NCBI RefSeq assembly: GCF_007993755.1
Contig: NZ_CP042467.1
Location: 3,682,001-3,746,000, forward strand
Length of the DNA stretch: 64,000 bases
Direction of reading: 5' to 3'
DNA from: Microvenator marinus
GTDB lineage: Bacteria > Myxococcota_A > Bradymonadia > Bradymonadales > Bradymonadaceae
Part shown: positions 1 to 64,000 of the stretch, one piece after another
Layout: every line of letters begins with the position of its first letter
How positions within the stretch are numbered: position 1 is the first letter of the stretch
Notes under the pieces: model-generated
The model's database searches: none
What the model saw: only the letters and a program-made list of their open reading frames with translations
Told to the model about the DNA's origin: nothing
Made by a program: the position numbers and the translations under genes

Positions 1-1179
1 GATTTCAAGGCCCTCGGGCGCGTCTGGGAAGCCGATTTCGCAACCGATCTTGGCCTGTTCGATGATGTTCTGGGCCACGGCCTGGAAAACCACATCGTAC
101 GAGTCGAGGTTGCAAATCGAGTATCGCAGTCCACCAGTCGCGATGGAGAGCTTTTGGTACTCGAGGCCCACATTGACGCCGTATGGACATCGGTCGTTAT
201 TGATAGGGTCGGTGGGCTGGAAAGCCATATTGTTGTTTTCATCTACACCGATAATCGAGTGGAAGATGAAATTTCGGTCGCCCTCGGTGCCGAACTGACC
301 GCCGAGCTGGAAGAGCTGCCGTTCAAATTCAAGCGCATTGACGTCAGAACCGTCAGGGAAACGCCCGGATGGCTCGTCATCAGTGATCTCAAGGAAGACC
401 TTGAAGGCTTCAGGACGCAGCCACTCTTGCCACCCGTTTGGCGCAAAACCGTGCTGGTCGGGCTGGTCAAACGACTCGATGATGCGTGGAAGGGAGTTAC
501 GTGAGCCAATCGGCAGATCGTATTGGAAGAAGTTCTGTGTGTTTGCCGGTTGTCCAGGAATCGGCGAACAATTGGTGCCCGAGAGGGGCTCAGCCACGCA
601 GATTCGTCGGTCTTCAAAATCTCCATGGGCCGAAATCATGATGACTCGGAAGTCGATGCCGCTCTGTCGGATGATATCCGCAAAATTCGAGTTGATATTG
701 TTCTCAACGGCCTCGATCTCTTGGGACATCGAGCCCGAGTTGTCGATCACGATGATGACGTCGATTGGCTTCTCTTCCAGATTCGCCACAAAGGAGCGAA
801 GCCCACACGGCTCATCACCGAAAAGTGGGTTTGAACCCGCGTCTACCTCGGGGCCGTCCAAGAACCCGTCTCCATCGGAGTCAGGGTTGAGTGGGTCGGT
901 TCCAAGTGCCACTTCGTCACCATCGCTCAAACCGTCGCCGTCGGAGTCAGGGTCATTGGGATTGGTCCCAAGGCGAATCTCATCTTCATCGCTTAGCCCA
1001 TCCCCATCTGAGTCGGGTTTCCCATTATTTGAGCCGGTAGGATTGTTGGTGCCCGTTGGGTTATTGGGTGTACTCGGGTTGTTAGGGTTATTTCCGTTAC
1101 TCCCTGAGGTATCATCAGAACAGCCAGTGGCCCAAGCGAGCAGCGCAGCACAACACAACAATCGAATTGAGAATTTCAT
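1..1179 (-). CDS. VWA-domain lipoprotein with TSP3 calcium-binding repeats (3' end beyond window)
   Basis: Reads continuously from an ATG at 1179 to the left edge with no stop, so the C-terminus is missing (393 codons seen). The N-terminus is a lipoprotein signal with lipobox WATGC (Cys20). It is followed by an Asn/Pro/Thr-rich linker and three thrombospondin type-3 style repeats (DSDGDGLSDEDE-like, about residues 55-110) that normally bind calcium. A von Willebrand factor A domain follows, with the MIDAS motif DNSGS starting at Asp146. These features point to an exported, metal-dependent adhesion or binding protein on the cell surface; the ligand is unknown. A purine-rich GGGAGCG sits just upstream of the start. 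It is transcribed divergently from the gene at 1317. The domain calls are from visible motifs; the function is family-level inference. Confidence 0.85.
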   Translation of the reverse strand, partial: MKFSIRLLCCAALLAWATGCSDDTSGSNGNNPNNPSTPNNPTGTNNPTGSNNGKPDSDGDGLSDEDEIRLGTNPNDPDSDGDGLSDGDEVALGTDPLNPDSDGDGFLDGPEVDAGSNPLFGDEPCGLRSFVANLEEKPIDVIIVIDNSGSMSQEIEAVENNINSNFADIIRQSGIDFRVIMISAHGDFEDRRICVAEPLSGTNCSPIPGQPANTQNFFQYDLPIGSRNSLPRIIESFDQPDQHGFAPNGWQEWLRPEAFKVFLEITDDEPSGRFPDGSDVNALEFERQLFQLGGQFGTEGDRNFIFHSIIGVDENNNMAFQPTDPINNDRCPYGVNVGLEYQKLSIATGGLRYSICNLDSYDVVFQAVAQNIIEQAKIGCEIGFPDAPEGLEI

Positions 1180-1316
1180 TTTCGCTCCCTTTAGAATTCG
1201 CAGAGAATAGGCATTTTAGACCCATAGTACAAGCGTTGCTGAGAAGTTGCGCCGGACTCGACCCTGTGCTATCCCCAGCCATGTATTCTTGAAGTAAACC
1301 ATGCACGAGTTTGTAC

Positions 1317-2357
1317 ATGACTAACGGGCCGACTCGAATTTCCCCCTTCCGGTGTTTGCTGGTTGGGATGCTCTCTGCACTTTTGGCAATTCCCACTCCT
1401 CTAATGGCTCAGGGCTTCGAATTTGACGAAGAAGAGACTGCGCCTGTCACCGAGGTAGCCGAGGAAGAAGCCGAAGATGACGGTGAAGGAATGACCTTCA
1501 CTTCCGACGACCTCTCAAAAGAGGACGCGGTTGAAGAGAAGATCCCAAATGTGGCGATTGTGGCCGTACCAGGGGCCAATATGGACCCGGAGCGTCGCGC
1601 AGAAGTTCAGGCAAAGATGATGGAAGTAGCTAAGAACTACGGCGCGATTGTGGCTGTGGGTCCGGAAGCCATTCTCCCCGGGCTTGAAGATCGCGGCGTT
1701 GATGAATGTGTCACCGACCCTCTTTGTCTAGGAAGCGTGGGTGATGATGCCTCGGTGGACCGCATCGTGGTGGGACGTGTGCGTGAATCTGTGGATGGTC
1801 TTGAGTTCGGCGTCGATTATTTCGACGTGGGCGACCGCCTCTTTATCGCGTACGACACCAAGAAAGGCGTGAGCAGCACCTCGGATGTTGTGGACGCTGT
1901 GGAACCCGCGATGCGTAACATCTTCGGCATCAAGGACGCCTCTAAGGATCCAAATTACGTGGGCACCGAAGATTCTAGCATCGTTCAAGATATCGTGGCC
2001 TACGGTGCAGCCGGACTTGCCGCTGTGTCTTTGGGCGCGGGCATCTACTTTGGGCTCGATGCCTCCTCAAAAGAAGACGAGCTCGCGAGCAGCGCAAAGA
2101 CGGGTGGTGGCGCGTACGTTCTGACTCAACAAGAGGCCAACGAGAAGGTGCGCGAGGCTGAGAGCTCAGCAACAACCGCAAATATCTTCTACGGCCTTGC
2201 TGCAGCCCTGACCGTAACGAGCGTAGTCTTCTTCATCATCAAAGGCGGATCGGACGTCGGTGAGGAGCGCGCCTCCAAGGACTTGATTCAAGATCTGCAA
2301 TTAGCTCCAATCTTTACAGAGTCTGGTGCCGGTTTCGGTGCTTCGTTCTCATTCTGA
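1317..2357 (+). CDS. exported protein with two C-terminal membrane helices, unknown function
   Basis: I do not recognise the family. The ATG at 1317 is preferred over an in-frame TTG six bases upstream. The N-terminus is basic, then hydrophobic, and ends in LMAQG, which looks like a Sec signal peptide. An acidic stretch rich in Glu and Asp follows (mature residues about 1-40). A globular region (about 60-210) contains a pair of cysteines in DECVTDPLC. Two hydrophobic helices lie near residues 225-245 and 285-312, separated by a polar loop. The protein ends in Phe-Ser-Phe. It lies 9 bp before the Cys-rich lipoprotein gene at 2367, so the two are probably one operon. It could be an envelope-anchored accessory protein; no enzymatic motif is visible. 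Confidence 0.75.
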   Translation: MTNGPTRISPFRCLLVGMLSALLAIPTPLMAQGFEFDEEETAPVTEVAEEEAEDDGEGMTFTSDDLSKEDAVEEKIPNVAIVAVPGANMDPERRAEVQAKMMEVAKNYGAIVAVGPEAILPGLEDRGVDECVTDPLCLGSVGDDASVDRIVVGRVRESVDGLEFGVDYFDVGDRLFIAYDTKKGVSSTSDVVDAVEPAMRNIFGIKDASKDPNYVGTEDSSIVQDIVAYGAAGLAAVSLGAGIYFGLDASSKEDELASSAKTGGGAYVLTQQEANEKVREAESSATTANIFYGLAAALTVTSVVFFIIKGGSDVGEERASKDLIQDLQLAPIFTESGAGFGASFSF

Positions 2358-2366
2358 GGTTCGATT

Positions 2367-2960
2367 ATGAAGAAAACGATTTACCGTACGATCTTGCTTG
2401 GTCTCATGGGCGCCGGAATCAGCGCTTGTACCGTCGATTTTAGCCCTACGGGTGGCGGTGGTGAGACCTTCAGCTGTGCCACAGATGATGATTGTCTGGG
2501 CGGTTTCGCGTGTCAGGGAAATGTCTGCATACGCCAATCAGGTCCAGACGTCCCAACATGCGTGGATGCCGATAATGACGGCTATGGCGTGGGCACTTTG
2601 GAACAACGTCAGACCTGCCGTCTCTGTGAGACTGAGGGTAAGTGCGGCGAGGATTGTGACGACACAAATCCTGCGATCCATCCAAATGCTCCAGAGCAGT
2701 GCAATAATGCAGACGAGAACTGCAATGGCGAAATCGATGAGCCTACAGATTGCACGGACGATCCGAGCATCTGTAACTCGCTCGCCGGCGCAGCACCTCA
2801 GGGCGCGAGCTACTCCTGCATCGCTGGCCGATGTGAGCTCACGATGATGACTCAGATCTGCACCAATGGCGCGATGCCTTGCCCGTGCAACGCAAACCCA
2901 CTCGCCTGTACCGCTGGCATGTACCCAGAAATCCCTGGACCTGCCGACTGCTTGCAGTAG
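2367..2960 (+). CDS. Cys-rich lipoprotein with MopE-type metal-binding motif
   Basis: A 197-residue protein with lipoprotein signal (lipobox GISAC, Cys21) and about 22 cysteines. The segment around residues 90-125 contains CDDTNPAIHPNAPEQCNN followed by DENCNGEIDE. This is the putative metal-binding motif found in MopE-like and many myxobacterial surface proteins. The first part (about 35-60) has a pattern like ATDDDCLGGFACQ, common in Myxococcota lipoproteins. It is likely anchored in the outer membrane and disulfide-stabilised. It follows the unknown exported protein by 9 bp. The metal-binding assignment comes from the motif only; substrate and physiological role are unknown. Confidence 0.85.
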   Translation: MKKTIYRTILLGLMGAGISACTVDFSPTGGGGETFSCATDDDCLGGFACQGNVCIRQSGPDVPTCVDADNDGYGVGTLEQRQTCRLCETEGKCGEDCDDTNPAIHPNAPEQCNNADENCNGEIDEPTDCTDDPSICNSLAGAAPQGASYSCIAGRCELTMMTQICTNGAMPCPCNANPLACTAGMYPEIPGPADCLQ

Positions 2961-3036
2961 TCCCGAATCTTACCTCTTAGGTTCTTTCAGACTCTTTCAG
3001 TTTGTTGCTCCGGTTTCAACGTCTATTGTTGTGGGC

Positions 3037-4029
3037 ATGGAGAAATACATGCGAATTGCTTACCTAAATCTACTTTTTCTGCTGACTTTGGGCTGGGGCT
3101 GCGGTGAGGCGATTGAGCCCGTCGAGAGCGATCCGGAGGTTGGGCTTGAGTTTTCGGGAAAGTCTGATTCCTCATTGACGTCGGACGAAGTAGAGCTCGC
3201 CCTCAAGGTGGTGAATCGATACCTGCCGGATGATGTTGCCCTCGCTGAGTTTGAGTGGGAGCTTGACCAAAAACTCGACGTACGTGCTGCCCGCAATATT
3301 GCGGCATTTCGCGCAGGGGACGACCGGTCCGCTGGGACGGCCGATGACCAGACGTTTGAGTCGATTGAATCTCTGGATGCCATTCCCTGGGTCGGGCCAC
3401 ACGCCCTCAATGGGATTCTGAACATCGCCATTGAACTTGGATACACGGCGAGCCTTGAGAAGCCGCAAAGACCCACGATCGACGTTAGCTACTACAACGC
3501 GCGCCTGGCCATGTTTAGCCAGATTGATAATCGTGACGGGGTAGTGACGGGCGTTTACACAGGAATGGAGCTCTATACGAGCAGCATTCCCGATCACACC
3601 GTGATGAATACGGAGCATACTTGGCCCCGGTCGCTTCTGACCGACTGGCGCGCCGAGACGGACTTGCACCACCTCTTTCCCACGAAGAGCCAGGCGAATT
3701 CAAAGCGTTCGAGCTTTCCTTTTGGCAACGTTGTCAACTCGAACTGGTCGGAAGGTGGATCGAAGTTGGGCACGGATGTCCACGGCCAGATCGTGTTTGA
3801 GGTGCGTCCCGAGCATCGTGGCAATGTCGCGCGCGCCATGTTCTACGTGTCGATGACCTACGACCACCCCTTGGACCAGTCTCAGGAGGACACCTTACGT
3901 ATCTGGCACGCCGAGGATCCGGTCGATGAGGCCGAGCGTAACAGGAACGACTCGGTTGAGCTCGTGCAGGGAAACCGAAATCCGTACATCGACAATCCTG
4001 AGTCGGTTCATGAGGTTGCTGATTTCTGA
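3037..4029 (+). CDS. endonuclease I family nuclease (EndA/NucM-like), membrane- or lipid-anchored, with HhH-like N-domain
   Basis: An exported nonspecific nuclease of the endonuclease I / NucM family. The start is ATG 3037, with a second in-frame ATG at 3049; either gives a hydrophobic signal ending in LGWGC (Cys22), an imperfect lipobox. Residues about 45-130 form a helix-hairpin-helix-like region (AIPWVGPHALNGIL). The nuclease core has the family motifs NTEHTWPRS (His194) and DLHHLFPTKSQANSKRS (His211, His212), then FPFGNV, matching the metal-binding and catalytic region of NucM/Vvn enzymes. Its 3' end overlaps the convergent lgt gene by 22 bp. A likely role is extracellular DNA degradation for nutrition or prey digestion (inference). 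The HhH fusion is less usual than a plain signal-nuclease layout. Confidence 0.88.
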   Translation: MEKYMRIAYLNLLFLLTLGWGCGEAIEPVESDPEVGLEFSGKSDSSLTSDEVELALKVVNRYLPDDVALAEFEWELDQKLDVRAARNIAAFRAGDDRSAGTADDQTFESIESLDAIPWVGPHALNGILNIAIELGYTASLEKPQRPTIDVSYYNARLAMFSQIDNRDGVVTGVYTGMELYTSSIPDHTVMNTEHTWPRSLLTDWRAETDLHHLFPTKSQANSKRSSFPFGNVVNSNWSEGGSKLGTDVHGQIVFEVRPEHRGNVARAMFYVSMTYDHPLDQSQEDTLRIWHAEDPVDEAERNRNDSVELVQGNRNPYIDNPESVHEVADF

Positions 4030-4976
4030 ACGCGTGTGTTCATCCAAAGCGCGAGCCCGATCACGACGAGGCTTATCCATTGGCTCGTAGATAGACTTAG
4101 GAGCTCGCCGCGCTCATCGGCTCGCAAGAACTCCAGAACGAAGCGTAGCGCGGCATAAAGGGCGATAGAGATGCCGAAGGCGCTGCCCTTTGGCAGTCGT
4201 TCATCCAAAGTGCGCGGCCGCAACCAGAAGTAGGCAAAGAGGAAGATGGCAAACGCCCCAAAGCTCTCCATGAGCTGGGTGGGCCAGACGCCGAGGCTGC
4301 CTTCGATGCCGCTTTGCCATTGCGCCTGCAGGGCGTCTTGGAAGTTTTCCCAATGGTTGCGATACGCAGGCGAATTGACCGGGAAGTGTACGGCGAGCCC
4401 GAGATCGCAGAGTTTTCCGTAGCAGCAGCCGGCGGCGTAACAACCGAGGCGCCCAAAACCAATACCCAACGGAATTCCCCATGCACCAAGGTCCAAAACG
4501 CCTCGCCAGTTGATTTCGCGCCGGCGCGCGTACCACCACGCAAAGAGACCCGCGGCGATCACGCCGCCGTAGACCACGAGCCCACCGGACCAGAATTTGA
4601 ACACTCGAAAACAATCGCGCGCAGGATAGCAGAGGCCGTCCGAAGGATTGCAAACAGGCCCGCCACCACCCCTGACGCACTCAAGGTTCGTGCTGCAAAG
4701 GCCCTCTGGGAGCGAGAAACCGTCGAGCTCAAACGGATTTAGACAGAGCGCCAAATAGTCCTGTCCTAGACCGTCAAAGAGCACGTGAAAGATGCGTGCG
4801 CCCGCGATGCCAAAAATCAGCAACCATATCCCAAAATCCAAATACTCTTGGCGCCTAAACCCCAGGTTTTTTGCGTCTCTCCAGCCGAGCCAGAGTGCCA
4901 GGCAGAAGCCGGTGAGTAGGGCGACAAGGTAAGTAGGAACGCGGGTGCCGCCGAACTCGATGAGGGTTGGAAACAT
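4008..4976 (-). CDS. lgt: prolipoprotein diacylglyceryl transferase
   Basis: Lgt transfers diacylglyceryl from phosphatidylglycerol to the lipobox cysteine of prolipoproteins, the first step of lipoprotein maturation in the inner membrane. The 322-residue protein is multi-pass and carries the family signature as GIGFGRLGCYAAGCCYG, with an early FGIAGARIFHVLF helix containing the conserved Arg. A loop near residues 95-120 is Cys-rich (several CxxxxxC) and longer than in E. coli Lgt; Cys-rich loops occur in some deltaproteobacterial homologues. It lies 3 bp downstream of lspA on the same strand, so the two lipoprotein-processing enzymes are almost certainly cotranscribed. The many lipoproteins encoded nearby are its presumable substrates. 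Confidence 0.95.
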   Translation of the reverse strand: MFPTLIEFGGTRVPTYLVALLTGFCLALWLGWRDAKNLGFRRQEYLDFGIWLLIFGIAGARIFHVLFDGLGQDYLALCLNPFELDGFSLPEGLCSTNLECVRGGGGPVCNPSDGLCYPARDCFRVFKFWSGGLVVYGGVIAAGLFAWWYARRREINWRGVLDLGAWGIPLGIGFGRLGCYAAGCCYGKLCDLGLAVHFPVNSPAYRNHWENFQDALQAQWQSGIEGSLGVWPTQLMESFGAFAIFLFAYFWLRPRTLDERLPKGSAFGISIALYAALRFVLEFLRADERGELLSLSTSQWISLVVIGLALWMNTRVQKSATS

Positions 4977-4979
4977 GCG

Positions 4980-5732
4980 TCAGGCGGAGGCTTCCGAATC
5001 GGTGGTTTTGGCTGCCTTTTTCTCGCGGCGCTCACGGAACCAGTCGCGGATCATCTCCACGAACATCAGGCCCACACCGATACAGATGAAGGCGTCCGCG
5101 AGGTTGAATGTGGGCCAGCGGTAAGAATTGGTCCATTTCCAGACGATGAAGTCGATCACGTACTGGTAGAGCATTCGGTCGATGAGGTTGCCGATGGCAC
5201 CGCCGCACAAGAGGGCGAGCGCCCAGATGAGCAGTTGTTGTTGGAAGGTCACGCCACGCAGGATCCAGAAGATGGCGAAGACCGCGATAAAGCTTACGAT
5301 GATGAAGAAAGGTGCGCGGTACTTGTCGTCCATATCCGCCATGAAACTGAAGGCGGCGCCAGGATTTCGTGTGTACTGGTAGTCCCAGTGGTCAGGGATG
5401 ACCACGATTTCGCGCCATCGGACCTCAAGCGTTTCGCCGGCTTTGAGTTCTTGTTCGGGCCGAACCTGAATCCCCGCGTCATTCGTGGTGGACATCATGA
5501 TGCGGTTGATTTCTTGCTCGGTGTTGCTCGGCATGAACTCGTGTTGGAGGTACTCCTTGACGGGCTTTCCTTCAAATTCGGCGGGGACTTCGAGCTCGAT
5601 GTAGTGGTTGAAGAATCCTGAGCGTGAAGTGGCAAGCCGGTCTGACGCGATCTGCTTGGTCCACTGGTCTAGGCCTACGGTGACCAGAATAATGGCCAAG
5701 ACCTGAAGAAATTTCGCAACATTTGGGTTCAT
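4980..5732 (-). CDS. lspA: signal peptidase II (lipoprotein signal peptidase) with long periplasmic insertion
   Basis: LspA cleaves the signal peptide of diacylglyceryl-modified prolipoproteins. The catalytic aspartates are visible in GNLIDR and FNLADA, and NPGAAFSFM matches the conserved N-terminal loop motif. The ATG at 5732 is preceded by GAGGA at good spacing; an adjacent upstream TTG is less likely. At about 250 residues it is longer than the usual 160-170. The excess is an insertion between the first membrane helix (VGLDQWTK) and the NPGAAF loop, about 80 residues of charged sequence including PAEFEGKP and RPEQELKAGE, and a short charged C-tail. The insertion may form an extra periplasmic subdomain. 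It is followed after 3 bp by lgt. Confidence 0.94.
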   Translation of the reverse strand: MNPNVAKFLQVLAIILVTVGLDQWTKQIASDRLATSRSGFFNHYIELEVPAEFEGKPVKEYLQHEFMPSNTEQEINRIMMSTTNDAGIQVRPEQELKAGETLEVRWREIVVIPDHWDYQYTRNPGAAFSFMADMDDKYRAPFFIIVSFIAVFAIFWILRGVTFQQQLLIWALALLCGGAIGNLIDRMLYQYVIDFIVWKWTNSYRWPTFNLADAFICIGVGLMFVEMIRDWFRERREKKAAKTTDSEASA

Positions 5733-5814
5733 CAATCGTCCTCAACGAATTTCGAAGGGTTTGGGTATCAAAACTCACGAGAGTGCGCAAAGCATTCCCG
5801 ACATTCGTCTTAAT

Positions 5815-6738
5815 TTAGGTTTCGCTACGCTCGATATCCATCTCGAGGAGGTCTCGCGCCACCACGATATTCGGAAAGATGTCTCGAGCACCGGTCAGGA
5901 AGTCGTCGAGGCGCATATGCTTTTGAGAGAGGTGGGTGAGCACGAGCTTCTTCGCCCCAGCCTCCTTCGCACAACGCGCCGCATCAGCGGAGGTCGAGTG
6001 TCCGCGCTCCTTGGCGAGTTTTTCGTCTCCGGCTGGATATGTAGATTCGTGGATCAAAAGGTCGGCACCCCGCGCAAGCTCCACGGCGCCTTCGCACGGC
6101 TGAGTGTCGGTGCAGTAGGCGATGCGCAGGCCCGGGCGGGCATGACCGAGCACATCACTCGGGTGTACTTCACGACCATCCTCCAGAATCACTGCCTCAC
6201 CACGCTGCAGCCGTCCGTAGAGCGGCCCGGCGGGAATTCCCAGCTCGCGAGCTTTATCCAGGTCGAACCGTCCTGGCCGCGCGTCTTCAATATACGTGTA
6301 GCCCCAGGTTGGGATTCGGTGTTTGAGCGGGCCGGCCTCAACCCTAAATCCCTGGCCCTCGAAGACCACGCCGGGGCCCTCGACTTCCACTAGATTGATA
6401 GGGAATCCAGGCCGCAAGATATGGACATCACGCATGGTCTTAAACCAGCGTCGAAGCCCCACAGGGCCAACAATCGTCAGGACTTCGTCGCGGCTGTTGA
6501 GCGTCAACGAGCCCACAAACCCGGGCAAGCCATTGACGTGGTCGCCATGGAAATGGGTCAGGAAAATTGCGCGCAAGGAGCCGGGTCTCAGGGGTGCCTT
6601 GGCGAGCTGCAGCTGAGTGCCTTCGCCGCAATCGAAGAGGAGAAGGTCGCCTTCGCGGAAAAGTCCCACGGCTGAAACATTTCGATGCGGCGTAGGTTTG
6701 CCGCTACCGGTCCCAAGAAAGACCAATTTGACTGACAT
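5815..6738 (-). CDS. rnz: ribonuclease Z (MBL-fold tRNA 3' endonuclease)
   Basis: A metallo-beta-lactamase fold nuclease of 307 residues, the normal length for short-form RNase Z, which cuts the 3' trailer from tRNA precursors. The N-terminus LGTGSGKPTPHRN and the zinc motif THFHGDHVNGLPG (about residues 60-72) are diagnostic. Later motifs include YCTDTQPCEGA, HESTY and HSTSADAA, and the final zinc-binding histidine lies in LTHLSQKH. A GAGGT ribosome site precedes the ATG at 6738. It lies 31 bp downstream of the amylase gene and 82 bp upstream of lspA on the same strand, so it may be part of one long transcript. Function is assigned by clear family motifs. Confidence 0.94.
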   Translation of the reverse strand: MSVKLVFLGTGSGKPTPHRNVSAVGLFREGDLLLFDCGEGTQLQLAKAPLRPGSLRAIFLTHFHGDHVNGLPGFVGSLTLNSRDEVLTIVGPVGLRRWFKTMRDVHILRPGFPINLVEVEGPGVVFEGQGFRVEAGPLKHRIPTWGYTYIEDARPGRFDLDKARELGIPAGPLYGRLQRGEAVILEDGREVHPSDVLGHARPGLRIAYCTDTQPCEGAVELARGADLLIHESTYPAGDEKLAKERGHSTSADAARCAKEAGAKKLVLTHLSQKHMRLDDFLTGARDIFPNIVVARDLLEMDIERSET

Positions 6739-6769
6739 ATTACCTCAGAAGTCAGCGGAAGAATTCGGG

Positions 6770-8965
6770 CTATCGCTGCCAATCAAGGCGAAGCAGTATT
6801 TGCCCAGGACGAGCAAGGAAGTAGCGATCAGCGCGTTCTTCCCAGGTCGAATTTTGCCCGTCTACCACCACAAGTTTACCCGCTGCAACCTCCCCGGAAT
6901 CCAGAGCGAGCTCTAGTACAAGCATTCCGTTTTTGACCTCGAACTCCGGAGCGTTCATCGGATCCCAGCTTCCGAGCTCTTCAAGTGAGCCTGCAAAAAC
7001 CAGTTTTTGGCCGGGCTTGAGCTCCACGCCACGGGCTTCAACACGTACCTTCGCTGATTCTGGCGTTTGGATGCGGTTTTTGAGTTTTTTGAGGGCATCG
7101 GGCGGGACGTCGATGATCACCAGATCCGTTGTGTTTGCCGGAACATCAACGCTCATGCGCTGAGGTTGAAGCTCGGGTGGTAAAAGCACGGTCTTCAGCG
7201 CCGCGGAGGTATTCACGACCACCAGCGCGGCCTCCTCGTCGCCTACGCGAAGCAGGGCGAAGAATTCGTCGCTCAGCGCCAGAACATGGTCCACGCCGGT
7301 CTCTAGCACACGGTGTCTCGCGCGCTGCTTGGCCAGGTCCTGAATGGACGAAGTCATGGGGTGGCCATCTTCAAAGCGCATTGACGAGCGGTTCTCCGGC
7401 TCACCTGAACCGTCCGTTCCGACTTCCGTGCCCCAGATGACCGACGGCGTACCTCGCACGCTGAACATAAAGCGCATCGCTTGCAAAACTCGGCCTCGGT
7501 CACCCACGCAGCTCGTGACGATTCGCGAAAGATCGTGATTGTCCAACAACGTCACGAGCCCTTGCCTATGCGCTCCCATCTGCGCACCGTAGAGATGGTC
7601 TTGCGCCAGTACTGACGCGAGTTTCCCCGGCGAGGCATCCTTGCAAAAGACGTCGACCATGGCGAAGTGCAGCGGGAAATCGAACATCGCATTAAACCCA
7701 CCATTGTTGGCCGTCTTAGCCACTTCGGTCACATCGCCCGAAAGCTGTTCCCCGAGGATGAAGAGGGGCTTCTTCGAGACGCCCTGAATCTCGGCATTAA
7801 ACCGCTTCCAGAAGGTGTTTGGCACGTGCTTAACCGCGTCCATTCTGAGGCCGTCAGGCTCGAGCAACTCAACCCACTTCTTGGTGCTCTCAAAGAGCCA
7901 CGCATACACCTCGGGGTTTGATTGATTCAGGTCCGGCAGGCCATGAACCTGATAGGTTTCGAGCTCCTTTGGGTCGTCCCAATTTTGGATAGGACCGTTC
8001 GTGTGAAACCAGTCGGGATGTGTCTTTACTCGCTCGGATTCTGGTGCCACGTGATTGACCACAATATCCAAGATCAGCCGCATACCGCGCGCTTCAAGAG
8101 CGTTTTTGAGTTCCACCAAAGTAGCCTCATCGCCAAACCGCGGCTCCACTTCGAACGGGTTCTCCAACCAGTAGCCGTGGAACGCGCCGTGGCCGTAGAA
8201 GGGCGTGTCGCGCATCGTGAAGACGGGCGAGAGCCAAATGGTCTTGAAACCGAGCTGGTGGATCCACTCGATGCGGTTGATGAGCCCGCGCAAATCGCCT
8301 CCGTGAAAGGCTTGCGGGTCTTGCGGGTCGGCGTCTTCGTCGTTCGCAGGGTCGCCATTTTCAAAGCGGTCCACCATCACGAAGTAGATCAGGTCGCCCG
8401 GTACGTCTGGGGTGGGCTGGACTTTCGCGGCTTGTGGACGCGCCTCTTCGGCCTTTGGTGTGGCCTTCGAAACTGCCTTTTCAACCGGTGCGCCTGCTCT
8501 TAGATACGTGTCGACAAGAGGGCCGGCGCTATTGTCGATCTCATCAGCGATTCTAAAGGCCAGCGCCTCAAGGACGCGTGGCTCGGCCGCGTATTCCACG
8601 TCGAGGTGATGGGCGTGCAACCATTTGACGGTCTTCTCCAATCCGTCTGGACCGAGGGTGGTCGTGGTGCCGGTAACCACCCAACGGTACGCGCGGTCCA
8701 CACGCATCATGCGGCTGACGCGGGCTTTGGTCGTAACTCTCCAAGGGGCGTTTGAGTTGTCGCTGAGCTCAAATCCACGCGTTTCAAGCGTGTCGCGCGC
8801 CGCCTTTTCCAGGAGCGGCCCTGTCTGAACGCCGATGCCAGTGGCGTCCACAATTTCCCATTGAACAAAGACCGGCTCGGGCGCTTCCAGTCTGGACTTT
8901 GGCGAGGTCGCACACCCAAAATGAGCGGTGAGGAGAATCGTAAAGAAAATCAAAAACAATCGCAT
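6770..8965 (-). CDS. GH13 alpha-amylase family lipoprotein with C-terminal CBM20-like starch-binding domain
   Basis: A 731-residue predicted lipoprotein (Cys18 in HFGC). Residues about 30-155 form a domain that resembles the neighbouring 187-residue lipoprotein (shared pattern YRW, then GT, TL and PDG, then a helix ending in VD..L). A Pro/Ala/Lys linker follows. The GH13 barrel starts near residue 190 (DLIYFVMVDRFENGDP), with nucleophile Asp376 in GLRMDAVKH, acid/base Glu406 in ILGEQ, and Asp478 in LLDNHDLS. The last 90 residues resemble CBM20 (FAGSLEELGSWDP). It should hydrolyse alpha-glucans at the outer membrane, like SusG in Bacteroidetes (analogy, not homology). Its start overlaps the upstream stop as TGATG, implying translational coupling. 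Confidence 0.92.
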   Translation of the reverse strand: MRLFLIFFTILLTAHFGCATSPKSRLEAPEPVFVQWEIVDATGIGVQTGPLLEKAARDTLETRGFELSDNSNAPWRVTTKARVSRMMRVDRAYRWVVTGTTTTLGPDGLEKTVKWLHAHHLDVEYAAEPRVLEALAFRIADEIDNSAGPLVDTYLRAGAPVEKAVSKATPKAEEARPQAAKVQPTPDVPGDLIYFVMVDRFENGDPANDEDADPQDPQAFHGGDLRGLINRIEWIHQLGFKTIWLSPVFTMRDTPFYGHGAFHGYWLENPFEVEPRFGDEATLVELKNALEARGMRLILDIVVNHVAPESERVKTHPDWFHTNGPIQNWDDPKELETYQVHGLPDLNQSNPEVYAWLFESTKKWVELLEPDGLRMDAVKHVPNTFWKRFNAEIQGVSKKPLFILGEQLSGDVTEVAKTANNGGFNAMFDFPLHFAMVDVFCKDASPGKLASVLAQDHLYGAQMGAHRQGLVTLLDNHDLSRIVTSCVGDRGRVLQAMRFMFSVRGTPSVIWGTEVGTDGSGEPENRSSMRFEDGHPMTSSIQDLAKQRARHRVLETGVDHVLALSDEFFALLRVGDEEAALVVVNTSAALKTVLLPPELQPQRMSVDVPANTTDLVIIDVPPDALKKLKNRIQTPESAKVRVEARGVELKPGQKLVFAGSLEELGSWDPMNAPEFEVKNGMLVLELALDSGEVAAGKLVVVDGQNSTWEERADRYFLARPGQILLRLDWQR

Positions 8966-9528
8966 CAGGGGGTCTCTCTTCCAGCCAATAATCGGTCAAC
9001 CACTTGCCCGGCTCGCTCCGCGATGGCCACCTCTGCGTAGCGCAGGGCTTCGGCTTCTTTTTGGTGGTCAAAGTCGAGGAAGGCAGCAAGGTTCAAAGGA
9101 GCGCTGAGTTGCTCACCATCAGGGGCTACCAGCGTTACCGTTCCGCTGATATCCCAGCGGTACTTGCCGCTCAGAAGCGAGTAGAACCGCACCTGCGTCT
9201 CCAACAGAAGCACCCAATCCGAAGTGCCCTCGGGTCTCAAAAAGCCAAGGCGTTGTTCGGTGGTGCGGCGCGTTTCGAAGACCTTGGAGAACTCGCTTGA
9301 ATCCACCACCGTAGGCACGAGGTTGCGCTCTTGAACCTCGCGATTGATTCGCTCCACCGTGGAATCTGGCGCAACGCCAATCTCAGGCCGGTCAGGAAAC
9401 TCCATGACGACCGCTACCCGTGCGGGTTGCGGCGAGTCCAGTCGCACGGCTTTAGCGGCGGTGATACACCCTGTCAGGAGCACACAGAACATCAGTGCAA
9501 GAAGGATCGGGCGTTGAATCAGAACCAT
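8965..9528 (-). CDS. lipoprotein sharing a domain with the adjacent amylase
   Basis: A 187-residue predicted lipoprotein (lipobox LLTGC, Cys21). After the signal it forms a single domain that aligns by eye with residues 30-155 of the downstream amylase lipoprotein. Both have a Tyr-Arg-Trp preceded by a short strand, then SGT or TGT, TL, PDG, a strand, a residue run ending in an acidic/alanine helix, and a final VD..L. The fold may be a lipoprotein-type glucan-binding or assembly domain, but I do not recognise a named family. A GGAGG ribosome site precedes ATG 9528. The gene overlaps the porin gene by 10 bp and the amylase gene by 1 base, so it is the middle of a coupled three-gene operon. Confidence 0.8.
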   Translation of the reverse strand: MVLIQRPILLALMFCVLLTGCITAAKAVRLDSPQPARVAVVMEFPDRPEIGVAPDSTVERINREVQERNLVPTVVDSSEFSKVFETRRTTEQRLGFLRPEGTSDWVLLLETQVRFYSLLSGKYRWDISGTVTLVAPDGEQLSAPLNLAAFLDFDHQKEAEALRYAEVAIAERAGQVVDRLLAGRETP

Positions 9529-11030
9529 GTCTCTACCTCCGCCGAAACCACGTGGTGCCAGTGTACATCACGGGTTCCAAAAACGTTGAAATCGTCCAGA
9601 CTCTCTACGAATCCATTGCCGAACGCGTTGTTCTGGGAGCTGTATTGCGCGCCGTAAAGAAGCCGGAATGACGGCCTCGTGAAGATCCCCATGCCCAGCG
9701 GTTGGAGCACCGGGCCGACCTTGATTTGGAAGGTGTCGCGGGTGTCTGAGTCCCCGAATTCAAGGCCGCGCGTGTCGTTTCGGCCGTCCGTGCTCACGAA
9801 GACCGAGTCTGAAGCGTTCCTGAATAGATTGCCGTTCAACGAGCGTTCGCGCGCGAGACTCGACTCCAAGAGCAGGTGTGCTTTTTCGTTGAAGTAGCCT
9901 TGGAATCTCGCCACGATCGACATGACTTCGCGGTTTCTTTCGCTGGCGACGATCTCGTCGTCGGCATCCCAGTGGTAGCCGTAAAACCCCGCCCATGTGA
10001 GGTCGAGCACGTCTTCGATCAGACGCAGCTGCATCTCATTTCCGATGTTGAGCTCGTAGCGCTCGTCGGTCAGGTCGTCCACGTAGAAGATGAAATCCTC
10101 GCCGTTGAACGTCTCGGTGATGGATGTTTGGGGGTGTCGCTTGATGATATTGGCGAAGAGGTTGTTCCAGACGAGCGGGCCGAAGCCGCCGAAGCCGATG
10201 TATCCGATGCCGCGCCACGAGGTCGTTGCAGTCGGGATGGGCTCGGTGAAGATGCCGACCTCGGCCGGATTGGCCTCGAAATAGCGCCGGCTGATCTCGC
10301 CGCGCACGAAATTCTCATAGTCGATGGTTGTGCCGTCGTCGTAGACGCTATTGTGCGGTGCGAAGCGGTTACCCTCGACTTCGGGCTCGAAATAGAACTG
10401 GCCGCCGACCCCAATCTCAGCCACGCCCAATTTGAGTTTTGCGGTGCCGCCGATGGTGGGGATCGGGTTGTAGTCTGTGCCTTTGATCATGAATCCGGCG
10501 TCGCCTGCGCCGATCAACACGTCCACGAGCGAGTTCTGGTAGCGCGCGGAAATCCCAACCGAATCAAAGAGTACCTGGGCGACTTTGAAGTCGTAGAGGC
10601 CGAGGTCTCCGAAGAAGGTCTCCATGGTGCCTATCTGCCAGGTTACATCTTGGAGAAGCACGTTTCCGGCTTGCGCGTAGAGCTGGCTGAGCCGAAAATT
10701 GCCGAGGCTTCCCATGCCTGTGTCGGCATTGAGGACGGAGCCACCTTCGATTCGTGCGTGGATGCTGGTCCACGTGTTTTTAGAGAGGGGATCTTGAGGC
10801 AAAAGATCGTAGCGCATATCGAGCGAGGCGTACGGGCCCTCGTTGAGCAATCGCCCATAGAGGTTCCAGTAGCCGAGGCGCCCGTCTCCGCCCTGGAGAT
10901 CGGGGCGAGCCATGATTCGCATATAGCCGCCGGCATTGAATTTAGAGCCCGAGTCGGCCGCAGCATCACCGGTTCCGATCAGCGTGAAAATGCTCAGGAG
11001 CGCTGGCACCAAGCCTTTGTGTGGACTCAT
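9519..11030 (-). CDS. beta-barrel outer membrane protein, probable carbohydrate porin
   Basis: A 503-residue exported protein with signal peptide (cleavage near GDAAADS). The mature part has alternating aromatic/polar strands and Gly-rich turns typical of outer membrane barrels: SGSKFNAGGYMRIMARPD at the start, many Tyr/Phe-containing strands, and a terminal Trp-Phe, which fits the aromatic C-terminal residue recognised by the BAM complex. No specific porin family can be named with certainty. The context, directly upstream and coupled to the lipoprotein and the surface amylase, suggests uptake of malto-oligosaccharides, as with LamB or SusC. ATG 11030 has a CGGAGG ribosome site. It is divergent from the CapD-type gene at 11162. 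Confidence 0.8.
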   Translation of the reverse strand: MSPHKGLVPALLSIFTLIGTGDAAADSGSKFNAGGYMRIMARPDLQGGDGRLGYWNLYGRLLNEGPYASLDMRYDLLPQDPLSKNTWTSIHARIEGGSVLNADTGMGSLGNFRLSQLYAQAGNVLLQDVTWQIGTMETFFGDLGLYDFKVAQVLFDSVGISARYQNSLVDVLIGAGDAGFMIKGTDYNPIPTIGGTAKLKLGVAEIGVGGQFYFEPEVEGNRFAPHNSVYDDGTTIDYENFVRGEISRRYFEANPAEVGIFTEPIPTATTSWRGIGYIGFGGFGPLVWNNLFANIIKRHPQTSITETFNGEDFIFYVDDLTDERYELNIGNEMQLRLIEDVLDLTWAGFYGYHWDADDEIVASERNREVMSIVARFQGYFNEKAHLLLESSLARERSLNGNLFRNASDSVFVSTDGRNDTRGLEFGDSDTRDTFQIKVGPVLQPLGMGIFTRPSFRLLYGAQYSSQNNAFGNGFVESLDDFNVFGTRDVHWHHVVSAEVETWF

Positions 11031-11109
11031 GAAACCTCCGTTTTGGCTCGCCTGTCTTGCTCGGCGGGATTACCACGTTGGGGGTGGGCTTGCAAAGCAC
11101 ATTGGGCTC

Positions 11110-11138
11110 TGGACTTCGAGGCTTCGTCTCGCTATAAG
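11110..11138 (+). promoter_or_regulatory. candidate sigma70-type promoter for the CapD-type gene
   Basis: TGGACT at 11110-11115 and TATAAG at 11133-11138 are separated by exactly 17 bases. They lie 24 bases before the ATG at 11162, in the divergent region between the porin and the dehydratase. Matches to the consensus are 4 of 6 and 5 of 6. This is a sequence-only prediction. Confidence 0.4.
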
Positions 11139-11161
11139 CGGGCTACACGGAGTGGAACGAC

Positions 11162-13072
11162 ATGAAATCACAACTTCAGAGGCTTGAGGATCTTCCACAA
11201 TTACCACGCACAGTGCGGTTGGTATTGGTTATCACGATGCATCTGGGGCTTTTTTCGGCTGCCTACGCCGGGGCTTTCCTTGTCCGTTTCGATTTCACGA
11301 TTTCGGATCAATGGGAAGCTGTGATGTGGCAGACCTTCCCGTGGGTGGTCGGGATCAAGGTCCTGACCTTCCTCGCGCTGCGCAATTTTCAAGGTTGGTG
11401 GAAGTACGTATCGTTTCACGACATCATCGAACTTGGGCGCTCTTTGGCCATCGCGAGCGCGGTCTTTGTGCTTCTGAATGTGTTTGTGGTGGATCCGCCA
11501 ATCTATCCTCGGTCGATTTACGTCTTAGATTTTGGACTCTCGCTCTTTCTTATCGGTGCTGCGCGAGGGAGCTTGCGTCTGATGCGCGAAGCCGTCAGAC
11601 GGCGCCTGAGCCCGCCCGGCCATGCTAAAAACCTACTCATTCTCGGTGCGGGTGATACCGGCGAGACCCTTCTTCGGGAGATTACCAAGAATCGCAACCT
11701 TGCGTTTAATCCCGTGGGTTTTTTGGACGATGATCCGTACAAGCGTGGGCTGAGAATTCACGGCGTGCCAGTCTTGGGGCCGATCACCTCGATGGCTGAG
11801 ACCGTCCAGAAGCTGGTGGTCGAAGAGGTGATCATCGCCATGCCTTCGGCTTCGCGCGAACAGATGCGCCGAGTGGTAGATATCGCGAAGGGAACCGGCG
11901 CAAAGACGCGGATCTTGCCCGCTGTGGAGTCCATTCTAGAAGGTCACGTGAGCCTCAATGCGCTCCGTGATGTGAGCATTGAGGACTTGCTCGGGCGTGA
12001 AGCAGTCAAGCTTGATACCTCGTCGCTCGCGCGATTCATCGAGGGTCAAACGGTCCTCGTGACCGGTGCGGGTGGCTCGATCGGCTCTGAGATTTGCCGT
12101 CAGGTTTTGCGGTTTAACCCCAAAAGTCTCGTGATGGTGGAGCGCGCTGAAACGCCACTATTCTTTATCCATCGGGAGCTAAGCTCGCTCCATGAAAGCC
12201 TCGTGCCGTGTATCACTGACGTCTCCGACGAAGGGCGAATGGACGTCTTGATGGCGCGTCATAAGCCGCAAGTTGTCATCCACGCAGCCGCGTACAAACA
12301 CGTCCCTTTGATGGAGCTTCATCCGTCTCAGGCGGTGCTCAATAACGTGGTGGGAACGCAGGTCCTAGCAAAGCTCTCGGTCAAGTATGACGTCAAAAAC
12401 TTCATTTTGATCTCCACGGATAAAGCCGTGAATCCGTCGAGCGTGATGGGCGCCACGAAGCGGATCACCGAACTCGCGGTACTCTCGCAAAACGAAGGCA
12501 CGAAGACCCATTTCTGTGCCGTGCGATTCGGAAATGTCCTGGGCTCAAACGGTAGCGTGGTGCCTATTTTCCGCGAGCAAATTCGCAAAGGTGGGCCGGT
12601 GACCGTGACCCACCCCGAGATGACGCGCTATTTCATGACCATTCCGGAAGCCTCGCAGCTGGTGCTCCAGGCGGCCGCCAACGGCAAAGGTGGCGAACTC
12701 TTCATTTTGGACATGGGCGCGCCTGTCAAAATCGCTGACCTCGCGCGCGATATGATCCGCCTCTCAGGACGGACCGAAGAAGAGGTTGGAATCGTCTACA
12801 GCGGCACGCGCCCGGGCGAGAAACTCTTCGAAGAACTAAGTCTCGACGAAGAGAATTTTGATAAGACTCGGCACGAAAAGATCTTCGTGGGCCGAACGGC
12901 GAGCTCGGACCTCGAGCAATACTACCAACATGTGGACGAGCTTATAGAATGCGCTCGCCACGATGATGACCTCGGCGTCCGTCGCGCCTTGAAGGCTATC
13001 ATTCCAACGTACAGCTGGGCTGAAAGTAATGTCGTGGAGCTCTCAAAGCGCCGCCAAACTCCTATGCTCTAA
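11162..13072 (+). CDS. membrane-bound nucleotide-sugar 4,6-dehydratase/epimerase (CapD/WbpM/PglF family)
   Basis: A 636-residue polysaccharide biosynthesis enzyme. The first ~140 residues contain about four membrane helices. A CoA-binding-like Rossmann region (NLLILGAGDTGETLLREI, about 155-175) follows, and then the catalytic SDR domain with TGAGGSIGSEICRQ near residue 300. The motifs HAAAYKHVPLMELHP and STDKAVNPSSVMGATKR are characteristic of the family that dehydrates UDP-GlcNAc or related sugars; the active site has Met-Lys in place of Tyr-Lys. It would supply a deoxy-amino sugar precursor for O-antigen, capsule or glycan decoration. No other glycan genes lie beside it, so it is likely monocistronic. 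Length is typical of WbpM-type proteins. Confidence 0.93.
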   Translation: MKSQLQRLEDLPQLPRTVRLVLVITMHLGLFSAAYAGAFLVRFDFTISDQWEAVMWQTFPWVVGIKVLTFLALRNFQGWWKYVSFHDIIELGRSLAIASAVFVLLNVFVVDPPIYPRSIYVLDFGLSLFLIGAARGSLRLMREAVRRRLSPPGHAKNLLILGAGDTGETLLREITKNRNLAFNPVGFLDDDPYKRGLRIHGVPVLGPITSMAETVQKLVVEEVIIAMPSASREQMRRVVDIAKGTGAKTRILPAVESILEGHVSLNALRDVSIEDLLGREAVKLDTSSLARFIEGQTVLVTGAGGSIGSEICRQVLRFNPKSLVMVERAETPLFFIHRELSSLHESLVPCITDVSDEGRMDVLMARHKPQVVIHAAAYKHVPLMELHPSQAVLNNVVGTQVLAKLSVKYDVKNFILISTDKAVNPSSVMGATKRITELAVLSQNEGTKTHFCAVRFGNVLGSNGSVVPIFREQIRKGGPVTVTHPEMTRYFMTIPEASQLVLQAAANGKGGELFILDMGAPVKIADLARDMIRLSGRTEEEVGIVYSGTRPGEKLFEELSLDEENFDKTRHEKIFVGRTASSDLEQYYQHVDELIECARHDDDLGVRRALKAIIPTYSWAESNVVELSKRRQTPML

Positions 13073-13098
13073 GTTGGACCTTGTGCTAGGCTAAAGGC

Positions 13099-14985
13099 AT
13101 GTCGGAGAACTTGCCAGATTCGCCTATCACATACCCGCCAGCAATCGAGGGGGAAGGTGCGTTTGATTGGTTGACGACCGAATCTATGGACGAGCTGAAC
13201 CCTCTCGAACTCTCGAGCGTGGCGTCGAAACTCGTTGAGATGGTGCGCGTGCAGGAGTCTAGGTTGCGCGCGATCTCCGAGATCGGACTCGCCCTGAGCT
13301 CCACGCTAGACCTCGATGAGTTGCTCGTAACCATCATGGAGAAGATCACGGAGCTGATGGGCGCGGAACGCTCAACTCTCTTTCTCTTGGACACCGAGAC
13401 TAACGAGCTCTGGAGCAAGATTTCTCAAGGTGTGGAGAACGCCGAGATCCGTGTCAAAGTGGGCGAAGGTATCGCTGGATTTGTGGCTGAGACTGGCCAT
13501 TCGATGAATATCCCGGACGCGTATGCTGAGCCTCGTTTCAGTTCAAACCACGATGCGCAAAGCGGCTTTAAGACCCGCAATATGCTCTGCCAGCCGATTC
13601 GAAACCGTGAAGAGCGGATTATCGGCGTGGTCCAGGTCCTGAATTCGCGGCACGAGGAGTTCTCCGCCGAAGATGAGCGCCTACTGAGTGTGCTCGCAAG
13701 CCAGGCCGCGATTGCGATCGAGAACTCGCGTCTCTATCAGGATATGTTCGAGAAGAATCAGGCTCTGGTGCAAATGACCGAGCGTCTCGAGCATAAAGTG
13801 GCGGAGCTCGATCTCCTCTACGATCTGGAGCAGAAACTCAGCCGCGTTGATAATCTGCAGGCTATGGTGAGTACGATCACCAAAGAGACGGCAGAAGTCC
13901 TCGAGGCTAATGGGGCTGCGCTCGTGCTCGATGAAGCCGAGCACCTCACCTACTACATAAACGAGAAAGATCACGCGGGTTGGGAGCTCAAAACTCGGTA
14001 TGAGTTCAAGGGCCAAGGCCTCTCCGATCGTGTTATCACCACGGGTGCTCCGTTTCTTTGCAACTCGGGCGATTGTGCGGTGCCCGGTACATCCGGGGTG
14101 TTTGGATTTCAGATTCATAACGTGATCGCGGTGCCGCTCGTGGGCCAAGACCAGAAGGTCATCGGTGCCATGAAGGTCTTCAATCGGACTGAGCCTTTTG
14201 GCCTCGATGACCTCAAGTGGGTCACGATGATCGCGAACCGAATTGCGGCAGCGCTCTTGCGCCGGCGCCAGGAAGACGAGCTGCATAAGAGTGCGCGCCT
14301 TGCGACGGTGGGCCAGATGTTGAGCGGCGTGATTCACGACCTCAAGAACCCGTTCGCGATAATCAATGGGTATGTGCAGCTGATGGTGCGCGCTGAGGAC
14401 CGCACAAAACGCGACGAGTTCGCGAAGATTATCGCGCGGCAATTTGACCATTTGAACCAGATGACCGGTGAGCTCTTGAACTTCTCGAAGGGTGAGTCGC
14501 ATTTCAGTGCGAGAGACGTGTGTGTCGCGCGCGTTTTTGAAGAAATTGAGATGCTCTTGGCCAAGGAGCTCGCCCAGCGAAACGTGCGCCTTGTGATTCG
14601 TTGCCACTACCAGGGCCAGGCTCGTCTGGATGATGGCAAGCTCAAACGCGCGGTGCTCAACCTCGGCAGAAACGCCGCGGATGCCATGCCGGATGGGGGT
14701 GATTTTGTGATCGATGTGCGTGTGGACGAGTCCAAGGATGAGCTCGTGATGCGCTTTAGAGACACCGGCAAAGGCATCCCGGAAGCCGTGCGCGACACCC
14801 TCTTTGAACCCTTTGTCACCAAAGGAAAAGATCACGGTACCGGGCTAGGTTTGGCCATCGTGAAACAAATTGTGGACGTCCACCATGGAACAATCGAGTT
14901 CGAGAGCACTCTAAATCAGGGTACGACGTTCATCGTCAGGATTCCGAGGATGGCGTCTGAGTTGTTGATCGAGGAAGATTCATGA
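13099..14985 (+). CDS. sensor histidine kinase with two GAF domains
   Basis: A soluble 628-residue kinase with no membrane helix. A first GAF domain spans about residues 65-210 (GAERSTLFLLD, then NMLCQPI). A linker helix (LEHKVAELDLLYDLEQKLS) leads to a second GAF-like domain to about 395. The HisKA box ATVGQMLSGVIHDLKNPF has His413 as phospho-acceptor, and the ATPase domain shows GRNAADAMPDGGDFV (N box), DTGKGIP (G1) and GTGLGLAIVKQ (G2). No response regulator is adjacent. The last codon overlaps the next gene as ATGA, so it is translationally coupled to a TPR lipoprotein. A -10-like TAGGCT ends 6 bases before the ATG, so the transcript may be nearly leaderless. The ligand of the GAF domains is unknown. 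Confidence 0.93.
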   Translation: MSENLPDSPITYPPAIEGEGAFDWLTTESMDELNPLELSSVASKLVEMVRVQESRLRAISEIGLALSSTLDLDELLVTIMEKITELMGAERSTLFLLDTETNELWSKISQGVENAEIRVKVGEGIAGFVAETGHSMNIPDAYAEPRFSSNHDAQSGFKTRNMLCQPIRNREERIIGVVQVLNSRHEEFSAEDERLLSVLASQAAIAIENSRLYQDMFEKNQALVQMTERLEHKVAELDLLYDLEQKLSRVDNLQAMVSTITKETAEVLEANGAALVLDEAEHLTYYINEKDHAGWELKTRYEFKGQGLSDRVITTGAPFLCNSGDCAVPGTSGVFGFQIHNVIAVPLVGQDQKVIGAMKVFNRTEPFGLDDLKWVTMIANRIAAALLRRRQEDELHKSARLATVGQMLSGVIHDLKNPFAIINGYVQLMVRAEDRTKRDEFAKIIARQFDHLNQMTGELLNFSKGESHFSARDVCVARVFEEIEMLLAKELAQRNVRLVIRCHYQGQARLDDGKLKRAVLNLGRNAADAMPDGGDFVIDVRVDESKDELVMRFRDTGKGIPEAVRDTLFEPFVTKGKDHGTGLGLAIVKQIVDVHHGTIEFESTLNQGTTFIVRIPRMASELLIEEDS

Positions 14986-15827
14986 TTCGTTTGGTGCTGG
15001 TCGCATTGTTGGTTCTTGGTGGATGCAAATCTGAGGAGAAGGTCGAGGATACGCAACCTGTGAAGGTTGCGACGCCTGAGCCCAAGCCAGAGCCGCCGAA
15101 GGTGGACCCGAAACTTGGGGACCCAGACGATCCGGGGACTTCTGAACAGCTCGACCTCTTAGCCGTCGCTAAGGGGCATTTCTTGGAAAAGCGCGACGCG
15201 GAGGCGCGCGCTACTTTTGAGAAATTGGTCAAAACTGGGCCCGTCTCGGCCGCGCGTGTGACGGCGTACGTGGCGCTCGGTCAGTTGTATCGCGAGTCCG
15301 GTGAAGAGGCGAAAGCCCGCAAACTCTACGAGGAGTTGTTGGCGTTGGCGCCCGATGTGCCCGAGGGGCACTTTATGTACGGCCGCGTGTTGGCTGAAAT
15401 GTCTGAGACGACGCTGGCTATCAAGGCCTATGAGACCACGATTCGTCTGCAACCCGACTATCTGCAGGCGTATGTTGAGCTCGGCGGGATTTACGCGAGC
15501 GCGGGCCGAAACGAAAAGGCCGGCGAGACCTTTTTGGCGTATGAGGAACGCGTTTATGCGTTGGCCAAACGCCTTGAGTCCAAGGATACACCTGCTGAAG
15601 AGCGTCTTCGCGTATTGGATATCTTCTCGTTCATTGAGGATGAGCGCGCGAATAAGGCCATCATCGTGGCGCTCAAGGATCCCGAGCCCCAGATTCGCGA
15701 GCAGGCCGTTGGGCTTGCAGAGGAGTTCGGAATAAAGGAGGCCTTGCCCACCCTTAAGACCTTGAGCGAAGACGACCCCGAGCTTCGTGTACGTATGGCG
15801 GCGCGCGGCGCTTTGGACCGAATGTAA
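14982..15827 (+). CDS. TPR and HEAT-repeat lipoprotein
   Basis: A 281-residue predicted lipoprotein (lipobox VLGGC, Cys15) followed by a Pro/Glu/Lys linker. Residues about 55-200 are tetratricopeptide-like helices (KGHFLEKRDAEARATFEKL, YVALGQLYRESGEEAKARK, YVELGGIYASAGRNEKAGE). The last 70 residues look like HEAT repeats (DPEPQIREQAVGLAEEFG, DPELRVRMAARGALDRM). Such proteins are scaffolds in the periplasm or on the outer membrane. It overlaps the sensor kinase gene by 4 bp (ATGA) and is followed after 21 bp by a second TPR lipoprotein, so the kinase and the two lipoproteins probably form one operon. The partner proteins are unknown. Confidence 0.88.
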   Translation: MIRLVLVALLVLGGCKSEEKVEDTQPVKVATPEPKPEPPKVDPKLGDPDDPGTSEQLDLLAVAKGHFLEKRDAEARATFEKLVKTGPVSAARVTAYVALGQLYRESGEEAKARKLYEELLALAPDVPEGHFMYGRVLAEMSETTLAIKAYETTIRLQPDYLQAYVELGGIYASAGRNEKAGETFLAYEERVYALAKRLESKDTPAEERLRVLDIFSFIEDERANKAIIVALKDPEPQIREQAVGLAEEFGIKEALPTLKTLSEDDPELRVRMAARGALDRM

Positions 15828-15848
15828 GCCCAGACATCAGGACAAGAG

Positions 15849-17084
15849 ATGCATGTCCATAAACTATTGATATTGCTCCTAACTGGCTTGATACTTGGCA
15901 CGTCATGTGCCGGCACACAACGTGCCGGAGAGCCGGTTCAAGGCGTTCCTCAAGAGCGGATGGACCTGGACCCAATGCTCATCAAAGCCGGTTATGGACC
16001 AGACGCCGTCTTGGATTCCAGCGAAGTCTTCAACCGCGCGTACGAGGCCTTCTCGGCGCGCGACTACGAAGAAGCCGTGGCCAATTACGAAGTCATCATC
16101 AAGTACTTTGAGGAGAGCCGATTCTATCTGCCCTCGCTCTACAACGCCGGCCTTTCATACGAACGCCTGTCCCGCTGGGAGGATGCGGCAACCAAGTACA
16201 CCCAAATCATCGAGAAGTTTCCCGAAGAACCCGACGCCAAAGACGCCTACTACCGGCTCGCCCAGGCCCACGAGGAGCTCGGCAATTTTGAAGAAGTTGT
16301 AGAGCTGATGACGGTCATCTTGTTGAGGCCCGAGTTGACCACGTTTGACCGCATCGAGGCGCATGTCCGGCGCTCAAAGGCGCTCATGGAAACAGGTTCG
16401 CTGGACGAAGCCGCTGACGGCTTTCGCTCCGTGCTGAACATCAACGAAGACGCCCCTGCCGACCAGCGCCTGCAGCCGAATTCGCATTATCTGGTTCAGG
16501 CGTATTTTGGCATCGGCGAAGTCTATCACCGGAAGGTCCTGCAGATTCCACTCGTACTGCCACCGGAGCGCATGGGTGCTGATCTTCAAGAGAAGGCTGA
16601 CCTCTTCATGCGGTCTCAGAGCCATTACATCAAAGCCCTGAGTTTTCATCATCCACAATGGTCTATGGCCGCAGGCTATATGATTGGAAAACTCTACGAA
16701 GACTTCTATGCCGATATCTTTCAGTCCGAAATCCCTGATGACCTGACTCAGGAGCATATCGCGCTCTACTTCGATGAGCTGCGAAAGACCCTGAGGCCGC
16801 TTATGGAACGCGCGATTCAGGTCTATGAGAAGAATCTCTCGCTCTCGAGGCGCCTCCCGACCGCTCAAGACGACAACCCCTGGGTCATCAGCACCAACCA
16901 ACAACTCGAGCGACTCAAGCTCTACCTGAATGACCCCATCACGCAGAAACGTGCCGAGCGTTTTGTGCTCAAGGGGCGCTCCGTCAAGGATATGTGGGAA
17001 CCCGTTCTGGTTGCACAGGATTCGGTAGATCAAGCGCTTTCGCGAAGCAAAACTTCCAATCAAAATGAAATGAAAATGCCTTAG
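15849..17084 (+). CDS. TPR-repeat lipoprotein
   Basis: A 411-residue predicted lipoprotein (lipobox LGTSC, Cys20). TPR helices fill most of the mature chain: FNRAYEAFSARDYEEAVANY, LYNAGLSYERLSRWEDAATK, YYRLAQAHEELGNFEEV. A further helical region of less regular repeats runs to the C-terminus. The arrangement resembles BamD/YbgF-like TPR lipoproteins, but length and sequence do not support either name. It follows the TPR/HEAT lipoprotein closely. A likely role is assembling an envelope complex (inference). The next gene, 74 bp downstream, codes for a TonB-like protein and could be a functional partner. Confidence 0.86.
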   Translation: MHVHKLLILLLTGLILGTSCAGTQRAGEPVQGVPQERMDLDPMLIKAGYGPDAVLDSSEVFNRAYEAFSARDYEEAVANYEVIIKYFEESRFYLPSLYNAGLSYERLSRWEDAATKYTQIIEKFPEEPDAKDAYYRLAQAHEELGNFEEVVELMTVILLRPELTTFDRIEAHVRRSKALMETGSLDEAADGFRSVLNINEDAPADQRLQPNSHYLVQAYFGIGEVYHRKVLQIPLVLPPERMGADLQEKADLFMRSQSHYIKALSFHHPQWSMAAGYMIGKLYEDFYADIFQSEIPDDLTQEHIALYFDELRKTLRPLMERAIQVYEKNLSLSRRLPTAQDDNPWVISTNQQLERLKLYLNDPITQKRAERFVLKGRSVKDMWEPVLVAQDSVDQALSRSKTSNQNEMKMP

Positions 17085-17158
17085 TACCGTCTTCTATAGT
17101 AGTGAAGTGTCAACGTGGGCTGAGTCCGCGTTTGCGATTCCTGACTTAGAGGCGAGAC

Positions 17159-18619
17159 GTGTCAGAAGAGCATGACCAAGACGAGGGGATGCGTACCGAG
17201 GCGCCAGCCACCAGGCGAGTGCAGGTGGTCTCGTGGGTGTTGAGTGCCTTGTTGCACGGAGCGTTCATGAGCGTGGCTTTTCTCACGCCTCATACGGAGT
17301 CGGAGTTTGACGTTGAGTGGATGACCGAGTTCGAGAGCCTTGAGCGTATAGGTCACGGGGATTTTAAGGAGATCGTGATCGAGGAACGTGGTGTGGGCGA
17401 AGAACCTGAGCCTGAACCAGAACCCGAGCCTGAGCCAGAACCGGAACCTGAGCCAGAGCCAGAACCACCAAAGGAAGAGCCAAGACCCAAACCCAAATCG
17501 AAGCCAAAACCGAAGCCCGAACCTGAAGAGCTCGCATCTGTAGCCGAGCCAAAGCCACAGCCTCAACCAGAAGATTCTGAGCCAACACAGAAGCCTTCGG
17601 AGAAGTTCAAACGTTCCGGCCCCTCAGACCTGCCGGATATCAAGGGTTATGGGCCAGGGAACGCCGTGTACACCGCGTTAGTTCGCAACGACCGGATTCG
17701 CGGGACGCCTTTGCAAGAGGTGGTTACCCATATCTTGAAGCTGGTACCGGACTATCGCATCGCCTTGGACAACACCGACATCGACCCGGTTCAGGACTTG
17801 GACTCTATGTTTATGGCCTCGGCGAGGCCGCAGTACATTCAGCACACGTTTCTCGCTGTGCGCCACAGGATGAGCGACAAGGACATGCAGGAACGGCTGG
17901 CCCGGCGATTCGGGGATGGCCTTGCGTGGAGCGAATACAATGGGATTCCGATTCGAGACCTGATTCCAGAGAACGAGCACTATCAAGATCCGCGAAAAAT
18001 CCTGCTTCGCCCAGGCATGGCGGTGCTTACACGCCCTGAGTTTTTGGGCGAGTTGACCCGAAATCTCCCCAAAGACTCAGATGCTCGGCTCTCCGAAGGG
18101 CGCGCTACCTTGTTGGATTCGATCGCTCAGATTGAGGATGCGGCAGACCCGAAGACTCTGGCGTTGGTGAGTGCGATGGATATCCGCGTCTTCATCCCTG
18201 GCCTTGGGCCGCGTACCTTTGAAGGGATCGCGCTCTCGGTGGCTGACGTGAACAATCCCCATATCAAGATCGACCTGAAATTCCCCAAGGAAACGGATGC
18301 CACGGGCTTTGCGGATGCATGTCCAGACCTCAAACGCCGAATGATTTCCGGTCAGAAAAACTTCATGGTTCGAAACATGATCTCTAATTATCTGGAGCGC
18401 GTGACGTGTGTTGCCAACGAGACGTACGTCACGGTTGAGGCAACGTATACAGCGGAGGAGATCCGCAGTGTTCTTGGGTTTGCGTCCATGGTGGTCCCGC
18501 AACCCATGGTTCTATCCAAGCTGCCAAAACCACCGCCGTTGCCGGCGGCTGCAGAGTCAGACCCCGCGGATGCAGGGTCTGACGACCTTGGGAGCGATGA
18601 GACAATCACATCTGAATGA
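17159..18619 (+). CDS. TonB-like inner-membrane protein with Glu-Pro / Lys-Pro spacer
   Basis: The start is a GTG at 17159 with GAGGCGAG upstream. After a short cytoplasmic tail (basic ATRRVQV), a single membrane helix lies near residues 25-45 (VLSALLHGAFMSVAF), as in TonB. Residues about 80-150 are almost only Pro with Glu or Lys: a run of some ten EP dipeptides, then PKPKSKPKPKPEPE, the rigid periplasm-spanning spacer typical of TonB. The C-terminal ~300 residues are a periplasmic domain that I do not recognise; it is longer than a TonB C-terminal domain (about 90 residues) and has only a few cysteines. It overlaps the convergent small gene by 14 bp. The name TonB-like reflects architecture, not a detected TonB fold. 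Confidence 0.78.
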   Translation: MSEEHDQDEGMRTEAPATRRVQVVSWVLSALLHGAFMSVAFLTPHTESEFDVEWMTEFESLERIGHGDFKEIVIEERGVGEEPEPEPEPEPEPEPEPEPEPEPPKEEPRPKPKSKPKPKPEPEELASVAEPKPQPQPEDSEPTQKPSEKFKRSGPSDLPDIKGYGPGNAVYTALVRNDRIRGTPLQEVVTHILKLVPDYRIALDNTDIDPVQDLDSMFMASARPQYIQHTFLAVRHRMSDKDMQERLARRFGDGLAWSEYNGIPIRDLIPENEHYQDPRKILLRPGMAVLTRPEFLGELTRNLPKDSDARLSEGRATLLDSIAQIEDAADPKTLALVSAMDIRVFIPGLGPRTFEGIALSVADVNNPHIKIDLKFPKETDATGFADACPDLKRRMISGQKNFMVRNMISNYLERVTCVANETYVTVEATYTAEEIRSVLGFASMVVPQPMVLSKLPKPPPLPAAAESDPADAGSDDLGSDETITSE

Positions 18620-18947
18620 TGATGACCCCTCTTTCGGACTCGGTTTCCTCTTCCTCCTGCGCCACCGGCTCATCTGGCCAATAGGGCATATGAAGGGGAA
18701 GTTCGAGGTATGGGCGCTCTTCTTTTTCAAGCTCAGCGCGGCGTAAACGTTCAAGTTCTTCTTTGACTACGAAATCGTACAGCATATGGCCTCCTTTGGG
18801 CCGAGCGACCGTCTGGCCGATTCTATTGTTTAGATGTGCAGATCCAGTGCCAATATTCATTTTTTGTCTAAGAAAATCATGATCTTCAAGGATTTCGGTA
18901 CTTTGTGTCTTCTTTTTGGCCGTTAAATTCCGCTTTTCAACCGTCAT
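18606..18947 (-). CDS. small charged hypothetical protein
   Basis: About 113 residues from ATG 18947; a GTG at 18968 is an alternative start seven codons upstream with an AGGAGA placed too close to be ideal. The N-terminus is basic (KRNLTAKKKTQS) and the rest is acidic, with a long helix VVKEELERLRRAELEKEE and the C-terminus ESERGVIIIQM. No signal peptide or membrane helix is visible, and I do not recognise a family. It sits alone, convergent with the TonB-like gene and divergent from kmo. The coding call rests on the reasonable composition and uninterrupted frame, so it is moderately sure. Confidence 0.55.
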   Translation of the reverse strand: MTVEKRNLTAKKKTQSTEILEDHDFLRQKMNIGTGSAHLNNRIGQTVARPKGGHMLYDFVVKEELERLRRAELEKEERPYLELPLHMPYWPDEPVAQEEEETESERGVIIIQM

Positions 18948-18973
18948 AAGTTCACCAAAAACCGTCACTCTCC

Positions 18974-18987
18974 TGACATCTATGTCA
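18974..18987. promoter_or_regulatory. perfect inverted repeat TGACAT-CT-ATGTCA, candidate operator
   Basis: A perfect 6-2-6 palindrome in the 137-base divergent region between the small charged gene (start 18947) and kmo (start 19085). It overlaps the spacer of a possible promoter towards kmo (CTGACA at 18973-18978 and TAGTAA at 18996-19001, spacing 17). A dimeric regulator bound here could block that promoter. A TGACA/TGTCA half-site pair also occurs in the dyad at 24384. Confidence 0.35.
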
Positions 18988-19084
18988 TTCTGTTGTAGTA
19001 AAGTCGGACCTCGAAATTGCTCCGAGCATCCAAGCCAGGCACCTGGAGATTGGAACGAAAAACGCCATAGAAAGGATCTAATTC

Positions 19085-20422
19085 ATGAAGATGCCGACAC
19101 AGGAAGAACCTCTGGTTGTGGTTGGGGCCGGGCTCGCTGGCTCGCTCCTCTCGCTCTATCTGGCGCGCCGCGGCTACGAGACGGCCGTCTACGAAAGCCG
19201 CGCCGATAGCCGCGAAGCCGGCTTTGTGGGCGGGCGCTCTATCAACTTGGCGCTCTCAACCCGCGGTCTGACGGCACTGGCGCGCGTAGGTATGCACGAG
19301 CGAGTCTTGCGCGAATGTATCCCGATGCACGGCCGAATGATTCATGATCTCGCGGGCAACACGCAGCTTCAACCCTATGGAAAGCCCGGGCAATTCATCA
19401 ACTCGGTCTCTAGGCAGTCGCTCAACGAAATCCTCATGGATGCTGCGGATGAGCACGATCATATCCACTTCAAATTCGAGCGAAAGCTCAAGGATTTGGA
19501 GCTCGAAGACGGCACCCCGGTCTTTGATCATAAGGGCGAAACCGAACGCGTACCCACACGCTTTCTATTCGGTGCTGACGGCGCCTACTCGGCAGTGCGT
19601 CAGGCGATGATGCGCTCGGGGCGCTTTGATTTTTCGCAGAGTTATCTGAGTCACGGCTACAAAGAGCTCCACATTCCGCCGGCGTCCGATGGCGGCTGGC
19701 AGCTCTACAAGAACGCCCTTCATATCTGGCCACGGCGCGACTTCATGTTGATCGCGCTGCCGAACCTGGACGGCTCCTTCACCGTCACGCTCTTCCTCGC
19801 CTGGAAGGGCGAAGGCACGAGCTTTGAGGCGCTTGAGACTACTGAAGATGTGGAGCATTTCTTCCAGACGCACTTCCCCGATGCTCGCGCATTGATGCCC
19901 GACCTCGCGAACGATTTCTTCGAGAATCCGACAGGGTCCCTTGTGACTATTCGGTGCGCGCCCTACCACAGTGCGGACCAGGTTCTTCTGGTTGGGGATG
20001 CGGCGCACGCGGTGGTCCCGTTTTACGGGCAGGGCATGAACGCTGCGTTTGAAGACTGCCGCATTCTCGACGAGATGTTGGAGATGTATGCGCCGGACTG
20101 GGGACTATTGGCACAGGCGTTCTCGAAATCGCGCAAACCCAACGCCGACGCCATCGCAGACCTCGCGCTCTACAATTATTTGGAGATGCGCTCGAAGGTC
20201 GCCGATCCCCTCTTCCTGGCCAAGAAACGCGCCGATACGGCGCTGCATGACGTCTTGGACGATGGCTGGATGCCGCTCTATTCCATGGTGACCTTCTCCA
20301 ATATCCCGTACGCCGAGGTAGTTGAGCGTGCTCAGCGCCAGGACCAGATCTTGAAGATCGGGGCCACAGCAGTGGCGGCGAGCGTTGCGGCCGGATTAGC
20401 ATTTGCGCTCTCGCGCAGATGA
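19085..20422 (+). CDS. kmo: kynurenine 3-monooxygenase (FAD)
   Basis: A class A flavoprotein hydroxylase of 445 residues that converts L-kynurenine to 3-hydroxykynurenine with NADPH and oxygen. The FAD dinucleotide fold VVVGAGLAGSLLSLYLARRG, the family motif GRSINLALSTRGL, the segment PMHGRMIHD, and the second FAD motif LLVGDAAHAVVPFYGQGMN are all close to KMO. Tyr and Arg residues in YGKPGQFINSVSRQ match the family. The C-terminus is a hydrophobic helix ending in Arg-Arg (KIGATAVAASVAAGLAF), as in eukaryotic KMO, which is membrane-bound through its C-tail. No kynureninase or tryptophan dioxygenase gene lies beside it, so its pathway partners are elsewhere. Confidence 0.93.
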   Translation: MKMPTQEEPLVVVGAGLAGSLLSLYLARRGYETAVYESRADSREAGFVGGRSINLALSTRGLTALARVGMHERVLRECIPMHGRMIHDLAGNTQLQPYGKPGQFINSVSRQSLNEILMDAADEHDHIHFKFERKLKDLELEDGTPVFDHKGETERVPTRFLFGADGAYSAVRQAMMRSGRFDFSQSYLSHGYKELHIPPASDGGWQLYKNALHIWPRRDFMLIALPNLDGSFTVTLFLAWKGEGTSFEALETTEDVEHFFQTHFPDARALMPDLANDFFENPTGSLVTIRCAPYHSADQVLLVGDAAHAVVPFYGQGMNAAFEDCRILDEMLEMYAPDWGLLAQAFSKSRKPNADAIADLALYNYLEMRSKVADPLFLAKKRADTALHDVLDDGWMPLYSMVTFSNIPYAEVVERAQRQDQILKIGATAVAASVAAGLAFALSRR

Positions 20423-20475
20423 GGTAGGTTCTTGCCATAGTTGTGGTTTTTTGGAGCTCGTGGCACGGAGAGCGC

Positions 20476-22860
20476 GTGAGGGATAGACACGGGACACTCG
20501 GGGTGGCGGCCCTTTTCTTGGCTACTATTTTTGTGGGCGGCGATGCGCACGCGCAGAAGTGGGCAGACTTCCCGGACTTGAGATCTGCACAACACGTGGG
20601 CGTGGAGCGCGTCAGCGACGGCAAGAGATACGACGACCTGCGTGATTGTATGCGTGGTCAGCGCTCGCAAGTTGGTGCGGACTATTACGCTACGCTTGTG
20701 GGCGTGACCCACGAATCCGGCCGCGCGACACGGCAAAACACCGATGCAACCGACTACGCAAAGGCGCAGTTTGAGGCGTGGAAACTCAAGGACAAAGATA
20801 TTCTTTTCGCGGTCGGCCTCAGGAATCGCGCGTTCGGTGTGCATATCGGGCAGAAATGGGCCGACCTTGGACTCACGCCTGAACTCCTGAGTACTACCGC
20901 CGAGCTCACACAATTTGCGCCAGCGTTTACGCGCCGAAACTACGATTGGGCGCTTTGTTCTTTGGCTCAGGCCATAGACGTCAAGCTGGTGCAGTTGACG
21001 CGCGAAAAGGAGGCCGCCGAAAAGGCCCTTGAAACACGCGTCTCAGCGAGCGAAGAAGAGCTCACGAAGGTCAAGAGCCGGCTTGATATCGCGCCCGAAT
21101 CATCCACCGTACGCACGGGTTTTGAGGAGCGGCACACCAAAATAGCCGAGACGTTTGAGCGCGCAAAATCAAGCCAGGAGTCGAAGCCTGTCATCGCCCT
21201 AAAAATCCTCGATGAGGTGGATAAAGAGCTCGCCGAACTCGATGACGAAATCGACGTTTACGGTAAAAAGATCGCGCGCCTTAATCCACTCTTGAACGAG
21301 ATCGAAGGCCTCGCAAAGGCGCTCCAGGAGCGCGCCGACGCAGATTGGGACGAGCCTAAACAGGCGCTCTCAAGGCTCGATGAATGCCGTGTGAAGGCAG
21401 AGGCCTTGCGCACCGATTTGACGGGCGAGCTCGAAGAAATTCGGGCGTGTCTCGCCGCCGCGGAAGTCTTGGCAGCGCGCGGTGAAGTCCGGCATTCCTA
21501 CAAGGCGCGAACCATTCCATTCTTGCTCTTCCTTGCGCTTCTGGCGGTGATCGCCGCCGTGCTTCTGGTGGTCGCGCTGGTAAGGCGGCGCTTTGCGGGC
21601 CACCTGGATTCTCAAATCCAGACCTGGGGCGTGGAGCTTTCACATGCGGAGCAATGGCTTGAGAAGTTGCGGGCGGACTATCCCTACTTCTTCGAGACTA
21701 AGAGTACAGATTGGCAGGGGGCGAGCGCTGAGGTTGGTAAAGAGGCGTCTGATGCCTTGAATTTGGCTTATTTCCTTATCGGAAAGGGTCAGGAGTGGCG
21801 AAGTCAGGCCAAGGGATTACTTCGTGGAGGTCCGCTCTCATTGATGCAGATCGACCGAGGTTTGGGACTACTCTCCAATACCAAAGCTGAGATTCAGCCT
21901 GGGGATCCCGTACGTGAGTCGCCCCTACAAACCGTGATGACCACGGCCTATTCTGAGCCCGCTCGGCGAGTGCTCGCCGACCTTGAAAACGCGTTGTTGC
22001 GGGCACAGGCCATGCTCTTTGAGAGCGGCGAAAGTGTGGCGCTTGGGCAGAGGCTGAGGCAAGAGGGTTCGCAAAAGATTTTGGCTCTGCAGAGCGGACT
22101 TGAGCGGCGCAAAGAATTTGGGCTGGGCGCGCCGCACCTTGAGGCCGAGCTCGGGGCTCTGGCTCAGAAATTCCAAACCTTTGCCACCCGACTTGAGGCG
22201 GATCCTCTGAGTGCGAAGGGGGCCGGATCTACCGCGCTATTTGAGGAGATCGAGCGACTTCAGGGCATGATCCAGGACGGAAATCTCGCCGTCGAGCGCC
22301 TCGCGCACGTGGAAGCACAGGTCGCCGCTGTGGATGAAATGATCGCGGCATTGAAGCACCGCGGGTTTAGCCTAAAGGAGCCCGAGTTTGATGCGGACGC
22401 AGAGCGTGCGCGCCTCGTCTCGCTGGCCGGTCGTGCGCGGGCTGCCTTTGGCGCGGGCAAGGAGAAGGAAGGCCAAGTCTTGGTGGACAACGCACAAGGC
22501 GCCTTGGAGTCGCTCACGGCTACCCTTCAGGACGTTCAGCGCGCCCCTGAGTATATCCAGAAGATGAGCGCGAGGCTCGAGGAGCTTCGCGAGCATATCA
22601 AGGCGGATTACCTGAACTTGCGGATTAATGCGCGCAATGAAGAAGAGGCTCTCAACGAGCTGAACCACCTTCAGAGCCAGGTCCTGCGCCACGCGTCGGA
22701 TTTGAGTCAAATCGCGCGGCTCGCTGAGGCGCAGCGCTACGTGCAGGCGTTGCAGAAGCTCGACGGCGTTATCAAGACCTACGTTCAGGCCATCGAGCTC
22801 ATCAACTCGATGTCGTCCAAGCCTCAGTCGACGCTCCATGGGCTCGTTCAAAAAAGCTGA
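20476..22860 (+). CDS. TPM-domain protein with membrane helix and long cytoplasmic coiled coil
   Basis: About 794 residues. GTG 20476 is favoured because CGGAG lies 5 bases upstream; a GTG at 20443 is in frame. A Sec signal ending in DAHAQ is followed by a TPM (DUF477-type) domain, about residues 30-170: DGKRYDDLRDCMRGQRSQ, KDKDILFAVGLRNRAF, HIGQKWADLG. Next come a helical segment, one membrane helix near residues 346-370 (LLFLALLAVIAAVLLVVALV), and some 420 residues of mainly helical, coiled-coil-like sequence. TPM domains occur in photosystem II repair and in bacterial surface proteins of unclear activity. It follows kmo by 53 bp but is probably unrelated. The large C-terminal coiled coil is unusual for this family. 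Confidence 0.82.
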   Translation: MRDRHGTLGVAALFLATIFVGGDAHAQKWADFPDLRSAQHVGVERVSDGKRYDDLRDCMRGQRSQVGADYYATLVGVTHESGRATRQNTDATDYAKAQFEAWKLKDKDILFAVGLRNRAFGVHIGQKWADLGLTPELLSTTAELTQFAPAFTRRNYDWALCSLAQAIDVKLVQLTREKEAAEKALETRVSASEEELTKVKSRLDIAPESSTVRTGFEERHTKIAETFERAKSSQESKPVIALKILDEVDKELAELDDEIDVYGKKIARLNPLLNEIEGLAKALQERADADWDEPKQALSRLDECRVKAEALRTDLTGELEEIRACLAAAEVLAARGEVRHSYKARTIPFLLFLALLAVIAAVLLVVALVRRRFAGHLDSQIQTWGVELSHAEQWLEKLRADYPYFFETKSTDWQGASAEVGKEASDALNLAYFLIGKGQEWRSQAKGLLRGGPLSLMQIDRGLGLLSNTKAEIQPGDPVRESPLQTVMTTAYSEPARRVLADLENALLRAQAMLFESGESVALGQRLRQEGSQKILALQSGLERRKEFGLGAPHLEAELGALAQKFQTFATRLEADPLSAKGAGSTALFEEIERLQGMIQDGNLAVERLAHVEAQVAAVDEMIAALKHRGFSLKEPEFDADAERARLVSLAGRARAAFGAGKEKEGQVLVDNAQGALESLTATLQDVQRAPEYIQKMSARLEELREHIKADYLNLRINARNEEEALNELNHLQSQVLRHASDLSQIARLAEAQRYVQALQKLDGVIKTYVQAIELINSMSSKPQSTLHGLVQKS

Positions 22861-22961
22861 GCCTCAACCATTAAGCCCTGAATTTCGCCCGTTCATACGT
22901 TTTCGGTTCCTTCCGAAGCGCAAATGCATCGTTTTGTGTGACGCAAATTGTAGGAAGACCT

Positions 22962-24290
22962 ATGCAAGCACAGCCAATTCGAAGCATTGAAATGAATGAT
23001 GAGCGCCCCACAAGCCGTATCTCCGGCTTCTTCAAGATGAGCCAGGAGGAGCGTTACAGGGCCCTGATCGACGCTCAGATTCTAACCGAGGAAGACGTCG
23101 AGTACCTTCGGCCAAGCGGTGAAATCGGTTTTGATACCGCCAATCACATGATTGAGAACGCGATTGGTGTGCTTGAGCTTCCGCTCGGACTCGGGCTGAA
23201 CTTTCTGATCGATGGCAAAGACTACGTGGTGCCGATGGCTGTTGAAGAGCCGAGCGTGATTGCGGCAGTGAGCCATATTGCCAAGCTTGCAAGACCCTCT
23301 GGCGGATTCAAAACCGAGTACTCGGGCTCACGAATGATCGGGCAGATCCAGGTAGTTGGCGCTTCGGATTGGGATGCAACTTCGGCGGCGATCCTTGAGA
23401 ACAAGGCGCGCCTGCTCGCGGTCGCAAACGAGTTTGAGCCAGGCATGGTGGCTCGCGGTGGCGGTGCCAAAGATATTCGCGTTCGCCTGATCGAAGAGGG
23501 CAAATATCAGTCGATGCTCATTGTGCACCTTGTGATCGATACCTGCGATGCGATGGGCGCGAACATGATCAACACCATGGCTGAAGGTGTTGCGCAAGAG
23601 ATTGAGAAACTCACGGATGGGCGCATCCTGCTGAGGATCTTGTCGAACCTTTGCGATGAGCGTGTGGCCGTGGCCAGATGCCGCATTCCATTTTCTGAGC
23701 TCGGCTGGCGAGGCTTCAGCGGCGAGGACGTGGCGAAGGGAATCGAGCTCGCGAGCCAGTTCGCGGAGGTAGATCCTTATCGTGCGACGACGCATAACAA
23801 AGGCATCATGAACGGCATCAGCTCGGTGTGTATTGCGAGCGGCAACGACTGGCGCGCCGTAGAGTCGGGCGCCCATGCCTTCGCCGCGCGTTCAGGTCAG
23901 TATAGCCCGCTCGCCGTGTGGTGGGTTGAAGACGGGCATCTTGTGGGCGAAATCGAAGTCCCCCTGGCGGTAGGAACGGTTGGTGGGCCGATTCGTTTCC
24001 ATCCCACAGTCCAGCTCGTGCACCGAATCCTGAGAGTCGAGTCTGCTGGTGAGCTCGCCCGCGTGATGGCAGCCGTGGGGCTCGCACAGAATATGGCGGC
24101 GCTCAAGGCGCTCGCCACGGAAGGCATCCAGCGCGGCCATATGTCCCTGCACGCACGTAGTGTGGCGGCCACCGCTGGTGCGTTGGAAGACGAGATCGAC
24201 GACGTAGTTAAGCACCTGCTCAAATGCCAGGACATCAAGGTAGACCGCGCCCGCCGCATCCTCTTCGAGCTCAGAAACTCGCAGCTCTGA
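22962..24290 (+). CDS. mvaA: hydroxymethylglutaryl-CoA reductase, class II
   Basis: A class II HMG-CoA reductase of about 442 residues, interconverting HMG-CoA and mevalonate. ATG 22962 has AGGAAGA upstream; a GTG at 22938 is a weaker start. Family residues are seen in ENAIGVLELPLGLGLNF (catalytic Glu), TTHNKGIMNG (catalytic Lys), GNDWRAVESGAHAFAA (Asp) and HMSLHARSVAATAG (catalytic His near the C-terminus). These equal Glu83, Lys267, Asp283 and His381 of the Pseudomonas mevalonii enzyme. It may serve mevalonate-dependent isoprenoid synthesis, as in other myxobacteria, rather than degradation (inference). No other mevalonate gene is adjacent. Confidence 0.94.
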   Translation: MQAQPIRSIEMNDERPTSRISGFFKMSQEERYRALIDAQILTEEDVEYLRPSGEIGFDTANHMIENAIGVLELPLGLGLNFLIDGKDYVVPMAVEEPSVIAAVSHIAKLARPSGGFKTEYSGSRMIGQIQVVGASDWDATSAAILENKARLLAVANEFEPGMVARGGGAKDIRVRLIEEGKYQSMLIVHLVIDTCDAMGANMINTMAEGVAQEIEKLTDGRILLRILSNLCDERVAVARCRIPFSELGWRGFSGEDVAKGIELASQFAEVDPYRATTHNKGIMNGISSVCIASGNDWRAVESGAHAFAARSGQYSPLAVWWVEDGHLVGEIEVPLAVGTVGGPIRFHPTVQLVHRILRVESAGELARVMAAVGLAQNMAALKALATEGIQRGHMSLHARSVAATAGALEDEIDDVVKHLLKCQDIKVDRARRILFELRNSQL

Positions 24291-24383
24291 GTATCCATCT
24301 AACGCTCAGTATTTCTGGGGACTTTCAGGTGCGGCATAATGCGTGCCGAACCTCCTTTGGTTGAGTTTGTGGCAACAACCATT

Positions 24384-24407
24384 TGACAAGTGGTTTTTCA
24401 CCTGTCA
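24384..24407. promoter_or_regulatory. 9-bp inverted repeat overlapping a perfect -35 box
   Basis: TGACAAGTG (24384-24392) and CACCTGTCA (24399-24407) are inverted repeats with one mismatch around a GTTTTT loop. The left arm overlaps a perfect TTGACA at 24383-24388; a recognisable -10 box at the right distance is weak. It lies about 40 bases upstream of the ribosome site of the gene that follows. It could be an operator or an RNA hairpin. Confidence 0.35.
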
Positions 24408-24488
24408 CTTTGAAAGCTCAACAACACCCGGGAGGAGGGTAACCATGCAAAAAAACTCTTATTTTTCATCGCCGCACTTTCTAGCACC

Positions 24489-25169
24489 ATGATCTTCGCG
24501 ACCGAATCATGGGCCGATTGTACCGGCCCGTTGGGGGATGGTTATGACGATTGTGTTGCGTTTGGTCTCAACGACGCACCAAGATTCTCCGCGTCAGCGA
24601 TTTGCGACTATCGCGAGGCGATCGGAATGACATCATCGTGGGACTCGGTGGCGGGACTGCTAACGATCACCATTGACCCGAACTCGGGCGACGGAATTCC
24701 TGCTGTGCGGCACCCTCTTCATGACGGAGAATGGGCCAAGCTCACTGATTACCTTGATGCCTTCTACGGGTTGGCGTTAGGCGAAGGCTGTGCTGATGAT
24801 GTGAACTTGCAGAGACCTAATGAGTGTGGTCCCTTCCCTTTTCAATTCGTCATCACGGACACCCTGGTCTGGATTGATTCCAATGGCATTTCTCAATATC
24901 AAGACCTGAATCCGTTTTGGGGCGCGTTGGCCAGTCCTGATGGGATCATAGATATCCAAGACACGGGAATCTATGACCTGATCAGCGCACGGCTCAACCA
25001 GTGCGACACTAAATCGGTCAGTGCGGGAGGTGATACATTCGAGGTCAGACAGTGTTCTTACTACACTGAGGCAGAGCAGGTAGAAATGGTTGAGGGGGTA
25101 TGCGAGCCAAACAAACCGCACTTCATTTCGTGGCACAATGCCTCCACGCGATACGAGTACTTTAAGTGA
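24489..25169 (+). CDS. secreted-type Cys-containing protein of unknown function, signal peptide out of frame
   Basis: The frame from ATG 24489 gives 226 residues with about ten cysteines and no recognised family. This ATG has no ribosome site. A strong one, GGAGGAGG at 24432-24439, stands 6 bases before ATG 24446, which is in another frame and stops after 12 codons. Between 24450 and 24480 the other frame reads KLLFFIAALLAP, a signal-peptide core, and the present frame continues MIFATESWADC, a good cleavage region. Two extra bases (one in the run of seven A at 24450-24456 and one near 24480) would join everything into one signal peptide. The gene is either a recent pseudogene or affected by sequence errors. 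It lies just upstream of an insertion sequence. Confidence 0.6.
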   Translation: MIFATESWADCTGPLGDGYDDCVAFGLNDAPRFSASAICDYREAIGMTSSWDSVAGLLTITIDPNSGDGIPAVRHPLHDGEWAKLTDYLDAFYGLALGEGCADDVNLQRPNECGPFPFQFVITDTLVWIDSNGISQYQDLNPFWGALASPDGIIDIQDTGIYDLISARLNQCDTKSVSAGGDTFEVRQCSYYTEAEQVEMVEGVCEPNKPHFISWHNASTRYEYFK

Positions 25170-25224
25170 AGGTAATCATCGATACCATCATTTCACTTGA
25201 AGTCATCATGAACTTTAAGTGAAG
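25159..25224. repeat. three copies of a 13-bp ACTTTAAGTGAAG-type repeat
   Basis: ACTTTAAGTGAAG occurs identically at 25159-25171 (across the stop of the unknown gene) and 25212-25224 (abutting the insertion sequence). An inverted, slightly diverged copy lies between them at 25191-25203 (ACTTCAAGTGAAA on the minus strand). The first copy and the inverted one could pair as an RNA hairpin after the stop codon. Confidence 0.6.
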
Positions 25225-25226
25225 TC

Positions 25227-25251
25227 TGAGGCGTACTGGGTTTCTTGGAGA
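25227..25251. repeat. left terminal inverted repeat of the IS3-family element
   Basis: Begins TGAGGCGTACTGGG and ends TTGGAGA. It matches the complement of 26475-26499 at 20 of 25 positions. The flanking GTC (25224-25226) is the target duplication. Confidence 0.85.
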
Positions 25252-25262
25252 GTTTAGTTAAG

Positions 25263-26135
25263 TCAGGCTACCATTGCCTGACACGAAAAGTCAGCTTCAT
25301 ATTCTGCAGGGGAAAGGTATCCCAGTGATTCCATGATTCGGTGGTGGTTGAACCAGTGCACCCAGTTCATCGTCGCCTTTTCCACATCCTGTACGTTTGT
25401 CCACTTCCTGTTTCTGTGGTGGATGACCTCCGCCTTGTAGAGTCCGTTGATCGTTTCCGCGAGAGCATTGTCGTAGCTATCGCCCACACTTCCAACCGAT
25501 GCCTGGATCCCGGCGTCTTCGAGGCGGGCGCTGTATTTCACGCAGAGGTATTGGACCCCACGGTCGCTATGGTGAATGAGGCCCTTTGGTCTGCGGTCAA
25601 ATAGTGCCTGCTCCAATGCGTCCACTGCGATGTCGCTGGTTAGGGAGGTTGAAACACGCCACCCGACAATTCGCCTCGAAAACACGTCAGTGACAAATGC
25701 CACGTAAACATGACCTGAGGCGATTTTCACATAGGTCAAATCCGCAACCCATAGCCGGTTTTTGGCTTCGGCGTTGAAGTTGCGCTGTACCAGATCTTTG
25801 GGGCACTCGGCTTTGGATCGCACAGTAGTGCGCACCCTGCGGCACCGAGTCACGCCTCTCAGCCCAGCCCGTTTCATCAGGCGCTCAACCGTACAGCGAG
25901 CCAAATCTTTGTGCTGTCTCGTCAATGTACGCCAGACTTTTCGGGCGCCGTATATCCCATCACTCGCGTCATAAACGCGTTGTATTTCCGCCATCAAACG
26001 CTCGTCGCTGAGGTCGCGCTTGGACTTCTCCTGGCTACGCTTTACATGCCAGTAATATGTCGATGGGGCGATTCGCAAGACCTTGCAAATTGGCTCGACC
26101 CCATAGGTTTCGCGGTGTGCGTTGATAAACATCAC
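25263..26135 (-). CDS. IS3-family transposase OrfB (DDE integrase domain)
   Basis: A 290-residue transposase catalytic subunit. The N-terminal part ([18 protein letters not shown], then APSTYYWH) is the usual OrfB helical domain. The rve-type core shows the DDE acids in [17 protein letters not shown] and [13 protein letters not shown], spaced as in IS3 elements. Its frame is -1 relative to orfA, as expected for production of an OrfAB fusion by programmed frameshift, though no canonical A6G slippery site is obvious; the local AAAGAAG could serve. The frame opens at GTG 26135, with TGATG at the orfA stop as a possible reinitiation site. No internal stop or deletion is seen, so it may be active. 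Confidence 0.95.
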
Positions 26136-26449
26136 CGCTTCTTTGATGGGCGGTCGCGCTCCGCCTGTGCGAAAAACGCGGATGCCAACCTGAGAATCTC
26201 GTTGGTGCGCTTGAGCTCTTTGTTTTCACGCTCCAAAAGCCTGATCCGCTCCTCGTCGGACAACGGCGCCTTGCTATTCTCTTCGGCTTGTTGAATCCAC
26301 TTCTGCAGCGTTTGAGGCACGCATCCAATCTTCGTGGCCACCGACGTGATAGCGGCCCACTCGGATTTGTGGTCAGCACGTGTCTCACGAACAAGCCGCA
26401 CTGCACGCTCTCGTACTTCTGGGGAAAATTTGTTTCTTGGGTTTGTCAT
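26132..26449 (-). CDS. IS3-family transposase OrfA (HTH, DNA-binding)
   Basis: A 105-residue protein with the helix-turn-helix of IS3 OrfA proteins ([15 protein letters not shown], then [17 protein letters not shown]). A leucine-zipper-like C-terminal helix ([19 protein letters not shown]) multimerises the transposase. It binds the terminal inverted repeats and regulates transposition. It overlaps the start of orfB. The ATG at 26449 lies 26 bases inside the right terminal inverted repeat. The gene is intact. Confidence 0.95.
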
Positions 26450-26474
26450 CGTTTGATTCTCTCATTTATAAGAG

Positions 26475-26499
26475 TCTCCAACAATCCCGGTACGATTCA
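26475..26499. repeat. right terminal inverted repeat of the IS3-family element
   Basis: On the minus strand it begins TGAATCGTACCGGG and ends TTGGAGA. It pairs with 25227-25251 with five mismatches. It is followed by GTC at 26500-26502, the second copy of the target duplication. Confidence 0.85.
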
Positions 26500-26526
26500 G
26501 TCTTTGACTTACAACGGAGGTCTATT

Positions 26527-26928
26527 ATGAGAACAATTTCATTTGTACTATTCATCATCTTTCTTTCAATCAACTTCGTCACAGGATGTGGCGACGATGG
26601 CGAGCCTGATTCCGACAAGGATACAATGGCTAACCACCACACTTACAACGGCCAGTGCGCAAGGATGATTGCTGGAGAACTCGTCTTCTGGCCTTACAAT
26701 GGCTACGACTGTATGTCAGAAGAAGCTTGGGCCGATGGTCTAGAAGCGGCCTGTGAGCAGAAGTGTCCGGGTCAGCAGTGCGACCAGCCACTCACTTGCG
26801 AATCAGGAGCTAGGTCGTTCTGCGACGTTGAAAGTGGCAAGTATGCCTGCCTTGGTTTCGGCACTAAGAACCCCGACACTCCCTTTGTGTGTGTCGATGT
26901 CAAATGCGAAGACAGGGCGAACCAATGA
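26527..26928 (+). CDS. small Cys-rich lipoprotein, unknown function
   Basis: A 133-residue predicted lipoprotein (lipobox FVTGC, Cys21) with about 13 cysteines in the mature part, for example EQKCPGQQCDQPLTCESG. I do not recognise a family; the high cysteine count suggests a small disulfide-stabilised surface protein. ATG 26527 has a CGGAGG ribosome site at 26515-26520. Only 27 bases separate the start from the end of the insertion sequence, so transcription now depends on a promoter in the IS end or on the few bases between. The codon choice and base composition look more AT-rich than in neighbouring housekeeping genes, in keeping with an accessory island. Confidence 0.78.
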   Translation: MRTISFVLFIIFLSINFVTGCGDDGEPDSDKDTMANHHTYNGQCARMIAGELVFWPYNGYDCMSEEAWADGLEAACEQKCPGQQCDQPLTCESGARSFCDVESGKYACLGFGTKNPDTPFVCVDVKCEDRANQ

Positions 26929-27406
26929 GGTCTAACAAAACGTTGTAGCTGATGGATTCAGTCTCACCATCTCTCTCGTTATTCTTTCGAGTAAGGGAGA
27001 CGGCTTGAACGAGACCACCTTGACTCCAGTGAGTCGGAGGCTGGCGTTTCTCAGCGATTGAGACAGCCTTGTCAAGCTCGTGGAGCACCTCGGACGAGTA
27101 CTGACTCAGTGATGTGCTCCAATCATACGAGAACACGAAGTGGAATACGCTTCAAACGAATTTTGACTACACCTCCGGCACGGGAGTCTTCCGAAGGCTG
27201 CTGATCAAGGCTGATTCAGCTATCCTTGAGAACGACTATTTTACCTCTTACGGTGGATACGTAGATTCTCATGTCGAAGTCAAACATGATACTCCACCTT
27301 TTGGGATCAGCAGGGATCGTCGTATGGGTGTGTGTGGTGCGAGTCGAGTAGAAAAAGGAGGTCCTGGGGCCGTTTATCCAGAGACATTCACTGGGAGCGC
27401 ACCAAA
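26929..27406. other. about 480 bases without a convincing gene
   Basis: Only short open frames on both strands are present. On the minus strand, pieces such as SQYSSEVLHELDKAVSIAEK (near 27000-27100) and RIYVSTVRGKIVVLKDS (near 27220-27280) have plausible protein composition but lie in different frames separated by stops. This may be a decayed gene. I see no RNA gene or clear terminator. The adjacent IS supports an unstable accessory region. Confidence 0.5.
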
Positions 27407-28645
27407 TTGCTTCCGTTGAAATGGTCTTGTTTGATCGTGGCATTCAGCGTGGCTGCATGTGCCGATATTGCAAATGAGCAAGAATCCGATCTTGGCTCGG
27501 TTGACGTGGGGCAACCGGCCGAGATTGGGCTGGATATGCCTCCGGGTCTAGACACAGACTTGGCGGATTCCGGCTTGGAAGATTTTGTTCCACCGCCATT
27601 TTGTGACTCCGCTGCGGCGCCCATACCCGCCGTGCACGTGGATGAACCTTTTGCATATCCCCCTTACGTGGCCTTTACCCGAGACGTAGCGAGCTCGGAT
27701 GGGCTTGAAAGGTGGATGGAAGGGCTGGGAGGCTTCTCAACCAACTACATCAGTGTATTGGGGGATGAGGGCACCCAGCAAGGTCTCAAAGGTATGTGGC
27801 TTCCGTACGGGAGCGACCTGCACTTTCGGCTTGGGGACCATTTTCCCTATGAGGATTCTGAGATCGTTCCCGAGTACCTGGCAGTTACGGTCTTGGTAGA
27901 CCATAAGAGCGTTGAGGCTGACTACGAATGGGAGTGGAAAGGGCGCGACTACGCGGTGCAATCCTTCTTCATGTCGGTTCCCCACCAAACCACACAAGTT
28001 CTGGATGTGAAGATCCCCGCCTCAGCGTTTCCAGAGGCCCGCTCTTATGACGTCGTTGTGCTCTTCTTCAAGCCAAACGCAATGGTGTCTCAAATGGTGC
28101 AGATGTTTCGTATGACCCTCTATTACGGGGGTTTCGATGTGCCCGAGCACCCTTGTTTTCCTCTCGCAGAAAAACCGGAGTTAACGCCCGAAGAAAAGGC
28201 GTATGAGCAGCGTTCTGACTGGTTGAGTCTCCGTAATCGCATCTCGATCTTCAAGGAGCATCCAAAAGAAAGTACGAAGCGAGACTCGGTGTTCGAAGTG
28301 GAAGAGGACGCGACCAGTGTGGAGATGAATATGCTCTTCCGTGGTACTTCGAGAGAAAACTTCGTACACGAACACGTTCCAATGAAGATCGTGACCTTCG
28401 TGGACTATGTGGCTCAAGAGGAGGCCATGCTGATTGCTCTGCCTCAAGAAACCCGCGAGTTTGTTCACCGCGATACGATAGAGATCCCTCTTAATCCCGG
28501 GCCTGAGACCGTGGTGTGGCTCGTGGGTATATACAACCCATGGAACCCCGCTGTGAGCTGGGACAATAGAATCAACCCGGACTTTCCATCACTCTATTGG
28601 GCGTACCGTAGTAATCGCCTAATCTTCCGGCGGCCCGCAGATTGA
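27407..28645 (+). CDS. lipoprotein of unknown function
   Basis: The likely start is TTG 27407: GGGAGC lies 8 bases upstream, and the resulting N-terminus MLPLKWSCLIVAFSVAAC is a good lipoprotein signal (Cys18). The 412-residue product has a long acidic linker rich in Asp, Glu and Pro (to about residue 60). Then comes a mixed sequence with many aromatic residues and no recognised domain. Extensions further upstream lack a signal and are unlikely. The gene ends near the convergent gene at 28670. Neither substrate nor partner can be inferred. The island context (IS element, orphan lipoproteins) suggests a lineage-specific gene. Confidence 0.72.
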   Translation: MLPLKWSCLIVAFSVAACADIANEQESDLGSVDVGQPAEIGLDMPPGLDTDLADSGLEDFVPPPFCDSAAAPIPAVHVDEPFAYPPYVAFTRDVASSDGLERWMEGLGGFSTNYISVLGDEGTQQGLKGMWLPYGSDLHFRLGDHFPYEDSEIVPEYLAVTVLVDHKSVEADYEWEWKGRDYAVQSFFMSVPHQTTQVLDVKIPASAFPEARSYDVVVLFFKPNAMVSQMVQMFRMTLYYGGFDVPEHPCFPLAEKPELTPEEKAYEQRSDWLSLRNRISIFKEHPKESTKRDSVFEVEEDATSVEMNMLFRGTSRENFVHEHVPMKIVTFVDYVAQEEAMLIALPQETREFVHRDTIEIPLNPGPETVVWLVGIYNPWNPAVSWDNRINPDFPSLYWAYRSNRLIFRRPAD

Positions 28646-28669
28646 CAGGCTCTAGTACGTGATTCTGTA

Positions 28670-29068
28670 CTAATTCACTTTTTCGATCTTGATCTTGCGG
28701 GGCGTTGCCTTCTTGTATTCCTTCATCTCCTCCATCTCCGAAGCCCGCTTCTGGATGTAGGCCTCGCCGTCCATCTCAAACTCGACATGGACTTCGTGGG
28801 GCATTTCTTTGGAGACTTCGAGGGAGACGGGATCTAAGTCTTTGTAGCGAAGCTCCCAGGTCTCGGGACCAATGACCTTGGCTCTGGTGGGAGTTTGGTA
28901 GCGGACTACGCCATCCACGAGCACATCTGCAGGTGTTGGGTACGAGGTGATGGTGACCCAGTGTTCGTACTCAGTTTGAGTTCCTGAAGGTGCCACACCT
29001 TGCGTGCCGAACCAGATGCCGGCTGCCAGTCCGATAATGGCGAGCGTGAGTAAAATGCCTTTCCACAT
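28670..29068 (-). CDS. membrane-anchored PEGA-like domain protein
   Basis: A 132-residue protein with one N-terminal membrane helix (ILLTLAIIGLAAGIWFG) and an exported part. A PEGA-like beta unit follows (ITSYPTPADVLVDGVVRYQTP, then ELRYKDLDPVSLEVS, about residues 40-85). The C-tail is a charged helix. PEGA domains are small beta units in surface-layer and kinase-associated proteins and usually bind peptides or other envelope parts. It is 14 bp downstream of the M28 peptidase gene on the same strand, so the two are likely cotranscribed. The PEGA call comes from the pattern of Pro, Val-Asp-Gly and Thr-Pro; it is not certain. Confidence 0.7.
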   Translation of the reverse strand: MWKGILLTLAIIGLAAGIWFGTQGVAPSGTQTEYEHWVTITSYPTPADVLVDGVVRYQTPTRAKVIGPETWELRYKDLDPVSLEVSKEMPHEVHVEFEMDGEAYIQKRASEMEEMKEYKKATPRKIKIEKVN

Positions 29069-29082
29069 GTCGAATCCTTGAG

Positions 29083-30096
29083 CTAACGCTCGTCAAACGC
29101 CCTGAACACGGGCTCTAGCCCTTCTACCACCCTTGCGAACCGATCCCAATCCAGCGTGTCAGGTGTGTCGCCTGACGTGTGGTAGTTGTCATTCCTGAAG
29201 AATGCCGTGTCCGTCACCATAAGCGCTGGAATCCCAACTTGCCAGTACGACCACTGGTCGGAAAACCCGATGGCGCGGATAAAGCCCGGCCCCGCGAATC
29301 CGTACGCCGGAAAATCCACCGAATCGCGGAAGACGCCGGTGCTAAACGTCACGATATCCCTGTAAGACATCGAGCCCACGAACGCGATGAAGTCCCCGCG
29401 GTCAGGGTAGAAGGAGTCGAGGGGTGGCGGATAGTTTTGCGTGTTTGGCGCGGTATCGTAGTAGCCGAGCATCTCCAGCGAGAACATGCCGATAGCCTTG
29501 ATGTTGGGGTCATTAGCAAGCGACTTTGCGTGTACGAGGCTCCCCATGCCCTCGGTCTGAAAGTAGGGCGGCTCTTCGTTGGCGTAGAAGACAAAGAGAA
29601 GGTTCTTGGCCGCAGGTTTGTCCTTGAAGACTCTCGCGAGCTCCAGCCCACCCGCCACTCCCGAGGCGTTGTCGTCGGCACCGGGTGTGCTGGCGTATGT
29701 GTCGTAATGGGCGCCGATGACCAACGTGTCCTTGGTTTTGGCGGTGCCCGGAATTATTGCGATTACGTTAAACGCGTCTCCACGTTCGGTGGGTACGGCT
29801 TGGCGTGTACTTTCCAAGCCGAGCCCGGCAAGTCGGGCTTCGATGAACGCCACGCTCGACTCGTATTCATCGGGCTTTGAGTAGTTTCGGCGCAGTTGAG
29901 TCAGCGAGAGCACGTCGCGCTCAAGCCGTTTTTGCAGCTCGATGGTGTTTTTGGCTGGAAGCTCTCCTTCGTATGGCGTGCCAGGCATGGTGGTGCACCA
30001 GTAGAGGAAAAGCCAAAAGCTCAAGCCGATGACGAGCAAGGATACTGTGAGCAGAATGAGGACGTTCTTAATCTTAGCCATGGTAACCGTAGACAT
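29083..30096 (-). CDS. M28 family zinc aminopeptidase, membrane-anchored
   Basis: A 337-residue peptidase of the M28 (Zn-dependent exopeptidase) family. The N-terminus has a membrane helix (VLILLTVSLLVIGLSFWLFLY), probably an uncleaved anchor with the enzyme outside. Metal ligands appear in order: IGAHYDTYA (His, Asp), PGADDNASGV (Asp), YANEEPPY (Glu pair), LEMLGYYD, and NDNYHTSGDTPDT (His). Two starts are possible, ATG 30096 and ATG 30081; neither has a good ribosome site. The frame stays open far upstream, but that part is antisense to two well-supported genes and is not this protein. Its start faces the divergent E2-like gene at 30151. The likely job is peptide trimming in the periplasm or outside. 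Confidence 0.9.
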   Translation of the reverse strand: MSTVTMAKIKNVLILLTVSLLVIGLSFWLFLYWCTTMPGTPYEGELPAKNTIELQKRLERDVLSLTQLRRNYSKPDEYESSVAFIEARLAGLGLESTRQAVPTERGDAFNVIAIIPGTAKTKDTLVIGAHYDTYASTPGADDNASGVAGGLELARVFKDKPAAKNLLFVFYANEEPPYFQTEGMGSLVHAKSLANDPNIKAIGMFSLEMLGYYDTAPNTQNYPPPLDSFYPDRGDFIAFVGSMSYRDIVTFSTGVFRDSVDFPAYGFAGPGFIRAIGFSDQWSYWQVGIPALMVTDTAFFRNDNYHTSGDTPDTLDWDRFARVVEGLEPVFRAFDER

Positions 30097-30150
30097 TTGG
30101 AGGATTTCAATAGTAGAGTCCGCCGCGTTTGACTGGCATCGGAGCATACG

Positions 30151-31068
30151 ATGGGTAAATACTGGAGTCCTGTAAAGAAATTGTCGTCGTGGAGAAAGAT
30201 TTCGGTGGGCATGTGGGCCCCACCTGATGACCCCACGATCTACGGCTACGAAACCCTCATCGTCGATAAGGCCTTGCAGTACATCAAGGAAGTAGAGGAG
30301 GCCAGTGGCGTAAAGCTCACCATGACCTCGTTTATTGTCCTTGTCATGGCTCAGGCGATGGCTCAAGACCCGGTGCTCAACGTGATGGTGGTCAACGGCC
30401 GGATCCAGAAGCGAAATACGCTCGACGCCTTCTGCCAGGTCATGATTCCCGGTGACGGCCAAGCGGACCTTTCCGGCGTGCAGATTCGGTCGGTTGACGA
30501 GCTCAATCTCGTTGAGATTAACGAGGCTCTTAAGGGGCGAGCCAAGAAGGTGCGTGCGGGCGAGGACCAAGGGCTTGAGCGCCAGAAGAAGATGATCGAT
30601 CGCGTGCCACCGTGGTTGATTCGAAAGATGGTTCAATTGGTGGACTTCCTGACCTTCAACGTGCCCATAGACCTCGATGGGCTTGGCGTTCGCAGCGATC
30701 CATTCGGAAGCTTCATGGTGTCCAGTGTTGCATCGTTTGATATTCGACTTGGTTTTGCACCTCTGGTTCCTGCAAGCCGCACACCTCTTGTGGCGCTGCC
30801 TGGTGCTATCTTTGACCGACCGATGGTTGTGGACGGGGAGATCAAGGCCTGCAAAGTGATGCAAATGGGATGCACATTTGATCACCGGTGTTATGACGGC
30901 TATCAGATCGGCGTCATCGTTCGCTTCATCCGAGGTAGCGTCGAGAATCCTTATGAGTATTTCCCGCATCCATCGACCTTCGCCAAAGCGAAGGCCGGGC
31001 GTGTGGATGACTCGTCTGATGATATGGAACCCGCATTGGAGCGCGAAGAAGCGCCAGCCGAAGCTTAA
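30151..31068 (+). CDS. stand-alone 2-oxoacid dehydrogenase acyltransferase (E2) catalytic domain protein
   Basis: A 305-residue protein equal to the catalytic domain of E2 acyltransferases, with no lipoyl domain and no E3/E1-binding domain. The active-site motif is FDHRCYDGYQ (His245), matching the HRxxDG signature. Other family segments are VDKALQYIKEVEEASGVKLT and IPGDGQADLSGVQ. The N-terminus begins KYWSPVKKLSSWRKIS, where a normal E2 has its binding domain. The C-tail is an acidic, flexible stretch (SDDMEPALEREEAPAEA). Without a lipoyl arm it cannot act as a normal E2 core; it may be an acyltransferase acting on another carrier or a divergent acyl-CoA enzyme (inference). It is 24 bp upstream of asd. 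Confidence 0.85.
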   Translation: MGKYWSPVKKLSSWRKISVGMWAPPDDPTIYGYETLIVDKALQYIKEVEEASGVKLTMTSFIVLVMAQAMAQDPVLNVMVVNGRIQKRNTLDAFCQVMIPGDGQADLSGVQIRSVDELNLVEINEALKGRAKKVRAGEDQGLERQKKMIDRVPPWLIRKMVQLVDFLTFNVPIDLDGLGVRSDPFGSFMVSSVASFDIRLGFAPLVPASRTPLVALPGAIFDRPMVVDGEIKACKVMQMGCTFDHRCYDGYQIGVIVRFIRGSVENPYEYFPHPSTFAKAKAGRVDDSSDDMEPALEREEAPAEA

Positions 31069-31092
31069 TCGGCCAAAGGCCTTGGAGTCGAT

Positions 31093-32100
31093 ATGTCTGG
31101 ATATGTAGTTGCAGTGGCAGGTGGTACGGGAGCGGTGGGACGCGAAATCCTGAATACGCTTGAGCGTCGGGATTTTCCGGTTCGTGAACTTCGAATCTTG
31201 GCGTCGGCGCGCTCCGCCGGCTCGAGCATTGAGTTCAAGGGCGAAAAGGTCGTTGTTGAGGACCTGGAAAAAGCGCAGTTCCAAGGCGTGGACTTCGTGC
31301 TTTCGTCGCCAGGGGGCGCGGTGAGCAAGATTCATAGCCCGCGAATGGCCGAGCAAGGCGCGGTGGTCATCGACAACACCAGCGCATTCCGCATGGACCC
31401 GACGGTGCCGCTCGTGGTCCCCGAGGTCAATCCCGAGGCTGCGCTCACGCATCAGGGCATCATTGCGAACCCAAATTGCAGCACGATCCAGATGGTGGTG
31501 GCGCTCAATCCTTTGCACCGCGCGGCAGGCATCAAACGCGTGGTCGTGTCTACGTACCAGTCGGTCTCGGGCGCTGGCCAGACGGGGATCTGGGAGCTCT
31601 GGAACGGAGTCAAGGCGCGCGTGGCCGGCGAGTCCGAGCCCGAGCCGAGCACCTTTCCGCACCCGATCGCATTCGAGGTCATTCCGCAAATCGATAAGTT
31701 CGACCCGAGCGGATACACCAAAGAAGAACTCAAGATGGTCTATGAGACCCGAAAAATCATGGGAATCGAGACGATGGACGTCTCCGCGACCTGTGTGCGC
31801 GTGCCTGTGATGCGTGGCCACTCGGAGTCCATCACCGTGGATTTTGATAGGCCGCTGAGCGCAAAACAAGCTCAGGAAATACTTGGGGCCGCTCCCGGGG
31901 TTACATTGGCCGACTCCCCTGAGGAATCCGTTTACCCGCTGGCTCGTCATGCCGAAGGCACAGACACCACGTGGGTCGGCCGGATTCGTCAGGATATTTC
32001 GAGACCTCAGACCCTGCATATGTGGGTGGTCTCGGATAACCTCCTGAAAGGTGCCGCACTAAACGCCGTTCAGATCGCAGAACTATTGATCAAGCGCTGA
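31093..32100 (+). CDS. asd: aspartate-semialdehyde dehydrogenase
   Basis: A 335-residue NADP-dependent enzyme that reduces aspartyl phosphate to aspartate semialdehyde, on the route to lysine, diaminopimelate, threonine and methionine. The nucleotide motif VAVAGGTGAVGREILNTLE is at the N-terminus. The catalytic cysteine is Cys129 in NPNCSTIQM, and the substrate loop reads YQSVSGAGQTG. His and Arg in CVRVPVMRGHSES match the family. The length is standard. It is 24 bp downstream of the E2-like gene and 8 bp upstream of the next gene, but these neighbours do not point to lysine pathway clustering. Confidence 0.96.
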   Translation: MSGYVVAVAGGTGAVGREILNTLERRDFPVRELRILASARSAGSSIEFKGEKVVVEDLEKAQFQGVDFVLSSPGGAVSKIHSPRMAEQGAVVIDNTSAFRMDPTVPLVVPEVNPEAALTHQGIIANPNCSTIQMVVALNPLHRAAGIKRVVVSTYQSVSGAGQTGIWELWNGVKARVAGESEPEPSTFPHPIAFEVIPQIDKFDPSGYTKEELKMVYETRKIMGIETMDVSATCVRVPVMRGHSESITVDFDRPLSAKQAQEILGAAPGVTLADSPEESVYPLARHAEGTDTTWVGRIRQDISRPQTLHMWVVSDNLLKGAALNAVQIAELLIKR

Positions 32101-32108
32101 GAGCAAAG

Positions 32109-33758
32109 ATGAGACAAATTGTTTTTTGGATGATGATGGGTGTTGGTTTCAGTGCGTCTGCGCTTGAGCCCACGACAACCGCCCTCGTAGACGAGCTCAC
32201 GCTCAGCGTCCCAAGTACCTTCCTCGCCGAGGAAAACACTGCCTACGTTGGGATTACCGAGTGCGAGCGTATGTTGGCCGCCGGAAGTGAGGTGAATATC
32301 ACGTTCGGCACCACCATCGACCCATCGGAGGAGTCTGGCACGCAGCGGCGACTTGAGGCCGGCTATCTCTTCGAGGTGCCGCGGGGTTCAACGACACCGG
32401 TCAACTGCCCTTCGGGGTGCACCACGCTTGACGAAGACACGCAGGTGGTGCTGACCACCGAGCTCGTCCGATTGTTGATGCCCTTCAAAGATATGGTGGG
32501 TATCGCGAGCGCCGATGAGTGCGATGGATTTGATTCTGAGTTCTTCTTGCGCGCGTCCTTGCGCGAGGCCTCCGTAACCGACACGGAGCTCGTGACGGCA
32601 GACGCGCGGATCATCGTGGATACCGTGCGCCCAAGCCCTCCGGCGAATTTTGATATCACCGTGACCGAAGACCGAATCGATGCCTCGTGGGAACTCTCCG
32701 ATTCCGAAGACGTGGGTCAATACGGAATCTACTACAGCACCACGCCTTTTGATGGCGGCGTGGTTCCGGGATCTGGTTTGGGTTCTGAGTTTGTGACTGC
32801 CGCGGGTGGCCGAACCTCCGCGAGCTTTGTGGTCAGCACGCCCGCCGGCTCCACGGTCTACGTGGCTATGGTGGCCGTGGATGAGACGGGAAATGAGAGT
32901 ATTTTAAGCGCTGTTCAAAGCTCTCAGGCTATCGAGACGATCGATTTTTGGGAGTCCTACAAGGCCGCCGGTGGCGCTGAAGAAGGTGGATGCTCCACCG
33001 GTGCTGGGACTCTTGGCTTGTTGAGCCTTCTGGCTCTCTTTGGTTTTCGGCGTCGTCGTTTCTCCGCGCCGCTCGCTGCTGCCGCAATCGCTGCACCACT
33101 TCTTCTTGCTGCACCGAGTGCGCACGCAGAGTCCGATATCAACGGGATCTTTGAACTCAAGCTCGGGGGCATGTACCCAGCGATCGATGAAGAAGTATCG
33201 GGCACGCCGTTCCAAGACGTCTTTGGTACGGGCAATCTCTGGTACCTCGAGATGGAAGCCGGGTTCTATATCTGGCAGGGCTTCGGAAAGCTGGGCGTCT
33301 CCTATGCGCTTGGATATTCGAGCGTGACAGGAAATGCGGTGGCTGCAGACGGCTCGGAGATCTCAGATGAGACGAGCTTCAGCATGTTGCCGAACCGACT
33401 TTCATTACTCTACCGCTTTGATGTGCTGGCTACGCGCTACTTTATCCCGCTCGTACCAGCTGCAAAGGTCGGCCTCGACTACTACCTCTGGTGGTCTGAA
33501 GGACCAGACGGCGAGAATTCAGTGGCTGGTGGCGCTGAGGCGTTTGGCGGTAAATGGGGATATCACGGCTCCTTAGGACTGCACCTCTTGCTCGATGTCA
33601 TCGACTCCTCAAGTGCCGCAGTATTTGACCATAATTGGGGCGTAAACAATTCGTATCTCTTTGCGGAGTACGTCTTTGCCCAGGTCGACGATTTTGGCGG
33701 CGCTGGGCTGAATTTGAGCGACGACTACTTCATGTTCGGTCTCAACTTCGAATTCTAA
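32109..33758 (+). CDS. exported FN3-type protein with internal MYXO-CTERM-like signal fused to a beta-barrel
   Basis: One unbroken 549-residue frame with two halves. Residues 1-20 are a signal peptide. The region to about 285 has a fibronectin type III-like domain (ANFDITVTEDRIDASWELSD, then GIYYSTTPFDGG). At Cys295 (EEGGCSTGAG), a hydrophobic helix and the cluster RRRR (314-317) form a MYXO-CTERM-like sorting signal, normally found at the very C-terminus. Here it is followed by a second signal-peptide-like segment (APLLLAAPSAHAESD, cleavage near residue 340) and then about 210 residues of beta-barrel-like sequence ending in Phe-Glu-Phe. No internal ATG or ribosome site separates the halves. 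It is 8 bp downstream of asd. Confidence 0.82.
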   Translation: MRQIVFWMMMGVGFSASALEPTTTALVDELTLSVPSTFLAEENTAYVGITECERMLAAGSEVNITFGTTIDPSEESGTQRRLEAGYLFEVPRGSTTPVNCPSGCTTLDEDTQVVLTTELVRLLMPFKDMVGIASADECDGFDSEFFLRASLREASVTDTELVTADARIIVDTVRPSPPANFDITVTEDRIDASWELSDSEDVGQYGIYYSTTPFDGGVVPGSGLGSEFVTAAGGRTSASFVVSTPAGSTVYVAMVAVDETGNESILSAVQSSQAIETIDFWESYKAAGGAEEGGCSTGAGTLGLLSLLALFGFRRRRFSAPLAAAAIAAPLLLAAPSAHAESDINGIFELKLGGMYPAIDEEVSGTPFQDVFGTGNLWYLEMEAGFYIWQGFGKLGVSYALGYSSVTGNAVAADGSEISDETSFSMLPNRLSLLYRFDVLATRYFIPLVPAAKVGLDYYLWWSEGPDGENSVAGGAEAFGGKWGYHGSLGLHLLLDVIDSSSAAVFDHNWGVNNSYLFAEYVFAQVDDFGGAGLNLSDDYFMFGLNFEF

Positions 33759-33761
33759 GTC

Positions 33762-34955
33762 ATGACCTCACTTCTTTGGACGGAAAATTCTTGGGTCTCG
33801 GGCTCGCCTCAGGGCTATCCGGACGGCCAGATTGCATGGGTTCCGGGATTTGTGAACGCGCATTCCCACGCGTTTCAACACGCCATGCGCGCCCGCGCCG
33901 AGTACGCTACGCCTGGCGGAGACGACTTCTGGACCTGGCGAAACGCGATGTACGAGCTGGCCCTTAGCCTTGGGCCCGAAGAGCTCTATCAGGTGAGTAA
34001 AGACGCGTTTAGCGAGATGCGTCAGGCTGGAATCGTGCATGTTGGGGAGTTTCACTACGTGCATCACGCGCAAGATGGGAGCCGCTACGCGGACCCTAAC
34101 GAGCTTGCGCACCAGGTGATTCGCGCCGCACAAGATGCTGGCATTGGGATTACGCTCTTGTTGGTGGCGTATCATCGCGCAGGCTTTGGGCGCGCCGCAG
34201 AGCCCCACCAGCGCCGTTTTATCGAACCTACCTTGGAGGGCTACCTTTCGCGCGTCGAAGCGCTTCTGGAGCGATATAAGGGCGCCGACGGCGTCAATAT
34301 TGGAGTCGCACCCCATAGTATTCGTGCGGTGCCGGCCGAGTGGCTCTCGGGTATTCGAGATTTTGCAGTCGAGCACGGGATTCCCCTTCATATTCATGCC
34401 AATGAGCAGGTGCGTGAGATTGAGGAGAGCAAGGCAGAGTACGGCAAACCTCCGGTCTTGGTCTTTGATGAACTCGGGCTCTTTGAGGCGCATACCACTC
34501 TGGTTCATGCCACCCATCTGAGCGTGGAAGAGCTCGATGTTTTGGGCCGCGCAAAACCTGTGATTTGTGCGTGCCCAACCACCGAAAGAAATCTCGGAGA
34601 TGGCTTCTTGCCCGCACTGGAACTCGTGAAGCGCGACGTCCCTATCTGTATCGGCTCGGATAGTCATACTCAGGTCGACTTCATCGAGGAGATGCGAATT
34701 ATCGAGTACCACGAACGTCTGCGCTACCAACGGCGAAACGTCTTGGCGCAGGTGTACTCGGAGCGCGTAGGTGGTCCCGTGGAGACTGGCGATGTGCTAT
34801 TGCCCATGAGCTCCAAGAATGGCGCTCTATCTTTGGGGCTAGATTCAGTGGATTGGATCGGCTTTGATTTGGAACACCCGGCATTGAAAGGGTGGACTGA
34901 GCAGACGCTGAGTTCGCATTTGGTCCTTTGTACAAGCGGGCTTCGTCCGGCTTAG
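33762..34955 (+). CDS. hutF: formimidoylglutamate deiminase
   Basis: An amidohydrolase-superfamily enzyme of 397 residues that hydrolyses N-formimidoyl-L-glutamate to formylglutamate and ammonia in histidine degradation. The zinc-binding HxH is in VNAHSHAFQHAM; other family residues are in EFHYVHH, LHIHANEQ, LVHATHLSVEE, CACPTTERNLGDG and IGSDSHTQVD. This set matches HutF better than other deaminases. It is shorter than most HutF (about 450) because the N-terminal beta-sandwich is reduced. It starts 3 bp after the preceding stop. No other hut gene is adjacent, so the rest of the pathway must be elsewhere. Confidence 0.87.
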   Translation: MTSLLWTENSWVSGSPQGYPDGQIAWVPGFVNAHSHAFQHAMRARAEYATPGGDDFWTWRNAMYELALSLGPEELYQVSKDAFSEMRQAGIVHVGEFHYVHHAQDGSRYADPNELAHQVIRAAQDAGIGITLLLVAYHRAGFGRAAEPHQRRFIEPTLEGYLSRVEALLERYKGADGVNIGVAPHSIRAVPAEWLSGIRDFAVEHGIPLHIHANEQVREIEESKAEYGKPPVLVFDELGLFEAHTTLVHATHLSVEELDVLGRAKPVICACPTTERNLGDGFLPALELVKRDVPICIGSDSHTQVDFIEEMRIIEYHERLRYQRRNVLAQVYSERVGGPVETGDVLLPMSSKNGALSLGLDSVDWIGFDLEHPALKGWTEQTLSSHLVLCTSGLRPA

Positions 34956-34958
34956 GGC

Positions 34959-35426
34959 TCAGCCAGCGTTCGCCTGAGCGAGCGCTTCCATAATCACATC
35001 ATGGCTTGCGGCTAGGCGATGTTCGTCATCCACCTCAATAAATCTCAGGTGATGCTTCGCGGCGAACGCCTGGACGGGCTCAATTGGGACCACGTCATCG
35101 TGCGTACCGTGAATCACCACGCCGTCTTTGGGTGCCCTTGAGATGCCTGAGCTACGCTCGTCGTAGATGGCAGGCGCCAAGAGGATGTAGGTTCTGAATC
35201 GCTCGGGATGCCGGTCGTAGAGCAAGGCCGCCACGAGGCCACCAAACGACGACCCCACGACGATGATATCTTCAAGCCCGGCGGTTTCTGCCTCAGCCTT
35301 GGCCACTCGCGCCTCAAGGTCAAGGCCCTGGAAGTCCGGCGAGGTCACACCGTAGGTTTTGGAGATGGTTTGGTACTTTGAGCCGTGTGGACCAGATTCG
35401 AGGCCGTGAAAAAAGAAAACCTTCAA
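34959..35426 (-). CDS. small alpha/beta-fold esterase, YqiA-like
   Basis: A compact serine hydrolase of about 155 residues. TTG 35426 is chosen as start because GGGAGG lies about 6 bases upstream and the product then begins KVFFFHGLESGP, which is typical; the frame continues upstream without a good start. The nucleophile is in VGSSFGGLVAA, the acid in IHGTHDDVVP, and the histidine in DEHRLAASHD. Length and motifs are like the Rossmann-type YqiA/UPF0227 esterases. The start overlaps the stop of the upstream gene (TTGA), so translation is coupled. It is the last gene of a three-gene minus-strand operon. The substrate is unknown. Confidence 0.82.
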   Translation of the reverse strand: MKVFFFHGLESGPHGSKYQTISKTYGVTSPDFQGLDLEARVAKAEAETAGLEDIIVVGSSFGGLVAALLYDRHPERFRTYILLAPAIYDERSSGISRAPKDGVVIHGTHDDVVPIEPVQAFAAKHHLRFIEVDDEHRLAASHDVIMEALAQANAG

Positions 35427-36526
35427 AAGGCGCCTCCCATAGTCAAAAGGGCACCGTCCCCAAGCCCTTCGTTCAAAGGCTGAACTCCAAAACGCACGCC
35501 AGCAAGCTCTTCCGGTGTGTCCCAATTCTCATGGGTGGCCCAGGTGGCGAGGGCCAGTCCCGAGACCATGCCCACAATACCTCCGGTGAACACAAAAGGT
35601 GCCGAGGGAGAATCACCCTGGATCAAGACCGGTACGCCCAGCCCCACCAACGACCCGGCGATGCCGGATGCGTCGATAATTAGGCTTCTTCCGCGGCTCA
35701 TTGGGTAGTGGCGCGTCAAGACGCTGCCGAGGATAAGGCCGGCATCCGAAGCCAGGAGCAGTGATGCCCAGATCGCCTTTTCTGAGGCCGCGAACTCGGT
35801 CGCACCGTGAACGAAGAAGGTCAGCAGACCCGCCCAGAGTCCGGTTGAGGTGGCCATCGAGACATCGCCCGAGCTCGGCTGAAGGTTGTTATAGATGAGA
35901 TAGCCAGTGCCAAGACCTAGAAGCTGCGTTCCCATCATGATGCCGGCCGTCTCTTTTTCGTCGAGGTCGAGCAGCATGCTTCCTGCAAGTCCCTGCCACG
36001 CGCCCCAATAGGTGCCGGAATTCATGGCCGATGCCATGCCTGGATAGACGCCCTCTTCACGGTTTACGAGGAGTGAGAAGGTCAAGCCAGCCCCCGCCCC
36101 AACCAATAAGGTTGAGATGGTCGAGCGCCCTGAATCGCACTCGATAACGATACACATCTCGATTCCGAGCGCGATCCCGTGCAGGGTTTGGGTCACCACG
36201 AGCTCGCCGCGGGCAAGCCCGCTCGGAAACTCATTTCCTCGCCGCCGCCCGGGTTTAGCCTGCTCAACTTCAGGGCCTTCCTCGTAGAAGATATCCAAGA
36301 CCGCATTGGCCTTCAGCGCGATTGGATCTGCAGGGTAGACGAGAAGAATCATCTCGAGGTCCCGCACCGCTCCATCCGGGTCGCCCGACGCCAGTTTCAC
36401 AAAGGCTCTGTCGTAAAGCTCCTCGGCTGTGGTGCGCTCCGTTCGACCCTCTACCACAAGGTCCTGAGCAGCACTCAAGCCGGGCACGAGCATCATAGCT
36501 AGCAAAAGTGCAAACACCCATCTCAT
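35423..36526 (-). CDS. exported/multi-pass membrane protein with N-terminal TPR-like segment
   Basis: A 367-residue protein. A signal peptide (MRWVFALLLAMMLVPGLSAAQ) is followed by a single TPR-like motif (AEELYDRAFVKLASGDPDGAVRDLE) and a Glu/Arg linker. About 230 residues of hydrophobic, Gly-rich sequence follow, with six to eight possible membrane segments (for example ISTLLVGAGAGLTFSLLV and FTGGIVGMVSGLALATWA). The family is unknown. The Gly/Ser-rich segments could be helices of an inner-membrane protein or strands of a barrel. It overlaps the upstream gene (ATGA) and the downstream esterase (TTGA), so all three are translationally linked. Confidence 0.72.
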   Translation of the reverse strand: MRWVFALLLAMMLVPGLSAAQDLVVEGRTERTTAEELYDRAFVKLASGDPDGAVRDLEMILLVYPADPIALKANAVLDIFYEEGPEVEQAKPGRRRGNEFPSGLARGELVVTQTLHGIALGIEMCIVIECDSGRSTISTLLVGAGAGLTFSLLVNREEGVYPGMASAMNSGTYWGAWQGLAGSMLLDLDEKETAGIMMGTQLLGLGTGYLIYNNLQPSSGDVSMATSTGLWAGLLTFFVHGATEFAASEKAIWASLLLASDAGLILGSVLTRHYPMSRGRSLIIDASGIAGSLVGLGVPVLIQGDSPSAPFVFTGGIVGMVSGLALATWATHENWDTPEELAGVRFGVQPLNEGLGDGALLTMGGAF

Positions 36527-39042
36527 GGCTGAACTCTCCGACGCACAAGGCCAAGGCCCATCATGAGGAGCACGAAGGAGATGCCGGAACCGGTGGTGTT
36601 GCAGCCGCCGTCATCACCGCCTCCGCCGCCCGAAGCATTTCCGGGGCCGGGTTCGTCGGTCGTCATCTGGCATTCGCCTTCTTCGCAGCTGTAGCCGTTG
36701 ATGCAGTCGGCATCGATGGCACACGATGTGGCGCACCCTGACGCCGGGTTACATCCCACGTATGGGGCGCACTCTTGGCCTTCAGGCTGAACACAGGAGC
36801 CTGCACCGTCGCAGGTCAGAACTTCGTAGAAGGTGCTTCCAACACAGGTGCTCTCGCCGCAGACCGTTGAGCTGTCGTACTCAGCGCACGCGCCTTCGCC
36901 GTCACATGTACCTGTGAATCCGCACGTGTCTTCGGCCTCGCGGCGGCATGCGCCTGAGCCCGAACCGTCAGCCTTGAGTGGTGGTTGCTTTCCGGCAACA
37001 ACCGGCGCGCAGGTCCCGTCTGGCTCTCCGGTATCTTGGAGCACGCAGCTCTCGCACGGGCTATCGCACGCGGAGTCGCAACACTGGCCGCTCTCAACTC
37101 CGCCCACGCACGGGGCGTTGAAACAACGGGCGTTGGACACGCAGAGACCACCCGCAAATCCGCGGGCGCGGGTCCACTTACCGAAGTAGATATCGCGCTG
37201 GTTAATGAGCGCGATCGGAGCGCGCACAGGGCGAAGGTCTGCGGCAAGTCTTCGAACCGAGCCAAATTGCCCCGATATGAGGAACGTAGAGCCGTTGTAG
37301 GAGATGTCGAAAATATCATAGCCGTTGAACACGTTGGACGCGCTTCCGAGCGCTACGCCTTCGTTGTTTAGACGGATGAGCGAGCCCCCAGCCCCTGCCA
37401 AAATCCACTCGAGACCGTTGAATTCCACCGCATAGACGGGGCCCTCAAAGCCGCTCAGGCTGACCGGATCGTCGCGTAGGTTGCCGTTGGAGGCGACCAT
37501 CACGTAGACGCCGGTTCCCTGCGTGTTGAGGCCGGCGACCATCCACTCCACAGCGTTGCTCTTGGCTGCGTAAAGGGTTTCTACACCTTCAATCTGGACC
37601 GGCGCGCCGCCCGAGGTACCGTCTGGGCGAACGCGCTCGTAGGTTCCGTCGTCGCCACCGATAAGCCAGAAGCCGGGGCCCCATGACACGAATCGAATGG
37701 TTTTGGAGTCTAGCAGGGTGTTTGGGGTGCCCTTGGGCGTCCCGTCCTGGCCGACCAACTGGGTAAACCCGTTCTCGCCTGCCACGAGGAAGTCCGTTCC
37801 GTTGAATGCTGCGGCATATAGCGTGCCGTCTGTTTCCAGGGTTTGGGCATCCGATTTTGGCGCGCCCATGAGGTCAAAGAGTTGGATACGACCTTCGTCA
37901 CCCACCAGTAGAACACCGTCTGTCGCAATATCACCACCGCGAACCGTGCGTCCTTCAAGGCGCGCGTCGAGCGTACGAAGTTGCGTGAGGTCGGCGCCCA
38001 CAAATTCTACGAATCCGATTTCGCCGAGCGCAATGCGCCACGATTCGTCCACGAGCCACGCGGCGACTGGCGTTCTGGACGTAGCCAGGTCAACCGCTTG
38101 TCCGCTCGGCGCGCCGGTAGCATCGAGGAGTCGAACTTGGCCTTCGCGACCGAGCACGATGCTCTGACCATCGGCAACTTCAATCTTTTGAACAGCCTGG
38201 TTAAAGACTTGATTCCACGCGTCAAAGGTCCGCGTAGCTGGGTCCATGATCCCGACTCGGCCATCCGCGGTGCCGACGAGGATCTTTCCGTTCTGGAAGA
38301 CTGCGTCTGTGACTTCAATACCCGCCTCAATAACTTGGACTCCACCTTGCGGTACGCCAGTTTGGCGCACGAATTCGAACGAATCGCCGCCGAAGACAAT
38401 CCACCCGCTTGGCGCGCCAGAGCTTGGCGTGCCTGCGGTAGCTACGGCAGAAATGACGCGAGTTTCGAGCACGTCATTGACAGTGCCGGACTCCAACGTG
38501 GCGTTTGCGGTTGCGACGCGGTCCTCAGACGCAAAGAGCCATGTCAGCCCGTTAAACGCCGCATCCACCAGGTTCTCACCATCAAGGAGCACGGCTTCCG
38601 TCTCGGTCGGCTCACCCTCAGCGTCCAGGACCATGGCGTTTCCGCCTTGCCCACCAATCACCCAGCCGATGTTTGCCTTTCGAATGAAGTTGACCGGCGC
38701 GCCCTCAAAGACCATGCGCATATCGCGAAGGCGGTTGACCTCGGTGTCCACGGCTTGGAGGCGTCCGTCGCCGACCAGCACCCAGCGTTGGCCATCAAAT
38801 GATGCATCGTTGACCGAATTTCCATCGAGCACAAAGCGGCCGGTCAGCACGTCCGGTTCGCCGTCATTGCCGCCCGCCAACTCCACGAGGCCCTCATCAC
38901 CCGCCAAGAACCAGTTCGGTGAATCCGTCTCCACGACGGCTTGAACCTCCGTCTGAACCTGAGGTTCCGGCTCTTCTTCGGTCTCGATACAAGCCAAAGA
39001 ACCTAGAGAAATGAGTCCAATTCCAATCCAAAATTTCAGCAT
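36523..39042 (-). CDS. large repeat lipoprotein (beta-propeller-like) with Cys-rich segment and MYXO-CTERM
   Basis: About 839 residues from ATG 39042, which has GGGAGGC upstream and gives a lipoprotein signal (LISLGSLAC, Cys18). Residues about 40-610 consist of repeated units with Gly-rich turns and the pattern W-hydrophobic-hydrophobic-G-G-x-G, for example GWVIGGQGGN, EWILAGAGGS and FWLIGGDDGT, separated by about 40-45 residues, like the blades of a propeller. A Cys-rich region follows (CCDSACDSPCESCV). The C-terminus is a MYXO-CTERM signal: a Gly/Asp run, GGCNTTG, a hydrophobic helix, RRR. It therefore has both an N-terminal lipid anchor and a C-terminal sorting signal. It is the first gene of the three-gene operon. 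Confidence 0.85.
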   Translation of the reverse strand: MLKFWIGIGLISLGSLACIETEEEPEPQVQTEVQAVVETDSPNWFLAGDEGLVELAGGNDGEPDVLTGRFVLDGNSVNDASFDGQRWVLVGDGRLQAVDTEVNRLRDMRMVFEGAPVNFIRKANIGWVIGGQGGNAMVLDAEGEPTETEAVLLDGENLVDAAFNGLTWLFASEDRVATANATLESGTVNDVLETRVISAVATAGTPSSGAPSGWIVFGGDSFEFVRQTGVPQGGVQVIEAGIEVTDAVFQNGKILVGTADGRVGIMDPATRTFDAWNQVFNQAVQKIEVADGQSIVLGREGQVRLLDATGAPSGQAVDLATSRTPVAAWLVDESWRIALGEIGFVEFVGADLTQLRTLDARLEGRTVRGGDIATDGVLLVGDEGRIQLFDLMGAPKSDAQTLETDGTLYAAAFNGTDFLVAGENGFTQLVGQDGTPKGTPNTLLDSKTIRFVSWGPGFWLIGGDDGTYERVRPDGTSGGAPVQIEGVETLYAAKSNAVEWMVAGLNTQGTGVYVMVASNGNLRDDPVSLSGFEGPVYAVEFNGLEWILAGAGGSLIRLNNEGVALGSASNVFNGYDIFDISYNGSTFLISGQFGSVRRLAADLRPVRAPIALINQRDIYFGKWTRARGFAGGLCVSNARCFNAPCVGGVESGQCCDSACDSPCESCVLQDTGEPDGTCAPVVAGKQPPLKADGSGSGACRREAEDTCGFTGTCDGEGACAEYDSSTVCGESTCVGSTFYEVLTCDGAGSCVQPEGQECAPYVGCNPASGCATSCAIDADCINGYSCEEGECQMTTDEPGPGNASGGGGGDDGGCNTTGSGISFVLLMMGLGLVRRRVQP

Positions 39043-39216
39043 TAAATAGCCTCCCGAGTCGTAGTACTCAGACCTCAATACAACCTTATGAATTAAATAT
39101 CGAGATCATTAGTCGACTTGTAGAAGTTGGCTTGCACCCGAAACATCTGATAGCGTTTTCGACGATATACCCCATGGTGTGCCCGAGGGCGCAAAAGAAT
39201 CAAAAGGCAAAAGATA

Positions 39217-41460
39217 ATGAATTGGCGAGCAATAATTCTGTTTTTGGGTGTGGCTCTATTCGGCGCCTGCTCGGCGGATAGCGGCAATAACCAACCGCCG
39301 GTAGTCGTGCTCAACGTGAGCTCAGAGGTTCAGGTGATCGTGGGTGAGACGCTCTCGATCGAAATTAGCGCCAACGACCCTGAGGGTGGCGCGCTCACCT
39401 TTGATTACGAGGCACGCCCCGAAGGCGCATGGACACTGAGCTCCGCGCAATTTCTCAAGAGCGCGACGGGCGCCCGTTTTGATTGGGCGCCGCTCGCGAG
39501 CGACGTCACGGGTACCGACCCGCTGCGTCTGATTTTCATCGTTCGAGACGATGCGGGGCAGGTCACCGAGAAAACCGTGAACGTCAATATCGTCCCTGGT
39601 AACGGGGTCCCTCGATTCCTGACGAACTCTTCTGTTCTATACGACCCGCGAATCGGCAAGCCCGTGGTCGTGGATCTGCGCGTTCGTGACGACGATTCCA
39701 CCGAAGTAGAAATCGTGATGGACGAGGCTAGCGCGCCCTTTGGGGCGTCCTTCACGCAGAACGGACCTTTCGAGGGTACTCTGACCTGGCAACCAGACGC
39801 CGAACAGCTTAAGAAGCGCGTGCACTCCATCAACTTTGTGGCTGACGACCTGCAAAGCCAAGTCCCGTTCAAACTCACCGTGGTGGTGCGTTCACCTACA
39901 AATGTCAACTTGCAGCCGGATCAAATTGACCTGAGTTGCCCCGGTGAGGAGATTATCACGCACTCACCGATTGGACCTCAGCGCGGGTTTAATGATTATG
40001 AGTTTACGGCAACACTGTCGCAGGCGGCACGTTCAAGATATGACGAAGTTTATCTCTATTGGACGCTCGGCGACCCGTACTCGGACTCCGACGACCCGAG
40101 AGATGGATTCGAAGGAATTCTGATGGAGGACGAAGGGACCCAGTTCTTCGCTCGAATTGGCAACCAGGCCGACGTGATTCCTCAGGGTGGTTCGGTCTCC
40201 GTTTCCTACACAATTTGCGCCATCGACGTGGATTCCTCGGATTCAGAGGCAGTACGATGCGTACCAAGTACCGGGGATTATAACCTCTACCACTCGTTTG
40301 TGGCCTACCATCCTGACGAAGAGGCGGAGTGCATTGATGACGGCGGAGACCTTGTGGGCGCGGGCAACGATGATTTTGAGAACGCCACTCCGATCTCCAC
40401 AACGGGCTTTAATTTCTTCCGGACGTGCTCCGGGAACGACGACTACCATACGCTGACGGTACGTCCGGGCGAGCGCTACCTTGTGGCCGCGGTGTACAAT
40501 CAGAATTCGGACGTCCAGGTTCAGGCGTTTGATGCGGCTCAGTCGAGCATCGAGACCGAAAAGAGCACGTGTACCGGTCTGAGTGGAATCGAGGCCGCAG
40601 TGCCTGAAGATGGCGCACAAACCACCTTCTTCATCAGGGTCAACGGCGGAGATAATCATAACTACGCCGTGCGGGCCCTGCTCATCGACTCCGGCTCGGG
40701 TTCTGAGTGTTCAGACGCCGCAAACGAGCCGAACGAAACCGCAGGGAACGCAACCGCTCTGACCGATGGACAGACCGTATCTGCCGAAATCTGCACCGCG
40801 CAGGATATCGATATCTACAAGATTGGCCTGACGGCAGGGCAAACCGTGACCTTCAACAACCAGTTCCAAAACTCTCAAGGAAACCTCGATATGACGCTCT
40901 TTGCGCCGTCTCAGGCTGGTGAAATCAGCGTGTCTGGGTCCGGTGTGGCGTTCACGTTCTCGTTTGGAAACGAGGAGACGCTCGAGCACCAGGCCACAGA
41001 AACCGGGGACTACTACCTCTTGGTCTTCAACAACAATCAGTCCGCGGTGCCCTATACGCTCAATGTCTCGGTCGGCGCAGGCCCTTCGTGCACCGACGAC
41101 GACCAGTACAGCACCAATGGTAACCATACTCAGACTTCCGCAGCGCTCATTCCAAACGGAGAGTTTGTAGAAATTTCTGGTAAGGCGTGCCCAGGCCAGC
41201 CCGATTGGTACCGCCGCACAGAGTTCAAGAGCGCCGCGGTGCTCGCCGAGTTGACCTTGGACGGCGGCGACGCGGCCCTCAGCGACTTGACCGTATCGGT
41301 CTACGATATCTCCGGAACCCTGGTGGCCGAGGGTACCGTGGTAGGTAGTGGAATCACCTTGGATTATACGCCCAATCCTCCGTCATCCTTGGGTGACTTC
41401 CTCTACAAAGTCGAGTCGAGCCAATACGTTGAGTACACCCTCGCGATTCTAAGAGAGTGA
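39217..41460 (+). CDS. lipoprotein with Ig/cadherin-like and PPC-like domains (paralogue 1)
   Basis: A 747-residue predicted lipoprotein (lipobox LFGAC, Cys18). The N-terminal half has bacterial Ig/cadherin-like beta domains (NVSSEVQVIVGETLSIEISA, then FDWAPLASDVTG). A middle segment carries conserved cysteines (DLSCPGEEI; YTICAIDVDSSDSE). Two or three pre-peptidase C-terminal (PPC)-like domains make up the C-terminal half: NDDFENATPISTTGF, EPNETAGNATALTDGQ, ETGDYYLLVFNNN. PPC domains usually occur in secreted proteins and may bind surfaces. It is the first of two tandem homologues. The 3' end overlaps GTG 41457, but the second protein more likely starts at 41463. Confidence 0.85.
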   Translation: MNWRAIILFLGVALFGACSADSGNNQPPVVVLNVSSEVQVIVGETLSIEISANDPEGGALTFDYEARPEGAWTLSSAQFLKSATGARFDWAPLASDVTGTDPLRLIFIVRDDAGQVTEKTVNVNIVPGNGVPRFLTNSSVLYDPRIGKPVVVDLRVRDDDSTEVEIVMDEASAPFGASFTQNGPFEGTLTWQPDAEQLKKRVHSINFVADDLQSQVPFKLTVVVRSPTNVNLQPDQIDLSCPGEEIITHSPIGPQRGFNDYEFTATLSQAARSRYDEVYLYWTLGDPYSDSDDPRDGFEGILMEDEGTQFFARIGNQADVIPQGGSVSVSYTICAIDVDSSDSEAVRCVPSTGDYNLYHSFVAYHPDEEAECIDDGGDLVGAGNDDFENATPISTTGFNFFRTCSGNDDYHTLTVRPGERYLVAAVYNQNSDVQVQAFDAAQSSIETEKSTCTGLSGIEAAVPEDGAQTTFFIRVNGGDNHNYAVRALLIDSGSGSECSDAANEPNETAGNATALTDGQTVSAEICTAQDIDIYKIGLTAGQTVTFNNQFQNSQGNLDMTLFAPSQAGEISVSGSGVAFTFSFGNEETLEHQATETGDYYLLVFNNNQSAVPYTLNVSVGAGPSCTDDDQYSTNGNHTQTSAALIPNGEFVEISGKACPGQPDWYRRTEFKSAAVLAELTLDGGDAALSDLTVSVYDISGTLVAEGTVVGSGITLDYTPNPPSSLGDFLYKVESSQYVEYTLAILRE

Positions 41461-41462
41461 TT

Positions 41463-43640
41463 ATGCGCGGGTTGATTCTTCTCTTGATTTTGTTGGGGCT
41501 GGGCTGTGGGACCGACCCAGGTGCGGTCAACGCGCCGCCCACGCTTGAGCTCGATGTGAGCGGTGAGGTGAGCTACGAGCTTGGCGATATCATCCGCATT
41601 ACGATGTCGGGTGAGGACCCCGAACAGGGACCCGTGACGTTCAGTGTTGAGAACCTTCCCGACCGCGCCCTTGTTCAGTCTTCGGGTTCCTTTGCCGTGA
41701 TGACCTGGGACCCGGTGGCGAGCGACGTCACTCCAGATGGCCAGCCGCTCTCGGCTGTGTTTGTGGCCACAGATGAATTCGGTGCGCGCACCGAACGTGT
41801 GGTTCGAATCAATATTCGTTCGGGCAGCGGTGCTCCTCGATTCACGAACTCGAATTCGGTTCTACACAATGCAGGAAGTGGTCCGGTGGTCTTTGACGTG
41901 ACGATCCGCGATGACGATAGCTCGGGTGTTTCCATCGCGATGCCGAGCGGTTTTGCGCCAGCTGGCGCGGAGCTTACGTCTACGGGGCCGTTCAGCGCCC
42001 GATTCGGATGGGAGCCTAGTGCCGAGCAGCTCGAGCGCCGCGTGCACACGGTGCGCTTTATCGCCAACGACTCGCAAAACGATCCCGTAGAACAAACCGT
42101 TTCTATCATCCTAAAGAAGGAGACGCAGAACACCACCGAGCCGCGTGAGCTTGACGCCACATGTCGCTTTGAAAGCGCGGTGGAGTACCAGAGCCTCGCC
42201 GCGCAGTTCGGCGCTTCAGATTACGCCATCAAAGCCAGTATCACCGCGTCTGGTCGCGAGGCTGGCTACGATCGACTGGTCCTCAACTGGACTACAGAAG
42301 ACGTGTGGAATGATTGGTCTCTACCCTGGCAAAGTTCCGAAATGATGCCAGCGGGCGAAGACTTTGTGGGTGTGATCCCAAACCCTGTGCTCACCGAAGG
42401 AAGCCAGGAGATCTACTACGAGATTTGCGCCATCAATGACGACGCCGAAGAAGGCGACCAGAGCGCCTATCTGTGCGGTCCAACGAGCCTTTTCGATAGC
42501 TTCATCGTCTATCCGCCAGGCACCGACGCCTGTGATTCCTTTGCGCCCTTCAACACTACCATCGACCTCGCGAGGAACCTCGGAGGTGATTGGGAGCTCG
42601 AGCGCATTTGCGCGGGTGAGACGCTTTTCTACGAAATCACGCTCGGGACAGGGCAGGAATCCACGCTCTACCTCGTTTACCCGCTCAGCGCGGCGCCCAC
42701 CGTGCAGGTCTACGATGTGAACCGGACGCTCTTGCCCGCACCAACGCCCGCCACGTGTGGCGGGTTTACAGACATTTTTCTCACAAATCCTGGGGCTTCC
42801 ACCAAGTTCTATATCGAGATTCAGGCCAATGAGAATGCGGCGAATATCCCGTTCCAGATCGTGGCCGAAACGCGCGATATGATGAACCCCACGGAATGCC
42901 TCGATGCGCAGTACGAGCCGAACGACTCGCTTATGACGGCCACGCCAATTACCACCGCATCGGCCTCGTTTACTGGGCTCGAAATCTGTCGGTCGGACGA
43001 CCTCGATGTCTATTCGTTTCAGGCCGACGCAGGAGAGTTGATCAACGTGGATTTGGCGTTCTCCCACGAGATTGGGGATATCGACCTAAAACTCTTCAGG
43101 CCTTCGCAGACGAGCATCGGAAAGATTGCGCCCTCGGCCGCATGGAGCGTAGGTGTGAGCGACGAGGAGTCTATCGAATACGTGACTACCGAAGCCGGGA
43201 TGCACCATATTTTGGTCTACTCAAACCGCCCGAATCGCTATTCGATGACCTTTGAGCGCTCGGATGCCTCTGGCGTTTGTGTGGACACAGATGGCGGTGG
43301 AATTGGCACGAATGACACGCAGGGAGATGCCGAGTTCATTGCCGACGGGCTGAGCGAAGGACTGAAGGTTTGCGCGGCGGCCGAAGATTGGTTCTCTTTC
43401 CCTGTGATTGACTACAACACCGAGACCTTTGAGATTGAGGTCGCGGCCACCGAAGGCGCGCCCAGCGATTTGACCGTGGAGGTCTGGGACACGTTTGGGC
43501 GTCTCGGGACTGCCGTAGAGAGCGGTGGTGCGCTCAAGTTCACGCTCTTCCCACTCAACAACGAAGAACACTATATCCGCGTGCTATCCGGCGGAGCGGT
43601 CACGTATTCGTTGGAGCTGACGGTTCTTTTTGGGATCTAA
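41463..43640 (+). CDS. lipoprotein with Ig/cadherin-like and PPC-like domains (paralogue 2)
   Basis: A 725-residue predicted lipoprotein (lipobox LGLGC, Cys15) that is collinear with the preceding gene: PPTLELDVSGEVSYELGD, then EQLERRVHTVRFIAND versus EQLKKRVHSINFVADD in the first copy, then YEICAINDDAEEGD versus YTICAIDVDSSDSE. PPC-like parts are EPNDSLMTATPITTASA and EAGMHHILVYSN. This is a tandem duplication with considerable divergence. GTG 41457 is also in frame, but ATG 41463 gives the usual short basic N-region. The two genes are almost certainly cotranscribed. The 3' end overlaps the convergent ABC ATPase gene by 4 bp. The role on the surface is unknown. Confidence 0.85.
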   Translation: MRGLILLLILLGLGCGTDPGAVNAPPTLELDVSGEVSYELGDIIRITMSGEDPEQGPVTFSVENLPDRALVQSSGSFAVMTWDPVASDVTPDGQPLSAVFVATDEFGARTERVVRINIRSGSGAPRFTNSNSVLHNAGSGPVVFDVTIRDDDSSGVSIAMPSGFAPAGAELTSTGPFSARFGWEPSAEQLERRVHTVRFIANDSQNDPVEQTVSIILKKETQNTTEPRELDATCRFESAVEYQSLAAQFGASDYAIKASITASGREAGYDRLVLNWTTEDVWNDWSLPWQSSEMMPAGEDFVGVIPNPVLTEGSQEIYYEICAINDDAEEGDQSAYLCGPTSLFDSFIVYPPGTDACDSFAPFNTTIDLARNLGGDWELERICAGETLFYEITLGTGQESTLYLVYPLSAAPTVQVYDVNRTLLPAPTPATCGGFTDIFLTNPGASTKFYIEIQANENAANIPFQIVAETRDMMNPTECLDAQYEPNDSLMTATPITTASASFTGLEICRSDDLDVYSFQADAGELINVDLAFSHEIGDIDLKLFRPSQTSIGKIAPSAAWSVGVSDEESIEYVTTEAGMHHILVYSNRPNRYSMTFERSDASGVCVDTDGGGIGTNDTQGDAEFIADGLSEGLKVCAAAEDWFSFPVIDYNTETFEIEVAATEGAPSDLTVEVWDTFGRLGTAVESGGALKFTLFPLNNEEHYIRVLSGGAVTYSLELTVLFGI

Positions 43641-44350
43641 GCCAAGACGTTGTAGATCTCGATAAAATCATCGACTTTAAAGTGGGTTTTGATTTGGTCC
43701 GGTGGGCCAAAAAACGCGAGCTTCCCCTTATTTACCACGCATAGTTTGTCGTAAAGACTCAAGGACGACATGATATGGGTGGTCACGATCACCATATGGC
43801 CGTCGTCGGCGAGCTTCCGGAAGTTCTCGGTGAGCGAGCGCTCAAGCGCGGGATCGAGTCCGCTCGTGGGCTCGTCTGCGAAGAGCATTCGCGGCTTGGA
43901 GAGGAGCTCAACACCAACGCTTACCCGTTTTCGTTGGCCGCCCGAAAGCGACGAGACGCGGGTGTCTTTGGACTCCGTAAGCCCCAGAATCCGCATCACC
44001 ATATTGACCCTCGCGATCCTCGCCTCGGGCTCTAGGTCTGGCAGCCGAAGCTCGGCGGCGTAGCCCAACGTGCGCTCAACGCGAAGTGCCGCGGGAACGA
44101 TATCGTCCTGAGGGACAAAGCCGATATCACTCTTGAAGGTCTCGAAATTTTCGTAGAAGTCTTTGCCGTCGAGTGTGACGCGCCCGGCGGTGGCGGGCCT
44201 AAAGCCGTTCAGGGCCATGAGCAGCGTGGATTTTCCGGAACCGGATGGTCCCAGAATACCTATCATCTCGCCGTCGCTTGCCTGGAAATCCACACCACTG
44301 AGAATGGTCTTTCCTCCGCGCTCAACTGTGAGTTTTCGGGCGGTTAGCAT
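43637..44350 (-). CDS. ABC transporter ATP-binding protein, ABCG-like, without adjacent permease
   Basis: A 237-residue ATPase with Walker A GPSGSGKST (34-42), Q-loop GFVPQDDIV, signature LSGGQRKRVSVG, Walker B MLFADEPTSGLDP and switch TTHIMSS. The signature LSGGQRKR and the Q-loop Q-D-D are typical of ABCG/White-type ATPases. Unlike those, it has no fused membrane domain, and no permease is encoded beside it. It is the third gene of an operon with a TPR protein and a VWA-type lipoprotein. It may energise a transport or complex-release step, with the membrane part encoded elsewhere. Confidence 0.92.
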   Translation of the reverse strand: MLTARKLTVERGGKTILSGVDFQASDGEMIGILGPSGSGKSTLLMALNGFRPATAGRVTLDGKDFYENFETFKSDIGFVPQDDIVPAALRVERTLGYAAELRLPDLEPEARIARVNMVMRILGLTESKDTRVSSLSGGQRKRVSVGVELLSKPRMLFADEPTSGLDPALERSLTENFRKLADDGHMVIVTTHIMSSLSLYDKLCVVNKGKLAFFGPPDQIKTHFKVDDFIEIYNVLA

Positions 44351-44353
44351 CTA

Positions 44354-45463
44354 TTACTCAACACAGTACTCCACGTCGATTCGCCGAGCTCCAGCACCCA
44401 CCAGCGCAGACGTCTGAAACTCCAAGAGCCCGTTCTCGCACTCGTCAGTCGCACCGAGGTACACAAAGCCCGCCGCACCGAGCCGAATCGGCGTAAGCTC
44501 TTCGTCTTCGTCCACCGCGCTCACTGCCAAAGGCTCATGCGCCATGGGTCGCTCGGAGCAAAGGCTCAAGGTCTTAGCCACGCCCAGCCGCTCGGTCACG
44601 GTGTTCAAAGTGGGGCCAAAATCCTCCACACAAACACTCGTAAAGAAGCCCTGGTCACCCATCAAAATCGACATGTCCGATAGCCGGTTAGCCCCATAGG
44701 CCGAACCCACGCTCGCGTTGCAAACGGGGCGAATCTCATCGGTTTCCGAGTCAGAAGGAGGGCCCGAGATCGCCACAAAAGCCACACCCTCAGGGGTCGA
44801 CTTTGCGTCCCTAAAGGTCTGGGCAAATTCTTCCAGATCCAGAAGTCCCTCGCGTGCGCCGTAGCACTCTTCCCGTGCCGAGCCCGCGTTGGTAAGCATG
44901 CCACCGTGCGAACAATCATCTTCATTCGAGAGCACGAGAATCAAGAGACGGGCGTCTTCGCGAATGAAGGTATCGCCTGCGATATCCGACTCGAGCACGG
45001 TCCGAACTTTTTGCAGCGATTGCTGAAACGGGTCACCGCTTGAGCCCTGAGCCACGTTACACGCGAGGATTCGCGCCCAGTTCGGGCTCGAGCTTTTGAC
45101 CACCTGAGTGGTATTTCCGGTACAACCTTCGGCACTATCACCAGCGGGCGCAAGTGGCCTTCCGTCCAGGTCGGTGGTGGTGACTGCCGCCCAGACGTCC
45201 AGACCCCGCGCCTTCAAGTCCTCAAGCCAGGGCTGTGCTGCTTGCGCGAACTTGTCCTGCATACGCTCCACATCACCCGAACTATCCACCACAATCAGGA
45301 CGTCCAACTTCTCAGGACGTTCATACGCATCAAAGGACTGCTCCGCCCGATTCCCTGCGCGGCACTCGCCAGGCAATAGAGGGTCCGGGTTAAAGGCGGG
45401 ATTGGGCTCGGTGCAGCCGAGCAGGCCGAAGGCGGCCAAACTGAGGAAGATTGAGTTTTTCAT
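44354..45463 (-). CDS. VWA-like lipoprotein
   Basis: A 369-residue predicted lipoprotein (lipobox GLLGC, Cys17). Residues about 55-300 look like a von Willebrand A domain: LDVLIVVDSSGDVERMQDKF is the first strand and MIDAS region, with Asp-Ser-Ser-Gly-Asp in place of DxSxS. Later come LLILVLSNEDDCS and FVAISGPPSD. Four or more cysteines suggest disulfides. The MIDAS motif is degenerate, so metal binding is not certain. It overlaps the TPR gene upstream by 4 bp (ATGA) and the ABC ATPase follows after 3 bp, so the three are one operon. Confidence 0.82.
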   Translation of the reverse strand: MKNSIFLSLAAFGLLGCTEPNPAFNPDPLLPGECRAGNRAEQSFDAYERPEKLDVLIVVDSSGDVERMQDKFAQAAQPWLEDLKARGLDVWAAVTTTDLDGRPLAPAGDSAEGCTGNTTQVVKSSSPNWARILACNVAQGSSGDPFQQSLQKVRTVLESDIAGDTFIREDARLLILVLSNEDDCSHGGMLTNAGSAREECYGAREGLLDLEEFAQTFRDAKSTPEGVAFVAISGPPSDSETDEIRPVCNASVGSAYGANRLSDMSILMGDQGFFTSVCVEDFGPTLNTVTERLGVAKTLSLCSERPMAHEPLAVSAVDEDEELTPIRLGAAGFVYLGATDECENGLLEFQTSALVGAGARRIDVEYCVE

Positions 45464-46989
45464 GCGGCTTTTGACTCCAATTGGCTCAGCTCTTTTCTCC
45501 CTTCGAGCACTGCGACCATCATTTCTAACACATCTCGCGCGCCTGACTCTAGCCCCGTCGCAAGGCGTTCAATCTCTTCGAAATCCCATTCGATCGGGAT
45601 GAGCTCCGGCATCTCCTTGATGGCAGCGATAAACTCATGAAGCCTATCTTTCGTGCCGTCTTCCTTTCGACGAAGCGCGAGCGCGAGATATTCGAAGAGC
45701 GGTCGAATCGCCTCCCATCGAGGGTCCAATGTAGCGACCTTGCCCACAAACCCAAGCACGTGGTCAGCACCGCCGAAACGCATGAGGTCACGCGTGAACT
45801 CAAACGCGCTCGTGGCGTCGAACTCCGGCTGAGAGTGCGCCTGTTCGGCCATCTGCAAGGCTTCGCTGACTTCGGATTTCCTGAGAAGGACCATGGCCAA
45901 CGAGCTCAGATAGCGCGGGTCATCAGGGTCGATGGTGATCGCAGTCCTGAACGTGGCCTCGGCGTCTTTCGTGTGGTTCATCGCGAGCTGGATGACGCCT
46001 AAGTTATAGACGCTATCTGGGTTTTCCGGATCCATCAGAATGGCGCGCTTGGCGAGGGTTTCGGCGAGTTCAACATCACCGAGCTCGAATGCCGCGGCTA
46101 CCATGCCGTTGACCGCTTCCGGGTCTTCCGGATTGATCAAGGCAGCCTTTTCGTAGTGGCGGCGGGCAGCTTCCATATCGCCGAGTTCCATCAAGAGGTG
46201 TGCGCAGTTCAGCCAGTGCTCGGCTTCGTCGGGCTCGAGCTTTCGCGCCTTATCAAAGGCTTTGAGGGCCTCGTGAAGCTCGCCGGCCTCGCTCAATGCC
46301 ACGCCGTAAAATAGCCAAAGTCGAGGGTTTTCCTCGTCGAACTTGAGTACGCGCTTATAGGCATCAGCCGCGTACTTGAACTCTTCGACCTCCATCCAAG
46401 ACTCCGCGGCCAAGAACCAATGTTCGGGGTCCTCTGGGTCGAAGTCGGCGGCCCGTTCGTACATGGCGGCGGCTTCCTCGGCGCGTCCAGAAGCGCCCAA
46501 AAGGAGCGCAGCCTTGCTCGCGACTTCGGCATCCGTGCTCCCCTGATCGAGCGCCTTCATGTACATCTCAAACGCGCGCAGCTCCTCGCCGGCATCCATA
46601 AAGAGGTCGCCTAGATAGGCCAGGTGCCTCGTGTCTTGGAAGACCACGTGGCTCATGCCCTCCATGAGCGCACGCGCGGCCTCATCGTCACCCTTAGCCA
46701 ACAAGGCGTCGATCTGCGCAAGCTGAGTTGTGGGCTCGTGACCGTGGAATTCCGCGACCTTGCGCAGAATGTTCATCGCCTCTTCGGTCAGGTCGCGAGA
46801 GATCAAGATCAGCGCGTAGGTCAGGGCTGAATCCAAGTCTTTTGGGCCCTTTTTGGCGTATTCTTCGTTCGCCTCTTTGAGGGCGACCGATACATCGTCT
46901 TTGCGAAGTGCGCGGTACGTCGAGGTTTTGAGGGACTCCAGACCGTTGGAGAGTAAAGCAGCGAGGGAGTTTTGAAGCGTGTCATTCAT
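45460..46989 (-). CDS. TPR-repeat protein, cytoplasmic
   Basis: About 509 residues from ATG 46989; the frame extends upstream, but only weak starts exist there. There is no signal peptide. At least nine tetratricopeptide units are visible, in the pattern EHWFLAAESWMEVEEFKYA, DEAEHWLNCAHLLMELGDME, DPENPDSVYNLGVIQLAMNH. TPR solenoids mediate protein contacts. It is the first gene in the operon with the VWA lipoprotein and ABC ATPase. It lies back to back with the Ser/Thr kinase gene at 47241. The TPR call is solid; the partner is unknown. Confidence 0.88.
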   Translation of the reverse strand: MNDTLQNSLAALLSNGLESLKTSTYRALRKDDVSVALKEANEEYAKKGPKDLDSALTYALILISRDLTEEAMNILRKVAEFHGHEPTTQLAQIDALLAKGDDEAARALMEGMSHVVFQDTRHLAYLGDLFMDAGEELRAFEMYMKALDQGSTDAEVASKAALLLGASGRAEEAAAMYERAADFDPEDPEHWFLAAESWMEVEEFKYAADAYKRVLKFDEENPRLWLFYGVALSEAGELHEALKAFDKARKLEPDEAEHWLNCAHLLMELGDMEAARRHYEKAALINPEDPEAVNGMVAAAFELGDVELAETLAKRAILMDPENPDSVYNLGVIQLAMNHTKDAEATFRTAITIDPDDPRYLSSLAMVLLRKSEVSEALQMAEQAHSQPEFDATSAFEFTRDLMRFGGADHVLGFVGKVATLDPRWEAIRPLFEYLALALRRKEDGTKDRLHEFIAAIKEMPELIPIEWDFEEIERLATGLESGARDVLEMMVAVLEGRKELSQLESKAA

Positions 46990-47240
46990 GGCGGCTAAAG
47001 ACCACAAAGTGCCGCGAAAGTCTAGCGAAGCCGGAGACGCCGAAAAAAGTTAAAATGTTACAATAACAACTTAAGATGCCAATCCCGTTGAAAAATAGCG
47101 CAAATTGGACGAGGTGGTTTATCGGTGCGTATTTTGTGATAGTCTTTGGGCGAAAAAATTCTTGTCGATCGTCTAAAGCCGTGTTTTTCTGTTGGAGAAG
47201 CTCGGTCCTTGAAATTGTTTGGTAGTAAGAGAGCCTCTGC

Positions 47241-49586
47241 GTGGTCGAACACAGTCGGAATTTAGCTTGGTCGACATTTGGTCGGTATGCCCTACTCGAG
47301 CGCATTGGCGCTGGGGGTATGGCTGAGATCTATCGTGCCAAGACCTTCGGTGCGGCGGGGTTTGAGAAGGAATTCGCGATCAAGATGATTTTGCCCAACC
47401 TTGTCGACGACAAGGAGTTTGTGGCCATGTTCATCAACGAGGCGAAGATTGCGGTGTCGCTCTACCACGCGAATATCGTGCAGGTCTTCGACTTGGGCGA
47501 GCTCGACTCGCAGTACTACATCGCGATGGAGTTCGTACACGGGAAGGACTTGCTCGACGTGCTCGCAAGCTGTGCGCAACACGAAATGAAGATCCCGCTG
47601 AACCTCGTGATGTTCATCACGATGGAGTTCTTGAAGGGTCTCGACTTCGCGCATCGCGCCAAAGACGCGTACGGCGAGGACTTGAATATCATCCACCGCG
47701 ACGTGAGCCCCTCAAACGTGCTGATTTCGTACTCCGGAGACGTCAAGATCGGAGACTTCGGGGTGGCAAAGGCCGCCATCCAGCGCACGCTCACCGAGTC
47801 CGGAACGCTCAAAGGTAAGGTCGGATATATGTCGCCCGAGCAGGTCGTGGGCGATGAGATCGACCATCGGAGCGACGTCTTCTCGGCGGGTATCGTATTC
47901 TTCGAGGCCCTGAGTATGTCTCGGCTTTTTGTCGGAAATTCAGATCTCGACGTGATGCTCCGGGTACGCGATGCGGATATTGAGGCGAGCCTGAAGAAGG
48001 CGGGCCCGATGCCTCAAGCCCTTGAAGAGATTGTGCGTAAGGCGCTCACAAAACACCGTGAGGAGCGTTTTCAGACCGCCGGTGAGTTCTATCAAGCCCT
48101 TCAGGACTTCTGTTACTCACACCGCATCAAGGTCTCCGGAAACGACCTCTCGAACTTCATGCGCCGGCTTTTTGCCGACGAGATCGAGAAAGAGAAGAAG
48201 CGTCGCAAATCCGAGGAAGAATCAGGGCGAAAGCAAGTCGCCCGCGCTCAGGTCGCGCAGGTCGCCGAGCAAGACCGATTCACGCCGCCGCCAAATCATT
48301 CAACGCCTAAAAGGCAGAGTCGCAAGCCTGACACCGACGATTTGGAAGACCTCGCCGCCGCCGTGGCCGAGCCAGCCAGGGCTCCAGAGACACAGGCGCC
48401 CGCGCAGCCAAAGTACCGGTACCGAGACGATGGCGGCCTAATTTTTGGCCCGATGTCCGAGTCTGAACTCTTAAAGCTCGTCAAGGAGCGGCCACCTACC
48501 GTTAAGGACCGAATCTCTATCGATGGCGGTGAGTGGATTGCGCCCGCAGAGATGGAGATCCTGGCACCGCATGTCAGGAGTCCAGTCAACAAGGCTGCCC
48601 GCTCTGTGCCAGTAGGGGCTGGTGTCTATAAGCCACGCACAGCGCAGGCAAAACAACTTGGAGATGAAGATACTCAGCGCGACAATAGCAACAATTCTAT
48701 CGCGCAGCTCTTGAACTCTTCGCCAGAAACCTCGGATATTTCTGAGATTGGTGCAGGTTCAAGCCCCATGCTCGACGTACCCGATGCGCCAGACCTGCAA
48801 ACGTCTGAGGAAGCCAAACGGGTTATCTCCGAGATGCGCAAGCAATACGCGAGCTACGAGGGCGAGTTTGACTCCACGTCTTTTGCTCGAATCTTCGCGC
48901 GGTTGCATCGAAACAAGGCGACTGGCCGGTTGCACGTCACGCATAATGACGTAGAAAAATCGATCTACTTCGAATCCGGTGAACCGGTTTTGGTTGATTC
49001 GAACCAGGAGACCGAATTGCTCGGATTCTTCCTGCTTTCCAGGCGCATTATCACTCAAGCTCAGCTCGAAGAAGGGCTCGCCCGTCTCAGTGAGTGGGGT
49101 GGGCGCCTCGGAGACGCTCTCGTGGCGATTGGGGCCATTCCAGCACATGAAATCTTCAGGCACCTCTCGGACCAGATGCGTGAGAAGATTCTGGATATCT
49201 TCACGTGGCCCGAGGGTTATTGGGGATATTATGAGAACCAACAGCCCGATACGCACGGCTATCCGCTCGGGATCGATGCGTACTCTACCGTGGCGGATGG
49301 TTGCCTTGAGCGCATGCCGGTAACGCTATTGCGTGAGCTCTATCACCGCCGCATGAACACTGCGCTTCACGTGCGTGACGCATCGCCGGTTGACCTCGAT
49401 AAGCTGAGGTTACCCACCAAAGCGATGCGCGTGATCAATATGTTTGAATCCGGGCAACATCTGCAGGGGCTGTGCTCCAAGCTGCCCGAGAATCAACACG
49501 AACTCGTCCTGCGCGTGGTGTATCTGCTTCATCAGGTCGAGCATCTGACCTTTGAGGATACCGAGTCTCAGGAACTTCCCAAGTGA
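47241..49586 (+). CDS. Ser/Thr protein kinase with GYF-like and DUF4388 domains
   Basis: A 781-residue soluble kinase with GTG start. The kinase domain (about 15-290) has the Gly-loop IGAGGMAEIYRA, Lys48 in FAIKMIL, HRDVSPSNVL (Asp154) and GDFGVAK, all complete. A basic/charged linker (about 310-385) precedes a GYF_2-like module near residues 390-440 (YRDDGGLIFGPMSESELLKL, then ISIDGGEWI). The C-terminal third holds a DUF4388-type domain (about 545-690: TGRLHVTHNDVEKSIYFE, GFFLLSRRIIT), found in PatA-like regulators of myxobacteria and cyanobacteria. The substrate is unknown. The stop overlaps the next gene (GTGA), so a membrane protein is coupled to the kinase. Confidence 0.93.
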   Translation: MVEHSRNLAWSTFGRYALLERIGAGGMAEIYRAKTFGAAGFEKEFAIKMILPNLVDDKEFVAMFINEAKIAVSLYHANIVQVFDLGELDSQYYIAMEFVHGKDLLDVLASCAQHEMKIPLNLVMFITMEFLKGLDFAHRAKDAYGEDLNIIHRDVSPSNVLISYSGDVKIGDFGVAKAAIQRTLTESGTLKGKVGYMSPEQVVGDEIDHRSDVFSAGIVFFEALSMSRLFVGNSDLDVMLRVRDADIEASLKKAGPMPQALEEIVRKALTKHREERFQTAGEFYQALQDFCYSHRIKVSGNDLSNFMRRLFADEIEKEKKRRKSEEESGRKQVARAQVAQVAEQDRFTPPPNHSTPKRQSRKPDTDDLEDLAAAVAEPARAPETQAPAQPKYRYRDDGGLIFGPMSESELLKLVKERPPTVKDRISIDGGEWIAPAEMEILAPHVRSPVNKAARSVPVGAGVYKPRTAQAKQLGDEDTQRDNSNNSIAQLLNSSPETSDISEIGAGSSPMLDVPDAPDLQTSEEAKRVISEMRKQYASYEGEFDSTSFARIFARLHRNKATGRLHVTHNDVEKSIYFESGEPVLVDSNQETELLGFFLLSRRIITQAQLEEGLARLSEWGGRLGDALVAIGAIPAHEIFRHLSDQMREKILDIFTWPEGYWGYYENQQPDTHGYPLGIDAYSTVADGCLERMPVTLLRELYHRRMNTALHVRDASPVDLDKLRLPTKAMRVINMFESGQHLQGLCSKLPENQHELVLRVVYLLHQVEHLTFEDTESQELPK

Positions 49587-50023
49587 ATCAACCCTTGACC
49601 GTGGCGATGGCATTAGGCCTGACTTTGGCTCCGCTGGCGCCTCTGGCGGCTCAGGAAAAGCAAGAAGTATTTGGTCCCGAGCATCGCCGGCAAATCTACG
49701 AATCGAACAAGAAATCTCATGTCGCGGCCACTCTTTGGACTGCAGTCTTCCCGGGGCTCGGAAACTTCTACGCCGAGAACTACCTCATGGGGGGCATCTT
49801 TGGGATGGTCATGGTCTTCGGCACCACGATTTTTGCTTATGGCGTCGTGACCGACCAGTCGGACATCATGCTCTGGGGCGGCATCGGCATGGGCGGGGCC
49901 TATCTGGGCTCGGGGATCACCGCCAACCTGGCCGTGATGGATTTTAACGCCGAGCTGAGGCGCGGGCTTAAAGTGGGCGAGTTCGAGCCAGCGTCGGGTC
50001 CGGTCCTGAGCGTTCGGTTTTGA
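49583..50023 (+). CDS. small exported membrane protein, unknown function
   Basis: 146 residues with a signal peptide (ALGLTLAPLAPLAAQE) and two or three hydrophobic segments (FPGLGNFYAENYLMGGIF, MVFGTTIFAYGVV, GGAYLGSGI). The segment LFPGLGNFYAEN-like is reminiscent of TM2-type and related small envelope proteins with an FPGLG-x-FY pattern. GTG start overlapping the kinase stop indicates coupling. The next gene begins 2 bp after its stop. The role could be in the same pathway as the kinase, but this is not shown by the sequence. Confidence 0.72.
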   Translation: MNQPLTVAMALGLTLAPLAPLAAQEKQEVFGPEHRRQIYESNKKSHVAATLWTAVFPGLGNFYAENYLMGGIFGMVMVFGTTIFAYGVVTDQSDIMLWGGIGMGGAYLGSGITANLAVMDFNAELRRGLKVGEFEPASGPVLSVRF

Positions 50024-50025
50024 GC

Positions 50026-50991
50026 ATGCGTCAACGGCTTCATTACGAGTCGAATGGGCAGGGTTGGTTGCTTGAGCTCAAGCAGTTCTACGACCCGGAC
50101 ACCCTTAATCCTGCGCTAAATCCCGTGATCATGATTCCCGGCTACGCGATGAACACGTTCATCCTGAGCTACCACCCGACGAGGCCTTCGTTTGTGGAGT
50201 TCTTGGTGGAGAAGGGCTTTGAGGTTTGGACCGCAAACCTGCGCGGCCAAGGTGGCTCGAAGTCCACCGGTGGCAAACGAGATTACGGCTTCAAGGAGCT
50301 CTCGCTTGTGGATTTGCCGGCCGTCTTTGATTACGTGGCGCGTCATCAGCGGGCGGAGTTAAAGGCGCCACACGCGGTGGGCTGCAGTTTGGGGGCGACC
50401 TTCCTCTACACCTACCTCGCGCATCACGCGGATTCGCATGGGTTGGCGTCCTTGACGGCTATGGGAGGCCCGTTGCGTTGGGATTCGGCGCATCCCTTGG
50501 TTAAATTGGCCTTCAGGTCGCCTGGGTTGGCCGGAATTGTGGATGTGCGTGGCACACGACGTGCTGCACGTGCAATTCTTCCTCTGGCAAAGCGCATTCC
50601 AAAAGCGCTTGATATCTACATGAACACAGACTTCATCGATTTGAGCCGCGCCTCGGAATTGGTGAAAACTGTGGATGATCCCGTGCCCTACCTGAACAAG
50701 CAGATCGCGCACTGGGTCAACGCCAAAGACCTCAAGGTTGCGGGCCTCAACATCACCCAAGGGCTAGCGTCTGTAGACCTTCCCACGCTTTGTGTAATCG
50801 CAAATGCGGACGGCGTGGTGCCTCCGGCAGCCGCCTTATCGGTCAAAGACGCGATTGCTGGTCCTGTAGATATTCTGCGCGTAGGAGACGAGCGCAATTG
50901 GTTTGCGCACGCTGACCTCTTCATCAACAACGAAGCTCCAGAACGGGTCTTTGAGCCATTGAGCCAGTGGCTTGAGTTGCGCCGCAAGTAA
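50026..50991 (+). CDS. alpha/beta hydrolase
   Basis: A 321-residue hydrolase with the nucleophile elbow GCSLGATFL, an early oxyanion region MIPGYAMNTF, and FEVWTANLRGQGGS, a typical alpha/beta hydrolase strand and turn. The acid lies in IANADGVVPP and the catalytic His probably in NWFAHADLF. PhaC-like and lipase-like hydrolases share these features; substrate specificity is not visible. ATG 50026 follows the preceding stop by 2 bp, so it is the third gene of the kinase operon. A TTG at 50020 is a less likely alternative. Confidence 0.86.
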   Translation: MRQRLHYESNGQGWLLELKQFYDPDTLNPALNPVIMIPGYAMNTFILSYHPTRPSFVEFLVEKGFEVWTANLRGQGGSKSTGGKRDYGFKELSLVDLPAVFDYVARHQRAELKAPHAVGCSLGATFLYTYLAHHADSHGLASLTAMGGPLRWDSAHPLVKLAFRSPGLAGIVDVRGTRRAARAILPLAKRIPKALDIYMNTDFIDLSRASELVKTVDDPVPYLNKQIAHWVNAKDLKVAGLNITQGLASVDLPTLCVIANADGVVPPAAALSVKDAIAGPVDILRVGDERNWFAHADLFINNEAPERVFEPLSQWLELRRK

Positions 50992-51033
50992 TTGTACAAC
51001 GGGTTCTGGACGTCGCACCGTGGAGATTGAGAG

Positions 51034-52164
51034 ATGAAGGGAGCAGTCAAATCGATCACCATTCGCGGCTTCAAATCCATCCGCAATCTAGAGGGACTCA
51101 AACTCGCGAATCTGAATGTTGTGATCGGGGCGAACGGCGCAGGTAAAAGCAATCTGGTGCAAGTGTTTCAGATGCTTCGGTCCATGACTCTAGAAGGATT
51201 TCAAAAATTTATCGGTGGAAATGGAGGGGCGGATAGTTTTCTCCACAACGGTCCCAAGCACACCGAAGAAATCTACTTGGAGTTGGAGTTTGAATCGGGA
51301 AGCCCCGCAAGTGAAGGCTCCAACTTCTACAAGTGTCAACTTACCCCTACCGTGAGCGAGACCTTTTTAGTCGAAGAATACCGTCGGCATCTTTCGGATG
51401 GCGCGTGGCGTTCGTATGGAAGCCCGTCGCAAGAGAGCCGACTTCGCGAAATGCGCAACGAAGCCGTTCATTCTGGAGAGGGGAAAGGCGTAGGGTATTT
51501 TGTCTACGAATCGATCTCCAGCTGGGTGGTCTATCATTTTCACGATACTGGACCACTCTCGCCGATGCGGCGCTCAGAGATTGTTGAAGATAACCAAGTT
51601 CTGCGACACGATGCCTCGAATATCGCACCATTCTTGAGAGAACTGCGTTCGGCACACCATACGCATTACCAAGAGATCCTGAATGCTATTCGGCTGGTTT
51701 TGCCATTTTTTGACGATTTCTTGCTGGACATCGTTAAGCAGGGCGAAGCCGAAAAGACGAAGCTCACCTGGAGCCAAAAGGGCTCTGACTTTCCGATGCA
51801 GCCTTATCATTTATCGGATGGTTCTCTGCGCTTCATATGTCTTGTTACGGCGCTGCTCCAGCCGAAACCACCCTCCACCATAGTGATAGATGAGCCCGAA
51901 CTTGGTCTGCATCCTGAAGCCATTAGAATACTGGGCGAACTCATTCGTGATGCCTCCAATCGAACTCAACTCATCGTCGCGACTCAGTCTCCACTCTTGA
52001 TCGATCAATTCTCCATCGAGGATATCGTCGTGGTTAATCGGGAAGGCGGTCAATCCACGTTTCAAAGACTCGAGTTAGAAGACTTTGACAAATGGTTGGA
52101 CAACTATTCGGTGGGCGAGCTCTGGACGAAGAACGTAATCAAGGCGGGGACAAATCATGAGTGA
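51034..52164 (+). CDS. AAA-family ATPase (OLD/RecF-like, AAA_21 type), first gene of a two-gene module
   Basis: A 376-residue SMC/RecF-like ATPase. The N-terminus ITIRGFKSIRNLEGLKLANL leads to Walker A GANGAGKSN (from Gly32). The signature region is YHLSDGSLRF, Walker B is TIVIDEPELGLHP, and the His switch is IVATQSPLLID. This is the predicted-ATPase family (COG4637-like) that is often next to a DUF4276 gene. It has no TOPRIM domain of its own. The next gene overlaps its stop by 8 bp and encodes a DUF4276 protein, so ATPase and putative nuclease are coupled, as in a split OLD nuclease. The base composition looks more AT-rich than in the genes on either side, suggesting acquisition. Confidence 0.92.
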   Translation: MKGAVKSITIRGFKSIRNLEGLKLANLNVVIGANGAGKSNLVQVFQMLRSMTLEGFQKFIGGNGGADSFLHNGPKHTEEIYLELEFESGSPASEGSNFYKCQLTPTVSETFLVEEYRRHLSDGAWRSYGSPSQESRLREMRNEAVHSGEGKGVGYFVYESISSWVVYHFHDTGPLSPMRRSEIVEDNQVLRHDASNIAPFLRELRSAHHTHYQEILNAIRLVLPFFDDFLLDIVKQGEAEKTKLTWSQKGSDFPMQPYHLSDGSLRFICLVTALLQPKPPSTIVIDEPELGLHPEAIRILGELIRDASNRTQLIVATQSPLLIDQFSIEDIVVVNREGGQSTFQRLELEDFDKWLDNYSVGELWTKNVIKAGTNHE

Positions 52165-52840
52165 CTTTGCCGAAGTCATCGTCATTGTTGAAGGTCCAAC
52201 AGAACAACTATTCGTCAAAGAACTCTTAGGCCCTTACATAGCACGCAAGAATGTATTCCTGACCCCGATCATACTCGATAAACCTGGTCAGAAGGGAGGG
52301 GATGTAAAATTCGCTCGGGCGAAGAATGATATTGGACTCCATCTCAAGCAACGCGGGGATACATGGGTGACCTTGATGGTGGATTACTACGGCATTCGAA
52401 GTGATTGGCCCGGCCTCCAGGAGGCTAGACAGAAGTCCGACCCTGGAGCGAAAGCCGAAACCATCAACAAGGCGACTCTGACCGAAGTCGAACAACTCTT
52501 CTCAGAATACACCCGTGGTTCGCGATTTATACCCTATGTGTCGATGCATGAATTTGAAGCCTTGTATTTCAGCGCGCCTGAGGTCTTGGCTAGTGAGATC
52601 GGTGTCACTCTCGAAGTTGTGTCTTCAATACTGGAAGAATGCGGTGAGGCAGAGGCAATCAATGACTCACCGAACACCTCACCAAGCCACCGTCTCAGGA
52701 AATTGTCGCCGAGGTTCAAAAAGACGACCACCGGTATCGCCATTGCCAAGGAGGTTGGCCTAGAGCGAATGCGCGAGTCGTGTCCGCTCTTTAGCGCATG
52801 GGTTGAAAGGTTGGAGTTGCTAAGTACAAATCCGCCTTGA
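52157..52840 (+). CDS. DUF4276 protein, TOPRIM-like partner of the ATPase
   Basis: A 227-residue DUF4276 protein. The first strand and acidic loop IVIVEGPTEQLFVKEL has the TOPRIM-type Glu-Gly-x-x-Glu. VTLMVDYYGIRSDWPG carries the conserved Asp-Tyr-Tyr-Gly of DUF4276, a family considered related to TOPRIM/OLD nucleases. YVSMHEFEALYFSAPE contains a further conserved Glu. The C-terminal part has SPSHRLRKLSPRFKKT, a basic segment. ATG 52157 overlaps the ATPase stop by 8 bp, indicating coupling. The likely role is the effector nuclease or nuclease-like subunit of a two-part defence system (inference). An MrfA-like helicase gene follows after 46 bp but is probably independent. Confidence 0.9.
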   Translation: MSDFAEVIVIVEGPTEQLFVKELLGPYIARKNVFLTPIILDKPGQKGGDVKFARAKNDIGLHLKQRGDTWVTLMVDYYGIRSDWPGLQEARQKSDPGAKAETINKATLTEVEQLFSEYTRGSRFIPYVSMHEFEALYFSAPEVLASEIGVTLEVVSSILEECGEAEAINDSPNTSPSHRLRKLSPRFKKTTTGIAIAKEVGLERMRESCPLFSAWVERLELLSTNPP

Positions 52841-52886
52841 CCACTGTACATCTATTCAGTTAAATGGGCATGCACATGAGGGAAGT

Positions 52887-55334
52887 ATGCGTAGAGCCCA
52901 GAATTCACAGAACGAACTTCGGTCATTGATCGAATATTGGCGCGCTGGAAACGGTCCGGGCCGAGCTTTTACCACGATTCATCATATCCCTGCGCGGGAA
53001 GCAAAATGGGGTGGTTTTCCCAAAAAGCTGGACGCGCGACTGAAGGAGATGCTCAGGGCGCGCGGCTTTAAGGACCTCTACGTGCACCAGTCTGCGGCGA
53101 TTGAGCACGCGATTGAGGGCCGGAATGTGGTGCTCGTGACGCCCACTGCCAGTGGCAAGAGCCTCGCGTACAACCTGCCTGTTTTGGACAGTCTCTATCA
53201 GGGTTATAACGCGCTCTATCTCTTCCCAACTAAGGCGTTGAGCCAGGATCAGTGTGCTGAACTCAATACCTTGATGGGCCACGCTCCAGACCACGATGAT
53301 ACGTGGGAGGCCCAAGTCTATGACGGGGATACGCCACCCGATGTTCGTAAACGCATTCGTCGAAGCGGGCGCCTCGTAGTGACCAATCCGGATATGTTGC
53401 ACTCGGCGATCATGCCCAACCACAAGATGTGGATCCCGTTTTTTAGGGGCTTGAAATACGTCATCATTGATGAGCTACACACCTACCGTGGGGTCTTTGG
53501 CTCGCACGTGGCCAACGTGATTCGGCGCCTGATGCGCATTGCTCGGCACTACGGGGTCGAGCCCGTCTTCATCTGTACGAGCGCCACCATCGCAAACCCC
53601 AAGGAGTTGGCCGAGAGTCTGACCGAGGAGCCCTTTGAGTGTGTGACTGAAAATGGGGCACCCGCATCGGAGCGTTTCGTCTGCTTCATGAATCCCCCAA
53701 TCACTGATCCGGCTCAGATGCGGCGTCAAAGCCCAGTTTCGGCCGCGGGCTCTCTAGCCCGAACGGTGTTGACCAAAGAGTGTGGAACCATCGTGTTTAC
53801 GCGAAGTCGTCAATCGGTTGAGGTTTTGATCAACCGCCTCAAAGAGCGGCTCAAATCCGACCGGAATTCGCCTGGGCTCCACAACCGCGTGGCGAGCTAC
53901 CGAGGTGGCTATTTGCCAAACCTTAGGCGCTCGATTGAGCGAGGGTTGAGGGACGGAAGTGTGCTCGGTGTGGTGTCTACAAACGCCCTTGAGCTCGGCA
54001 TCGATATCGGCTCTCTCGACGTCTGTATACTCGCTGGATATCCCGGCACCGTGGCCTCTACCTGGCAGCAGATCGGCCGTTCTGGGCGCTCCGGTGGCAC
54101 GTCAGTTTCGATTGTCATCGCGGGAGACGATCCTCTTGACCAATTCATCATCCAGAACCCGGAGTATTTCTTTGAGCGTTCGCCGGAGTCGGCACGAATC
54201 GGGCCGGATAATTTGAGGATTATCGTCGAGCATCTGAAGTGCGCCACGTTTGAGCTCTCAATTCGTGACGGTGAGAGTTTTGGCGGGTTCGATGCGGAAC
54301 AAACACGGGAAATTATGGAGTTTCTCGAAGGGCATTCGCATGTCGTTCAATTGGTCAACGGTGAGTGGAAATGGTGTGCCGACAACTACCCTGCAAGTGA
54401 GATCAATCTCAGAAATATCGCCGACGAGAACTTTGTGGTGGTGGACATCACCCGTGATGAGCCGAAGATTCTGGCTGAAGTGGACTTCGAGAGCGCACAC
54501 ACCACGATCTATCCGAATGCTGTCTATCAGGTTTCAGGCGAGCCTTATCGAGTCGAGCGTCTGGATTACGACGAGCGGCGTGCCTATGTCCGTGAGAGCA
54601 ATGACGGGTACTACACCACCGCCATGCATTATGCGGCTGTGAAGGTCTTAGAAGTCTTTGGCGAAAAACACGTCCCGCCCGGCAGAATCGGGCACGGCGA
54701 GGTGGCCGTGACTGACCGTTTTGTGGGGTATAAAAAGATCAAGTTTGGGACGGGCGAGAACGTAGGCTACGGCGAGCTAAATCTGCCTGAGTTGGAGCTC
54801 CATACAACGTCGTATTGGCTGGAGCTTCGGGCTGAAGACTTCCCTGATTTGGCGAACGACCCTACACAATGGGCACGTACCGTTGCCGGAATCAGTGAAG
54901 TCATGCGCACCGCGGCCAGCTTGAAGTTGATGTGTGACCCTCGTGACCTGCAGATTACGATCGGCAGTGTGCAAGACGATTCGTGGCTTTCGAAGGGCTT
55001 TGATGGACTTACCTTGAGGGATAAAGACGGCGTGGCACACACCTTCGATGGGATTGCGCCGCCTTCCGGCCAAGCACACTCCAGCGAACAAGGCAGAGTC
55101 GGGCCGGTCCTCTACGATCCCACCATATTTATCTACGATCGCTTCCCCGGCGGCGTGGGATTTGGAGAAGGACTCTACGAGGATCAAAGGCCGTTTATGA
55201 GACTCGCCCTTGACCTAATCCAGCGGTGTCCGTGCGATCGTGGGTGTCCTTCGTGCGTCGGTCCTCCGGAGGACTCAGGGAGTGTCAAAGATTCAGCAGA
55301 GAAAATTCTAGGGCGTCTAGCGTTTGTGAACTAA
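52887..55334 (+). CDS. DEAD/DEAH-box helicase of the MrfA/YprA type (DUF1998 C-terminus)
   Basis: An 815-residue superfamily 2 helicase. Motif I is TPTASGKSLAYN (85-96), the DExH box is IIDELHTYRGVFG, motif III is TSATIANP, and motif VI is QQIGRSGRSG. The C-terminal ~300 residues correspond to the DUF1998 region, which ends with CPCDRGCPSCVGP, four cysteines that bind zinc. This layout is MrfA/YprA, a 3'-5' DNA helicase for repair of mitomycin-type damage in Bacillus subtilis. Length is slightly above the usual 750. Start ATG is preceded by GAGGGAAG. It follows the ATPase-DUF4276 pair closely, so a link with defence cannot be excluded. Confidence 0.92.
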   Translation: MRRAQNSQNELRSLIEYWRAGNGPGRAFTTIHHIPAREAKWGGFPKKLDARLKEMLRARGFKDLYVHQSAAIEHAIEGRNVVLVTPTASGKSLAYNLPVLDSLYQGYNALYLFPTKALSQDQCAELNTLMGHAPDHDDTWEAQVYDGDTPPDVRKRIRRSGRLVVTNPDMLHSAIMPNHKMWIPFFRGLKYVIIDELHTYRGVFGSHVANVIRRLMRIARHYGVEPVFICTSATIANPKELAESLTEEPFECVTENGAPASERFVCFMNPPITDPAQMRRQSPVSAAGSLARTVLTKECGTIVFTRSRQSVEVLINRLKERLKSDRNSPGLHNRVASYRGGYLPNLRRSIERGLRDGSVLGVVSTNALELGIDIGSLDVCILAGYPGTVASTWQQIGRSGRSGGTSVSIVIAGDDPLDQFIIQNPEYFFERSPESARIGPDNLRIIVEHLKCATFELSIRDGESFGGFDAEQTREIMEFLEGHSHVVQLVNGEWKWCADNYPASEINLRNIADENFVVVDITRDEPKILAEVDFESAHTTIYPNAVYQVSGEPYRVERLDYDERRAYVRESNDGYYTTAMHYAAVKVLEVFGEKHVPPGRIGHGEVAVTDRFVGYKKIKFGTGENVGYGELNLPELELHTTSYWLELRAEDFPDLANDPTQWARTVAGISEVMRTAASLKLMCDPRDLQITIGSVQDDSWLSKGFDGLTLRDKDGVAHTFDGIAPPSGQAHSSEQGRVGPVLYDPTIFIYDRFPGGVGFGEGLYEDQRPFMRLALDLIQRCPCDRGCPSCVGPPEDSGSVKDSAEKILGRLAFVN

Positions 55335-55371
55335 TGTATCTGCGCTAGGCTAGGATACGCCCGAGGATTGA

Positions 55372-56298
55372 ATGAGCTTTGACCTAGACGTACTGAGGGG
55401 TTGGCGGGAAACAGTACACCCCGACCTGAATCGCGCGCATCGCGTGCCCCCTCTTGCGCGCCTCCACGGTCCCCGAGACACCGTCGTTGAAATCCACGGA
55501 GTCGACGTCTACGCGGGGCGTTTCCATCCCCAACACGGGCCCGTAGATCTCCATATCGATGGTCTGGTCGACCACGAACTCTATCGAATCTCGGCTCCAC
55601 ACGTACGCTTTAGCTTGGATGAAGACACCGAAGAGTGGAAAGTCAGGCATCTCTCCCCGGCGGCGACCACACTCCTAAATGGCGAGCCTTTGGTGGACAC
55701 CCGGGCTTGGGCGGATATCCGAGACGGCGACACCCTCAAATTAGGTGTGGTCGACTTTGTGTTTCGGCGCAGCGGGACGAGCCTTGCCGCGTGGAAAGAG
55801 GCGCAGAAAGCCCTATTGCTAAGCGTCGAGACGCCATCACTCTTTCTGATGCGAGCAGGCGCGGCCTGTGGTCCATTTTTCCAGCTCGATACGAGCGGCA
55901 AGAAGGCCCTGATAGGTAGGTCCTTTCCCGACGTGATTCACAGTGATCGACAGCGCCGCCTCAAACGCCCAGACTGGGATTTAGCTGGTTTGGTGGACGA
56001 GGAGAGAAAGTATATCGGGTTTAGGCACGTAGAAATCTGGAGGGAGACCGACACGGATAACTGGTTTCTAAATCCACTCTCGCCAAGGCAGCGTACCTAT
56101 GTAAACCGGGTCGAAGTCTCAGGTCTTACGCCTTTGATGCCCTCAGATGAACTCGGTCTGGGCTCGGTTCTCTTTCATTTCCATCACCCCTCCAATATTC
56201 GTTTGTTGGTCGATCGACGAACCGTTGAACTCCCCGCGATCGTAAACTGGCGCGAAGAGAAGGCGATGCGGGAGCGAAAGGTGCGAGGTGACACATGA
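55372..56298 (+). CDS. protein with two FHA-like domains
   Basis: A 308-residue soluble protein. Residues about 40-132 resemble a degenerate forkhead-associated domain (VDLHIDGL, then YRISAPHVRFSLDED, LNGEPL and RDGDTLKLGVVDFVF). The second half has a better FHA pattern: KALIGRSFPDVIHSD, then YIGFRHVEIWRETDTDNW and TYVNRVEVSG. FHA domains bind phosphothreonine peptides. The gene overlaps the next one by 4 bp, and that one encodes a pseudokinase-phosphatase. Together they suggest phosphorylation-dependent signalling; the partner may be the kinase at 47241 or another. A -10-like TAGGCT stands 20 bases before the start. Confidence 0.75.
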   Translation: MSFDLDVLRGWRETVHPDLNRAHRVPPLARLHGPRDTVVEIHGVDVYAGRFHPQHGPVDLHIDGLVDHELYRISAPHVRFSLDEDTEEWKVRHLSPAATTLLNGEPLVDTRAWADIRDGDTLKLGVVDFVFRRSGTSLAAWKEAQKALLLSVETPSLFLMRAGAACGPFFQLDTSGKKALIGRSFPDVIHSDRQRRLKRPDWDLAGLVDEERKYIGFRHVEIWRETDTDNWFLNPLSPRQRTYVNRVEVSGLTPLMPSDELGLGSVLFHFHHPSNIRLLVDRRTVELPAIVNWREEKAMRERKVRGDT

Positions 56299-57818
56299 GA
56301 TGGCTCCCAGGCTCGAAGTTGGAGTTGGGGCAAAGTTCGTGGACCGTACGTGGCGCCGTAGGGCCGACAGATGAAGATGCGCTCACACTTTTGCTAGATG
56401 GTCCCTCGCCGCGATTTTGTTGGGTAGGCAACCACGCTTGGGCCGATGATGTTTCCAGGGTGCTCGAGGATATCTCGCACCCGTGTCTTCCCGAGGTCGT
56501 GGATGTTTTTGAGACGCCGACCGAAGCCTTTGTTCTTCTGAAGGGATTCGATAAGGCATACAGACCTTTTGCTGAGGAGCGTTGGCGGTCCACGCCAAAG
56601 GAAGTTGCCACGCTCAGCTTGATGGAGCTCGCCGAGGCACTCGGTGAAGTTCATCAACGAAGCGGCTGGATGCAAGGCGTGCGACGGCACAACCTCTTGA
56701 TGGACCCAGATTCTTCAAAGCTCTTCATCGCCTCCATGCCCCGATTTCATCTCGCACGAAAGCCCGCCATCGAAGCTGCGTGGCGCGATATGCGCCTGAT
56801 CGGCGAGCTCCTCTACGAGGTGTTTTGCCAAGAGCCCTATCCGGGGGGGCACGAGATGGCGGCCCTGTTGCAGGAAAAGGGCGCTCTTTCGGGGCATCCC
56901 GCGAATCACCCCGGAGTGCCGCAAGTTCTGGCCGGTTGCGTGTCTCCCTACGGGGACCTTGCGTACGTAGACGCGGAGGATCTGACGGAGGGCCTCCACC
57001 AACTTCATCACGAGTTAGTGCGCTCGTTGCGGCTCGAAGTTGGACAGGTTTCTACGGTCGGAAACTATCTCTTCCGTAAGAATAATCAGGATTCGTGCGG
57101 CTATATCGAGCTGAACTCGATTTGTGGATCTCGAAAGCAGACGAGCGGTTTCTTCTGCGTCGCGGATGGAATAGGCGGCATTCAAGACGGAGAGCGGGCG
57201 AGTGGCCAGGCCGTTCATACGGCGTGTTCGGCTTTCGCTAGGGCCTGGTCGCGCTATGGGGTTGATGCCATCGAAGAAAAGCCCGAAGAGCTTGCGCGAA
57301 GCATCGTGAAGGTGGTTGGGCAACAGCTCGCGGTGGATGGTGAGTTGGACCCGCACAACAACCGTGGCGGCACCACATTTACGGGGCTACTCATTGCGGG
57401 CCGAAGGGCGAGCGTGGCGCATGTTGGGGATTCGCGCGCATATTTGGTGCGCGACGAGGCGATTCATCCGCTCTCAGAGGATCATACTCTGGCCAATATC
57501 CTCACAAAACTCGGGGAGCTCACGCCCGAGCAGGCGGACAAGAACGACGTATCGCACCGCACCATTTCTCGGTTTCTGAGCACCTCATCGGAGGTGGAGT
57601 TTGACCGAATTGACACGAAAGAAGCCTTTGAAGTTCTGGTCAATGACATCTATATCCTGAGCTCCGATGGTGCCCACGGTGAGGTAGAGGACCATGAGAT
57701 TCTTGAATTTGCGCTTCGATACGACACGTCCCAGGAGATCGCTGAAGCGGTCTCATCGCTCGCGCTCAAGCGCCTTGGACGCGATAACGTCAGCGTTGTG
57801 GTTGTGCGCGTTCTTTAG
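56295..57818 (+). CDS. pseudokinase-like domain fused to PP2C-type phosphatase
   Basis: A 507-residue protein. Residues about 1-250 resemble a protein kinase fold (LLDGPSPRFCW, then PCLPEVVDVFETPTEAFVLL, LMELAEALGEVHQRSGW) but the catalytic loop reads GVRRHNLLMDP, with no HRD aspartate, and no clear Gly-loop or DFG is seen. It is thus probably a pseudokinase. The C-terminal 245 residues are a PP2C-like phosphatase: CVADGIGGIQDGERAS, RGGTTFTGLLIAG, VAHVGDSRAYLVRD, LSSDGAHGEVED, GRDNVSVVVV, with all metal-binding acids visible. It is coupled to the FHA protein upstream. It probably reverses Ser/Thr phosphorylation, with the pseudokinase domain sensing or recruiting. Confidence 0.86.
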   Translation: MRWLPGSKLELGQSSWTVRGAVGPTDEDALTLLLDGPSPRFCWVGNHAWADDVSRVLEDISHPCLPEVVDVFETPTEAFVLLKGFDKAYRPFAEERWRSTPKEVATLSLMELAEALGEVHQRSGWMQGVRRHNLLMDPDSSKLFIASMPRFHLARKPAIEAAWRDMRLIGELLYEVFCQEPYPGGHEMAALLQEKGALSGHPANHPGVPQVLAGCVSPYGDLAYVDAEDLTEGLHQLHHELVRSLRLEVGQVSTVGNYLFRKNNQDSCGYIELNSICGSRKQTSGFFCVADGIGGIQDGERASGQAVHTACSAFARAWSRYGVDAIEEKPEELARSIVKVVGQQLAVDGELDPHNNRGGTTFTGLLIAGRRASVAHVGDSRAYLVRDEAIHPLSEDHTLANILTKLGELTPEQADKNDVSHRTISRFLSTSSEVEFDRIDTKEAFEVLVNDIYILSSDGAHGEVEDHEILEFALRYDTSQEIAEAVSSLALKRLGRDNVSVVVVRVL

Positions 57819-58452
57819 TTTCTCGGGGTGTGAGAACCAGCCGGTGGCTCCGCCAGAAGAACCTGAAATAGAAGTCGAGGGCGAGTTCTTTGACCCTGAG
57901 GCGCTTCTTACCGAGGAGAGCACGAGCCTCAGTGGGTGGGAGTCCGTGAGTTGCGCGGGTGCCGCAGAAGCCGAGCAAAAGGCTGAAGATTCGCCGGTCT
58001 TGCTTCGCGGCGAGATGTTCCCGGGAAGGGCCGATCTCGAGGTTGTGCTCGCCCGCGCCACCCCTGATTTTGAGATTGAAGAGACGCTCTTGACCACAAA
58101 AACAGATGGTCTCGGCCGGTTCTGTCTGAAGTTTTTCCCTCACGATCCGGGGCCTGATTTGATGCTGGTGGTGAACTCAGATCCAAGGCTTCGGCGTCTG
58201 GTTCTGGACCCAAAAGAGGTCAATATTGGGGCGCAACACGAAGCGATCGTGCAGCTGATCAAGGAACATCCGATTAAGCGCGATACCGCTACCTTGATGA
58301 ATTTTCATACCATGGCCTATACCGCGCTCGATCTACTCTTTCCGATCACCGGGGCGGATGAAGTTCAAGAGCTCAGCGTTGAGCAGGTTGAGTCAGCCAA
58401 AGAGCGGATTCAAAAGGATGAAAGAGCGCGGGCCCAACTCGCCAGAAACTAA
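57694..58452 (+). CDS. lipoprotein with long overlap into the phosphatase gene
   Basis: A 252-residue frame from ATG 57694 overlaps the end of the PP2C gene by 125 bases in another frame; a TTG at 57775 (44-base overlap) is the alternative. Either gives a signal region ALWLCAFFSFSGC with lipobox (FSGC). With the ATG the n-region is very basic (RPRRSLKRSHRSRSS), which fits but is long. The mature part starts with an acidic Pro/Glu linker, then a domain of unknown family (LLRGEMFPGRADLEVVLARA, TKTDGLGRFCLKFFP), perhaps a beta-sandwich, and a helical C-terminus. It is third in the FHA / phosphatase operon. It is probably anchored in the envelope. Confidence 0.7.
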   Translation: MRFLNLRFDTTRPRRSLKRSHRSRSSALDAITSALWLCAFFSFSGCENQPVAPPEEPEIEVEGEFFDPEALLTEESTSLSGWESVSCAGAAEAEQKAEDSPVLLRGEMFPGRADLEVVLARATPDFEIEETLLTTKTDGLGRFCLKFFPHDPGPDLMLVVNSDPRLRRLVLDPKEVNIGAQHEAIVQLIKEHPIKRDTATLMNFHTMAYTALDLLFPITGADEVQELSVEQVESAKERIQKDERARAQLARN

Positions 58453-58586
58453 TCGAAAACGCCAATTTTGCGCCCATGTGAGATTTGGTGCGTCTAAAGA
58501 AAGTGCCTCGGGCATCGTTTTTGCGGAATAAGCCGCTTAAAAGTTGCTGTTTGAGCGCCGCGCGAAACTTCGTGTTTCTAGAATGG

Positions 58587-59864
58587 ATGAGTAAAAGGAG
58601 CCTTGTGAGATCAGGACTAATATCGCTGGTAGTGGCGATCAGCGTGACCCTTCCCCTCAGCTTGGGTGCTCAGCAGCGATTGAGTATTGAAGAGGCTCGC
58701 GCCGAAGCTGTGAAAGCGAACGAGCAATTTCAGATTCTGGAGAAGCGCATCGAGCGCTCGCAGACCATCCGCCGCCAGGCATTGGCGGGTCTGCTCCCTG
58801 AGGTGGGGCTCGGTCTGAGCGGTACGCTGAATGCGAATGAGGTAGAGCTCCAGGGCAGGGTGATCACCCCAAGATTTGATTGGGGTGGCAACGCATATGC
58901 GTCGATCATGCTTTTTGATGGTCGGCAGTACCCTCTTTACTCCGAGGCTGGTCTCCAAGAGGAAGCGACCCGGAAGTTGAGTGAGTGGGGGCGTCATGTA
59001 CTGGGGTTCGAGGTGGAGCAGGCCTTTTATGAGCTTGCGGCTGCTGAGCGGGAGCTCGAAATTGCCGAAGCCACCGTGAAGTTGAGACAGGCCTATGCAG
59101 ACAGGGCTAAGGCGTTGGCGGAACAGGGAATCGCGATTCCTCTGGACGCGGCGCGGGCTGAATCACAGGTGCTAGTCGCAGAGCAAACCTTGGTGAACGC
59201 GAAGGCTCGTCTGGGGAACGCTTCCGATGCGCTCGCCGTGCTCATGGGCAAGGAGCTAAACGGCGAATTCCGTGCGAATGTTTCCGAGGCTGAGAGGCTG
59301 GCATTGCCTGATGGTGGCGTTAATCTTGAGGCTCGTAGAGACTTGGAGGCCGAAGAAATTTTTATCCAGACCATCGAGAAGCAAGAGTCCTCGGTTTGGT
59401 GGAGCCTTTTTCCGACGCTGGAGCTCAGGGGAACAGGGCGAGTGGGTCCTGAAAGTTTGTCCAATCCGGATACGTTTCTCTGGGCGGTGAGCCTGAATCT
59501 GAACTGGATTCTTTACGATGGTGGAGCCCGTTGGGCACGTGCGGAACAGCTTTCCATCGAGACGGAGATCGCCCGATTGGAGCTCTCTAACCTTGAGCGC
59601 AATGTCAGCGCTGATCAGGTCCGCGCGATGCGCGACTGGCGGGCTGCGAATGAGGCGATTGAGGTGGCGAAGAAAAACGTTGAGGTTTCGCAAAACGCCT
59701 ACGATATGGCAAACGCACGATTTGACGCAGGGCTTGCAACGAGTATTGAAGTTACCGAGGCAAGTGACGAATTGTTCAGGGCTCAGCTGAGTCTGGTACA
59801 ATCGGAGCTCGAGGCCGACCTGGCGGCTTCACGGTACAGATTCACACAAGGTATTAACAAATGA
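58587..59864 (+). CDS. TolC-family outer membrane efflux protein
   Basis: About 425 residues. ATG 58587 or GTG 58605 can serve; the GTG has AAAGGAG just upstream, so it may be the true start. A signal peptide ends near LSLGAQQ. The mature protein is largely helical, with the two-fold repeat of OEP/TolC proteins: RLSIEEARAEAVKANEQ and SIEVTEASDELFRAQLSLV, coiled-coil segments, and PTLELRGTGRVGPE near the beta strands. It would form the trimeric outer membrane channel of the efflux system encoded downstream. It overlaps the next gene by 4 bp (ATGA). Confidence 0.9.
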   Translation: MSKRSLVRSGLISLVVAISVTLPLSLGAQQRLSIEEARAEAVKANEQFQILEKRIERSQTIRRQALAGLLPEVGLGLSGTLNANEVELQGRVITPRFDWGGNAYASIMLFDGRQYPLYSEAGLQEEATRKLSEWGRHVLGFEVEQAFYELAAAERELEIAEATVKLRQAYADRAKALAEQGIAIPLDAARAESQVLVAEQTLVNAKARLGNASDALAVLMGKELNGEFRANVSEAERLALPDGGVNLEARRDLEAEEIFIQTIEKQESSVWWSLFPTLELRGTGRVGPESLSNPDTFLWAVSLNLNWILYDGGARWARAEQLSIETEIARLELSNLERNVSADQVRAMRDWRAANEAIEVAKKNVEVSQNAYDMANARFDAGLATSIEVTEASDELFRAQLSLVQSELEADLAASRYRFTQGINK

Positions 59865-61024
59865 GACGATTGATCATCTTGGCCACAGCGCTGGCTCTTT
59901 GGGGGTGCGAATCCGAGGGTGCACCCGCGTCGGCACAGTCCGCCAAGAAAGGAATGAAGGTTGCCCCTGCCGCCACGGTCCAAGGGCATGTGTTGGCCCA
60001 GGCTCCGTTTGAAGTTGTGCGAGATTACGGTGGTGAGTTTGCTACAGACGCAATGGCGAATCTATCGGCCGAAGTGACGGGCGTGGTCAAAGAGATCAAC
60101 GTCAGGCTCGGTGATACCGTCAAGAAGGGCGATGTACTCGCTGTGATCGACCCTGTGACTTATCAGCAGAGGGTTAGAGAGCTTGAGGCGAGCGTGGCTG
60201 TGGCGCGGGCGAGTGCGGAAGAGGCTAGAACGCAAAAGGCCAACTTGGAAGCCGATCTACAGCGGCGCGAGCCATTGCTCGCCCGAAACCTCGTGACCGA
60301 GCGAGAGATCGAAGACTTGAAATCGCAGATTTCGGTGGCGCAGCAGCGCATTGATGTGGCTGAGGCGACCGTGCAGCAGAATCAAGCGCGCCTATCGACT
60401 GGCCGTGTAAGCCTTCAGGATACTCGGGTTAAGGCGCCATTTGACGGTATTGTTGCCGAGCGATTTGTAGACGTTGGAAACCACGTGATGGCTGGAACAC
60501 AGCTCTTCCGCGTTGTGGATGACTCGGATATCTACTTGCAGTTGAGAGTCGCCGAGACCGACTCCGGCATGATCAGCACCGAGATGCCGGTTGTGGTGCG
60601 TGTTGATGCCCTTGGCGGTGAGTCCGTGCCCGGAAAGGTCGGGAGAATCGCCCCAGCGGTAGATCCACAGACCCGAACCATGCGGATCGATGTGCTGCCT
60701 GCTGACGCCGCTCCAGACTCCTGGGACCGGATCAAGCCGGGAATGTACGCCCGCGCGCAAATCGTGCTTTCGTCCAAGGATTCAGCGCTGATCGCGCCTA
60801 GCCAGGCGGTTCTCAAAGACCGTGACGGAACCCGTTATGTCTGGACCGTCAAAGATGACAAGGCTCATCGCATCACCGTAACACCTGGGCTTAAGAATAG
60901 AAGCGCAACCGAGATACTTGGAGGTGTCGAAGCCGGTGAAACCATCGTGCTACGCGGTCATGAGAAACTCGTTGAGGGAGGAAAGGTACAGCTCGTTCAA
61001 GAATTAGAGGAGGACGACTCGTGA
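59861..61024 (+). CDS. RND efflux periplasmic adaptor (membrane fusion protein), lipoprotein
   Basis: A 387-residue HlyD/AcrA-family adaptor and probable lipoprotein (lipobox LWGC, Cys16). The order is typical: a biotinyl-lipoyl-like half (SAEVTGVVKEINVRLGDTVK), a coiled-coil hairpin (ELEASVAVARASAEEARTQK and VAQQRIDVAEATVQQNQARL), the second lipoyl half (DTRVKAPFDGIVAERFVDVG), a beta-barrel domain and a membrane-proximal domain. It links the TolC-type channel to the RND pump. Both of its ends overlap the neighbouring genes by 4 bp, as in a tightly coupled operon. The exported substrate is not known. Confidence 0.94.
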   Translation: MRRLIILATALALWGCESEGAPASAQSAKKGMKVAPAATVQGHVLAQAPFEVVRDYGGEFATDAMANLSAEVTGVVKEINVRLGDTVKKGDVLAVIDPVTYQQRVRELEASVAVARASAEEARTQKANLEADLQRREPLLARNLVTEREIEDLKSQISVAQQRIDVAEATVQQNQARLSTGRVSLQDTRVKAPFDGIVAERFVDVGNHVMAGTQLFRVVDDSDIYLQLRVAETDSGMISTEMPVVVRVDALGGESVPGKVGRIAPAVDPQTRTMRIDVLPADAAPDSWDRIKPGMYARAQIVLSSKDSALIAPSQAVLKDRDGTRYVWTVKDDKAHRITVTPGLKNRSATEILGGVEAGETIVLRGHEKLVEGGKVQLVQELEEDDS

Positions 61025-64000
61025 ACCTCTCCCGTTTCGCCGTTTATCGCCCAGTTCTAACCACCATGGTCTTTGTGGGGATCTTGATTCTGGGTGCCGT
61101 TTCGTTCACTCGTCTTCAGATCGACCTGCTTCCCGAGATCGACTTTCCGAGTATTTCAGTCGTAACGACCTACGATGGGGCGGGTCCCGAGGAAATCGAG
61201 ACCACCATCACACGCCCGATCGAGCAGGCGCTCTCTACCGTTGAGGGCATTGACCGGATCGAGAGTTTCTCTGCTGAAGGGCGAAGCCGCGTGGCGTTGC
61301 GCTTCATCTGGGGCACCGATTTGGACACCGCCATGATGGACGTAAGCGCTGTGGTGCAGCGCCTTCGTGATGTGATTCCCGAGGAGGCCGACGCCCCGAT
61401 TGTGTACAAATTCAATCTGGGAAGCTTTCCCATCATGTATTTGGGCCTCAGTGGCACGCTAGATGAGCCCACATTGCGTTTGATAGCTGAACGTGACCTC
61501 AGCCCTAGGTTGGAGCGTGTAGAGGGTGTAGCGCAGGCTGAGACGCGCGGTGGTTTGCGCCGCGAAATCCACGTCCTCTTGGATTCAGACCGCCTCCGAG
61601 CTCTCAATATCTCTCCAGAGACCGTGGTTCAGACGCTGCGGCAGAACAATAGAAATCTTCCCGCCGGTGGTGTGGAAGAATTCGATAGCAATGTTCTCGT
61701 TCGTTCCGTGGGTGAAGCCGAGAACGTGCGCGACTTCCAGGATATGGTCGTCGCGATTCGCACGGAGTGGGATGGGCGTTCCTACCCGATTTATCTCAAA
61801 GATGTGGCTGATGTCATCGATACCTTCGAGGATCCTGACAACGTGGTTTATATCAACGGGCAACCCGGCTTGAGGGTGAATATCGCCAAACAATCCGGTG
61901 CGAACACCGTGGTTGTTGCCGATCGCGTTCGGGCTGAGGTCGCTGAGATCAACAAGGATTATCAAGGCAAATTACAGCTCGAAGTTCTCACCGATACCTC
62001 GGACTACATCAAGAATTCGATCTCCAACGTTCGCGATTCGGTGCTCATCGGCGCGTTTTTGGCGATCATGGTGCTTCTACTCTTCTTGAAGAACATTCGG
62101 TCCACTCTGATCGTGGCGACCGGTATTCCGATCTCGATCATCGGTATGTTCACGCTGATGTACGCTTTTGACATCACGCTCAACCTCATCAGCTTTGGTG
62201 GTGTGGCGCTTGGTATCGGTATGCTCGTGGACAACGCGATCGTGATTCTCGAGAATATCTTCAGAAAATACGAAGAGGGCGAAGAGCCCATGGACGCGGC
62301 GGTTCATGGTGCCCAGGAAGTTGCGGGCGCGATTGTTGCCTCAACCATTACCACCCTGGTGGTCTTCGTCCCGGTCATCTTCCTTACCGGTTTTGCTTCT
62401 ATTTTCTTCGGTCAGATGGCGTTCGTGGTGAGTTTTGCGCTGATCTGTTCGTTGGCGGTCGCTCTCACACTAATTCCCGTCTTGAGCTCTAGATTCCTCA
62501 AGAAGGGCACGAAGATGGGGTCTGATAAGGGATTCCTGGCTACTTTGGAAAAGTACTACGCCACCTTCCTGAATGTGTGCTTGAACTGGCGAAAAACCAC
62601 GATGGTCGTCTCTGTGGTGATGCTGGCTGCTTCGGCTGCGGTGGTGCCTTTCATCGGCTCGGAACTCCTCCCTGAAGAGGACCAGTCGGAAGTTCGGGTA
62701 AACTTTGAGTTCCCTGTGGGAACACGAATCGAGGTCACGGAGCGCGCCATCAAGAAGATGGAAGAAGTGGTGATCGCCGAAGTTCCCGAGCTCATGAATC
62801 TGCAGACGGTTGTGGGTACGCCGGGCTTCTATTCGACTTCTGGTGGTGAATCGGCGCGAATTGAGGCCACTCTTGTTCCTCCGACCGAGCGTACGCGCTC
62901 CAGTGAGGATATCGCGAATGAACTTCGTCCAAAACTAGAGGGGCTGATTCCCGGAGGCACCGTGCGTGTCTTTGCGGGTGGTGGTCTCTGGATTCTGCGC
63001 GTGCTCCGCGGAGGTGGTGAGCGCCTGGAAGTTCAAGTGCGAGGCCACGATCTTGACGAAGGCGACCGGCTCGCCTCTCAAGTTCAGAAGGTGATGATGG
63101 ATACCGAGGGTGTGAGCGGCGCTCGTGTTAGCCGTCAGCCCGGTGGGCGCGAGCTCCGTGTTATTCCAGACCGCACCAAGATCGCCGGCATGGGGATGAA
63201 CTACTCGGACGTTGCGGGCCAGTTACAAACGCTTTTGCAAGGTACTCGTGCCACCGTTCTGCGAGATGATGGGGATGAGTTTGAGGTGATTGTCCAGCTG
63301 CGTGAGGACGAGCGCCGTGGCCTTGAGGCCATGATGGAGGTGCCGATAGTGGTGCCTAATCATGGAACCACGCCTTTGAGGAACCTCGTGAGGTTCGAAG
63401 AGGTCGAAGGGCCACTGGTGATCGAGCGCCTGAACCAGAACCGTGTCGTTATGGTGAACGCTCAGCTCACGGGTGATAGAGACCTCGGCTCGATTGCCGA
63501 GGACATCCGTGCAGGCGTGCGTGAACTCGAGCACTCAGACAATTTTTCGGTGATCGTGACGGGTGAGACCGAAGAGCAGGAGAAGACGTTCCAGAGTCTT
63601 CTAATCGGCATTATCCTGGCTATTTTGCTGGTCTATATGGTCATGGCGGGGCAGTTCGAGAGCTTCCATCAGCCTTTGATTATCATGCTCTCTGTACCCT
63701 TCGCGGGAATCGGTGTGTTCTTGACCCTCTTCTTCACCGGCACCACGCTCAACATCCAGTCCTTCATGGGCTGCATCGTTTTGACGGGTATTGTCGTGAA
63801 TAATGCGATCGTGCTCATAGATTATATCAATCTAATGCGCAGGGGTGGTGAGGGGCACAAACCCATGGAGTTGTTGGAAGCTGTGCGTGTGAGCGCTCAG
63901 AGACGTCTGCGCCCAATCTTGATGACCACCACCACCACAATCCTCGCCCTTTTGCCGGTCGCCATCGGCTACGCTGAGGGTGGAGATACCCAGGCCCCTC
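61021..64000 (+). CDS. RND-family efflux permease (AcrB/HAE1-like), 3' end beyond window
   Basis: The open frame from GTG 61021 runs to the right edge (993 codons), near the usual 1030-1050, so only the last part is missing. The N-terminal helix RFAVYRPVLTTMVFVGILIL, the porter region, and TM4 with GIGMLVDNAIVILENIFR are characteristic; Asp is followed by Asn, whereas AcrB has two Asp (407/408). A second membrane set lies near 63600-64000 (LIGIILAILLVYMVMAGQFE, FMGCIVLTGIVVNNAIVLID), and the sequence continues as RRLRPILMTTTTTILALLPV. It exports drugs or other compounds using the proton gradient. The operon has the order OMP, MFP, RND. Confidence 0.95.
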   Translation, partial: MNLSRFAVYRPVLTTMVFVGILILGAVSFTRLQIDLLPEIDFPSISVVTTYDGAGPEEIETTITRPIEQALSTVEGIDRIESFSAEGRSRVALRFIWGTDLDTAMMDVSAVVQRLRDVIPEEADAPIVYKFNLGSFPIMYLGLSGTLDEPTLRLIAERDLSPRLERVEGVAQAETRGGLRREIHVLLDSDRLRALNISPETVVQTLRQNNRNLPAGGVEEFDSNVLVRSVGEAENVRDFQDMVVAIRTEWDGRSYPIYLKDVADVIDTFEDPDNVVYINGQPGLRVNIAKQSGANTVVVADRVRAEVAEINKDYQGKLQLEVLTDTSDYIKNSISNVRDSVLIGAFLAIMVLLLFLKNIRSTLIVATGIPISIIGMFTLMYAFDITLNLISFGGVALGIGMLVDNAIVILENIFRKYEEGEEPMDAAVHGAQEVAGAIVASTITTLVVFVPVIFLTGFASIFFGQMAFVVSFALICSLAVALTLIPVLSSRFLKKGTKMGSDKGFLATLEKYYATFLNVCLNWRKTTMVVSVVMLAASAAVVPFIGSELLPEEDQSEVRVNFEFPVGTRIEVTERAIKKMEEVVIAEVPELMNLQTVVGTPGFYSTSGGESARIEATLVPPTERTRSSEDIANELRPKLEGLIPGGTVRVFAGGGLWILRVLRGGGERLEVQVRGHDLDEGDRLASQVQKVMMDTEGVSGARVSRQPGGRELRVIPDRTKIAGMGMNYSDVAGQLQTLLQGTRATVLRDDGDEFEVIVQLREDERRGLEAMMEVPIVVPNHGTTPLRNLVRFEEVEGPLVIERLNQNRVVMVNAQLTGDRDLGSIAEDIRAGVRELEHSDNFSVIVTGETEEQEKTFQSLLIGIILAILLVYMVMAGQFESFHQPLIIMLSVPFAGIGVFLTLFFTGTTLNIQSFMGCIVLTGIVVNNAIVLIDYINLMRRGGEGHKPMELLEAVRVSAQRRLRPILMTTTTTILALLPVAIGYAEGGDTQAP

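Follow-up and report, generated by a model that had tools for sequence, protein, structure and literature searches.

The window, the whole 64,000-nucleotide stretch of the Microvenator marinus genome that was analysed, contains a 549-amino-acid open reading frame in which an exported FN3-type half and a predicted outer membrane beta-barrel are joined across an internal sorting tag and a second signal peptide. Signal peptides and topology were assessed by eye, hydropathy and motif, and the frame, its parts and its upstream neighbour are laid out as follows.

31093 to 32100, plus strand: asd (aspartate-semialdehyde dehydrogenase; TIGR01296, 453 bits), 8 nt upstream of the fused ORF.
32109 to 33758, plus strand: the fused ORF, 549 amino acids, open without internal stop; homologous fused frames occur in 53 other genomes.
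32109 to 32165, plus strand: first, N-terminal signal peptide, residues ~1-19 (MRQIVFWMMMGVGFSASAL), read from the sequence, where the AlphaFold model is not confident.
32199 to 32945, plus strand: exported two-domain beta half, MXAN_2561-like, residues ~31-279 (NF045522, AlphaFold, Foldseek).
32985 to 33059, plus strand: internal MYXO-CTERM tag, residues 293-317, with Gly-Gly-Cys295, helix 300-316 and Arg314-317 (TIGR03901 below cut-off, conservation, model).
33060 to 33128, plus strand: second, internal signal peptide, residues 318-340, ending in SAHA (A340 conservation; hydrophobic segment and [ASGV]xA site).
33129 to 33755, plus strand: 8-stranded outer membrane beta-barrel of the MXAN_2562 family, residues 341-549 (NF040596, AlphaFold, Foldseek).

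The original prediction described an exported FN3-type half that ends in Gly-Cys, a helix and RRRR (residues 293-317), and a frame that runs on past this tag into a segment ending in APSAHAESD and a barrel-like domain. Translation of 32109-33758 bears out both points: the tag reads GGC295STGAGTLGLLSLLALFGFRRRR317, FSAPLAAAAIAAPLLLAAPSAHA340-ESD follows directly, and the C-terminal domain begins without an intervening stop. Cysteine, transmembrane helix and arginine-rich end, the three parts that define a MYXO-CTERM, are all present (Cys295, helix 300-316, RRRR), and the tag is followed by a further 232 residues instead of lying at the C-terminus. Judged by eye and hydropathy, the next segment has the basic RRRR, hydrophobic core and AHA of an internal signal peptidase I substrate, and a signal peptidase I cut is predicted after Ala340.

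Profile searches placed the barrel in NF040596 (the MXAN_2562 family) with 219.4 bits over residues 346-549, against a cut-off of 100. The N-terminal half matched NF045522, the MXAN_2561 MXYO-CTERM-anchored family, with 61.4 bits (E 1e-16, residues 134-316), under that profile's cut-off of 150; on its sequence it reads as a clear relative of the MXAN_2561 family rather than a member by cut-off. The MYXO-CTERM profile TIGR03901 scored the tag at 15.1 bits (profile positions 2-33 of 34), short of the cut-off of 20, which ~29 other sites in the Microvenator marinus genome exceed. In its AlphaFold model the barrel has 8 strands with a mean pLDDT of 96, and the closest types in Foldseek were OmpW (E 3.6e-6), NspA, OmpA and OmpX; a search of solved structures for sequence relatives of the barrel returned none that was convincing (best E 0.26). 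The full-length model shows beta domains in the N-terminal half, which Foldseek matched to FN3 proteins and of which the second is of the FN3 type, followed by two low-confidence helices (300-316 and 320-332) and, at residue 346, the first strand of the barrel.

The barrel family is common among relatives, scoring over cut-off in 52 of the 57 genomes of the class and, across the phylum, in 218 of the 377 genomes sampled. We fetched 163 loci, many of them from metagenome assemblies, and used profiles made from the window's two halves to search the open stretches in all six frames; 159 could be scored, the upstream half not being found in the other four. Whether the halves are encoded separately elsewhere or the fusion is conserved turned out to have both answers, with two genes in 105 of the 159 loci and one open frame in 54, although at least one of the fused calls may be artefactual (G218, whose linker of 161 residues is odd). 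Some families are uniformly fused (f11, 21/21; f5, 6/6; f31, 4/4; f7, 3/3) and others uniformly separate (f13, 30/30; f15, 10/10; f33, 10/10), while the window's own family, f1, has 6 fused and 14 separate loci. In a scan of named genomes, Myxococcus, Corallococcus, Pyxidicoccus and Archangium had two separate genes, which in most cases overlap as ATGA. The asd gene adjoins the pair in 73 fetched loci from 10 families (short flanks) and is thus a conserved upstream neighbour of a pair that is widespread in Myxococcota.

Separate genes appear to be the older state, because the stop codon, the offset start and the ribosome site would be lost more easily than regained. In 90 of the 105 separate loci the start of the downstream gene and the stop of the upstream one share 4 nt (ATGA, GTGA or TTGA), so that a gain of one nucleotide or a loss of two would remove the stop and join the frames in a single step. 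At least 17 changes between the fused and separate states are needed on the full barrel tree, and at least nine when only well-supported branches are counted, on what is a quick tree with many weak branches that gives no direction of change.

Both signals are retained in the fused proteins. Cys295 is invariant among 31 aligned sequences, and R316 and A340 are each at least 90% conserved. The order of helix, basic cluster and helix is present in 54 of 54 fused loci, as is a site of the signal peptidase I type, which is AxA in 50 and SYA, GQA, VQA or SQA in the remaining four. Because 54 of 159 loci share this arrangement of parts and these three residues are conserved, we take the window's tag to be more than a chance match despite its score. 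A CFI-box tag (NF041770), assigned by motif in every case and by NCBIfam in the four loci scanned, replaces the MYXO-CTERM at the same place in 14 fused loci (including L075, L135, L167 and L113), indicating that the sorting tag is exchangeable while the layout stays; our literature search found no mention of the CFI-box. Within 13 close pairs, changes across the junction numbered 260, 191 and 469 at codon positions 1, 2 and 3, an excess at the third position showing that the junction is read in this frame. Amino acid change in the same pairs was faster in the junction (33%) than in the FN3 half (27%) or the barrel (15%), as would be expected of a segment destined for removal.

We consider it quite probable that the frame encodes a translated polyprotein, which arose by fusion of a translationally coupled MXAN_2561-like and MXAN_2562-like pair and is processed at two sites suggested by sequence and topology. 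The first signal peptide would export the FN3 half, the MYXO-CTERM helix would halt transfer, keeping RRRR on the cytoplasmic side, and the next hydrophobic segment would restart it. Signal peptidase I could then cut after Ala340 and free the barrel for insertion into the outer membrane, while a myxosortase, here MrtP (its gene scores 357 bits in this genome, cut-off 250), would remove everything after a lipidated Cys295 and allow the FN3 half to reach the cell surface. Topology, both cleavages, lipidation and surface placement are modelled on the known pathway (Guo, Haft and Wall 2025, PMC11980579). Since the pairing of FN3 half and barrel is constant, the two products presumably act together. 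The idea of a polyprotein cut into a sorted surface protein and a barrel, raised in the original prediction, is favoured by the recurrence of the fusion, its fixation in f11 and the retention of both signals, and the cuts themselves are deduced.

An alternative is that one frame supports two translation events, with internal re-initiation making the barrel separately. An in-frame ATG, GTG or TTG does lie somewhere in the region in 44 of the 54 fused loci, and in the window two TTG codons (33018 and 33021) fall within the tag helix, although none of the three codons occurs between R317 and M355. A start at either TTG would give an abnormal signal peptide with RRRR midway along it. A start accompanied by a Shine-Dalgarno sequence is found in frame near the second signal in 76 of 105 separate loci versus 2 of 54 fused ones (Fisher p ~2e-18, a guide only because the test treats related genomes as independent). 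The internal ribosome site is lost in the fused frames, and re-initiation is in our view unlikely.

Processing as a polyprotein could also be incomplete, with signal peptidase cutting and a degraded MYXO-CTERM failing to recruit the myxosortase, which would leave the FN3 half in the inner membrane. The low score of the window's tag is in keeping with this. However, the cysteine has not varied among the fused proteins, the internal tag of the fused protein from another genome (G007) scores 22.9 bits and passes the TIGR03901 cut-off, and MrtP is encoded in the genome, all of which make a failed sorting step improbable.

It is very unlikely that the chain stays uncut and that FN3 half, hairpin and barrel work as one protein, even though fusion is a usual means of tying partners together. 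In the AlphaFold model the first strand (346) follows the second helix (320-332) at a distance of only 13 residues, too few to span the gap between inner and outer membrane, so without a cut the barrel would stay tied to a hairpin in the inner membrane and be unable to reach the outer one. The conserved alanine at the cleavage site and the fast change of the junction relative to both flanking halves also argue against an uncut chain.

That two genes are joined in this genome only, through an error of sequencing or assembly or through a stop lost very recently, is scarcely credible and was rejected: the nearest barrel relative of the window (G004) does have two genes with an ATGA overlap, but the fused frame recurs in 53 other loci, including the single-contig genomes G007 and G010 and every locus of f11, and the window has no start codon between R317 and M355. 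The original prediction's second reading, that a lost stop has fused two genes, therefore holds insofar as the genes are separate in most relatives, and fails insofar as it pointed to a local error.

It is rare for a bacterial polyprotein to be cleaved into proteins that are sorted differently. In the cytochrome b/c1 precursor FbcH of Bradyrhizobium, a polyprotein, signal peptidase cleaves at an internal signal peptide, and the products are respiratory subunits without a C-terminal sorting tag. For MYXO-CTERM proteins, internal motifs occur in rare cases, and for one of them, MXAN_5598 of Myxococcus xanthus, a gene fusion and processing of the N-terminal half have been suggested (PMC11980579), so the principle of internal MYXO-CTERM fusion and processing is already published. 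MXAN_5598 resembles the present protein in that its MYXO-CTERM is internal, with an outer membrane barrel on the C-terminal side and, in its case, an adhesin region on the N-terminal side. It belongs to another family, however, has an OmpA-type domain and is encoded within a cell division cluster. It is also one atypical gene, whereas the fusion described here recurs across many lineages in place of an overlapping gene pair.

The direct counterparts in Myxococcaceae are MXAN_2561 and MXAN_2562 (NF045522 and NF040596), of whose families our FN3 half is a near-member and our barrel half a member. There they are separate overlapping genes, whereas here they form one frame from which stop, start and ribosome site have been lost; our literature search found no paper on this pair. 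TraA and TraB of Myxococcus are likewise encoded by overlapping ORFs for a MYXO-CTERM surface protein and an outer membrane barrel protein (PMC11980579), but they are not fused and serve outer membrane exchange, and no Tra family matched the fused protein in our tests, making the sequences unrelated as far as tested. What is new here is that a different orthologous pair has been fused repeatedly, with the internal ribosome site lost, both signals kept and the tag swapped. Because the same pair is fused repeatedly, its separate and fused relatives serve as natural controls, and the fused pair offers a direct test of the myxosortase action on an internal tag that was proposed for MXAN_5598. It also predicts a functional pair of surface protein and barrel in many Myxococcota genomes.

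A second internal tag lies outside the window in the same genome. Inspection of the best 30 TIGR03901 sites of the genome included a 5,146-amino-acid open frame (G000:C1:2398265-2413702, minus strand; L239) with an internal MYXO-CTERM, whose junction at ~2404442-2404534 passes from the tag directly into a lipoprotein-type signal (RPRRKKIRERLKKLIPCVVLAFMVGC). CARDB and transglutaminase-like domains precede this tag and a MopE-type repeat follows it, and homologous frames of ~5,200-5,400 amino acids in three further genomes (G004, G025 and G029) have the same order. There is perhaps an even chance that internal sorting tags are general separators in Myxococcota envelope polyproteins, in which a tag helix and basic cluster would terminate one exported protein, the cluster doubling as the opening of a new signal peptide. 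Either MYXO-CTERM or CFI-box could supply the tag in such a scheme, with a second signal of type I (for a barrel) or type II (for a lipoprotein).

Other frames around the fused gene were also annotated. An 851-amino-acid ORF at 36523-39078 (minus strand) ends in a canonical MYXO-CTERM-like tail, truly C-terminal in this case (GGCNTTGSGISFVLLMMGLGLVRRRVQP). Starting 3 nt after the stop of the fused gene, 33762-34955 (plus strand) encodes a hutF-like formimidoylglutamate deiminase, a neighbour that was not found in the other fetched loci, whose downstream flanks are short. Just upstream of asd, 30151-31068 (plus strand) encodes a protein in which the only 2-oxoacid dehydrogenase acyltransferase domain is the catalytic one (PF00198, 63 bits), with no lipoyl domain reported. 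Over its first two thirds, a 978-amino-acid open frame on the minus strand (29083-32019) overlaps asd and the acyltransferase gene in antisense; this long antisense part is probably due to chance, and the end of the frame resembles an M28-type peptidase.
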